Assembly (NCBI GenBank): GCA_021739625.1
Contig: JAIPBJ010000027.1
Location: 1-35,117, forward strand
Direction of reading: 5' to 3'
Origin: Flavobacteriales bacterium
GTDB taxonomy: Bacteria; Bacteroidota; Bacteroidia; UBA10329
Length of the DNA stretch: 35,117 bases
The stretch's first letter is position 1. Each line of letters starts with the position of its first letter. Under the pieces are notes generated by a model. That model worked only from the letters and a program-made list of their open reading frames with translations, made no database searches and was not told where the DNA came from. This document shows, piece by piece, positions 1-35,117 of the stretch. A program made the position numbers and the translations under genes.

Positions 1-47
1 ACCACCCCCATACCGCACTGGGGGGAATGGCACCGATCCGATACCGC

Positions 48-87
48 TTGCAGGGGGAAAAGGGGCGCGCCCCTTTTCCCCCTGCAA
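48..87. repeat. Perfect 40-base GC-rich palindrome
   Basis: The left arm core cagggggaaaaggggcg (51-67) is followed directly by its exact reverse complement (68-84). The pairing extends three more bases on each side, giving a perfect palindrome with no loop, centred on an AscI site (ggcgcgcc). The right arm is followed by only a few A residues, so it is not a classic intrinsic terminator in either direction. It could be a REP-like dispersed palindrome or a cruciform-forming site. It lies just upstream of the point where the next gene loses its 5' end. Confidence 0.8.
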
Positions 88-155
88 AAACCAACCAACC
101 ATCTAATTTAGCACTGTCCTAAAAAGGGGAAGGCTTCACCCTGACCAATGATGGA

Positions 156-671
156 GTGCTTAAACTGCTAAAGGCAGGGCTTCCATCAGAGCTGATAGTT
201 ACCAAGATAAGAAGCAGCATCACCCACTTTGATGTGACAATGGATGATCTGATGAAACTCAGTAGCTCGGGTGTGCCTGCAGAGATCATGCAAGCAATGA
301 TAGACCCGAAAGCTAAAACAGCGCATGAGGCTGTAGCAACCAATGATAGCATTTCAATCTGCAAAAAGTGGAAGAAAGTATCAACTCATAAGAACGGTGT
401 TTTGGTTGAGCAGTCGGATTATGAACTGATAATACAATATCACGAAGATGGAACCTGGCATACCAGTTTTACCAATTTCAAAACGAACAAAAGTTCCAAT
501 TTCGGAGGAACCTATGAGTTTTCTGATGATAGGCAAAGCATTACCACCTATCCAGAAAGGGGAGAATCCAGCACTTCAGAAATAGTCAAATTGACGAACA
601 CGGAATTAGAAACAAAAAGCTCACATAAGGGTGAGGAATATATCACCCTATTGATCAGCATTGATGAGTAA
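156..671 (+). CDS. Lipocalin-like small protein, apparently missing its 5' end
   Basis: The 171 residues have two parts. Residues 1 to about 50 form a helical segment of the 'LTNdgVlKLLKAGLpselIvtKI' type that is common at the start of exported Bacteroidota proteins. Residues from about 68 on (KKWKKVS) look like a small lipocalin-like beta-barrel domain, with 'DGTW', 'GGTYEFSDD' and 'SEIVKLTNTELE' strands. The conserved helical segment already begins upstream of the first usable start codon (GTG at 156): codons 123-155 read KGEGFTLTNDG in frame and are preceded by a TAA at 120-122. No signal peptide is encoded, although relatives normally have one. The gene is therefore probably 5'-truncated or carries a nonsense mutation, and the start given is only the first possible one. 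Its composition is A+T-rich (40% G+C at 361-420). The specific function is unknown. Confidence 0.55.
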   Translation: MLKLLKAGLPSELIVTKIRSSITHFDVTMDDLMKLSSSGVPAEIMQAMIDPKAKTAHEAVATNDSISICKKWKKVSTHKNGVLVEQSDYELIIQYHEDGTWHTSFTNFKTNKSSNFGGTYEFSDDRQSITTYPERGESSTSEIVKLTNTELETKSSHKGEEYITLLISIDE

Positions 672-757
672 CAGCAATTGGCTTCCGAAGGAAGACTTGC
701 AAACACTCTCTTTGGGGTTGGATTTGATGCGTATGCCCTGCGCCTTTATATGTAGCG

Positions 758-789
758 TTGCCAGTTGAATCCAAGGTTTTCTATCTTTC
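758..789 (+). promoter_or_regulatory. Possible Bacteroidota-type promoter for the helicase gene
   Basis: A TATCTTTC box at 782-789 matches the -7 consensus TAnnTTTG at all but the last base. A TTG at 758-760, 21 bases upstream, could serve as the -33 element. Transcription would start near 795, just before a clear AGGAGA ribosome-binding site at 805-810. The box has one mismatch, so this is tentative. Confidence 0.35.
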
Positions 790-813
790 GGTTTCCTAAG
801 GAACAGGAGAACC

Positions 814-3069
814 ATGGAAACGACCGACCTCATTGAGGTGGCCTCGCGGTTTGTCAACAGCACCAACAGCCACATCTTTCTCACCGGCAAGGCAGGGACC
901 GGCAAGACCACCTTTCTGCACGGACTGGCGGCCTCCACCCACAAGCGGCACATCATTGTCGCGCCCACCGGCATTGCTGCGCTCAATGCCAAAGGGGTCA
1001 CCATTCATTCGCAGTTCCTACTGCCGCTCGGCACGTTCATTCCAGAGCGGGATGCTCCGCGCGATCTTGGTCATCCGGGCGGATTCTACACCCAGGGAAG
1101 CCTGGCCGCTAAACATCCGCTCAATGCCATCCGCAGAAAGGTGCTGCGCGGCATCGACCTCATCATCATTGACGAGGTGAGCATGCTGCGGGCCGATGTG
1201 CTCGATGCCATCGACTATCGGATGCGCTCGGTGCGTGGCAACTTCCGTCAGAGTTTCGGAGGCGTTCAGGTGCTCATGATCGGAGACCTCTATCAACTGC
1301 CGCCCATTGTGAAGGACGATGAGAAGGCCGCCATGTCACGCTACTACCACAGTCCGCATTTCTTCAAGGCCAAAGCATTGCAGCAGGACAGCTTTGTGTT
1401 CGTAGAGCTTGACCGCATCTTCCGCCAGCGCGATGAGAAATTCATCCACCTGCTCAATCACCTGCGCAACAACATCATCACAGCCGATGATGTGCGGGAG
1501 CTCAACAAGCATTATGTGCCCGATGCAGAGGCGCAGAACGATGAAACAATCACGGTCACCACCCATAACTATCGCGCAGAGGAATTGAACCGCAAGGCAC
1601 TGGAACGGCTCAAAGGGCCATCGTTCTTCTTCGATGCCAACGTGGAGGACGAATTTCCAGAATCGGCCTATCCCGTTCCGGCCCGAATAGAGCTGCGAAA
1701 TGGCGCACAGGTGATGTTCGTCAAGAACGACACGCAGGGAGGTGTTTACTTCAATGGCAAGCTCGCAACCGTGGTCGATGTGGATGAAGAAGGTGTGATG
1801 GTACGATTGGCAGGCACTGACATGCGCTATATGCTGCGCCACGAGGTCTGGGAGAACAAACGCTACACCACCAGCGACCGCACAGGCGAGATGCAGGAGG
1901 ATGTCATCGGCACCTTCTCTCAGTATCCCATCCGATTGGCGTGGGCCATCACCGTGCATAAGAGTCAAGGACTCACCTTTGAGAAGGCCATCATAGATGT
2001 GGGCCGTGCCTTCGCTCCGGGACAGGTGTATGTGGCCCTGTCGCGGCTCACATCTTTGGAGGGATTGACACTCAGAACGCCCATCAGTCCAGATGTGGTG
2101 AGCACCGATGCCGAGGTGGTCGAATTCTCCAAACGCAAGGAGGCACAGGGCGAGTTGCAACCCATTCTTCAACAGAAGCAAGGCGAATTTCTGAACATGC
2201 TGCTCGCAGAGACCTTCGACTTTGCGGAACTGTTGAAAGAGATGGACCGGATGCAGCAGAAGCACAGCATCATTGATGAGTTTGAAGACGCAGAGATGCG
2301 CAAGGCCCTGCCCGTGCTCCAACAGTCCATGCGCGAGGAGGCGGAGAACACGCAACGTTTCCGAACGCAACTGTCTCAACTCCTTCAAGCGCGTGACGAC
2401 CAGAAACTGCTCGACCGCATCAGCAAGGGAAGCACCTACTATGAGGGGAAACTGACCGAGTGGCTGCGTCAGGTTCTGATGCACTTGGAGGATGTGAAGC
2501 AGTTCGCCAAGACCAAGACCTACCAAAGCGCATTGGAGGAACTGGATACCCTGCTGATGAAGAAGTGGGAACAGATGCAGAAGTCAGGGCAGGTGGCCCA
2601 CAGCATACTGAGCGGGCAGGAGGTGACCATAGACGCCCAACTGGACAAGCAACGAACAGAAAAACGCATCAAACTGATTGCCGAGGTGAACCAGCATGTG
2701 ATTGAGAACCCGAAGAACAGCGGACGCAAGACAGGCCGGGTGCGCAAGGCCAAAGACCCGGAAAGCCCCGCCAAGCCCAAGGCGGTGAAAGGTCAGACCT
2801 ATCTTGACTCCTATCTGCTTTTGGATGAGGGCCTCACCGTTGAACAGGTGGCCGAAAGGCGAGGTCTCGGCAAGGCGACCATTGAAGGGCACATTGCCAA
2901 GGGAATAGGTGAAGGCCGTCTTCAGATAGAGAAGTTCCTCACACAAGGGCAGGTCAGCGAAATCTCAGCCACGCTGAAAGGTGCGTCACTGAATGAGGCA
3001 TTCGACAAGCTGGGAAAGAAGTACAGTTTCGGGCAGCTCAGGATGGTGGTCGCCACTACTACGGAGTAG
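814..3069 (+). CDS. PIF1-like AAA/SF1 DNA helicase with C-terminal helix-turn-helix
   Basis: This is a 751-residue ATP-dependent DNA helicase of superfamily 1, similar to PIF1. It has Walker A GKAGTGKT at residues 25-32, Walker B IIIDE at about 117-121, and the 'GDLYQLPP' motif at about 157-164. A UvrD_C_2-type segment around 376-420 contains 'TVHKSQGLTFE' and 'VALSR'. The long middle part (about 440-620) is charged and probably helical. The C-terminus (about 665-735) contains 'GLTVEQVAERRGLGKATIEGHI', a helix-turn-helix of the kind found at the end of Bacteroidota helicases. The ATG at 814 is fixed by AGGAGA at 805-810, one of the few good Shine-Dalgarno sites in the window. The gene stands alone and converges with the adhesin cluster. 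It probably acts in replication or recombination, but its precise substrate cannot be read from sequence. Confidence 0.9.
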   Translation: METTDLIEVASRFVNSTNSHIFLTGKAGTGKTTFLHGLAASTHKRHIIVAPTGIAALNAKGVTIHSQFLLPLGTFIPERDAPRDLGHPGGFYTQGSLAAKHPLNAIRRKVLRGIDLIIIDEVSMLRADVLDAIDYRMRSVRGNFRQSFGGVQVLMIGDLYQLPPIVKDDEKAAMSRYYHSPHFFKAKALQQDSFVFVELDRIFRQRDEKFIHLLNHLRNNIITADDVRELNKHYVPDAEAQNDETITVTTHNYRAEELNRKALERLKGPSFFFDANVEDEFPESAYPVPARIELRNGAQVMFVKNDTQGGVYFNGKLATVVDVDEEGVMVRLAGTDMRYMLRHEVWENKRYTTSDRTGEMQEDVIGTFSQYPIRLAWAITVHKSQGLTFEKAIIDVGRAFAPGQVYVALSRLTSLEGLTLRTPISPDVVSTDAEVVEFSKRKEAQGELQPILQQKQGEFLNMLLAETFDFAELLKEMDRMQQKHSIIDEFEDAEMRKALPVLQQSMREEAENTQRFRTQLSQLLQARDDQKLLDRISKGSTYYEGKLTEWLRQVLMHLEDVKQFAKTKTYQSALEELDTLLMKKWEQMQKSGQVAHSILSGQEVTIDAQLDKQRTEKRIKLIAEVNQHVIENPKNSGRKTGRVRKAKDPESPAKPKAVKGQTYLDSYLLLDEGLTVEQVAERRGLGKATIEGHIAKGIGEGRLQIEKFLTQGQVSEISATLKGASLNEAFDKLGKKYSFGQLRMVVATTTE

Positions 3070-3114
3070 CTTTGGCAGCTTTGCTTGAACACCCATTGAT
3101 TCCCACCACCTGAA

Positions 3115-4221
3115 CTATGGATTGCCAAACTCTGTCAGGCACCCCGTGCAGATAGTGAGCACCCGTCCTGTGGCAATATCCAATGTCTTGCATTGTGCAC
3201 CGGTCGTGTTGATACCGGGCTGCTGACCAACATTAGGGATGATTGCATTAATGGAAAGGGTAGGAACGCAATTGTTCCAGTTCTTGATGTCTTTCCAGTT
3301 GTCCGCTCCAGCAAATCCTCCTTGCCATGTGGTGTTGGCACCTATCTGATTCTTCCTGTACTGAATTATAGCGGACTGACCGGTGAAATCATGGTACTGC
3401 CAGACCTGCTTACCAATGCAATTCTGTTGATTTCCTGCCCTGTTGACCACTGCAAGGAAGTTGCACTGGTTAGGTCTGACTGGTGCCGTGAATGTCACTG
3501 AACCATATATGGTTGCGCATATTGGGCCGCTGTCGTTGTTGTAGAATATGGGTCTCCACACCGAGCCATCATGGGCATAGATGGTGATGTGAGTGTCGAA
3601 CATAGTGGTCGGGCAGGTTGAAAAGCTATATTCAGAGCCTGAGTTCGCATAGAAATAGGTGTAAGTTCCACTGCCTGCATTTCCGTTCTGAAAAGCGCAG
3701 GTCATATTGATCCCATTGCAGGCTCCTGAGCCTGAAACATTGGATGGCCCGCCCCAAGGATGCACCTTGCGGATGTTTATGGAATTGCAAGTGCTCTGGG
3801 TTGTACAGTTATAACGGCTCAGCAGAATCCTATAGCTTCCGCTTGCAGGCGCGATGAAACGCAATGACGCATAGACGTTGGCCTGTAAAGGGCCACTGTC
3901 ATCATTGTAAGCCAATGCAGTCGCACTTCCTTCTTGGAACACTGTCAGTTGACTGTCGAACGCACTGCCGGCCCAAACTTCAAAGGCCTCACCGGCAACC
4001 ACGTTGGTAAGTGGCATATACTCTCCCCCATAATAACAGGTCGATGGAGTATATATGGTATTGTAGGTCATTGCATTCGCATTCTGACTTGTAAAGGCCG
4101 TCCCACCATAGCCACATTGAGCCGCACTCTCAAACCCCGAATTGAGCAGAAGTAGCACTACGAGTATGTAGGGCATGTGCCTATTGTTCATTTCAATCGA
4201 AGGCATGGTGGACAGATTCAT
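3115..4221 (-). CDS. Exported cysteine-rich surface protein, function unknown
   Basis: This is a 368-residue protein. The ATG at 4221 overlaps the stop of the upstream gene as ATGA, which suggests translational coupling. A second Met (residue 11, near 4191) would give a more usual signal peptide, with a hydrophobic stretch 'YILVVLLLL' and possible cleavage after 'SAAQ'. The mature part has two similar beta-rich segments. Each carries a 'YNDDSGP' or 'YNNDSGP' motif and 'FTAP' or 'FIAP', as in pre-peptidase-like or adhesin beta-sandwich repeats. Cysteines are frequent. The end reads 'WKDIKNWNNCVPT...NAIIPNVGQQPGI', like the repeat of parallel-beta surface proteins, but no T9SS sorting domain can be recognised. 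It is the last gene of a three-gene exported cluster. Its G+C is lower than that of most neighbours. Confidence 0.75.
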   Translation of the reverse strand: MNLSTMPSIEMNNRHMPYILVVLLLLNSGFESAAQCGYGGTAFTSQNANAMTYNTIYTPSTCYYGGEYMPLTNVVAGEAFEVWAGSAFDSQLTVFQEGSATALAYNDDSGPLQANVYASLRFIAPASGSYRILLSRYNCTTQSTCNSINIRKVHPWGGPSNVSGSGACNGINMTCAFQNGNAGSGTYTYFYANSGSEYSFSTCPTTMFDTHITIYAHDGSVWRPIFYNNDSGPICATIYGSVTFTAPVRPNQCNFLAVVNRAGNQQNCIGKQVWQYHDFTGQSAIIQYRKNQIGANTTWQGGFAGADNWKDIKNWNNCVPTLSINAIIPNVGQQPGINTTGAQCKTLDIATGRVLTICTGCLTEFGNP

Positions 4222-4625
4222 TTGTTCTTCACGACAACGTAGTGGTCAGGATGGGTATCCACTTCCTTTCTTTTGTTAGGCGGGAAGGAGTTGTAATCTG
4301 ACTGGGATATCTGAAGTGGTCTGCTTCCGCTTTGTTCCGTCAACATGGCCTGATATCCTTTGGGATTTTCTGCAACGAACTTTGCTTTGGCAGTCTCATA
4401 GTCAACAGGGTCGATTCCTCCGTTAGGTAGAATGCGATAGCTGAAGTAACCGTTGTTCTTCTTCAAAGGGAAGATTACCGGTGACGAAGCACTGTGCTGA
4501 GCATGTGAACGGTCTGATTCGGATGGTGCACCAACGTCACCCGGCAATGTCTGGGCCTGTATTTCTTTGCCCTTGTGAAGGCACAGGACAATCGTGGAGA
4601 TAGTTAAAACTGTCTGTATTGTCAT
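4218..4625 (-). CDS. Small exported protein, function unknown
   Basis: This 135-residue protein starts with a likely signal peptide ('TVLTISTIVLCL', then 'EIQAQ' as a plausible cleavage site). The mature part is polar, with a Ser/His-rich linker followed by 'NNGYFSYRILPNGG' and a C-terminal 'ISQSDYNSFPPNKRKEVDTHPDHYVVV'-like segment. I recall similar ends in small Bacteroidota proteins but cannot assign a function. It lies 11 bases after the tail-fibre gene, and its TGA overlaps the ATG of the next gene. All three are therefore probably made from one transcript and exported together. It may be a partner or accessory of the large adhesin. Confidence 0.7.
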   Translation of the reverse strand: MTIQTVLTISTIVLCLHKGKEIQAQTLPGDVGAPSESDRSHAQHSASSPVIFPLKKNNGYFSYRILPNGGIDPVDYETAKAKFVAENPKGYQAMLTEQSGSRPLQISQSDYNSFPPNKRKEVDTHPDHYVVVKNK

Positions 4626-4636
4626 GACATTGCTAA

Positions 4637-7573
4637 CTAAGGTTCATTGAGGGTCAGTCTGTCTTTATCGGGAGGGCCAGCCTTTTTCATCTCCTTGTCA
4701 AGCAGCTCTACTTTCAAGACCAAATCGTCAAGCGTACCGTGAAGCAGGTTGTTCTCTTGCTTGAGTTCTTTGATCGCCTCTATCAACAGTGGTACTATGT
4801 GGCTGTATTCGATGCTTTTCCATCCGTCACTGTCAGTGCTGACAAGTTCTGGAACAACTTTCTCAAGCTCCTGAGCAATGAGTCCGAACTGAATGGTGGT
4901 GTCAAACTTCATGTCTGGAAATTCGTCAGTTCTCCAATAATAGTTTACACCACGCATGGCAAGCACCTTTGACAATGGATCATGAAGGTCGGTCACATCC
5001 TTTTTGAGGCGGGCATCAGAGGTTTCGTTTATCGCATTTGACTTGATCCTTCCTATCACATGCAGGTTGTATGTCGGGGCTGCAGTTCCAATGCCTACGT
5101 TGCCATTGCTTGTGAGAATGGTCATACGGGTGGTTCCACTGGTCTGTAGGGAAAGATTCTCATCATAACTGCCTATGAGCCCCTCATCAACGGTTAACCC
5201 TTTGTTGAAGTAATATCTGACACGGTCTGTTTGTATATGGGCCCAACTGGTATTCTGAGGGCCTATATCGATGTATCCACTATTGGTCTGCATGCGCACT
5301 GCGTTGCCACTTCCTTCAAGAACCCGTGTGTTGGCATCATTGATGTCTATCCAACCGGCCTCGCCATGGCCTACTTTCAGTTTGCCACCCAGATAAAGGT
5401 TGTATGTCTGCCCCGTTCTGGGAAGGTACATTCCATAGGAAGCGAACTCAGCCACACCATCCACACCTTCAGATCTTGCAAGGATTCTGGATCCGTTTGA
5501 ATACATCTCTGTGTTAGCAGCATTGCCCAACCTTAGCCTCCCGTTGATGCTCATGTTGCCACCTCCGCTTATACTGGCCACGTTGCCCGATGCCCCTGTT
5601 CCGGCCTTGAATACCCATCCTCGGCCTGCATTTGCATTCATGGTCAAATAGGTTGCCCAGTCAACGTTGACATAGGCGTGGGCACCGAAGGTTCCAATGC
5701 CAGCGAACATCATTCCGTAGTCAGGCTGGCCGGCGGCAGGACCGTTATAGAGAGAGAGGCCTTTGCCAGAGGTGTTGCTGGTATTGTTGACACCAAAGGC
5801 ATCTGCTCTTGCTGTGCCGGCAGTCCATAATCCGGCCCCCGCCTGAGCGGCAGCGATTTGATTCTGGATGTAGTTGCCACTGCCCGTTGGAAGGTCGGCA
5901 GCTTGGATTGCAGATGACACGTAGTTCGTGCCATTGCCTCGCAAGTAAGTGCCATTTGCGGCTGCATTTGATATTCGGAAACCGACATCGGACGTGATGA
6001 AGCTTGTGGCACGAACCGTGCCTGCTCCCGATGTGCCGACACCGCCTGAAGCTATGCCACCATCAACTCTCAGGAAATTAGCCACATAGATGCCATTGGT
6101 AAATGCATTTGTCGGGTTCAGCCGCAGCCATGCATCGTTGGAGCGGATTGCGACCTTGTTGGTGAGTTCAATGTCACCATTCGAGGCTATGCTCATCTTT
6201 TCTACTCCGGCCGTTGAGAAACCTATAGCATCTGCACTGTGCCAATACATTCCAGTGTTGGGGTCTCCAGTGAATGAAAGGGCGGGAAGCGCTGCCGTAC
6301 CATTCGACATTCTTATTGCTGTGGCATTTGAGAATGTTGCCACACCAGTCCAGGTCTTATTTCCTGCTGCCGTTTGGGTAGTGGTCAGATCGACCCAGTT
6401 CTGGGTGGCCGATCCCGTACCTCCATTGGCCACTGGCAGCACTCCTGTCACTTCCGTGGTAAGGTTGATTCCGCCTCCGGTACTTGAAAGGGTCCCATTG
6501 CCAAGAGTAGTGCGGACAATACCGTTGGTAGCGTACGTATGGAGCCGCGTTGTTCCGTTCGATGCGATGCTCATTCTCACAGAATTGCTCGTACCAAGGT
6601 GAAGTGCCCCTGCATATTTGTTGCCCAGCACGACCGAGTTTCCCTCTGTTCCGGTGAACGTGTTCCCCGATCCATCGCGTCCTGCCACATTGACCACTCC
6701 AAGGATGCCCTGTACAGCGACAGCATCCTGCGAAAGGCGTACAAAAGCCCCACCGGATTCTGTTGCATCATTGCTTCGATCGCCATAAATATCGATACCT
6801 GCAAATCCGTTGCTCTCGACCCTTACGATCTGGTTTGCTGTGACCGCATCTGTCAGGGATCCGATATGAAGGAGCTCGGTAGGTGCGGTGATGGCACCTA
6901 TCCCAATATTTCCATTGGAGATTATCCGCATCCTCTCGACACTGTTTGTTGATAGCGACAGTTCGTTCGCCACAGGGAGGAACATGCCTGTGGTCGTGGA
7001 ATTGGTGAACGAATAGGCAGGAGCTGCGGCTGTACCATTGGCAAATCGTCCGATCCGTCCACTCGTGATGGTGGTTGTGTTCACTATCAACAAGTTACCT
7101 GTCACGCGCGCATTGCCAGTCACATGCAACGGCTGCGATGGTGCAGCATTGCCGATACCTAACCTGCCATTCGTGTTGTCCCAATGGAAATTGGTGTTCT
7201 GTCCGAGATTCGTACCGCTGGTCCAAAAGGCCACCTTGTCCGTTACTCCGCTACCTGTAAGTGGCGTAGTGTTGCCACTCATCAGTCTAACCCAGCCAGT
7301 GCCATCCCAATAATAATGGCCTACGCCCGTAACAGCGCTGGTGTTATAGACCAGAAGCCCTTCGGCAGGTGCTGTCACCGGGGCCGCAGCGGCAAGGTTT
7401 GGAATGCTTATGCGGGGTACGAGAACACCCTGATCGGTAGATCGAACGTCAAGGACGGCCGATGCGTCTCGAGTGGATCCCACATAATCGATGAGTACAC
7501 CGTCTGACTGCGCCAACATTTCTTTGGCGATGGGAAGTAGCGCGAGGGATACGAGAAGTACTTTTCCTTTCAT
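4637..7573 (-). CDS. Tail-fibre-like surface protein with C-terminal S74 chaperone domain
   Basis: This is a 978-residue exported protein. I chose the ATG at 7573 because it directly begins a signal peptide (MKGKVLLVSLALLPIAKEMLAQ). A start 11 codons upstream is possible but would spoil the N-region. Residues about 25-110 are the typical Bacteroidota head ('SAVLDVRSTDQGVLVPR', 'LLVYNT', 'YYWDGTGW'). The long middle consists of repeating 'NGNIGIG', 'PLHV' and 'TGMYW' type segments, as in trimeric fibres. The C-terminus is an intramolecular chaperone/autoprotease (S74) domain beginning 'SDARLKK' at about residue 852. Ser852 and Lys857 have the spacing of the known Ser-Lys self-cleavage dyad. 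A coiled coil follows ('IKELKQENNLLHGTLDDLVLKVELLDKE'). It is probably a trimeric surface fibre. It is the first gene of the cluster. Confidence 0.85.
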   Translation of the reverse strand: MKGKVLLVSLALLPIAKEMLAQSDGVLIDYVGSTRDASAVLDVRSTDQGVLVPRISIPNLAAAAPVTAPAEGLLVYNTSAVTGVGHYYWDGTGWVRLMSGNTTPLTGSGVTDKVAFWTSGTNLGQNTNFHWDNTNGRLGIGNAAPSQPLHVTGNARVTGNLLIVNTTTITSGRIGRFANGTAAAPAYSFTNSTTTGMFLPVANELSLSTNSVERMRIISNGNIGIGAITAPTELLHIGSLTDAVTANQIVRVESNGFAGIDIYGDRSNDATESGGAFVRLSQDAVAVQGILGVVNVAGRDGSGNTFTGTEGNSVVLGNKYAGALHLGTSNSVRMSIASNGTTRLHTYATNGIVRTTLGNGTLSSTGGGINLTTEVTGVLPVANGGTGSATQNWVDLTTTQTAAGNKTWTGVATFSNATAIRMSNGTAALPALSFTGDPNTGMYWHSADAIGFSTAGVEKMSIASNGDIELTNKVAIRSNDAWLRLNPTNAFTNGIYVANFLRVDGGIASGGVGTSGAGTVRATSFITSDVGFRISNAAANGTYLRGNGTNYVSSAIQAADLPTGSGNYIQNQIAAAQAGAGLWTAGTARADAFGVNNTSNTSGKGLSLYNGPAAGQPDYGMMFAGIGTFGAHAYVNVDWATYLTMNANAGRGWVFKAGTGASGNVASISGGGNMSINGRLRLGNAANTEMYSNGSRILARSEGVDGVAEFASYGMYLPRTGQTYNLYLGGKLKVGHGEAGWIDINDANTRVLEGSGNAVRMQTNSGYIDIGPQNTSWAHIQTDRVRYYFNKGLTVDEGLIGSYDENLSLQTSGTTRMTILTSNGNVGIGTAAPTYNLHVIGRIKSNAINETSDARLKKDVTDLHDPLSKVLAMRGVNYYWRTDEFPDMKFDTTIQFGLIAQELEKVVPELVSTDSDGWKSIEYSHIVPLLIEAIKELKQENNLLHGTLDDLVLKVELLDKEMKKAGPPDKDRLTLNEP

Positions 7574-7736
7574 GGCAATGTGTTTTCTCACAATGACGAA
7601 AATCATGAATGGCGAAAATAATACACGCAGATATATTACCGAACAAAAATGTAACGGAAACTTAAATACCCGGAAAATTTTGTCTCAAATCCACCTCAAG
7701 CGCTCAATGCCTTGCATGGAAGAACTGATGCTGGTC

Positions 7737-8273
7737 TCAATTCACCTTCACCCAGAACAGCGATGTATGCCCACGCAGTTCACCGCCCATCGATGAATAA
7801 ACAGGTATGCGCGGGGCTATGGCCAGAACCTTCCTGTCGATGATGTTCCCATCGGGTGTGTATCTCCACTGTTCTCGGAACTTGACAGAATAGAACTCTC
7901 TGCCGTAATCGCGGGTCACGGCCTCGGCCACCATCTGGCCAGTCTCAGTATTCTCGTAATAGACCGTATCGGTAAAGAACAGCTTGGCCCGTACCTCTTG
8001 GAGCGTCATGGGTTGCTCGGTGATCGGGTCGAGGGCGTGCAGTTTGCCTGCAAGCACATCATTGAGCAGGTTCACCATCAGTTCTGAAATGTCGGTGAAG
8101 TCCTCATCATTCAGGTCGGTGTGGAACATGCCGTTGGCATCCACAGCATATTCTACCACTTTGGTATAACCGATATGCGATGTGCTATCGGACGCGGAGG
8201 GCAGTTGGTCTCCGTCTTTGGAAGTGCATGAGCTGATGGCAAGAAGGGCGAGCAGATAGGCTGTGTGTTTCAT
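7737..8273 (-). CDS. GldN-like lipoprotein
   Basis: This 178-residue protein has a lipoprotein signal peptide (MKHTAYLLALLAISSC, acylated Cys at residue 16). Residues about 65-178 resemble the core of the gliding-motility/T9SS protein GldN (PorN). The matching stretches are 'LLNDVLAGKLHALDPIT', 'YYENTETGQMV', 'VKFREQWRY', 'KVLAIAPRIPVY' and 'GHTSLFWVKV'. GldN is usually about 300 residues and continues well past this point, so this is a shorter, stand-alone form. None of gldK, gldL or gldM is nearby. The gene follows the M48 protease by 35 bases on the same strand, which suggests co-transcription and a shared role at the outer membrane or in the periplasm. The family link rests on remembered motifs and is moderately sure. 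Confidence 0.7.
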   Translation of the reverse strand: MKHTAYLLALLAISSCTSKDGDQLPSASDSTSHIGYTKVVEYAVDANGMFHTDLNDEDFTDISELMVNLLNDVLAGKLHALDPITEQPMTLQEVRAKLFFTDTVYYENTETGQMVAEAVTRDYGREFYSVKFREQWRYTPDGNIIDRKVLAIAPRIPVYSSMGGELRGHTSLFWVKVN

Positions 8274-8308
8274 GGTCTGATGTTCGGGTCAATGATTCGG
8301 TGATGGGC

Positions 8309-9115
8309 TCAGAGGGCATATTTCCTGCCGATGGCCTTTGCCTGCGGCAGATATTCGAGAATGGCCTTGGCACGGCTCTGTGGGTCCGGGTGTGTGCTTA
8401 GGAATTGGGGCGGGCGACTGCCTCCCCCGACTTTTGACATGCGGTTCCAGAACGGAGCGGCCTCGTCCACATTGTAGCCTGCAATGGCTGCAAAGGCCAG
8501 CCCCAGCTTGTCGGCCTCGCTTTCGTGCAGCCGCGAGAATGGGAGAACCGCACCCACCGTGGCAGTTAGCCCATAGGCCTGCGAGAAGAGCTGCCTGGTG
8601 AGTTCGGGCTTCTGTGCAAGGGCCACGTCCAGGGCCAGTCCACCCGCCTGCACCAAAAGTCCCTGACTCATACGCTCGTTGCCATGACGGGCAATGGCGT
8701 GGGCCACCTCATGTCCCATCACCACTGCAAGGCCGTCCATATTCTGGGTCAAAGGGAGGATGCCTGTGTAGAACACCACCTTGCCGCCCGGCATGCACCA
8801 TGCATTCACCTCATTGCTCTGCACAAGATTGAATTCCCATTTGAACCCTGCGACCCTGTCGCCTTCGCCCTTGGTGCGCAGATATTTGGTGGCGGCACGG
8901 GCAATCCTGTCCCCGACCTCTTTCACTTGTGCGGTCTGCGCGTTGGAAGCGGGCATGGCAGGGTTCTGAGCAAGAAACTGCCCATAGCTGGTCAGTGCCA
9001 TGCCTACAAGTTGGCTCTCGGGCAGCAGATTCATCTGCTTTCGGCCTGTGATGGGCACCGTGGAGCATGCCACGAAGGCAAGAATGAAGGCGAACACGAC
9101 AAGTTTCTTAACCAC
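8309..9115 (-). CDS. M48-family metalloprotease lipoprotein
   Basis: This 268-residue zinc peptidase of family M48 resembles the periplasmic BepA/LoiP-type proteases that handle misfolded outer-membrane proteins. The signal peptide ends in a lipobox with Cys17 ('AFVACS'). The zinc site is HEVAH at residues 135-139, with the third ligand Glu200 in 'HESEAD'. 'NEVNAWCMPGGKV' and 'THPDPQSRAK' are also typical of the family. The start is GTG at 9115: no ATG occurs in frame before the upstream stop, and the signal peptide begins directly at this codon. A perfect TAnnTTTG box lies about 25 bases upstream. The gene is probably co-transcribed with the GldN-like lipoprotein that follows. Confidence 0.9.
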   Translation of the reverse strand: MVKKLVVFAFILAFVACSTVPITGRKQMNLLPESQLVGMALTSYGQFLAQNPAMPASNAQTAQVKEVGDRIARAATKYLRTKGEGDRVAGFKWEFNLVQSNEVNAWCMPGGKVVFYTGILPLTQNMDGLAVVMGHEVAHAIARHGNERMSQGLLVQAGGLALDVALAQKPELTRQLFSQAYGLTATVGAVLPFSRLHESEADKLGLAFAAIAGYNVDEAAPFWNRMSKVGGGSRPPQFLSTHPDPQSRAKAILEYLPQAKAIGRKYAL

Positions 9116-9139
9116 AGCTGCAGATGTTTCGATGTGCTA

Positions 9140-9147
9140 CAAATTTA
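9140..9147 (-). promoter_or_regulatory. Candidate -7 box for the M48 protease gene
   Basis: On the minus strand this reads TAAATTTG, an exact match to the Bacteroidota -7 consensus TAnnTTTG. The predicted start would be near 9134, leaving a leader of about 20 bases before the GTG at 9115. No convincing -33 TTTG lies at the right distance. Confidence 0.5.
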
Positions 9148-9186
9148 ATGGAAGCCCGCGTGATTGCTGTTCTGAATATGCAAGAG

Positions 9187-9216
9187 TTGACCCCACCGCC
9201 AATGGACTTACCTTTG
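9187..9216 (+). promoter_or_regulatory. Candidate promoter for the lytic transglycosylase gene
   Basis: TACCTTTG at 9209-9216 matches the -7 consensus TAnnTTTG exactly, and a TTG at 9187-9189 lies 19 bases upstream as the -33 element. The gene's ATG is at 9221, only four bases after the box. The transcript would then begin at or very near the start codon, so it may be leaderless. Confidence 0.55.
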
Positions 9217-9220
9217 TGCC

Positions 9221-10255
9221 ATGCTTAGGATAGAGAAGAAACGTTTCCGCTTCCCCATGGCACTGGTCATGTTGGCCCTCGGTTTTTGGACCGTGATGCT
9301 GGTCTCCTATTCGGTCTCGGTGAAGCATGAATCGGATGCCGCCTTCGAAGCAAGGTTCCACGAGGACTATCGGGTGTATAGTGTCAATGTCCCAAAGAAC
9401 CTCACTTTCTGCGGAAACAGGGTTCCTTTGTTCGATATGGACATCCGCGAGCGCATGGACCGTGAATTATTGGTGAACACCTACTGGCAGAGCAATACAC
9501 TGCTTTTTCATAAGCGCGCCTACCGATGGTTCCCGATCATAGAGCCTATTCTCAAGGAGTATGGCGTCCCTGATGATTTCAAGTATCTGGCAGTGATCGA
9601 GAGCGGGCTGATGAACACTGTGTCCCCATCGGGTGCAGTGGGATACTGGCAGATATTGGAACCCACTGCCAAGGAATATGGACTGGAGGTGAATACCGAG
9701 GTGGATGAGCGATATCACGTGGAAAAATCGACAGAGGCGGCATGTAGGTTCCTCAAAGATGCCCATGACAAGTTCGGGAGTTGGGAAATGGCCGCAGCAG
9801 CATACAATATGGGCATGGGCGGATTGAGCAGACAGGTGAAACGTCAGCGGGCCACGAATTACTATGACCTGATTCTCAGCCAGGAGACCGGTCGTTATGT
9901 GTTCCGCATCATTGCTGCCAAGCTGATACTGGAAAATCCTGCCCGATATGGGTTCTATTTCCGCGAGAAGGATCTATATGGGCCACAACAGACCGTAGAA
10001 GTGAGAATTGACAGTGCCGTCACCGATTTTGCCAATGTCGCTGCCAAGCTCAATACCACCTACAGGATCCTGAAGATCTTCAATCCATGGTTGCGCGAAC
10101 CTACTTTGGCCAACAAAGAGAAGAAGACCTACGTGCTCAGACTTCCCAAGAGGGGCTATTTCAACATCTCGGCCATGGATCCGGCAGTGCTGGCCGACAG
10201 CGCCTTGTGGGAACGGCCCGATGAATTCCATTCTGGGACGATATTGCCAGAATAG
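9221..10255 (+). CDS. Membrane-anchored lytic transglycosylase (MltD/SLT type)
   Basis: This 344-residue enzyme is predicted to cleave peptidoglycan between MurNAc and GlcNAc, releasing anhydro-muropeptides. A positively charged N-terminus (RIEKKRFRF) and one hydrophobic segment (about 13-32) would anchor it in the inner membrane, facing the periplasm. The SLT domain covers about 100-225, with the catalytic Glu127 in 'AVIESG', then 'SPSGAVGYWQI' and 'AAAAYNMGMGG'. The C-terminal 'VAAKLNTTYRILKIFNPWL' and 'YVLRLP' resemble the end of MltD-type proteins and may be a degenerate LysM. The ATG at 9221 is preferred because the basic N-region precedes the membrane segment. No Shine-Dalgarno site is visible, and a promoter box abuts the start. 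A strong terminator follows. Confidence 0.88.
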   Translation: MLRIEKKRFRFPMALVMLALGFWTVMLVSYSVSVKHESDAAFEARFHEDYRVYSVNVPKNLTFCGNRVPLFDMDIRERMDRELLVNTYWQSNTLLFHKRAYRWFPIIEPILKEYGVPDDFKYLAVIESGLMNTVSPSGAVGYWQILEPTAKEYGLEVNTEVDERYHVEKSTEAACRFLKDAHDKFGSWEMAAAAYNMGMGGLSRQVKRQRATNYYDLILSQETGRYVFRIIAAKLILENPARYGFYFREKDLYGPQQTVEVRIDSAVTDFANVAAKLNTTYRILKIFNPWLREPTLANKEKKTYVLRLPKRGYFNISAMDPAVLADSALWERPDEFHSGTILPE

Positions 10256-10272
10256 GCGGGCTATCAACAGAT

Positions 10273-10308
10273 AGTGCCGCAAGGTCTCTGACCTTGCGGC
10301 ACTTTTCA
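10273..10308 (+). terminator. Rho-independent terminator after the transglycosylase gene
   Basis: A perfect 13-base-pair stem (agtgccgcaaggt, 10273-10285, with its complement at 10291-10303) closes a 5-base loop and is followed by a TTTT-containing tract. It lies 17 bases after the plus-strand gene. On the minus strand the hairpin has no T run, so it mainly serves the plus strand, though it separates two convergent genes. Confidence 0.85.
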
Positions 10309-10338
10309 TTTGAGCATCCGGTCAATCGGCCAGAAGGG

Positions 10339-11181
10339 TCACTTCTTCAGTTCCTCTTCGATCATGCCGAAGAACTGATCTATGCCCGGCATGATGATGA
10401 TGCGCGTTCTACGGTTGGCCGAACGCCCTTGGGCAGAAGTGTTGTCTGACACCGGCACATACTGACTGCGTCCGGCCGCTGTCATGCGCTTGGGAGCGAT
10501 GTTGAAATCGGTCTGCAACATGCGCACCAATGATGTGGCACGTTTCACGCTCAGATCCCAATTGTCGAGCAGTTCGCCCTGACGGTACGATACATTGTCG
10601 GTGTGGCCTTCGATCAACACCTCCAGATCGGGTTTGGACTCCAGCACTTTGGCCACCTTGGCAAGCACTTCCTTGGCGCGAGAGTTGATCTGATAACTGC
10701 CGCTGCGGAAGAGGAATTTGTCAGAAATGGAAACGAATACCACGCCTTTGTCCACACTGATGGTTATGTCCTCATCATCAACACCCACTGCGCCTTTCAG
10801 ACTGGTGACCAGCGCGATGGTGATTGAATCTTTGCGTGTGAGTGCTTGATGCAGCGCGTTGATCTGCAGATCCTTCTCTTGAATGTTCTCAAGCGATCTT
10901 TGAAGATTTTCGGCCTCTTTGCGGGTCAGCATTGCCATCTCACCGAGGTTGTGGGTCAGCTTCTCGTTCATCGCACGCAGATGTTCGAGGTCCTTGTCCT
11001 TCTGGCGATTCTCTGATTGGCAGGCCAGCAGATCGCGCTGGGTGCGGGTAAGGTCGCTGGAGGACTTTTCATACAGGTCTTGAAGAGATGCCCGTTTGGC
11101 ATCCAGTTCGTTGAACTTTTTATTGGAGACACAGGATCCCAGCAACATGATGGGAAAAAGTGCAAGGATGATGTAGCGCAT
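10339..11181 (-). CDS. OmpA-family peptidoglycan-binding lipoprotein
   Basis: This 280-residue lipoprotein should sit in the outer membrane and bind peptidoglycan. I chose the ATG at 11181 because it begins a signal peptide ending in the lipobox 'LLGSC'. The longer open frame upstream has no signal peptide and overlaps a promoter box. Residues about 20-115 are a long charged coiled coil ('NELDAKRASLQDLYEKSSSDL' and onwards). Residues about 130-265 are an OmpA-like domain, with 'LFRSGSYQINSRAKEVL', 'IEGHTDNVS', 'NWDLSVKRATSLV' and 'ANRRTRIII'. The Asp and Arg that bind diaminopimelate are present in 'GHTDN' and 'NRRTR'. The gene stands alone, converges with the transglycosylase gene, and has its own candidate promoter. 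Confidence 0.9.
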   Translation of the reverse strand: MRYIILALFPIMLLGSCVSNKKFNELDAKRASLQDLYEKSSSDLTRTQRDLLACQSENRQKDKDLEHLRAMNEKLTHNLGEMAMLTRKEAENLQRSLENIQEKDLQINALHQALTRKDSITIALVTSLKGAVGVDDEDITISVDKGVVFVSISDKFLFRSGSYQINSRAKEVLAKVAKVLESKPDLEVLIEGHTDNVSYRQGELLDNWDLSVKRATSLVRMLQTDFNIAPKRMTAAGRSQYVPVSDNTSAQGRSANRRTRIIIMPGIDQFFGMIEEELKK

Positions 11182-11210
11182 GGCTGTGTCTGTGTGTGGT
11201 TTAGATGGCG

Positions 11211-11218
11211 CAAAATTA
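11211..11218 (-). promoter_or_regulatory. Candidate -7 box for the OmpA lipoprotein gene
   Basis: The minus strand reads TAATTTTG, an exact TAnnTTTG match. It predicts a transcript start near 11205 and a leader of about 24 bases to the ATG at 11181. It also supports that start over the longer open frame. No clear -33 element was found. Confidence 0.5.
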
Positions 11219-11341
11219 GGGGGTCGCAGAGCGGTGCCTGCATGCCCGAAATGTTTTAATCCAATTTTTAATCCGTTGTCGATCAGAGATTTATTTCTTC
11301 TCTTCCATACTGATTCAGGGCGGTTCTGAGCAGTATTCTGC

Positions 11342-12085
11342 TTACTGGTCATTCCAGATGCTCCAGCTTGCTTCGGCCTGCCTGTGCAGCATATCGAGGC
11401 CATTGCTCACCATGGCTCCGCGCTCAAGCCCGGCCAGCATGAAGCGAGTCTCGTGCGGATTGTAAACCATATCGAACAGCAGGTGTCCCGGGCCCACTGC
11501 TTCATATTGCAATTCAGGTCGGCCATTGACATTTGGGAACATTCCAACGGGTGTGCAGTTCACGATCAGCGTGTGCGATGCGATGATGGAAGTGTTGAGG
11601 TCCGGATAGGTCAGGTCAGTTTTGCCGGCCACTCGGGAAACCGTGGCTACAGAAAGCCCGAGGTCTGTCAGCACATGCACTGCGGCCTTTGCAGCTCCTC
11701 CGGTGCCCAACACCAGTGCATGGGTGTGTGCACTGGTCAGCATTGGGATAATGCTGTCATGGAATCCTACCGTGTCCGTATTGAAGCCTTTCAGTAGAAC
11801 ATGGTTCCCGTGGCGGAAGACTTTGACCGTGTTCGCAGCACCGATGGCATTGACTGCCGCATCCAGTTCATCGAGAAAGGGGATGATGGTCTGCTTGTAA
11901 GGAATGGTCACATTCACACCCTCCAGATCCGGCATGGTGCGTATGGCATGGACGGCCTGTTCCACCGTGGGGACATCGAAGTTCAGATACTCGGCATCGA
12001 TCCCAAGCTCTTTGAACTTCCCATCGAAATATCCTTTGCTGAAGGAGTGGGAGAGGGGATGACCGATAAGGCCGAAGCGTCTCAT
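11342..12085 (-). CDS. aroE: Shikimate dehydrogenase
   Basis: This 247-residue enzyme reduces 3-dehydroshikimate to shikimate with NADPH in aromatic amino-acid synthesis. The substrate site is shown by 'GHPLSHSFSKGYF' near the N-terminus and by 'NVTIPYKQ', which holds the catalytic Lys. The paired Asp is in 'GFNTDTVGF'. The nucleotide-binding glycine loop is 'LGTGGAAKA'. It is slightly shorter than E. coli AroE, as is common in Bacteroidota. The ATG at 12085 overlaps the stop of the DUF368 gene as ATGA and fits the family start; a longer frame upstream lies inside the DUF368 gene. It is the last gene of a tightly coupled four-gene operon. Confidence 0.93.
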   Translation of the reverse strand: MRRFGLIGHPLSHSFSKGYFDGKFKELGIDAEYLNFDVPTVEQAVHAIRTMPDLEGVNVTIPYKQTIIPFLDELDAAVNAIGAANTVKVFRHGNHVLLKGFNTDTVGFHDSIIPMLTSAHTHALVLGTGGAAKAAVHVLTDLGLSVATVSRVAGKTDLTYPDLNTSIIASHTLIVNCTPVGMFPNVNGRPELQYEAVGPGHLLFDMVYNPHETRFMLAGLERGAMVSNGLDMLHRQAEASWSIWNDQ

Positions 12086-13062
12086 GCCCGCGAAGCTGCT
12101 CTTTCCATGGCCATCACGAGAATAAATCCTCCGATGGCGCACAGAAGCACATATCCTATCATCGCTGGCTCTCCGGTCACATTTTCAAACACCGAAGGCA
12201 GCACGCTTCTGTCAAGGAATGGCACTTCTTCGCCATGACTGTTGATGCGGAACTGCGTCACCTCTTTCCATGGCCACACTTTGTTCAGCGAACCGACCAT
12301 GAAGCCTGTGAGGCCTGCCATGGTGGCGTCATAAGCGCGTTTGAAGAGCCACGAGAGGAAATTGCTGAATGCGATGATGCCCACGATGCATCCTCCGATG
12401 AACACCGAAATGTTGATACCGTTCGGAATGATGGCCGCCATGTCCATGGCCCGAAGTCCGTCCACCAGCCCACTGATGCTGCCAAGCACGGTGCCGTAGG
12501 CCCCCAACAATAGCAGGATGAAACTGCCCGAGATTCCGGGAAGGATCATGGCACAGATGGCGATGCATCCGGATATGAACACGAACAGCAGCCCATCTGG
12601 CATTTGGGCGGGAGCGGCAATGGTGATGTAGAAGGCGATCGCGGCCCCTCCGGCAAGCACCAGTGCGTTGGTCACATTCCACGTGCGGATCTGCCTCCAG
12701 ATGATGATGGTCGAGGCCACTATCAAACCGAAGAAGAATGCCCACACGAGCACCGGATAGGTGGCGATCATAAAGGTTATCCCTTTCGCAAGCGTGATGA
12801 TGCTGGTGAAAATGCCTGCGAACAATGCCAATAGGAAATTACCGTTGAGCCGTTTCCATGCAGCCTTGAAGCCTTCATTCTTCCACAGCACAAGTACCTC
12901 AGGGCGTGCACCTTTGATCGTGTCCAACAGTTCCTGATAGATGCCGGTGATGAATGCGATGGTGCCACCGGACACGCCCGGCACCACATCTGCAGCCCCC
13001 ATGGCCATGCCTTTCATGTAGAGCAGAAGATAGAACCTCCTGCCGCGTTCGCTGGCCGCCAT
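12082..13062 (-). CDS. DUF368 membrane protein, likely undecaprenyl-phosphate translocase
   Basis: This 326-residue polytopic inner-membrane protein belongs to the DUF368 family. The start (MAASERGRRFYLLLYMKGMAMG) leads into the family signature 'GAADVVPGVSGGTIAFITGIY'. A second, related 'ILPGISGSFILLLLGAY' motif about midway fits an internal repeat of two similar halves. About eight or more hydrophobic segments are visible. DUF368 proteins (PopT) have been reported to flip undecaprenyl phosphate back across the membrane for reuse in envelope synthesis; that role here is by family. The ATG at 13062 shares a base with the upstream stop (TGATG), and the gene's own stop overlaps aroE. A longer frame to 13197 was discarded because it lies inside the rhodanese region. 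Confidence 0.9.
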   Translation of the reverse strand: MAASERGRRFYLLLYMKGMAMGAADVVPGVSGGTIAFITGIYQELLDTIKGARPEVLVLWKNEGFKAAWKRLNGNFLLALFAGIFTSIITLAKGITFMIATYPVLVWAFFFGLIVASTIIIWRQIRTWNVTNALVLAGGAAIAFYITIAAPAQMPDGLLFVFISGCIAICAMILPGISGSFILLLLGAYGTVLGSISGLVDGLRAMDMAAIIPNGINISVFIGGCIVGIIAFSNFLSWLFKRAYDATMAGLTGFMVGSLNKVWPWKEVTQFRINSHGEEVPFLDRSVLPSVFENVTGEPAMIGYVLLCAIGGFILVMAMERAASRA

Positions 13063-14186
13063 CAGTATTTCTCCATGGATTTGTCGATACGGTCTGCCCA
13101 AGCGAGAATCCCTCCTTTGAGGTTGTAAAGATTGTCCCTGCCAAACCTCGATTCCAGAATGCTGACGATATTGGAAGAGCGTCCACCGCTGCGGCAATGC
13201 ATGATCACGGGCACATCGGTGCGCAGTTCCCCAATCCGCTCCAGTATCTGTGCCATGGGAATATGGGTGCCTCCCATGCTGCAGACCTCCAGTTCCCAGT
13301 TCTCGCGCAAGTCTATGAGTTGGAAGTCCTGTTTGGCATCCATCTTCTGTTTCAACTCTTCAACCGTGAGGTCTTTCATCTTATTGTCTTTTGGAATGTC
13401 AATGGCCTTGTTGGCATCAATGTCGGCCGGCAGGTGGTTGAAGAACGTGTCACCCCTCAGCCCTACCCGCAGGGTTTCCAGAGGGATTATCTCGGTAGGG
13501 GCTATATTGCCCAGATTCACATTGGCACCCAGCAGGTTGATGAACCATACCTGCTGTTCCTTCTGGGGCGCCTCCCAAAGCACCTTGTCGGCAGGGATCA
13601 CGCCCAGTATCTTGTTGATGAGGCTGACGTGGGCCGTGCCATTGGGCCGGTAGATGCCCACCGTTCCGCTCTCGCGCGCCTCTGCGATCACCTTCCACGA
13701 ACCTGCATCCAATTCGGCCAGCATCATCCTCTTCCATTTGTTGGGATGGATGATGATACCCGACTCCTTCGACCCCACTTCGCTAAGGGTGAGGAACTCT
13801 CTGGCCAGAATCTGGATGAGTTCACATTTTTTCCCGTGGTCAAGCGAAATGCATCCGTCCGACACTTCAACCGTGTCGATGCCCAGACCGCGCACCATTC
13901 TGCGATAGTCATCGAATCTTCCCCTGATCAGGAAGGCTTCGAAAAGTGTTCCGCCCAGATAGACACGTATGCCTGCATCGCGATACAGTTTGACCTTCTC
14001 TTTGATGTCTTTCCCAACAAAGGAGGTTCCGAAACCAAGCTTCACAAAGTCTGTGAGATGCCCGGCCGAGGCGATCATATCCTCCGCCTGACGCAGACTG
14101 AGCCCCTTGTCCATCACCATGGTGATGCCAGAACTGCGCGGCTTGTCCGGGCGTTCGGGAATGAACGGCAGATCCGATCCCATCAT
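13062..14186 (-). CDS. Phosphosulfolactate synthase (ComA) fused to rhodanese
   Basis: This is a 374-residue fusion. Residues 1 to about 252 are a ComA-type phosphosulfolactate synthase, which adds sulfite to phosphoenolpyruvate. The matching stretches are 'RSSGITMVMDKGLS', 'DFVKLGFGTS', 'VYLGGTLFEAF', 'VEVSDGCISL', 'EVGSKES' and 'LWEAPQKEQQVWFINLLGANVNLGNI'. After a short linker, residues about 270-372 form a complete rhodanese domain ('FQLIDLRENWELE', 'HIPMAQI'), with the active-site loop CRSGGRS starting at Cys331. Met270 could once have been a separate start, but the frame is continuous and no ribosome site precedes it. The ATG at 14186 overlaps the TPR gene's stop (ATGA); the next codon but one offers another ATG. 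In Bacteroidota, phosphosulfolactate may feed sulfonate or sulfonolipid synthesis, which is an inference. Confidence 0.88.
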   Translation of the reverse strand: MMGSDLPFIPERPDKPRSSGITMVMDKGLSLRQAEDMIASAGHLTDFVKLGFGTSFVGKDIKEKVKLYRDAGIRVYLGGTLFEAFLIRGRFDDYRRMVRGLGIDTVEVSDGCISLDHGKKCELIQILAREFLTLSEVGSKESGIIIHPNKWKRMMLAELDAGSWKVIAEARESGTVGIYRPNGTAHVSLINKILGVIPADKVLWEAPQKEQQVWFINLLGANVNLGNIAPTEIIPLETLRVGLRGDTFFNHLPADIDANKAIDIPKDNKMKDLTVEELKQKMDAKQDFQLIDLRENWELEVCSMGGTHIPMAQILERIGELRTDVPVIMHCRSGGRSSNIVSILESRFGRDNLYNLKGGILAWADRIDKSMEKY

Positions 14187-15589
14187 TGCCCGTAGATGCT
14201 TATCAGGTCCATCACCCGTGGATTGTAGATGGCCTCGGGGTTCTCGTCAAATATCAGGACATGACGGTCATAGTCCATTTCCAATCCGTTCTGCAAGTAG
14301 TGCATCGCCTCGCTGCCCTGCCCAGAGATCAGCATCATCGCAGCTGTGCGGTAGTGCAGTTCGGCATCTTCGGGTGAGGTCTTGATGGCCTCCATCATTG
14401 TTTCGAGTCCGGTCACACGGTCGAGGTGGTGGAACAGCACCTGCGCCTTGGCCACATGGAAACGTGTTTCGTCCGGTGCGATCTCCAGGGCCTTGTCGAA
14501 GGCTTCCACAGCTTGACCGAATTCGGAGAACTGTTCAAGGAGGTCGCCCATGAAGAACCAGTATTCGGCATCCAGCGGGTCTATCTGCAATGCCTTTTTC
14601 ATGTAGGGAAGGCATTCGGTATAGCGTTCTTGCCGCTCGCGTATCACAGCCATGCCATACCATGCATCTGAACATTCCGCATCCAGTTCCATGGCCTTCT
14701 GGTAGAGTTCGAAAGCCTGGTCGAGCTCTTTGCGGCCCTCTGCGCATTCTGCCAGCCCAAGGAACGCGTCCGGATACTCAGGGTCAAGCTCCTGCAAAGA
14801 CCTGAACTGCACTTCGGCCCGGTCCCAGTTGCCGCATTCCAGATAGCAGTCGCCAAGTTCCTGCAGGGCCATGGCATCACGGTCGTCAATGGCCACGCAG
14901 AGTTCCAAGGCCCAAATGGCGCGTGGGTAATCCTGGGCCCTGCGGTAGAACGTGCTCAGATTGAACCATCCTGCACTTGCGTAGGGGTGTTCGTCCAGAT
15001 ACTTGTTCAGGAATTCGATGGCCTGCTTGGGTTCGCCCATCAGATCGTAGAGAAAGCTGATCTCATAGAGGAGTCCATGCTGCTCAGGATTCTCGCGCAG
15101 CCCGGTCTTGAGTTGCGAAATGGCCTCGCCTCTGTTTCCCATCGCATCATATTCATAGCTGATGAGCAGATAGAGTTCGCTGAGATCTTCCGTGTACTCC
15201 ATCGCTGACCTGAAAATGGCAATGGCCTCCTCATGCTTCCCCTGTTTGCTGAAGATGCCGGCCTTGAGGATGAGCATGTCCACATTGGTAGGGTCTATGG
15301 ATTCGAGCAGGGCAATGGAGCGGAGGGCATTCTTGTCATCGCCCTTGAGCGTGAGAATGTCGGCCCTGATAAGTTCAAAGTTCCTGTTGTGGGGATGCTG
15401 CTGTGAGGCCAGCTCCAGCACTTTCCATGCTTTGTCGAGATCCATGCCCGACATATAATGTTCCACCAGATCCTCCAGATCCTCGACATCGAAATAATAC
15501 TGGTCGTCATTGGCCAGCATATTCTCGAAACGCTCCAGACTCTCTGAGTTCTGGTTGAATTCGGGCTCTGATTCCGGGTCAATGTTCAT
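14183..15589 (-). CDS. Tetratricopeptide-repeat protein
   Basis: This 468-residue soluble protein is made almost entirely of TPR helical repeats from about residue 40 on. Examples of the repeat signature are 'AWKVLELASQQHPHN', 'AIAIFRSAMEYTED', 'AEVQFRSLQELDPEYPDAFLGLAECAEG' and 'AVEAFDKALEIAPDE'. I estimate about ten to twelve repeats. The N-terminus is acidic (ESEPEFNQNSESLERFENML), and there is no signal peptide or membrane segment, so it is probably a cytoplasmic scaffold for protein contacts. It is the first gene of the operon with the ComA-rhodanese, DUF368 and aroE genes, and its stop overlaps the next start. Its partner cannot be read from sequence. No clear -7 box was found upstream. 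Confidence 0.88.
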   Translation of the reverse strand: MNIDPESEPEFNQNSESLERFENMLANDDQYYFDVEDLEDLVEHYMSGMDLDKAWKVLELASQQHPHNRNFELIRADILTLKGDDKNALRSIALLESIDPTNVDMLILKAGIFSKQGKHEEAIAIFRSAMEYTEDLSELYLLISYEYDAMGNRGEAISQLKTGLRENPEQHGLLYEISFLYDLMGEPKQAIEFLNKYLDEHPYASAGWFNLSTFYRRAQDYPRAIWALELCVAIDDRDAMALQELGDCYLECGNWDRAEVQFRSLQELDPEYPDAFLGLAECAEGRKELDQAFELYQKAMELDAECSDAWYGMAVIRERQERYTECLPYMKKALQIDPLDAEYWFFMGDLLEQFSEFGQAVEAFDKALEIAPDETRFHVAKAQVLFHHLDRVTGLETMMEAIKTSPEDAELHYRTAAMMLISGQGSEAMHYLQNGLEMDYDRHVLIFDENPEAIYNPRVMDLISIYGQ

Positions 15590-15735
15590 GGCTGAAATCT
15601 TTGGATAAGACTACTCAAATCCGTAATGGCACCACCGGTCGGTCTTTGGTTATTTTCCACAGCCTTTGTTCAAAAAAATCGCAGGAGTCATCAAAGGCTT
15701 CGCAAAGGTCGGGTATTCCCCTTGAACCGACCATG

Positions 15736-15743
15736 TACTTTTG
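15736..15743 (+). promoter_or_regulatory. Candidate -7 box for glmM
   Basis: TACTTTTG is an exact TAnnTTTG match lying 22 bases before the ATG at 15766. It predicts a leader of about 16 bases and supports that start over a longer open frame beginning at 15601. A good -33 TTTG at the expected distance is missing. Confidence 0.5.
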
Positions 15744-15765
15744 TCGGCTCATCAATATCGCAGCC

Positions 15766-17166
15766 ATGTCGTTGATCAAATCCATCTCGGGAATCAGAGG
15801 GACCATAGGAGGTAAGGTGGGGGAGGGCCTCAGTCCGTTGGATGCTGTGAAGTTCACCTCGGCCTACGCCCACTTTGTGCGACAGCGTTCGGGCGTGGCA
15901 AGGCCCACGGTCGTCATTGGCCGCGATGCACGCATTTCGGGCGAAATGGTCAACCATCTGGTCACTGGAACGCTGATGGGATATGGCATTGATGTCATCG
16001 ATCTCGGACTGAGCACGACCCCCACGGTAGAGGTGGCAGTGGTTGCCGAAAAGGCCCATGGTGGCATCATACTCACCGCAAGCCACAATCCCAAGCAGTG
16101 GAACGCCCTCAAACTGCTCAACGAGAAGGGCGAGTTCATCTCGGCCAGCGAGGGCGAAGAGGTGCTGCGCCTGGCCGATTCTGACGACCTGAACTTCGCC
16201 AATGTGGACGCCCTCGGTTCGGTAAGGTTCATTGACGACTATATCGACCGTCATATCAGAATGGTGCTGAAATTGGGGCTGGTGGATGTGGAGGCCATCC
16301 GCAAACGCAAGTATCATGTGGTCATCGACTGCGTGAACAGCACAGGAGGGCTGGTGCTGCCCAAACTGCTCAACGCTCTCGGTGTTGACAAGGTGACCCA
16401 GCTTTACTGTGAACCGAACGGCCATTTTCCCCATAATCCCGAGCCACTGCCAGAGCATCTGTCCGAGATTTCGGAGACCGTCAAAAGGGTAGGGGGCCAT
16501 GTGGGCTTTGTGGTCGACCCCGATGTGGACCGTCTGGCCATGGTATGCGAGGACGGGGAGATGTTCGGTGAGGAATACACCCTCGTGGCGGTGGCCGACC
16601 ACGTCCTGAGCAACAAGGTGGGCAACACGGTGAGCAACCTGTCATCGACCCGTGCCTTGCGCGATGTGACAGAGATGGCCGGTGGGGTCTATCATGCCAG
16701 CGCTGTGGGCGAGGTCAATGTGGTGGATATGATGAAGGCCACCGGTGCCGTCATCGGAGGCGAGGGCAACGGGGGCATCATTTATCCCGAACTGCACTAT
16801 GGACGCGATGCACTGGTAGGCATTGCCCTGTTCCTGACCCTGATGGCCAAGAAAGGCGTTTCGGCCAGTTATCTCCGTTCCTCCTATCCCAACTATTTCA
16901 TCAGTAAGAACAAGGTGTCGCTGACACCCGAGACCGATGTGGACGCGATCCTCGAAGCGGTGAAGAACAAATACATCAAACAGCCCGTGAACACGGTTGA
17001 CGGGGTGAAGATCGAATTCGGCAAGGAGTGGGTGCATCTGCGCAGATCCAACACCGAACCCATCATCCGCATCTATTGCGAGAGCGAGAACGAGAGCACG
17101 GCCACCAACCTGGCCAACAAGATCATCGCAGACATCAAGGAGGTGATGAAGGAGAAGGTGAATTGA
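15766..17166 (+). CDS. glmM: Phosphoglucosamine mutase (phosphohexomutase family)
   Basis: This 466-residue alpha-D-phosphohexomutase most likely converts glucosamine-6-phosphate to glucosamine-1-phosphate for UDP-GlcNAc and cell-wall synthesis. The phosphoserine loop is 'TASHNP' with Ser106. The metal loop is 'DPDVDR' at 251-256. The sugar-binding loop 'GEGNGG' is at about residue 345, and the phosphate-binding 'RRSNTEPIIRIY' is near the C-terminus. Family starts of the 'MSLIKSISGIRGTIGG' kind fix the ATG at 15766. A frame extending to 15601 would add 55 unrelated residues. The gene is divergent from the TPR operon. Phosphomannomutase activity cannot be excluded from motifs alone. Confidence 0.88.
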   Translation: MSLIKSISGIRGTIGGKVGEGLSPLDAVKFTSAYAHFVRQRSGVARPTVVIGRDARISGEMVNHLVTGTLMGYGIDVIDLGLSTTPTVEVAVVAEKAHGGIILTASHNPKQWNALKLLNEKGEFISASEGEEVLRLADSDDLNFANVDALGSVRFIDDYIDRHIRMVLKLGLVDVEAIRKRKYHVVIDCVNSTGGLVLPKLLNALGVDKVTQLYCEPNGHFPHNPEPLPEHLSEISETVKRVGGHVGFVVDPDVDRLAMVCEDGEMFGEEYTLVAVADHVLSNKVGNTVSNLSSTRALRDVTEMAGGVYHASAVGEVNVVDMMKATGAVIGGEGNGGIIYPELHYGRDALVGIALFLTLMAKKGVSASYLRSSYPNYFISKNKVSLTPETDVDAILEAVKNKYIKQPVNTVDGVKIEFGKEWVHLRRSNTEPIIRIYCESENESTATNLANKIIADIKEVMKEKVN

Positions 17167-17170
17167 AATA

Positions 17171-17250
17171 GACCATAGACCGTAGTCCATAGTCCATAGA
17201 GCGAAGACCATGGACTATCGACCATGAACCATTAACCATTAACCATTAAC
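17171..17250. repeat. Short degenerate direct and inverted repeats between glmM and the cysteine desulfurase gene
   Basis: This 80-base stretch is built from overlapping short words: 'ccatag' and 'agtccat' repeat several times, and 'attaacc' is repeated in tandem (about 17231-17250). A 9-base inverted repeat (atagtccat, 17189-17197, against 17210-17218) could form a hairpin with a 12-base loop, but no T run follows. Such word-like spacer repeats are seen between genes in some Bacteroidota genomes. No coding sequence is likely here. Confidence 0.6.
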
Positions 17251-17264
17251 GAATACCCATTCCC

Positions 17265-18404
17265 GTGCCCATCTATCTCGACAACGCAGCCACTACCCGC
17301 ATCGACCCTCTGGTCACGGAGGTCATGACCGATGTGATGGGCCGTATATACGGCAACCCGTCATCCACACACAGCCTGGGCCGCGAGGCGCGGGCAGAGA
17401 TCGAGAAGGCGCGCAGAAAGGTGGCCTCGCTCATCGGTGCGTCTCCTGCCGAGGTGTTCTTCACTTCGGGCGGCACCGAGGCCGACAACATGGCCATCCG
17501 TTGCGCAGTGCGCGACCTTGGCGTGCGCCACATCATCACCTCGCCCATCGAGCACCATGCTGTGCTGCACACGGCCGAGGCCGAGCAGGAGGCCGGACGT
17601 GCCCGCATCAGCATGGTGCGTCTCACAGACCTTGGCCACGTTGACCTGGGCCACCTTGAAGAACTGTTGCGACAGGAGGGGCCGGCCCTGGTTTCGCTGA
17701 TGCATGGCAATAACGAGATCGGCAATCTGCTCGACCTGCACCGCGTTTCCATGCTGTGTCGCCAGCACGGGGCCTATTTCCATTCAGACACGGTGCAGAC
17801 CATGGCCCACTATCCCATGGACCTGAAAGCACTGGACATGGATTTCATCACCTGTTCGGCCCATAAGTTCCATGGCCCCAAAGGCGTGGGATTCCTTTAC
17901 ATCGGCCCCAAGGTGCGCATCGGGCCGCTGTTGCAGGGCGGTGCGCAGGAACGCAATATGCGTGGCGGCACCGAGAATATCTATGGCATCGTGGGCCTTG
18001 CCAAGGCGATGGAAATTGCCAATGCAGGCATGGAGGAGCACCGCACCCACATCGCAGCCCTCCGGGCCCTGATGATGGCACGGCTGCGCGAGACGGTCCC
18101 GGACGTCCGGTTCAATGGCGATGCCGAGGGCGGGTCGCTCTACACGGTGCTCAATGTGAGCTTCCCTGCGTCATCCATCAGCGAGATGCTGCTCTTCAAC
18201 CTCGATATAATGGGGATCTGCGTCTCGGGCGGAAGTGCCTGCAGCAGTGGCAGCGATGTGGGGTCGCATGTGCTGTCGGCCCTTCATGCCGACCCATCGC
18301 GCCCATCTGTGCGTTTCTCTTTCGGCAGATACAATACCTTGGACGAGATAGAGGAGGTGATCGGCAGAATGGAAGAGCTGCTGCGGGTGCACAGAGTGGC
18401 TTAG
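17265..18404 (+). CDS. Cysteine desulfurase (IscS/NifS type)
   Basis: This 379-residue PLP enzyme takes sulfur from cysteine as an enzyme-bound persulfide for Fe-S clusters or tRNA thiolation, releasing alanine. The motifs are 'YLDNAATT' at the N-terminus, 'FTSGGTEADNMAI' at 66-78, 'HGNNEIG' at 147-153, the PLP lysine Lys201 in 'SAHKFHGPKGVG', and the sulfur-accepting Cys326 in 'SGGSACSSGS'. The start is GTG at 17265: an in-frame stop at 17247 leaves no ATG, and the family begins 'MxiYLDNAATT'. No ribosome site is visible. It lies 98 bases after glmM and may be transcribed from it or from the repeat-rich spacer. No iscU or other assembly gene is adjacent. Confidence 0.92.
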   Translation: MPIYLDNAATTRIDPLVTEVMTDVMGRIYGNPSSTHSLGREARAEIEKARRKVASLIGASPAEVFFTSGGTEADNMAIRCAVRDLGVRHIITSPIEHHAVLHTAEAEQEAGRARISMVRLTDLGHVDLGHLEELLRQEGPALVSLMHGNNEIGNLLDLHRVSMLCRQHGAYFHSDTVQTMAHYPMDLKALDMDFITCSAHKFHGPKGVGFLYIGPKVRIGPLLQGGAQERNMRGGTENIYGIVGLAKAMEIANAGMEEHRTHIAALRALMMARLRETVPDVRFNGDAEGGSLYTVLNVSFPASSISEMLLFNLDIMGICVSGGSACSSGSDVGSHVLSALHADPSRPSVRFSFGRYNTLDEIEEVIGRMEELLRVHRVA

Positions 18405-18498
18405 CCGCTGCATCAGCTCGGCTGAAGTTGCCTGTTGTTGAACGTCCATCGTATCTTGGGCCCGTCCGTGGCCCGGTGGTCATGTGAACAGGGACACC

Positions 18499-19284
18499 AT
18501 GCGGTATTTTCTCGAATTGCAGTATAACGGCACCGGATTCCATGGCTGGCAGATCCAGCCCAACGGCATCACCGTGCAGCAGGAACTCACCGACAGGGTC
18601 TCGATGCTGTTGAAGGCCCCGACATCCATTGTCGGATGTGGGCGCACGGACACGGGCGTGCATGCCCGCGAATACTTCGCCCATTTCGATGCCGGACAGC
18701 TTCCTGATGGGGCCGCGATATTCCTGTTCAAACTCAACAACATGCTGCACCCCAACATCGCGGTGCGCGCCATACATCTGATGGCCGACAATGCCCACGC
18801 ACGGTTCTCGGCACGCTGGCGCAGCTACGAGTATGTCATCATCCGCAGAAAGGACCCTTTCCATCAGGGCCTTTCATGGCGCTGCATGTACAGCGTGGAC
18901 ATCGACCGGATGAACGAGGCTGCGCAACTGTTGCTGGGCGAACGCGATTTCGCCTGTTTCTGCCGCTCGCATGCGTCCAACAACACCAACATCTGCACCA
19001 TCACCGAGGCCCGTTGGGAGGAGGATGGCGATCTTCTGCGCTTCCATATCACGGCCAACAGGTTCTTGCGCAATATGGTGAGGGCCATCGTGGGCACGCT
19101 GGTCGATATTGGCAGGGGAAGGTCAGATGGCACCGCGATGCAGCGCATACTTGACAGTGGCGACCGGTCGGAGGCGGGCACATCGGCCCCCGCGCAGGGA
19201 CTCTACCTGAGCCGTGTGCAATATCCCGAGGCCATTTTCCACCAATGCCTTGCCCGTGCCGATGGACAGTCCGAACCTTTATAG
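18499..19284 (+). CDS. truA: tRNA pseudouridine(38-40) synthase
   Basis: This 261-residue enzyme isomerises uridines 38-40 in the tRNA anticodon arm. The catalytic aspartate is Asp51 in 'GCGRTDTGVHAREYFAHFD'. The N-terminal 'RYFLELQYNGTGFHGWQIQP' and the later 'FLRNMVRAIVGTL' are family signatures. The ATG at 18499 matches the usual family start, and a GTG five codons upstream (18484) is the alternative. It is followed closely by three small genes on the same strand (gaps of 12, -1 and 30 bases), probably one operon. Confidence 0.95.
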   Translation: MRYFLELQYNGTGFHGWQIQPNGITVQQELTDRVSMLLKAPTSIVGCGRTDTGVHAREYFAHFDAGQLPDGAAIFLFKLNNMLHPNIAVRAIHLMADNAHARFSARWRSYEYVIIRRKDPFHQGLSWRCMYSVDIDRMNEAAQLLLGERDFACFCRSHASNNTNICTITEARWEEDGDLLRFHITANRFLRNMVRAIVGTLVDIGRGRSDGTAMQRILDSGDRSEAGTSAPAQGLYLSRVQYPEAIFHQCLARADGQSEPL

Positions 19285-19296
19285 CTTTGCGTCATC

Positions 19297-19668
19297 ATGG
19301 GGAACATTCTTATCAGGATCGTCATTTCATCATTGGCCGTGCTGCTCACTGCATGGCTCCTGCCGGGCATCGATGTCGATGACTATATCACCGCCATTCT
19401 GGTGGCCATCGTGCTTGCGCTGCTCAATGGTTTTGTGAAACCGGTGCTCATCATACTCACCATCCCCTTCACGGTGTTCACACTGGGGCTGTTCCTGCTG
19501 GTCATCAATGCGGCCATGGTGATGCTGGCCCATCGGTTTGTGAGCGGTTTCCATGTGGACGGGTTCTGGTGGGCGCTGCTGTTCAGCATCGTCCTGTCGG
19601 TGGTCACTTCCATCATGGAGGGTCTTGGCGGGTCGAAGGCGAAGCATTCGAGAGAGATTGACAATTGA
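19297..19668 (+). CDS. Phage-holin-family (YvlD-like) membrane protein
   Basis: This 123-residue integral membrane protein has four predicted hydrophobic segments (roughly 5-24, 32-50, 53-77 and 88-110) and a short charged C-terminus. 'NGFVKPVLIILTIPFTVFTLGLFLLVINA' is the hallmark of the Phage_holin_4_2/YvlD family. The name is historical: members are widespread chromosomal proteins without proven holin activity, possibly linked to envelope stress. It begins 12 bases after truA, and its stop shares a base with the next start (TGATG). Confidence 0.88.
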   Translation: MGNILIRIVISSLAVLLTAWLLPGIDVDDYITAILVAIVLALLNGFVKPVLIILTIPFTVFTLGLFLLVINAAMVMLAHRFVSGFHVDGFWWALLFSIVLSVVTSIMEGLGGSKAKHSREIDN

Positions 19669-20174
19669 TGCCTGTGCAACGGACGTCCGCTGCCCAATGG
19701 GCCGAACTGCTCAATCTGTCCCCGCATCCTGAGGGCGGCTGGTATCGGGAGACCTATCGCGCAAAGGCCGTCATCGACTGTCCAGAGGGCTTCGATGGCG
19801 AACGCAGCTGTGCCACTGCCATCTATTTCCTGCTCACTTCGCAGTCGTTCTCGGCCTTTCACCGCATTCTGTCTGACGAGGTGTGGCATTTCTACACGGG
19901 CGATGGCATCACGGTGCACGAGATCGCTGCCAACGGTGCCTACATCGCCCATCGGCTCGGGGCTTCCCCCGGGCAGGGCGAGGTCTTTCAACTGGTCATT
20001 CCGGCAGGCAGCTGGTTCGCATCAGAGGTCAGTGCCGGTGGCGACCACGGGCTTGTGGGCTGCACGGTGGCCCCTGGTTTCGACTTCCGCGATTTTGAAA
20101 TGGCCAAGCGCAAACACCTCTTGGCCCGATTTCCGCAGCATTCAGAGGTCATCTCCCGCCTGTGCCGCGACTGA
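19668..20174 (+). CDS. DUF985 cupin-fold protein
   Basis: This 168-residue protein of the cupin_5/DUF985 family has the typical start 'WAELLNLSPHPEGGWYRETYR', then 'ATAIYFLLTSQSFSAFHRI', 'SDEVWHFYTGD' and 'LVGCTVAPGFDFRDFEMA'. The fold is a small beta-barrel, and its reaction is unknown. The ATG at 19668 overlaps the holin-family stop; a TTG one codon upstream is less likely. It is probably co-transcribed with truA, the membrane-protein gene and the OsmC gene. Confidence 0.9.
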   Translation: MPVQRTSAAQWAELLNLSPHPEGGWYRETYRAKAVIDCPEGFDGERSCATAIYFLLTSQSFSAFHRILSDEVWHFYTGDGITVHEIAANGAYIAHRLGASPGQGEVFQLVIPAGSWFASEVSAGGDHGLVGCTVAPGFDFRDFEMAKRKHLLARFPQHSEVISRLCRD

Positions 20175-20204
20175 GGTGCAGATTCCCACTCCCATCCACG
20201 TCCC

Positions 20205-20645
20205 ATGAAGATCACCCTCACACGTCTCAACAGCGACTATCATTTCGAGGCACGCAACGATAGCGGCAACACCATCGACATGGACGGTTCGCCCGACATC
20301 GGTGGGCAGAACCTCGGTGCAAGGCCCATGCAGGTGGTGCTCATGGCCTTGGCCGGGTGCAGTTCCATAGATGTGGTGAGCATTCTGCGCAAGATGAAGC
20401 AGGAGCCTGTTTCCTACGATGCCGAGGTGGAGGCCCAGCGCGAGCAGGGCAAGGTGCCATCGCTGTTCACCCATATACACCTGCGGTTCATACTCACCGG
20501 AGACCTCGACCCCGCCAAGGTGGAGAAGGCCGCGCGCCTATCGGCCGAGAAATACTGCTCTGTGGCCAAGATCCTCGAAAGGACGGCAACGCTGTCGTGG
20601 AGCTGCGTGGTCAATGGGGTGGAGGGCACCCGCCACGCGGGGTAG
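20205..20645 (+). CDS. OsmC-family peroxiredoxin-like protein
   Basis: This 146-residue protein of the OsmC/Ohr superfamily reduces organic hydroperoxides in characterised members. The two redox cysteines are Cys52 ('LAGCSSIDVV') and Cys118 ('EKYCSVAKIL'), both conserved. 'GARPMQVVLMALAGC' is characteristic of the YhfA-like branch. It is the last gene of the truA operon. Its stop codon (20643-20645) lies inside the left arm of a perfect 28-base palindrome, so the last codon before the stop and the stop itself are supplied by that element. Confidence 0.92.
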   Translation: MKITLTRLNSDYHFEARNDSGNTIDMDGSPDIGGQNLGARPMQVVLMALAGCSSIDVVSILRKMKQEPVSYDAEVEAQREQGKVPSLFTHIHLRFILTGDLDPAKVEKAARLSAEKYCSVAKILERTATLSWSCVVNGVEGTRHAG

Positions 20646-20669
20646 AGACGCGATGAATCGCGTCTCTAC
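20642..20669. repeat. Perfect 28-base palindrome overlapping the osmC-like stop codon
   Basis: The arm gtagagacgcgat (20642-20654) is separated by two bases from its exact complement (20657-20669). No T run follows, so it is not a standard intrinsic terminator, though it sits between convergent genes and could help stop transcription both ways. I recall very similar gtagagacgcg palindromes as dispersed repeats in other bacteria, but could not check this. It looks like a REP-type element inserted at the gene end. Confidence 0.75.
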
Positions 20670-20678
20670 TCACCGGAT

Positions 20679-21008
20679 TCACTCCGCGTTGTTCTGCGCC
20701 TTCATCTGGGCATCCTCGCGGGCATCCTTCGGGTTAGGGGGCACAGTGCCGTTCTGCACCGTGTCGGGTGTCACAGGGTAGTAGCCTGCCTGCGGGTCTT
20801 CTCGGTGGATGGGCACAGTGAGCGGTTCGCCATGCGATGCCGAACGCGGCCCCTCTGGCTTCCCGCTGTCAGAGAGCTTGCCCATGCCCTGCACTTCCGG
20901 CCCGGACGCCTTGGGGCCCACAGCACGCGCGATGCGGTACTTTTTCCACTTTTCATCAACCTCCTCCGCGGGCTGTTGGCCTTTCGCACTGTCTTCGACC
21001 TGCTTCAT
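20679..21008 (-). CDS. Small hydrophilic protein, unrecognised
   Basis: The 109 residues are rich in Lys, Glu, Gly and Pro, with no hydrophobic segment, cysteine or signal peptide ('KGQQPAEEVDEKWKKYRIARAVG', then Pro/Gly-rich sequence ending 'DAQMKAQNNAE'). It is probably largely disordered. The ATG at 21008 has no Shine-Dalgarno site, which is usual in this window. It faces the OsmC gene tail to tail across the palindrome. I do not recognise a family. The composition and orientation are compatible with a real gene, but a spurious frame cannot be excluded. Confidence 0.5.
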   Translation of the reverse strand: MKQVEDSAKGQQPAEEVDEKWKKYRIARAVGPKASGPEVQGMGKLSDSGKPEGPRSASHGEPLTVPIHREDPQAGYYPVTPDTVQNGTVPPNPKDAREDAQMKAQNNAE

Positions 21009-21144
21009 GGGAATGTCTTTCGTTGATCCTCACCGACCGACAAAGGACAGCCCCGACTCATCCCGTCCCATTACACTTTAGCGGTGATGATTGCATGATT
21101 CCCACCTTTCAGGGGCCAAGGCCGGGGCTGTGCTACTGGGGCGG

Positions 21145-21294
21145 TCACTTTTGTTCCTCCAATTGCCTGAAATATTCTTCTGCCGCATCGTGGTGCGCGT
21201 CTTCTGCCTTTTGAAGTTCCATTGCCTGATAGGCAAGGTATGCCACCAGAGCAAACGCAACGGCCGCCACAACGAGCCGCATGGCAGGATTCAA
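21145..21294 (-). CDS. Small single-pass membrane protein
   Basis: This short frame encodes one transmembrane helix ('RLVVAAVAFALVAYLAYQAM') followed by a charged helical tail ('ELQKAEDAHHDAAEEYFRQLEEQK'). I chose the TTG at 21294 because AAGGAG lies five bases before it, an unusually good ribosome site here. An ATG four codons further on (21282) and a TTG at 21342 are alternatives. The gene is not recognised. It lies downstream of the 21-base minisatellite on the same strand. Confidence 0.5.
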   Translation of the reverse strand: MNPAMRLVVAAVAFALVAYLAYQAMELQKAEDAHHDAAEEYFRQLEEQK

Positions 21295-21376
21295 TCTATC
21301 TCCTTGGGGTTTCAGGAAGTGGGGATTTATATATTCAGTCAAATCTCACGGATGGAAGCCTTTTCACCACCTCCCG

Positions 21377-21649
21377 GAATTCTGACCTTGTTCTTGGGAA
21401 TTCCACCCTCGTTTTCCAGAATTCCTCCCTCGTTTTCCAGAATTCCACCCTCGTTTTCCAGAATTCCACCCTCGTTTTCCAGAATTCCACCCTCGTTTTC
21501 CAGAATTCCTCCCTCGTTTCTCAGAATTTCTCCCTCGTTTCTCAGAATTTCTCCCTCGTTTTCCAGAATTCCTCCCTCGTTTCTCAGAATTCCACCCTCA
21601 TTTTCTGGAATTCCTCCCTCGTTTCTCGGAATTCCTCCCTCGTTTTTGG
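21377..21649. repeat. 21-base minisatellite, 12 clear copies plus one degenerate copy
   Basis: The unit is gaattccaccctcgttttcc plus a, repeated head to tail from 21398 to 21649. A diverged copy precedes it at 21377-21397. Copies differ mainly at the a/t after 'gaattcc' and at 'ttttcca' versus 'tttctca'. Ten of the twelve contain an EcoRI site. Because 21 is divisible by three and the unit lacks stop codons, all six frames are open, giving apparent heptapeptide ORFs such as 'IPPSFSR' and 'NSTLVFQ' that I regard as spurious. It fills the otherwise empty stretch between two minus-strand genes and begins 14 bases after the upstream gene's stop. Confidence 0.92.
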
Positions 21650-21663
21650 ATATAACGGGAGGA

Positions 21664-22608
21664 TTATTTGTGCCTCAGGGCAGAGAACTCACCCGTGGTG
21701 GTGGATGACTGATTGGCAACGGTGATGGTGCTGAATCCCTTGGTGATGCCATAGAGTTCTCCGGGGTTCACGTTGACGGACGGGCCGGTGGCGCTGCTGC
21801 CCTTATAAACGGTGAGCGGCACGGTGCCGATGTTCTTAAAGGTCCCTCCGATGATGAGACTGCCCACCGTGATCTGGTCCAGCAGCTTCACTTTGCTCTT
21901 CACCTGCTTGGGCGCGCGCGGGCTGTCGTCCACCGTGAAGCCCCAAAGGTTCAGCTCCTTGGGATTGTCGGAGTACAGGCTGATGAGAAAACCACCGATG
22001 GCGCGCAGGTGGGCCATCACGGGGTTCCAAACGTTGTTGCGGTCCTGCGTGGCATCCTCGGCCTGCCCTGCCAGGGCCTTGGCCTGGTTGTGAAACGTGA
22101 GGGCATCGTTCGCGGCCGTGGTGTTGGCCGCCATGGTCTGCCCGTGCAGCACGAGGTAGGCCTCGAGCGGGCTGGTGCTCACCGGATAGCCCTCATACTT
22201 CTCCCTCAGCACGTGAAACATGGCGATGCGCTCCGCAAATTCGTTGGGGTAGGCGATGCGGCCCGTCACCGTGATGGGCGCGCCCCAAAGGTTCAGCTCC
22301 ATGAAGTTGGGGCTGTAGAATTTCTTGAGGAACTGATAGTAGCTGCGCATATTGCCGAACACGGGCACAAAGGCAAGGTCGCGCTTCTGGGTCATGTCCT
22401 CGGCCTCTCCGGCCTTCGCCCTGCGCTGTTTCTCAAAGGCCGAGGCCGTGTCGGCAGCGGTCGCGTCATCGGCCAGCACAATGGAGTGCTGGGCAAGGAA
22501 CGCGGTCAGCGGGTTCTCGGCAGGCGAGAGGCTGTCGTTCTTCTCGACCACATTCTTGAGAAGGCGGTCCTGGTTCAGAAAATCTTCGGGATAGATGATG
22601 CGTGCCAT
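21664..22608 (-). CDS. Unrecognised protein with an internal duplication
   Basis: This 314-residue protein has no signal peptide. Two copies of a helical unit of about 80 residues follow one another. The first runs from 'NPLTAFLAQHSIVLADDATAADTA' to 'FMELNLWG', and the second from 'SPLEAYLVLHGQTMAANTTAANDA' to 'KELNLWG'. Each has an Ala-rich helix, an 'AKAGEAED' or 'ALAGQAED' turn, an 'R...V...M' helix and the closing 'ELNLWG'. A C-terminal beta domain of about 90 residues ends 'TGEFSALRHK'. The ATG at 22608 is preferred over one 13 codons upstream. Similar helical units with 'LG/LWG' ends occur in Bacteroidota proteins of unknown function. A weak TATTTTTA box lies at 22649-22656. The role is unknown. 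Confidence 0.72.
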   Translation of the reverse strand: MARIIYPEDFLNQDRLLKNVVEKNDSLSPAENPLTAFLAQHSIVLADDATAADTASAFEKQRRAKAGEAEDMTQKRDLAFVPVFGNMRSYYQFLKKFYSPNFMELNLWGAPITVTGRIAYPNEFAERIAMFHVLREKYEGYPVSTSPLEAYLVLHGQTMAANTTAANDALTFHNQAKALAGQAEDATQDRNNVWNPVMAHLRAIGGFLISLYSDNPKELNLWGFTVDDSPRAPKQVKSKVKLLDQITVGSLIIGGTFKNIGTVPLTVYKGSSATGPSVNVNPGELYGITKGFSTITVANQSSTTTGEFSALRHK

Positions 22609-22785
22609 GGGACGGTGTTTTTGGGTGAATGATGTTGAAAAAGACATGTAAAAATAAAAGATCCGTCAGAATCAATAACTTTTTTTCATGTCCCTGCAAG
22701 TGTCACTGCGCCCTATGCCCACACCGCTACCCTCCTCAGGGCCGGGTGTGCGCTACCATAATATCAACGTGGGCCTCCCCGTGCT

Positions 22786-22965
22786 TCAATGCGCCCTGTC
22801 GGTGCTGCATTCGGCCTTGTCGCCACACGCACCGCAGCACCCGCTGGTGCGGTCGATGTGGTTCTTCACCTTCATCTTCTTGGCAATGATCTGCTGGGCC
22901 ATCCAACCGCCCGCCAACAGGGCAAGACCTATCACTGGCAATAGATATTCCAAGTATGTTCCCAT
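22786..22965 (-). CDS. Small membrane protein with a cysteine-rich tail
   Basis: The 59 residues start MGTYLEYLLPVIGLALLAGGWM, one transmembrane segment. A basic stretch (AKKMKVKNHIDR) follows, then the tail 'GCCGACGDKAEC' with four cysteines. This plan resembles FeoB-associated Cys-rich membrane proteins and other small 'membrane or secreted' Bacteroidota proteins, and the tail may bind metal. The ATG at 22965 starts the hydrophobic segment directly; a frame running to 23064 adds 33 unlikely residues. No neighbouring iron-transport gene is seen, so the function is open. Confidence 0.6.
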   Translation of the reverse strand: MGTYLEYLLPVIGLALLAGGWMAQQIIAKKMKVKNHIDRTSGCCGACGDKAECSTDRAH

Positions 22966-23169
22966 GGTGTGATGGTGTTGATGCCTTATGAAGGAAAGGA
23001 GTGCCCCGAAGGGCCACGCAAGGTAGAGGGCCGCAAAGACCCCTTTGCTGACAATTGTCACCACCAGGGCCGAACGTCAGGCCCAGCGGCCAATGGAGGC
23101 GAAATGTCCTGACCATGTAACCGTAGGGGCCGTACAACGGTTAAATGACGGACATATCTATCAGGGACC

Positions 23170-23211
23170 AACAGCGAAAGACGAATAGCGAACAGCGAAA
23201 GGCGAATAGCT
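23170..23211. repeat. Two tandem 21-base copies upstream of the PAS/SpoIIE gene
   Basis: aacagcgaaagacgaatagc (23170-23189, plus one base) is followed by a second copy at 23191-23211, identical at 19 of 21 positions, and by a further partial 'gaaggcga'. The remaining part of the 288-base spacer (22966-23253) shows no gene and no clear promoter box. Word-like repeats of this kind resemble those at 17171-17250. Confidence 0.6.
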
Positions 23212-23253
23212 GAAGGCGAGGAATAAGGAGTAGGGATCAAGGAACAGGAACCC

Positions 23254-25959
23254 ATGGAAAGCAGACTATGGACGGACACGCGTCCGGCATACAGGAGACC
23301 GATCGTTGCACTTTATATGCTGTTGTTCGCGCTGCTGCTGTGGGCGGTGGCATCGGTCACGGTCAATTCATCGGTGCTCATCGGGCGCTATGATACCATC
23401 AGCCGCGTTTCGACCAGAAAGCTGTCGCTGCTCAACGGACTGCACAGGAGCGCGGCCTACATTCAGGTGGCCACATTGCGCCATCTGATGGCCGAGGACA
23501 GCCTGGCCAAGGTGCGCGAACGCATCATTATCGACACCGAGTTCGCAAAGAACTCAGAAACGATAGCCGAGATCGGTAAATTGATCAGCGATTCGGCCGA
23601 GCGCGTCCACTTCCATACCATCCTTGTGAGCCGGGCGGCCAACACTGCGGCCCGCGATAGCCTGCTCGCCATCAGTAGGAATGACGGGCCCAAGGCCATG
23701 TTCTATCACAACACCGTTCAATATGCACTGTTCGAGAGTTGGCAGAACGCGGTGGCCGAGCTCGACCACCACATCGAATCGGAGGCCGCGCTACAGATGG
23801 ACGAGGCCCAGATGGTGGCGGCCCGCACCGTGAGGCGCATCACCGTGATGCTTGCGCTGTTCGCCATCCTGCTGGTCATGTCGGGCATCCTCATCCGCCT
23901 CTCGGTGCGCAGAATGAGCCTCCTCAACAACAGGAACGCCAATTACATCAGGGCAATAGACCAGACCCTGCTGGTCAACACCACCGATGCCAAGGGATAC
24001 ATCGTCCATGCCAACGACCATTTTCTGGAGATGACCGGCTATTCGCTCAGCGAGCTCATGGGGCAGAATCCACGGATGTTCAATTCGGGGCTTCACAGCG
24101 AGGAATTCTTCAGAGGCCTTTGGCAGCAGGTGCTGGCAGGCAATATCTGGAAGGGGTTGATGAGGAACAGGATGAAGGACGGCTCGTTCCGCTGGTTGGA
24201 CACCACCATTGTGCCGTTCATGGACGAGGACGGGCAACCGGAGGAGTTCGTGGTGCTGCGGCACGACATCACCGCCCGCATCGAGGCCAGAGAAGCACTG
24301 GCCAAGGAGCGCGAGCATTTCCGCATCCTGCTTCTGAGCATTGGCGATGCGGTGATAGCCACCGACCTTGAAGGCAGGGTGACGATGGTCAACCCTGTGG
24401 CCGAGGCGCTCATCGGATGGAAGGAGGAGGACGCGGTGGGCCGCCCGCTCACCGAGGTCTATGACACGGTGCATCAGGTGACGCGCGAAAAGCTGCCCAG
24501 CTCGGTCGATGTGGTGCTGAGCACTGCGCGGGTCGTACACCTGTCCAACAACACCACCCTCATCGCCAAGGACGGCAGCGAGTACATCATATCGAGCAAT
24601 GGTGCCCCCATCATAGACAATGAGGGCAAATTGCAGGGCGCCATCCTTGTATTCAGGGACGAGACCGAGAAACACTTCGCGCAGCAGCAGCTCGAAGAGA
24701 GCGAAAAACAGTACAGGGGCATCATCGAGGGCAGCGGTGAAATGATATGCCGCATCGCGGCCACAGGGCATTTCCTGCTCACCAATCCCGCCTTCAGGGC
24801 CCAGTTCGGTTATGCACCGGATGAATTGGAATGCATGACCTTCTGGGACATCGTGGCCGAAGAATCACAGCCCGCATGCACCGTGAAGTTCGCCAAAGTG
24901 CTTGCAGGCGAATCCTTGGGCTCAAACGATGCAGTGCTCATCACAAAGCAGGGCGACCGCGTGGAAGTCTCCAGCAATGCTTCGCCCATGACCGAGCATG
25001 GCACCACGGTCGGGGCCATGCTGTTCATGCGCAACGTTACCCTGCGCAGACAGGCCGAGCGGGCCATTCTCAACGCCAAGCAGGGGCTCGAGGATGCGGT
25101 GGAACAGCGCACCATGGAACTCAACAGCATCAACGGCAAACTTGAGCAGGAAATGGCGCTGCGCACCGAAACGATGGAAAAGCTGGGCAGACTGCACACC
25201 GGGGTCATCGACAGCATCAACTATGCGAAACGCATTCAGAACGCCATGCTGCCATCGCTCACCAAGTTCAGGGCGGTCTGTCCCGATTCATTCGTGCTCC
25301 ACAGACCGCAGGCCATTGTGAGTGGCGATTTCCTATGGTGGAAACGGTCGGGGCCAATGCTGGTCGCGGCCGCAGTGGACTGCACAGGCCATGGCGTGCC
25401 GGGCGCACTCATGTCGGTCATCGCCACCGACCTGCTCGACAGGGTGGTGCAGGAACATATCAACGCCCGGCCTGACGAGATCCTCAGCATGTTGGACAGG
25501 GAACTGATCGACATGCTTTCGGTGAACAGAAAGTCTGATTGGATCGGTGACGGGATGGATGTGGCCCTCTGCATGATCGACCACGCGAGCAACACCATCC
25601 TGTTCTCAGGGGCCTATCGGCCGCTGCTCGTGGCCGATGGTAGGGGAGCGATCGTGGAGTACCGTGGCAGCACCTCCTCCATCGGTGGTGCCACTTCAGG
25701 ATATGCGAAGAACTTCACTTCCGTCACCGTCCCGATCACCGAAGGCATGGTGGTCTATATGGGGTCTGATGGCTATCAGTCGCAGTTCGGAGGCCCACAC
25801 GACAGGAAGTTCGGCAAGGCCCGCCTGCGCGATCTGCTGTGCCAAGTGAGCATACTGCCCATGCCCGAGCAGCGCCACGTCATTGAGAACACCCTGCTCG
25901 CTTGGCAGGGCGACAAGGACCTCACCGATGACATCATGCTCATCGGCATCAGGTTCTGA
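23254..25959 (+). CDS. Membrane PAS-domain sensor with SpoIIE/PP2C phosphatase output
   Basis: This is a 901-residue signalling protein. A membrane segment (about 17-36), a periplasmic helical region (about 37-195) and a second membrane segment (about 196-215) form the sensor. Three PAS domains follow, at about 230-345 ('MTGYSLSELMGQNPRMFNSG'), 352-470 and 485-598. Next come a coiled coil (about 600-650), the lead-in 'VIDSINYAKRIQNAMLPS', and a SpoIIE-type PP2C phosphatase domain (about 665-901). The likely metal ligands are Asp692 in 'VSGDFLWW', Asp709 in 'VDCTGHGVPGALMS' and the Asp pair in the C-terminal 'LTDDIMLIGIRF'. It probably dephosphorylates an anti-sigma-factor antagonist or a similar partner in response to an envelope or redox signal. 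No partner gene is adjacent. AGGAA lies just before the ATG. Confidence 0.92.
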   Translation: MESRLWTDTRPAYRRPIVALYMLLFALLLWAVASVTVNSSVLIGRYDTISRVSTRKLSLLNGLHRSAAYIQVATLRHLMAEDSLAKVRERIIIDTEFAKNSETIAEIGKLISDSAERVHFHTILVSRAANTAARDSLLAISRNDGPKAMFYHNTVQYALFESWQNAVAELDHHIESEAALQMDEAQMVAARTVRRITVMLALFAILLVMSGILIRLSVRRMSLLNNRNANYIRAIDQTLLVNTTDAKGYIVHANDHFLEMTGYSLSELMGQNPRMFNSGLHSEEFFRGLWQQVLAGNIWKGLMRNRMKDGSFRWLDTTIVPFMDEDGQPEEFVVLRHDITARIEAREALAKEREHFRILLLSIGDAVIATDLEGRVTMVNPVAEALIGWKEEDAVGRPLTEVYDTVHQVTREKLPSSVDVVLSTARVVHLSNNTTLIAKDGSEYIISSNGAPIIDNEGKLQGAILVFRDETEKHFAQQQLEESEKQYRGIIEGSGEMICRIAATGHFLLTNPAFRAQFGYAPDELECMTFWDIVAEESQPACTVKFAKVLAGESLGSNDAVLITKQGDRVEVSSNASPMTEHGTTVGAMLFMRNVTLRRQAERAILNAKQGLEDAVEQRTMELNSINGKLEQEMALRTETMEKLGRLHTGVIDSINYAKRIQNAMLPSLTKFRAVCPDSFVLHRPQAIVSGDFLWWKRSGPMLVAAAVDCTGHGVPGALMSVIATDLLDRVVQEHINARPDEILSMLDRELIDMLSVNRKSDWIGDGMDVALCMIDHASNTILFSGAYRPLLVADGRGAIVEYRGSTSSIGGATSGYAKNFTSVTVPITEGMVVYMGSDGYQSQFGGPHDRKFGKARLRDLLCQVSILPMPEQRHVIENTLLAWQGDKDLTDDIMLIGIRF

Positions 25960-26004
25960 TGCTAACTGCGTCACAGGTAGTGGGGATCCAATCGTCCGAC
26001 CGCT

Positions 26005-26583
26005 TCAATGCGACCCGAAAAGCCCGGCAAACCCCATGAAACCGAGCGATATGATGCCCGCAATGATGAGGTTGAGCGCAGTGCCCTGCACCATCTTGGG
26101 AATGTTGAGGATGCGGGTCTCCTCGCGCACTGCCGCCAGCAGCACCAGTGCAATGGTGACACCCCCGCCAGCCCCCAGCGCATAGACCATTCCTTCAACG
26201 AATCCATAGCCCTTGTTGGTCGTGAAAAGGGCAAGGCCCAGAATGGCGCAGTTGGTGGTGATGAGCGGCAGGAAGATGCCCAATGCCTTGAACAGGTCGG
26301 GACTGAGCTTCTTGATGGCCATCTCCACGAATTGCACCGCACTGGCAATGACGATGATGAAACTGATGAGGCGCAGATAGGGCGCATGGATCAGCACCCA
26401 GGTGTTGAGCACGTAGGCCGCCACCGCAGTGATCATCATCACGAAGATGTTGGCAAGCCCAAGGCGGAAGGCCGTTTCCAGCTTCTGGGTCACGCCCAGA
26501 AAAGGGCAGAGGCCCAAGAACATCGACAGGGTGAAGTTGTTCACCAACAGCGCAGAGATGAATATCCAGACCAGCTCGTTCAT
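26005..26583 (-). CDS. rnfA: Rnf electron-transport complex subunit A
   Basis: This 192-residue inner-membrane subunit of the Rnf (ferredoxin:NAD+ oxidoreductase, ion-pumping) complex has about six transmembrane helices. Signature stretches are 'NNFTLSMFLGLCPFLGVT', 'LISFIIVIASAVQFVEM' and 'LPLITTNCAILGLALF'; the cysteines at about 25 and 112 are those thought to hold an iron-sulfur centre between RnfA and RnfE. The ATG at 26583 overlaps the rnfE stop (ATGA). A longer frame to 26691 lies within rnfE and was not used. It is the last gene of the operon. No hairpin terminator is visible in the 45 bases before the convergent phosphatase gene. Confidence 0.93.
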   Translation of the reverse strand: MNELVWIFISALLVNNFTLSMFLGLCPFLGVTQKLETAFRLGLANIFVMMITAVAAYVLNTWVLIHAPYLRLISFIIVIASAVQFVEMAIKKLSPDLFKALGIFLPLITTNCAILGLALFTTNKGYGFVEGMVYALGAGGGVTIALVLLAAVREETRILNIPKMVQGTALNLIIAGIISLGFMGFAGLFGSH

Positions 26584-27215
26584 GACGGTTGTTGGGTTCT
26601 GAGTTTCCTGCGCTGTTCCACCCAACTGAAGATCAGCAGCAGGAATCCCAAGGTGAAAAAGCCACCGGGAGGCAGTATCATGATGATCCACGGTTCATAG
26701 CCCGCACCGAACAGGTCGATACCGAATAGCGAACCATTGCCAAGCACCTCTCTGATGCCGCCAAGGCTCAGCAGGGCGAAGGTGAATCCCAGACCCATGC
26801 CCGTGGCATCGGCAACGGCAAGGCCAATGGGATGCTTACTTGCAAACGCCTCCTGCCGTCCGAGTATGAGGCAGTTCACAACGATCAGGGCGATGAATGC
26901 CCCCAGTTCCTTGTGAATGGCCGGGAGAAAGGCCTCCAATGTGAAATCGACAGCCGTAACGAAAGTGGCGATGATGACGATGTAGGTGGTGATGCGCACA
27001 GGCTTCGGAATCACATTGCGCAGCAGCGAGACCAGCGCGCAAGAACCGATGAGCACGAAGGTCGATGCCAGCCCCATGGCAATGCCGTTGATGGCACTGT
27101 TGGTAACCGCAAGCGATGGGCACATGCCCAGCACGGCCACAAACACAGGGTTCTCCTTCCACAGTCCCTTGAGAAACTCTTTGCCCATTACAGGACTGTC
27201 GTTGCTATCGGCCAT
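26580..27215 (-). CDS. rnfE: Rnf electron-transport complex subunit E
   Basis: This 211-residue inner-membrane subunit is homologous to RnfA but of inverted topology. It shows 'ENPVFVAVLGMCPSLAVTNSAINGIAMG', 'PKPVRITTYIVIIATFVT', 'FIALIVVNCLILGRQEAFA' and 'DATGMGLGFTFALLSLGGIREVLG'. The cysteines in 'LGMCPSLA' and 'VVNCLILG' are the counterparts of the RnfA pair. Its start is four bases after rnfG, and its stop overlaps rnfA. The hydrophilic C-terminus (VEQRRKLRTQQPS) is short. Confidence 0.93.
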   Translation of the reverse strand: MADSNDSPVMGKEFLKGLWKENPVFVAVLGMCPSLAVTNSAINGIAMGLASTFVLIGSCALVSLLRNVIPKPVRITTYIVIIATFVTAVDFTLEAFLPAIHKELGAFIALIVVNCLILGRQEAFASKHPIGLAVADATGMGLGFTFALLSLGGIREVLGNGSLFGIDLFGAGYEPWIIMILPPGGFFTLGFLLLIFSWVEQRRKLRTQQPS

Positions 27216-27219
27216 GTTC

Positions 27220-27885
27220 CTATGGATTGACGGGTGAGGGATTTGCTGTCAGGTACCTGTCGATGGGGGCCTTCCATTTCTCCATCGATCTGTTCAACAG
27301 TTTCACAACAGTCTTGGACGAGATGGTGGCACCCGTGATCGCATCCACCTCGTTGGGCTGCTGCTTGGCGCCATTCTTCACCAGCACGATCTCCGGTTCC
27401 ACGGCCAGCGCTGTGAAATTGGCCACAAAGGCCGTATTCTTGAAGATCTTGTCGCCAAGTCCGGGCGTCTCCTTACAGTCCAGCACCTGATAGCCGATGA
27501 TGCGCCTGTTCACTGCGTCATAGCCGTAAAGCACACCGATGATGTCCTGAAACCCCGACTCCTTGCCGCTGATGGCGAATCCGGTCATCGCGTTCTGGTC
27601 ATTCAGGCCCAGGAACACCGATTCTTCTCCGGCCTTGTCGGCTTCGGTCAGTTCCCCGTTCTCAAGCACCAGGGTCTTGAAGGTGGTGGTGCCGGGCAGC
27701 ACCGTGAAAATGGCCTCGCGCATGGCATCGGCCTTGTTCTGTTCGATGATGGGCTTGGTGAACAGATAGACGCTCACCAGTATGAGCCCCGAAACAAAGC
27801 CCGCAAAGCTGAGCGTTCCTATCAGTTTGAAGGAACTGGGTTCCACCTCCTGCTCAGGGTCGATATGTGTCTGTTGCTCGCTCAC
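27220..27885 (-). CDS. rnfG: Rnf electron-transport complex subunit G
   Basis: This 221-residue membrane-anchored flavoprotein has one N-terminal transmembrane segment (about 21-43). The FMN is expected to be bound covalently to Thr187 in the motif 'DAITGATISS'. 'DCKETPGLGDKI' (about 136-147) is also typical. The start is GTG at 27885, overlapping the rnfD stop as GTGA; the open frame reaching 28230 lies inside rnfD and is not used. The N-terminal 20 residues before the membrane segment are polar and acidic (EQEVEPSS). Confidence 0.92.
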   Translation of the reverse strand: MSEQQTHIDPEQEVEPSSFKLIGTLSFAGFVSGLILVSVYLFTKPIIEQNKADAMREAIFTVLPGTTTFKTLVLENGELTEADKAGEESVFLGLNDQNAMTGFAISGKESGFQDIIGVLYGYDAVNRRIIGYQVLDCKETPGLGDKIFKNTAFVANFTALAVEPEIVLVKNGAKQQPNEVDAITGATISSKTVVKLLNRSMEKWKAPIDRYLTANPSPVNP

Positions 27886-28886
27886 TTGTATCCGTAGGGT
27901 TTGATCTTTGTGAATCGGTTGATGATCGGTGTGCATGAGTTCATCAGCAGAACCGCATACATCACCCCTTCGGGCAAGCCTCCCCAAAGTCTTATGAGCA
28001 CCACGAAGAACCCTATGCCGAAACCATAGATCCATAGTCCTCGGGGCGTGATGGGCGAGGTGACAAGGTCGGTGGCCATATAGACCGTTCCCAATAGCAG
28101 CCCTCCCGACAGCACCATGAACAGGGGCGATGGATAGGCCTTGCTGTCCATAAGCCAGAAGATACCTGAGAAAACGATCACTGTGAGCAGAATGGACAGT
28201 GGAATGCGCCAGTTGATCAACTTGCGCCAAACGAGGTACAGTCCGGCCAGCAGGAACAGGATGGCACTTGTTTCTCCCAGCGAACCGCCTACGTTGCCCC
28301 AGAGCAGATCGGTGTAATCGGTGGCCAGCTTCTCAAACTTCATCTGCGCCAGCGGAGTGGCCGAACTGACCGCATCCACATTGTGCCCTTGAAAGAAAGG
28401 CAATGCCGCATTGGTGCCTCTGAAAGAAAGATACTGCCCGTCAGGTGCAGACCAAGTGGTGATGGCCGATGGGAATGCGGCCTGCAGGAACGCTCGGCCC
28501 AGCAATGCGGGATTGAAAACGTTCTGTCCAAGTCCGCCCCAGATGAGCTTGCCCATGCCAATGGCCACGACACTGCCAAGGAAGGCCATCCACAGCGGGA
28601 ATCCCGGAGGAAGGCAAAGGGCCAACAGAATGCCGGTGATCAGGGCACTGCCGTCCTTGAGCGATGCGCCCTTGCTGCCCGATGTGCTGAAAACGTATTC
28701 GGTGGAGACACACCCCGCAATCGTGGCAGCGATGACGCCCAAAGCACCGAGCCCGAAAAAATAGTAGGCCGCCCCGACCATCGGCATCAACGAGATCACC
28801 ACTTCCCACATGATGCGCGGGGTGGTGTCGCTACCGTGCAGGTATGGCGATGTGGAAACGGTTATCCGCTTGGTCTCCGGTCTCAT
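27882..28886 (-). CDS. rnfD: Rnf electron-transport complex subunit D
   Basis: This 334-residue inner-membrane subunit has about eight to ten transmembrane helices. It shows 'VSTSPYLHG', 'GSALITGILLALCLPP', 'LGQNVFNPALLGRAFL' and 'GTVYMATDLVTSPITPRG', all family hallmarks. The FMN-linked threonine is predicted to be Thr177 in 'SSATPLAQ'; the usual Gly before Ala-Thr is Ser here, a minor change. Its ATG overlaps the rnfC stop (ATGA), and its stop overlaps the rnfG GTG start. Confidence 0.93.
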   Translation of the reverse strand: MRPETKRITVSTSPYLHGSDTTPRIMWEVVISLMPMVGAAYYFFGLGALGVIAATIAGCVSTEYVFSTSGSKGASLKDGSALITGILLALCLPPGFPLWMAFLGSVVAIGMGKLIWGGLGQNVFNPALLGRAFLQAAFPSAITTWSAPDGQYLSFRGTNAALPFFQGHNVDAVSSATPLAQMKFEKLATDYTDLLWGNVGGSLGETSAILFLLAGLYLVWRKLINWRIPLSILLTVIVFSGIFWLMDSKAYPSPLFMVLSGGLLLGTVYMATDLVTSPITPRGLWIYGFGIGFFVVLIRLWGGLPEGVMYAVLLMNSCTPIINRFTKIKPYGYK

Positions 28887-30235
28887 GCTGCCTTTGCTTT
28901 TTCTCTTGCCATACGCTCGCGCAACAGTCCTTTACTGACCCGGAAACTCTGCACCAACGGAATGGCCGATGGGCAGACAAAGGAACAGCTTCCACACTCG
29001 AAACAGTCGAACAGGTGGTTCTCCTCCATTTCTTCCCACAGCCCTTTCTTGGCCAGAAGGCCCAGCAGTGAAGGATTGAGATGGATGGGACAGGCATCCA
29101 CACACTTTCCGCAGCGGATGCAGCTGTACTCGTCCAACGACCGCACCTCTTTGTCGGTGAGGATCAGAATGCCAGAGGTGCCTTTCACCACAGGGATGTT
29201 CAGTGATTTCTGCACCATGCCCATCATAGGGCCGCCCAAAAGGATCCGGCAGGCGTCATCCTTAAGTCCACCACAGAAATCCACCACCTCGCGCATCGAT
29301 GTTCCGATGGGCACCAGCAGGTTCGATGGCCTGTTGATGGCCGTCCCGGTCACAGTCACCACCCGCTCCACCAATGGAATGCCTTTGCGGAACCAATGGC
29401 TGAGGGCGGCAATGGTGCTGATGTTGGACACCAAGGCCTCCATGTCGAGCGGCAGTTTGCCCGATGGCACCTCTTTGCCCAGTATGGCGGTCAGGAGCAT
29501 CTTCTCTGCGCCCTGCGGATACTTGACCTTCAGCGAAACGACCTCTGCGGGCAGTGCCGTGGCTGCAATCTTCCTTGTCATCTCTGCAATTGCATCGGGC
29601 TTGTTGGCCTCAATGCCGATGAAGATCTTCTCTGCCCTGATGTGATGCTGAAGAATGGCGATGCCGTCCACAATGGCATCGGCCTGCTCCACCATGGTGC
29701 GGTGGTCTGAGGTAAGAAAAGGCTCGCACTCACAGCCGTTGAGCATGATGTAGCGGCAGGTCTTTCCTTCGGGTATGGCAAATTTCACGTGTGCAGGGAA
29801 TGCGGCCCCGCCCAGACCGACAATACCGGCCTGCTGCACCGATGAGACGAATTCCTTGACGGTCATCTCCTCGGGCGCCTTTGGAGGTGTAAGATGGAAC
29901 TGTTGGGTGGAGAAGGCGTCAGTTCTGATCCTGATGGCAGGTGCCATCTGACCTGATGGGGTCTCCGTCAGTTCTATGCCGGTGACGACACCATCGACTG
30001 GCGCGTGCATGGCCACCGAAACGAATCCACCTGCCTCGGCAATCATCTGTCCGCGCTTCACCACATCGCCTTTCTTGACGATGGGCTTGCATGGTGCCCC
30101 AATGTGCTGGCTCAACGGAAGCACATATTCTTCCACAAAAGGCATCCGCTCGATGGGGCACGAGGAGGTGAACTCCTTGTACTCCTCGGGGTGAATCCCG
30201 TGACTGAAAGTCATATTGCTGTCAATGCCTAACAT
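28883..30235 (-). CDS. rnfC: Rnf electron-transport complex subunit C
   Basis: This 450-residue peripheral subunit is the NADH/NAD+-reactive part of Rnf, with FMN and iron-sulfur centres. 'GLGGAAFPAHVK' (about 140-150) and 'NGCECEPFLTSDHR' belong to the FMN/NADH-binding domain. Two [4Fe-4S] motifs lie at Cys372/375/378/382 ('CIRCGKCVDACP') and Cys411/414/417/421 ('CFECGSCSFVCP'). The ATG at 30235 is preferred because GGAG lies five bases upstream; an ATG seven codons later is the alternative. It follows the PFOR-like gene by 37 bases and overlaps rnfD. Confidence 0.93.
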   Translation of the reverse strand: MLGIDSNMTFSHGIHPEEYKEFTSSCPIERMPFVEEYVLPLSQHIGAPCKPIVKKGDVVKRGQMIAEAGGFVSVAMHAPVDGVVTGIELTETPSGQMAPAIRIRTDAFSTQQFHLTPPKAPEEMTVKEFVSSVQQAGIVGLGGAAFPAHVKFAIPEGKTCRYIMLNGCECEPFLTSDHRTMVEQADAIVDGIAILQHHIRAEKIFIGIEANKPDAIAEMTRKIAATALPAEVVSLKVKYPQGAEKMLLTAILGKEVPSGKLPLDMEALVSNISTIAALSHWFRKGIPLVERVVTVTGTAINRPSNLLVPIGTSMREVVDFCGGLKDDACRILLGGPMMGMVQKSLNIPVVKGTSGILILTDKEVRSLDEYSCIRCGKCVDACPIHLNPSLLGLLAKKGLWEEMEENHLFDCFECGSCSFVCPSAIPLVQSFRVSKGLLRERMAREKAKAA

Positions 30236-30272
30236 GAGTGCTCCATTAGCGAGGTCCTCAACTTTTCTCCCA

Positions 30273-33200
30273 TTATCTGGCCGCTGCCATTTTCATCAAC
30301 TTCTCTTTGAGCTGCGCCCGTACCTTTTCCAAATGGGCTGCTTCTGCATTCTTCATGCTTTCGGCATGGAGAGTAGTCAATTTCTCCTGTTCGGCCTCAT
30401 ATTTTATACTCAGTTCGCGCTCTGCCGTGGCATAGACCTTCTCTGGGAATTCTGCCAGCGTGCCAGCAATCTCACGCACTGTCATCCATGCTTTGAGGGC
30501 AGCCTCGGTTTCACCCACGATAGCGGCCGGAACAGTATGATGCTGCAGTTCGCCCTTGGAACCGGTGCGGACGATCACGGGCACCTTGCCTTTGCGTTCT
30601 GCGCTCTGCAATCTTATGAACTGCGCCACGTGCATCGGTTCGCCCATCGCCTCGTTCCATAATGTGAAGGACGACTTCCGGTTCTGCCCCGTATAGGCCC
30701 AATCTGCGTAGGTGACCTTATATGCCATCACCTTTTCCTGACCATCCTCCATGTAGCTCAGTTCGCTGACGCACCATTCAGCGTCTGACGAAGGATTGAC
30801 ATCGATGCTCATTTTCGGGAACAGCAGTGTGCTTTCCCTGTTCGGGCTGTAATCGAATTGGATATATGCGCGGCTGTTGGATGCCAAGGAGTGAAGCAGT
30901 TGCATGTTGCCGTGCTCTCCGTCAGGGGTCAACAGCCGTATCACCGAACTGTCGCAGTTTCCCAATGCGCTCACCAGTCCATCGAACAGATGGTCGGGAT
31001 CGGCCAACGAGCCTTGGATCACCCGCACATTGCGTAGGGCAATGAATGGTATGAGGGCCATGGCATCGTGCATCATGTCGGCAATGGCGGTGTGTTCTGG
31101 CGGGTTGACATTGTCCAGCAGGATCACTTTTATGGGCAGCCCTTCGGCCAGCAACTGAGCAAGTGTGTTGGCACCATTGCTCTGTAAAAGTGATTTCCTC
31201 GCAATGAGCAGCATGGGAGGAACGAACGTCCGTTCCTGATCACTGAGGTCGGCCCACGAGAGGTCTGCGATCGCATGGTCGTGATGCGCGGGATTGTATT
31301 TGCCTGTTTCTTCCAACGTGGCCCTGCGCAGCACTTTGATGTTCTCCAGAACATGGCGCAGATGGCCCTGTATCAGCCCTTTCGCCATTTCGGCCGATGA
31401 GCCATCAAAGCAGAGGACAGGAACAGTGAAACAGTTGTCGGGGAAAGTTGCCAGTTCGGCCAATGAGGAATCAAGGGCAATGCAATAGCGGGCCCGTCCT
31501 GTTCCTGTGGCCCCCGACACGATCAGGTCTTTGAGGTCGTGCAGTTCCTTGATGATGTCTGATTTCCTTGAGAGTGAGGCCCTGTCCAGCAATCGTAGAT
31601 GGCGGGCATCGCTCTGGCTCTCTAAAATCTCATCGATGGACACCTTGGCAGTGGTGATCCTGTCAAGCGCACTGCCCAATCCGTTGTCAATCGCTCCGGG
31701 AAGTGCATCGCTGAGCTGTTTCTTCAGATTGGCAGCGATATTCTCAATCTTCTCCCCGATCACCTTTTCCATGGCCTTGAAACCGGGCTGCACCATCGCC
31801 TCGGCCACCGCAGCGACCGTATGGATCATCGCCTTTTCAGATACCCGCGTGTTGGCAGTTGCACCGGTCATGGACATGTAGAAATTCCTGCTCAGCATCA
31901 GGGCTGCCAACGATGGATATTGCCGATCGGCCATTAGCCGCTGAATGGTCTCGGAAGAAGTGTCCGGCAATTGCTCCCAAAGAGCAAACTGCTTTTGAAG
32001 GGATGCATGCTGCTCCTCATTCTCATCGGCCATGCTCAGAGCACCATCGGGGCACACGGACGCGCAGATGCCGCATCCCACACATGCGCTCGGGTCAATG
32101 GCAAGGCTGAAAAGCTCCTTTGCCCCATCATTGAAGAATGTGCCGTTGGCCACCACCTGAAAATCTCCGATGGCCGCTGCAATGGCTTTGAACTCGGCTT
32201 TGAAGGCATCTGCCTTTTCTGCCTGAGGTTTCACCTGTTCCAGCAATTGGTCGAATGCCGGGGTAAGGATCTCACGGAGCATCAGCGAGGAATTCCCAGC
32301 ATTGACGATGGCAGGGATGACCTTGTTGGCCGTCTTGGCAAGATTCTTCACCTGTGGGAACAGTTGAGTGATGTTAACACCGTTGGCCTGTGCCTTTGCT
32401 ATGCCCGACTTGAGAATGGCCTCCATGTCCAACGCCACAGGCGGAATGGCCGCATGTGGGCAGTGAACAAAGCAGTCCCCACATCCTGTGCATTTGGAAC
32501 TGTCGAGCACCGGCACCGATTTCCGCGCCTCAACTGAATGACCGAGACCTGCCGATGCAGAAGGCATTGAAGGGGTGGACTGAAATGGGTCGGCAGTCCA
32601 ATCGGCACTGTCGGTGCCATAGAAAGGGGCCGTGTTGTCGAAGAAGTTGGACAGACGGGAATGGATCGGCCCCTGATTCTTGAACCTCCGCAACGACAAT
32701 GGAATAAATGCGGGAGGAGCAATGGCAGTGCCGTTGGTCGTAGGGTTAGGCACCAACGCCCCGCGATCGGCAAGCTGCGGATAGTCCCGTTTGATGGTCT
32801 GAAAGACCGATTGCCTTTTCGGGAACTCCGAACTTTCGTTGATGTGAGGAATATCGAGAAGGAAATGGTCGGCCTTCAGCTCATTGCGCTCAATACGACC
32901 AATGAAATCCTGAAGATTTGCCGATGCAGGCGAATGGGCATATTGTGCTGAACGGAGCTGCACAGGTCGGCCAGCAAATGTTTCGCACAGCCTTGGGAAC
33001 AATGTGCAGTGCTCATCGGTCAGCTGCTCCACCACCGCAATGCTACTGGCCTTTCCGCATCCGGTCATCAATGTTGAAGGCACGGGATGGTACTGTTTGA
33101 GCAGAACAGCACCAAGCTTGGACCTGCCTTTCAACGTGGCTGTCAGATTGAAAACGTGCCTGTTGTCGCTGAAGATGATCAGGTCTGCCCGATCGGCATC

Positions 33201-33947
33201 TTTCGCAAGGAAGGCCTGATGTTTTCTGATGAACTGTTTTTCAAACTCTCCGAACGTTTGGGCTATGAATTCTTCGACATGCTCGGTGAAAAAGGCCCTG
33301 TGGGCTGCGGCCTGATAGGAGATTCCTTTGGCCGATTTCTGGGCACCGGTCAGCACTGGAATGTCTGCATTGAACTGCTTCGGGATCCTTCTCCTTGTCT
33401 TTCCGAAAAGCATCAGCTGCGATGAGGTGGGTGCGGGGATCCTGTTTCCTCCGTCTCCTAGAAACTCGAACAGCTGGTGGTTCTCAGGAACTACCGGAAT
33501 CGTGTCATCATCATCTGCGATGCGGAACACCACCGCACCGGGAATGAGTGCCAGTTCGGACACGCGGTGGGCAATGATGGTGAGGTCGATGAGTTCCTGA
33601 GCATCGGATGCGAACAGTACGAAGGCCCCGGAATTGGCAAGCCGGGCGGCCATTGCGACCGGGGCCGCCACGACCATAGGTGTCAGATTGCGCACAGCCT
33701 GATGCAGCGTGTGGATGTTCTCGGCCGTGTGTTCGGTGCCGATCCATGCCGAGCAGCGCATTCCACAGGTGCTCATGCCAGCCACGAAAGCAAGATTCCC
33801 AGTGGGGGAGAGCGCTGTTGTGGTTCCGGTCATGTTGCGGCCGGCAGTCTGGTGGGCATCGGGCATGCTCAGACCTTCACTGATCCTGCCCTCCAATTTG
33901 AGCCATGCCTGCTGATAGGATTTCATTGCTTCCATGCAGATGTTCAT
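30273..33947 (-). CDS. Degenerate PFOR-like protein within the rnf operon
   Basis: This 1224-residue protein has the length and domain order of pyruvate:ferredoxin oxidoreductase (PFOR). Residues about 40-240 match PFOR domain I ('SGAFVLFASDAQELIDLTIIAHRVSELALIPG'). Two ferredoxin motifs lie at Cys486/489/492/496 ('CTGCGDCFVHCP') and Cys622/625/628/632 ('CVGCGICASVCP'). The C-terminal part follows the domain VI outline: 'LAEGLPIKVILLDNV' stands where PFOR has 'VLVLDTEVYSNTGGQ', and 'LLHSLASNSRAYIQFDYSP' matches its end. The thiamine-diphosphate motif (GDGW and NTGGQ) is absent, and the CxxC of the proximal cluster, expected near residue 690, is replaced by 'SRNFYMSMTGATANT'. It therefore probably carries electrons but does not oxidise 2-oxoacids. 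A charged coiled coil ends the protein. Its ATG overlaps the rnfB stop (ATGA). Confidence 0.85.
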   Translation of the reverse strand: MNICMEAMKSYQQAWLKLEGRISEGLSMPDAHQTAGRNMTGTTTALSPTGNLAFVAGMSTCGMRCSAWIGTEHTAENIHTLHQAVRNLTPMVVAAPVAMAARLANSGAFVLFASDAQELIDLTIIAHRVSELALIPGAVVFRIADDDDTIPVVPENHQLFEFLGDGGNRIPAPTSSQLMLFGKTRRRIPKQFNADIPVLTGAQKSAKGISYQAAAHRAFFTEHVEEFIAQTFGEFEKQFIRKHQAFLAKDADRADLIIFSDNRHVFNLTATLKGRSKLGAVLLKQYHPVPSTLMTGCGKASSIAVVEQLTDEHCTLFPRLCETFAGRPVQLRSAQYAHSPASANLQDFIGRIERNELKADHFLLDIPHINESSEFPKRQSVFQTIKRDYPQLADRGALVPNPTTNGTAIAPPAFIPLSLRRFKNQGPIHSRLSNFFDNTAPFYGTDSADWTADPFQSTPSMPSASAGLGHSVEARKSVPVLDSSKCTGCGDCFVHCPHAAIPPVALDMEAILKSGIAKAQANGVNITQLFPQVKNLAKTANKVIPAIVNAGNSSLMLREILTPAFDQLLEQVKPQAEKADAFKAEFKAIAAAIGDFQVVANGTFFNDGAKELFSLAIDPSACVGCGICASVCPDGALSMADENEEQHASLQKQFALWEQLPDTSSETIQRLMADRQYPSLAALMLSRNFYMSMTGATANTRVSEKAMIHTVAAVAEAMVQPGFKAMEKVIGEKIENIAANLKKQLSDALPGAIDNGLGSALDRITTAKVSIDEILESQSDARHLRLLDRASLSRKSDIIKELHDLKDLIVSGATGTGRARYCIALDSSLAELATFPDNCFTVPVLCFDGSSAEMAKGLIQGHLRHVLENIKVLRRATLEETGKYNPAHHDHAIADLSWADLSDQERTFVPPMLLIARKSLLQSNGANTLAQLLAEGLPIKVILLDNVNPPEHTAIADMMHDAMALIPFIALRNVRVIQGSLADPDHLFDGLVSALGNCDSSVIRLLTPDGEHGNMQLLHSLASNSRAYIQFDYSPNRESTLLFPKMSIDVNPSSDAEWCVSELSYMEDGQEKVMAYKVTYADWAYTGQNRKSSFTLWNEAMGEPMHVAQFIRLQSAERKGKVPVIVRTGSKGELQHHTVPAAIVGETEAALKAWMTVREIAGTLAEFPEKVYATAERELSIKYEAEQEKLTTLHAESMKNAEAAHLEKVRAQLKEKLMKMAAAR

Positions 33948-34837
33948 TGATAATAGGTTCCCTCATCATACTGGGTGGACTCCACTCTTCCGACAGACAG
34001 TGGAGACTTCCTGTCGGCCACGAACTGCCGGTCGTTATCAAGCCATGTTATGGCCCCTGTGGGACACCGGCCAATAGCAAGGGCCGAGGTCAGTTCGTTC
34101 TGACCATAGTCTATCACGGGCAGGTTGTTCTTCATGCTGATTACTCCGGGCAGCGCATCGGCAGCGCATCGGCCGCATGCATTGCAGGCCACCGAACAGC
34201 GTGACAGGGCCTCATCGCCCTCCAGCAGCGAACGGCATTGCACCACAAGTTTCTGACTGATGGGCATGAGCACGAACAATTGTTTCGGACAGACTTCCAC
34301 ACAGTCGTTGCAGGCCACGCATTTGTCAATGTCCACCACCGGAATGTTGTTCCCATTCATCTGAATGGCACCGAAATCGCAGGACACGGCACAGTCGCCC
34401 AGACCCAGACATCCCCAGTTGCAATCCTTTGTTCCGCCCGAAACGATGGCCGCCCCCCGGCAGGTGTTCAATGTGCCTGCATATTGCGCCTTCACTGGCG
34501 ATTCCATGGCCCCACCTGCGCATAGCAAACGTGCCACGGTCTTTTCCCCACTTCCTGCATCCACACCAAGGAAGGCTGCGATTTTTCCCACACCTTCGGG
34601 TGTGCTCACGGTGCATTTGCCCGGAGCAGCCTCCTTGTTCACTACGCGTTCGGCAAAGGCACGGCAGCCCGGAGATCCGCAGGCACCGCAGTTGGCACCC
34701 GGCAGCATCACCTCCACCTTATCTATCCTCGGATCTTCCTGCACCTTCAGTTTCTTGTAGGCAATGGCAAGAATGGTCGAGAACAGGAGTCCCAGCCCGG
34801 TGAGGATGATCAGCGATATGGCGACCTGGTCCAGCAT
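33944..34837 (-). CDS. rnfB: Rnf electron-transport complex subunit B
   Basis: This 297-residue subunit takes electrons from ferredoxin. One N-terminal transmembrane segment (about 5-27) is followed by the Fe-S ('four-cysteine') domain, with Cys50, Cys53, Cys58 and Cys75 ('GANCGACGSPGC'). Further cysteine sets are at about 126-153 ('DCNWGCLGLGDCAVSC'), 173-183 ('CVACNDCVEVCP') and 201-224 ('CSVACNACGRC'), with a last Cys at about 258. This fits several [4Fe-4S] clusters. The start is two bases after the preceding gene's stop, and the stop overlaps the PFOR-like gene. The tail beyond about 265 is polar and specific to this form. Confidence 0.93.
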   Translation of the reverse strand: MLDQVAISLIILTGLGLLFSTILAIAYKKLKVQEDPRIDKVEVMLPGANCGACGSPGCRAFAERVVNKEAAPGKCTVSTPEGVGKIAAFLGVDAGSGEKTVARLLCAGGAMESPVKAQYAGTLNTCRGAAIVSGGTKDCNWGCLGLGDCAVSCDFGAIQMNGNNIPVVDIDKCVACNDCVEVCPKQLFVLMPISQKLVVQCRSLLEGDEALSRCSVACNACGRCAADALPGVISMKNNLPVIDYGQNELTSALAIGRCPTGAITWLDNDRQFVADRKSPLSVGRVESTQYDEGTYYQ

Positions 34838-34839
34838 GG

Positions 34840-35117
34840 TCAGTTCAAAGCTGCGGCCACCTTCATCAGCTCGTCAAGGCCGGGTTCGTCAGAATTCTGT
34901 GGCAGACCTGGATGGATGCACTTGGCAGGACATTTCTCTGCAAGGGCCACAATCTTTCCGAACGTGCCTCCCTTCGGATTGTGTACAAATGATTGTTTAT
35001 CGCTGTTGTACTTGAACACTGCTGGCAGCTGATCGATACAGTCATTGCAGGTGGTGCAGCGGAAGGTCTCCACCCAGACCTCTGCACTCACTTCGGCCTG
35101 TTCTTCCTGCACTGGAG
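34840..35117 (-). CDS. C-terminal part of a ferredoxin-domain protein, cut by the window edge
   Basis: The frame enters from the right edge without a stop, so this is only the 3' end of a longer gene. A GTG at 35112 could be a start but has no support. The visible 90 or so residues form a ferredoxin-like domain with 'FRCTTCNDCIDQLP', 'VFKYNSDKQSFV', 'GGTFGKIVALAEKCPAKCIHPG' and a short helical tail ('GLDELMKVAAALN'). I recall this type of ferredoxin domain (including 'YN.NKQ' and 'IHPG') at the C-terminus of large PFOR-like proteins, so the full gene may be one of those. It is the first visible gene of the rnf operon, two bases before rnfB. Confidence 0.75.
   Translation of the reverse strand, partial: PVQEEQAEVSAEVWVETFRCTTCNDCIDQLPAVFKYNSDKQSFVHNPKGGTFGKIVALAEKCPAKCIHPGLPQNSDEPGLDELMKVAAALN

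Follow-up and report, generated by a model that had tools for sequence, protein, structure and literature searches.

A putative lipoprotein with a GldN/PorN core, encoded apart from gldKLMN in a Flavobacteriales bacterium, and its short relatives

What might the core domain of GldN do when it is encoded by itself, as a short lipoprotein, away from the genes for the ring of the type IX secretion system (T9SS)? The question is raised by a minus-strand gene in the window, by which we mean the whole stretch of 35,117 nucleotides that was analysed. A sequence-only reading had described the product as a short lipoprotein with a GldN/PorN-like core, encoded outside any gldKLMN cluster and next to an M48 protease, and had suggested that it might be a ring accessory, a decoy or a quality-control partner of that protease. 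A profile search, a structure comparison, a search for a full gldKLMN operon in the genome and a test of the conservation of the gene pair were named there as checks. The features concerned are the following:

7737..8273 (-), GldN-core lipoprotein gene, based on the ORF, PF19841, HH and Foldseek comparisons, orthologs and purifying selection
8223..8273 (-), lipoprotein signal peptide and lipobox, residues 1-17, with the modified cysteine C16, sequence MKHTAYLLALLAISSC
7737..8174 (-), GldN/PorN core domain, about residues 34-178, from the Pfam, hhalign and VIA-align spans
8309..9115 (-), M48 metallopeptidase, lipoprotein-like and BepA/LoiP-related, matching PF01435 with 111 bits and the BepA and LoiP models more weakly

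According to the ORF list of the window, the reading frame at 7737-8273 (-) starts with ATG and encodes 178 amino acids. The cysteine of the lipobox LAISSC, C16, is invariant in nine of nine genus orthologs, and every row of the short-form alignments A2 (16 of 16) and A4 (25 of 25) has it as well. The protein thus carries the signal peptide with a lipobox cysteine by which bacterial lipoproteins are recognized. The orthologs, which share 48-53% identity, come from all nine sampled genomes of the genus, including the window's own, and the same nine genomes form the entire sample of its family and order. The closest ortholog pair (L029/L030) showed a pN of 0.045 and a pS of 0.667 over 148 codons, which indicates a real gene under purifying selection; four other pairs gave pN values of 0.118-0.291 with pS near saturation. 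Scans of the window for tRNAs and Rfam families found none, and the scan for promoters and terminators yielded nothing beyond chance. Elsewhere in the window, at positions 21398-21646, a 21-base unit is repeated about 12 times (89% matches) within a plus-strand open frame encoding SFSRIPP-like repeats. The gene at 30273-33947 (-), which directly follows an RnfB-like gene in an RnfC-containing cluster, encodes a 1224-aa protein with ferredoxin-type stretches; none of the 25 NCBIfam matches listed for this protein exceeded its cut-off.

The resemblance of the 178-aa protein to GldN was confirmed at the profile level. The PF19841 (GldN) match reached 26.7 bits (E 5.3e-6), above the gathering score of 23, and aligned residues 46-176 with profile positions 22-145 of 228; a six-frame search of the genome scored the same gene at 25.6 bits. 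Since the gathering cut-off was exceeded and the search with PF19841 across 14 control genomes gave no match at all, the resemblance is beyond chance. Alignment of the nine genus orthologs (A1) with 15 full-length GldNs by hhalign gave a probability of 99.5% and an E value of 1e-22 over 148 columns, with A1 columns 27-174 matching GldN positions 50-203 of 280. Similarly, the profile of 16 short forms, searched against the PDB at an E value of 0.1, found only four sequences, all of PorN, the best with E 2.9e-7. AlphaFold2 models were built from 9 alignment rows (pLDDT 78) and from 25 rows (pLDDT 82). The five top-ranking Foldseek matches of the predicted fold were all PorN (E 1.2e-4 to 7e-4) and the next match had an E value of 0.7, although the TM-scores to PorN, at 0.44-0.50 by query length, were modest. 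In VIA-align, the first model matched PorN with Z 8.4 (116 aligned residues, 3.5 Å; best non-PorN Z 2.4) and the second, built from the deeper alignment, with Z 7.6 (117 aligned residues, 3.8 Å; best non-PorN 3.4), model residues 32-178 being aligned with PorN 43-194 in 9OTS numbering; the low scores of the non-PorN rows leave some room for other folds. The description as a short lipoprotein with a GldN-like core is thus borne out by the reading frame, the lipobox and the profile matches, and the predicted fold agrees with it. Most likely, the protein is a lipoprotein of the outer membrane that consists of a short linker and a single GldN/PorN core domain.

The same protein scored 14.4 bits with the GldN equivalog model TIGR03523, for which the cut-off is 85.9 bits. 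As it exceeds the PF19841 cut-off but misses that of the equivalog, it belongs to the GldN superfamily, yet is not the ring subunit. The genome itself (G000; 3.69 Mb, 95.9% complete) encodes a GldN of its own, scoring 225.6 bits with TIGR03523, in a PorP/SprF-GldK-GldL-GldM-GldN cluster on contig C146, in which each member exceeded its NCBI cut-off. The short form is encoded on contig C30, so the gene indeed lies outside the gldKLMN cluster, which is complete. GldJ was found on contig C172 (384 bits, cut-off 382.9), and 141 matches to Por_Secre_tail were counted. Judged from the genes searched for (PorP, GldJKLMN and the tails, as distinct from translocon genes such as SprA), the T9SS of G000 looks intact and heavily used. 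A weak match to the GldN profile (13 bits, E 0.118) was also seen in a 507-aa open frame of this genome (C118:840-1043 (+), L025). We consider it almost certain that the product of 7737-8273 is a lipidated GldN-core protein separate from GldN.

What the short form lacks is instructive. In the published PorN analysis (PMC12421860), the N-terminal helix 25-37 and the C-terminal helix 249-270 of PorN dock on PorK; the C-terminal helix and the following loop (249-283) anchor PorN to PorK, with F271 and W278 as further anchors, and E235 and N236 form part of the PorN-PorN contact. A241 of PorN was cross-linked to PorM (PMC12421860; mBio paper on the 9OTS structure). The anchoring helices, E235/N236 and A241 all lie outside the shared core 43-194, and the aligned spans leave the N- and C-terminal PorK-docking segments of PorN without a counterpart in the 178-aa protein. 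Because the missing segments are the ones that keep PorN in its place in the ring and include the site cross-linked to PorM (PMC12421860), a role as an ordinary ring subunit is disfavoured. The turning loops N44-W47 and F156-D162, which sit in PorK pockets in P. gingivalis (PMC12421860), fall inside the core common to PorN and the short form. The LYYP-type motif, which PorN also has, occurred in 20 of 21 full-length GldNs and in none of 39 short forms. We dropped the idea that a protein without the DRQRS loop can no longer bind PorK, as P. gingivalis PorN itself has PTNSD at this place.

The short form is not confined to the genus. The ortholog profile had a match in 133 of the 295 genomes of a class sample, mostly to full-length GldN, and 31 stretches with short-frame candidates were chosen among the matches listed, which makes the short-form counts lower bounds. 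At least 30 loci in at least 29 genomes outside the genus encode the short form; the 31st stretch (L093) encodes GldN only. These 30 proteins and the nine genus orthologs make up the set of 39. Variants beyond it are a second short form in G037 (L099, 177 aa) and split frames in L097. Most short forms exceeded the PF19841 cut-off. A loose lipobox pattern was present in 35 of the 39 (that of L091 is seemingly spurious) vs 1 of 21 full-length GldNs, and the four sequences missed by it (L083, L086, L089 and L092) look lipoprotein-like by eye. In a tree of the 39 short forms and the 21 full-length GldNs, a single branch separates the two groups with support 99/98 on 288 columns; on the 167 core columns, the same split received 92/95, which is not beyond doubt, and several short sequences form long branches. 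The best explanation is that the short forms diverged long ago as a branch of their own within the GldN superfamily, keeping only the β-sheet core and carrying a lipid anchor.

Larger samples delimit this family. In a phylum sample of 296 genomes, only one match besides the window's gene lay in an open frame below 250 aa, and it covered profile positions 1-65 alone, i.e. the signal-peptide end. The short family is therefore not universal and looks concentrated in certain families of Bacteroidia. Scanning GTDB contigs with the single sequence detected no relatives; alignment A2 detected 17 loci, all in MAGs with titles such as Flavobacteriales bacterium. The records of two of these relatives (CAMCFW010000059.1 and CAMDOM010000002.1; L100 and L114) are titled Chryseobacterium gleum and are apparently mislabelled; the match positions in them agree with the genus relatives G007 and G008. 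Other arrangements of the domain were also observed: L095:4525-5556 (-) and L096:5200-6216 (+) seemingly encode two tandem GldN-like domains outside gldKLMN, and L098:4698-6440 (+) encodes a 580-aa protein in which a degenerate GldN domain is fused to MORN_2 repeats. Full-length GldN was found in 36 of the 38 short-form genomes (27 of 29 outside the genus), and the two genomes lacking it are 60% and 68% complete. As GldN is present in 261 of the 295 class genomes (88%), this co-occurrence is weak evidence, consistent with a T9SS role, and we abandoned it as proof of one.

The M48 gene does lie on the same strand, 35 bp upstream of the short-form gene, as the sequence-only reading had noted, and both products are lipoprotein-like. 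This arrangement would suit a protein that assists the protease in envelope quality control, be it as its partner, its chaperone or an adaptor for its substrates, and other peptidase families, M20 and M16, are immediate neighbours of short forms in two further lineages, which is weak, after-the-fact support; if peptidase genes presumably have a base rate of 3%, chance alone would place roughly 0.8 of them in the approximately 26 neighbouring positions. The pair was kept, however, in only one of nine genus genomes: orthologs of the M48 gene exist in eight of the nine, yet they lie elsewhere, no M48 homolog was found among the ORFs of the eight other genus loci, and in G008 the two genes are about 59 kb apart on the same contig. 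The adjacency is a coincidence of one genome and the protease is no dedicated partner; with the linkage lost, the conserved pairing and the quality-control role found no support, and we rejected the M48 partnership as very improbable. On the other side of the short-form gene, directly downstream, 4637-7606 (-) encodes a 989-aa protein with a C-terminal S74 chaperone-of-endosialidase domain. Equally rejected, on selection and tree, was the idea of a GldN duplicate decaying on its way to loss. The short form does lack LYYP and the C-terminal third, as might be expected of such a remnant, but the low pN relative to pS, the presence of the gene in all nine genus genomes and the branch that sets the short forms apart from GldN on all kept columns as well as on the core leave hardly any room for it.

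The changing neighbourhoods bear on a further explanation, that the GldN core has been reused as an all-purpose interaction domain of the periplasm, serving a local process that varies by lineage and has nothing to do with secretion or gliding. At six of the eight other genus loci, an FAD oxidoreductase of 541-555 aa is encoded directly upstream, with a 4-bp overlap at five. Families f4 and f46 have an M20-peptidase cluster directly upstream at 8 of 8 loci, family f11 has an M16-peptidase cluster directly downstream at 5 of 5 (one member Pfam-tested in each case), and a MORN_2-type protein is encoded downstream of the short form at five loci of f23 and f8 (three tested). In family f23, the short form is divergent from a TPR-PD40-OmpA cluster at four of six loci; one member of this cluster scored 242 bits with PorE (cut-off 600) and 243 bits with CHU_0125. 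None of the 39 neighbourhoods contains a full-length gldN up to four ORFs away from the short form. As no neighbour is common to all lineages, the neighbourhood leaves the function unsettled. The variety of neighbours and the occurrence of two-domain and fused versions favour a recycled domain; against it stand the strong purifying selection on the core and the retention of the gene throughout the genus, and also the observation that no short form without GldN was seen in genomes at least 90% complete, which the base rate makes weak. We hold this explanation to be a tentative one, with somewhat less than an even prospect.

To the proposal that the protein is a lipid-tethered, non-polymerising GldN-core accessory of T9SS or gliding components, we assign about an even prospect of being right. 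In its favour we counted, besides the profile, fold and T9SS-gene results given above, the PorE-like neighbour at the four f23 loci; against it, the absence of full-length gldN from the neighbourhoods, the change of neighbours between lineages, the PorE-like score, which is below its cut-off and ties with CHU_0125, domain fusions such as GldN-MORN_2 (L098), which suggest that the fold can be reused outside the ring, and the VIA-align result from the deeper alignment (Z 7.6, best non-PorN 3.4). As such an accessory, the short form would sit at the periplasmic face of the outer membrane and may offer a PorN core, the turning loops of which, two in number, fit PorK-type pockets of the FGE fold in P. 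gingivalis. Without the N- and C-terminal ring-locking helices and the PorM cross-link region, it would be tethered and non-polymerising, and could act as an adaptor or as an assembly or capping factor for GldK- or GldJ-type proteins instead of a ring subunit. The protein may be a ring accessory or a decoy, as the sequence-only reading had suggested. A more specific version, in which the protein caps the end of the GldJKN track or the GldKN ring, nucleates it or brakes it, docking in the GldK/GldJ pocket from the membrane side without passing on polymerisation or motor contact, appears unlikely. If it were true, the protein would set where tracks or rings start, stop and disengage from the GldLM motors.

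A high-resolution structure of the T9SS ring has been available only since 2025, and we know of no account of what controls the number, length or ends of T9SS rings and tracks. The short form, as a lipidated and conserved relative of PorN with a single domain, encoded in a genome with a full T9SS, is a concrete candidate for study. In the literature searched, which excluded most subscription journals, no stand-alone or lipidated GldN-core protein was described, and neither was this widespread family of short GldN relatives. For annotation, a PF19841 match by itself does not amount to a T9SS ring subunit, since most short forms pass the cut-off without being GldN.

Among known proteins, the closest is GldN/PorN (TIGR03523; PDB 7PVH, 9OTS, 9MZU, 9MYJ), the periplasmic ring/track subunit of the T9SS, with which the short form shares the core β-sheet domain. 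In contrast to this subunit, it is lipidated, has about 178 aa, lacks the N-terminal PorK-docking helix, the GldN 204-280 region and the LYYP motif, and in the window's genome is encoded outside gldKLMN. GldO, which we take to be the full-length second GldN of Flavobacterium johnsoniae, adjoining GldN, is similar in being a GldN paralog within the same genome; full-length second GldNs were also seen among the genomes analysed (e.g. in G002 and G004) and should not be confused with the short form. PorK/GldK and GldJ are OM-anchored T9SS lipoproteins (PMC12635249), and the short form is predicted to be OM-anchored as well, but their fold is FGE-like (PMC12421860), whereas that of the short form is predicted to be the PorN fold.

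Follow-up and report, generated by a model that had tools for sequence, protein, structure and literature searches.

The Rnf complex, a ferredoxin:NAD+ oxidoreductase that acts as an ion pump, is generally understood to use diffusing ferredoxin. Enzymes that act on 2-oxoacids include the two-subunit KorAB type (TIGR03710, TIGR02177) and the PFOR/NifJ type (TIGR02176; 6cin, 1b0p). Giant PFORs of ~1,630 aa, found in several phyla, terminate in a Fer4_13 ferredoxin domain, and they adjoin rnf genes in operons here called type I, such as those of Persicobacter (L003) and Methylotuvimicrobium buryatense (L065). Ferredoxin I of Desulfovibrio africanus (1dax, 1fxr) is a Fer4_13 protein with one [4Fe-4S] site and four cysteines.

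The operon described here has the order korA-korB-X-rnfB-Y-rnfC-D-G-E-A. It contains all six genes of the Rnf complex, but it differs from the usual Rnf operon in that rnfB and rnfC are separated by a degenerate PFOR (Y) and that korA-korB-X precede rnfB. Compared with two-subunit KorAB, whose genes lie directly upstream of X with their motifs intact, a third, putative pseudoenzyme subunit with its own ferredoxin has been added. X shares the ferredoxin tail and the rnf linkage with the giant PFORs, and its residues 336–672 are homologous to their TPP domain (E ~1e-60); however, it lacks their catalytic motifs, domains I–V and the two-cluster domain, and it is accompanied by separate KorA and KorB proteins. 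Its fold relationship to PFOR/NifJ is distant and runs through the giants, and it has no TPP site, proximal cluster or match to the TIGR02176 family model. The ferredoxin of X is tethered to a large protein, whereas that of D. africanus is free. Rnf, KorAB, PFOR and Fer4_13 are each known; a description of such an operon, in which they are combined with two putative PFOR-related pseudoenzymes, was not found in the largely open-access literature searched.

Gene organization and contig join

The window (the whole stretch of DNA analysed, 35,117 bp) is the complete contig C30 of a genome (G000) that is 95.9% complete. All six rnf genes (B, C, D, G, E, A) were found together in it. A 91-aa frame at 34840–35115 on the minus strand is open at the window edge; it reads ...FRCTTCNDCIDQLPAVFKYNSDKQSFVHNPKGGTFGKIVALAEKCPAKCIHPG... 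and holds CTTCNDC, YNSDKQ and CPAKCIHPG. Because the window is a complete contig, nothing lies to its right in the assembly, and direct reading was impossible. The end of contig C76 was found as the second match when the genome was searched with the 1,224-aa protein Y. The last 27 nt of C76 are the first 27 nt of the reverse complement of the window, in frame, and a whole-genome search located this 27-mer only at the ends of C30 and C76. The joined frame is gene X (835 aa), which is uninterrupted in an identical gene order in the relatives L102 (G076) and L103 (G065). A plain ferredoxin of 100–150 codons, named by the first-pass annotation as the outcome that would overturn its proposal, was thus ruled out as the identity of the gene. 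The features are as follows.

34840..35117, minus strand: 3' end of gene X (aa 745–835 of 835), by the unique in-frame 27-nt overlap; whole in L102 and L103
Contig C76, L008:14494-16750, plus strand: 5' part of gene X, by the same contig join
34906..35058, minus strand: C-terminal one-cluster ferredoxin core of X (Fer4_13; cysteines at aa 764, 767, 770 and 806)
33944..34837, minus strand: rnfB (TIGR01944, 70.1 bits; cut-off 68.7)
30273..33947, minus strand: gene Y, encoding a degenerate giant PFOR in which TPP motifs, domain III and the ferredoxin tail are missing (motif alignment against 16 catalytic giants)
32460..32492, minus strand: first retained [4Fe-4S] motif of Y, CTGCGDCFVHC (aa 486–496)
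32052..32084, minus strand: second retained [4Fe-4S] motif of Y, CVGCGICASVC (aa 622–632)
28883..30235, minus strand: rnfC (RnfC_N, Complex1_51K, SLBB), the only full RnfC_N match of the genome
27882..28886, minus strand: rnfD (NQR2_RnfD_RnfE, E 4e-111)
27220..27920, minus strand: rnfG (FMN_bind); 5' end approximate, as the listed frame begins too early (relatives ~220–240 aa)
26580..27215, minus strand: rnfE (Rnf-Nqr)
26005..26583, minus strand: rnfA (Rnf-Nqr), starting at an internal ATG

By their coordinates, korB and X are separated by 6 nt, rnfB starts 2 nt past the X stop, and the frames of rnfB and Y share 4 nt. KorA, upstream on C76, scores 527.7 bits against TIGR03710 (cut-off 482.75). 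KorB scores 232.5 bits against TIGR02177, below the cut-off of 261.9, and keeps the TPP motif GDGD and the cluster cysteines (WCPGCG, GIGCSS); the catalytic motifs of the korA-korB pair are intact. KorA contains RGGPSTGLPTK, which we take to resemble 2-oxoglutarate-type enzymes. Judged by sequence, catalysis is supplied by the separate upstream korA and korB, which belong to the general 2-oxoacid class and not to PFOR. The first-pass annotation had pictured a catalytic and a degenerate PFOR copy beside an ion pump; the degenerate one exists as Y and the presumed operon does hold a catalytic oxidoreductase, but the catalyst is KorA/KorB and not a PFOR copy. The genome also encodes E1 components of the PDH, OGDH and BCKDH types, the names of which were assigned from length and score. 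Since OGDH- and PDH-type E1 components are present, it is not evident why KorAB would be needed.

Elsewhere in the window, a 21-bp unit, GAATTCCTCCCTCGTTTTCCA, is repeated about 12 times in an array at positions 21398–21646, and positions 22786–23064 (minus strand) encode a small protein rich in cysteine, whose N-terminal half is hydrophobic and which contains CCGACGDKAEC and has no Pfam match. A similar small Cys-rich stretch lies near apbE of the Gemmatirosa operon (L002, ~11.3 kb).

Protein X

The ferredoxin domain that had been proposed at the visible end of the gene was confirmed: the three motifs quoted above are present, and Fer4_13 matches with 33.8 bits (Pfam E 5.6e-8; curated cut-off 24.5), the four cysteines of a Fer4_13 ferredoxin (CxxCxxC...C) being in place. 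The nearest solved structure by sequence is D. africanus ferredoxin I (1dax, E 2.4e-4). The proposed likeness to the C-termini of large PFOR-type proteins in other phyla also proved correct, as the same terminal ferredoxin is found in all 16 aligned giants (e.g. CTSCDECxxI...EKCTAxVIHPG).

The remainder of the protein is different. GDG, GDGW and NTGGQ, which are TPP-binding motifs and two of which (GDGW and NTGGQ) the first-pass annotation had named as the motifs to look for in the full gene, are absent from the joined 835-aa X, including its continuation on C76, and no proximal-cluster cysteines occur at the aligned positions of the TPP domain. Residues 1–752 have no Pfam or NCBIfam match, and PFOR domains I–V with two [4Fe-4S] motifs were not found there. 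A profile of four X proteins matches the giant PFORs over positions 336–672 (E ~1e-60) and again over the ferredoxin; therefore, X is a relative of the C-terminal (TPP) half of the giants plus the ferredoxin tail. The alignments indicate that X is degenerate kin of the domain VI half of a giant PFOR, with the ferredoxin retained and a poorly conserved N-terminal part.

None of the aligned X proteins has TPP motifs or proximal-cluster cysteines. The ferredoxin is their best conserved part, with 38–71% identity to that of the window, compared with 13–29% for the N-terminal 335 aa. All 19 X proteins above 700 aa carry it, and five shorter ones do not (two myxococcal proteins and those of Gemmatirosa, the planctomycete CA13 and Marivirga). 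In a tree of the TPP-like region, X, Y and the giants form three groups with Y nearest the giants, although some rows are long-branched and the bootstrap values are unsettled.

Protein Y

In the alignment, Y and ten relatives show none of the motifs for substrate and TPP that mark domains I and VI, no proximal cysteines and no ferredoxin tail, and domain III is missing in most of them. TPP and proximal-cluster motifs are found in none of the aligned X and Y proteins, compared with 16 of 16 giants. Both CxxCxxCxxxC motifs of the ferredoxin-like domain are retained in 10 of the 11 Y proteins; the Y protein of L167 shows neither. An AlphaFold2 model of Y (aa 25–1224) has a mean pLDDT of 49.8, which is too poor for a fold search. 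An apparent Y-RnfC fusion in L179 was rejected because its long frame proved to be a spurious extension rich in GC; Y apparently lies in another frame. In a set of 395 genomes of the class, probably Bacteroidia, Y-type proteins were found only in X-bearing genomes, and the close Y relatives (G065, G076 and the window's genome) are all accompanied by X and korAB.

Distribution and relatives

X lies directly 3' of korB, within ~125 nt, in 24 of the 26 loci examined (21 from one locus set together with the window's genome, L080 and L002). The exceptions are L162, in which the two genes are 2.4 kb apart, and L164, in which no korB frame was found. rnfB comes after X in 14 loci. The loci span Bacteroidota, Calditrichota, Planctomycetota, Myxococcota, Gemmatimonadota, Acidobacteriota and Gammaproteobacteria, while window-type operons with Y occur in Bacteroidota, Calditrichota and one gammaproteobacterium. 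Named isolates with korA-korB-X are Algoriphagus kandeliae, Robertkochia marina and Flagellimonas lutimaris. The visible end of X and Y have no match in eight other species of the genus (G001–G008); therefore, the operon is patchy, which may reflect gain by transfer or repeated loss.

A scan of species genomes in which the Persicobacter giant served as query yielded 80 loci; in nearly all of those with enough flank, the giant adjoins rnfC or rnfB. In these type I operons, the catalytic giant bears the same ferredoxin tail as X. The window-type RnfC is separated from that of type I in a tree (support 83/69; 80% of bootstrap trees). In a Lewinellaceae MAG (L078), a window-type operon is followed directly by a type I operon, so that two complete rnfCDGEA sets stand in tandem, one with Y and the other with a catalytic giant PFOR. 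L190 (6007–10647, G347) and L191 (5827–10497, G051) hold giant PFORs of a second kind (1,547–1,557 aa; GDGG and NTGGQ intact). These two proteins share 36–37% identity with the Persicobacter giant; they lack the ferredoxin tail, no rnf genes adjoin them in the DNA read, and they are a natural outgroup to the Rnf-linked giants.

RnfC is present in 6 of the 7 X-bearing genomes found without selection for giants (G570 being the exception), and a strong RnfC_N match (E < 1e-20) occurs in 13 of the 198 sampled class genomes; no probability is attached to this comparison because related species are not independent. RnfC was also found in 24 of the 25 X-bearing genomes tested, most of which had been selected for Rnf-linked giants. 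Several korA-korB-X sets lie away from rnf genes. In L180, korA-korB-X with the ferredoxin is followed by another korA-korB pair, and the genome concerned (G570) gave no RnfC match.

Discussion

We propose, at about even chances, that KorAB feeds electrons from a 2-oxoacid through the tethered ferredoxin of X, together with Y, into Rnf. Using CoA, KorAB would oxidize 2-oxoglutarate or a broad range of 2-oxoacids, and the dead PFOR-like domain of X would dock KorAB so that the tethered ferredoxin accepts electrons from the KorB cluster. Y would serve as a scaffold and electron wire at the site held by the catalytic giant PFOR in the sister operons, and the electrons would pass to RnfB and RnfC, where NAD+ would be reduced and ion pumping by RnfDGEA driven. 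We infer the binding of X to KorAB, the electron path with or without Y, the ion pumping, its direction and the substrate; physical coupling to the pump is suggested by gene order and domain content. The membrane-coupled 2-oxoacid oxidation system envisaged by the first-pass annotation would survive in an altered form, through KorAB and not through a catalytic PFOR.

The mechanism is supported by the position of X after korB (24/26) and of rnfB after X (14 loci), by the retention of GDGD and the cluster cysteines in KorB, by the absence of TPP and proximal-cluster motifs from all aligned X and Y proteins while 16 of 16 giants keep them, and by the ferredoxin being the best conserved part of X. 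It is also supported by the type I giants, which carry the same tail next to rnfC or rnfB, while the two giants without rnf neighbours are tail-less, as well as by the separate window-type RnfC, by the restriction of Y to X-bearing genomes among the 395, and by the frequency of RnfC in unselected X genomes (6/7, against 13/198). The five X proteins without ferredoxin and the L167 Y protein without both cluster motifs count against it, as do the OGDH- and PDH-type E1 components of the genome. So do the korA-korB-X set of G570, which has no RnfC match, and the several sets that lie apart from rnf genes, so that X may also work independently of Rnf. A more specific arrangement, which is possible but somewhat less probable, is that KorAB is physically docked on Rnf by the two PFOR-related pseudoenzymes, X bringing the terminal ferredoxin and Y the two-cluster wire. 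This would be a one-piece 2-oxoacid:NAD+ ion pump, parallel to the sister system with a catalytic giant PFOR at the same place.

The same complex might run in reverse: Rnf would use the ion gradient and NADH to deliver low-potential electrons through X to KorAB, where they would serve reductive carboxylation or another biosynthetic purpose. Rnf can work in both directions, and it can also reduce ferredoxin with NADH by consuming the ion gradient (PMC7414866). In addition, this genome has OGDH- and PDH-type E1 components for the oxidative reactions. The reverse direction is nevertheless unlikely, as Rnf is combined in the type I operons with PFOR-like enzymes, which are usually oxidative in heterotrophs. 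X could instead be a subunit with a built-in ferredoxin in a soluble KorAB-X enzyme independent of Rnf, the rnf linkage then reflecting only that both use electrons at the ferredoxin level. In favour of this, G570 has korA-korB-X without RnfC and several sets do not adjoin rnf genes. However, 14 loci have rnfB immediately after X, the window-type operons place Y between rnfB and rnfC, and nearly all tested X genomes possess RnfC, though most were chosen for Rnf-linked giants; we therefore regard a soluble enzyme as improbable too.

The proposal that the missing part of the X gene encodes a catalytic PFOR drew on the C-terminal ferredoxin common to X and the catalytic giants. What the gene encodes is instead another degenerate protein, which lacks TPP motifs. 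The joined 835 aa contain no GDG, NTGGQ or proximal cysteines, no family in Pfam or NCBIfam matches residues 1–752, and besides the two KorA genes the only POR_N match of the genome is a weak one in Y. A catalytic PFOR is refuted unless the contig join is false, and we consider it exceedingly improbable.

The electron path from KorAB through X and Y to Rnf can be tested in the named isolates that carry korA-korB-X or the giant-PFOR-Rnf sister operon. If it is correct, some bacteria would wire a specific 2-oxoacid-oxidizing enzyme straight to the Rnf pump and would conserve energy that NAD-linked dehydrogenases do not conserve, and X and Y would be a clear case of pseudoenzymes retained as electron-transfer scaffolds.
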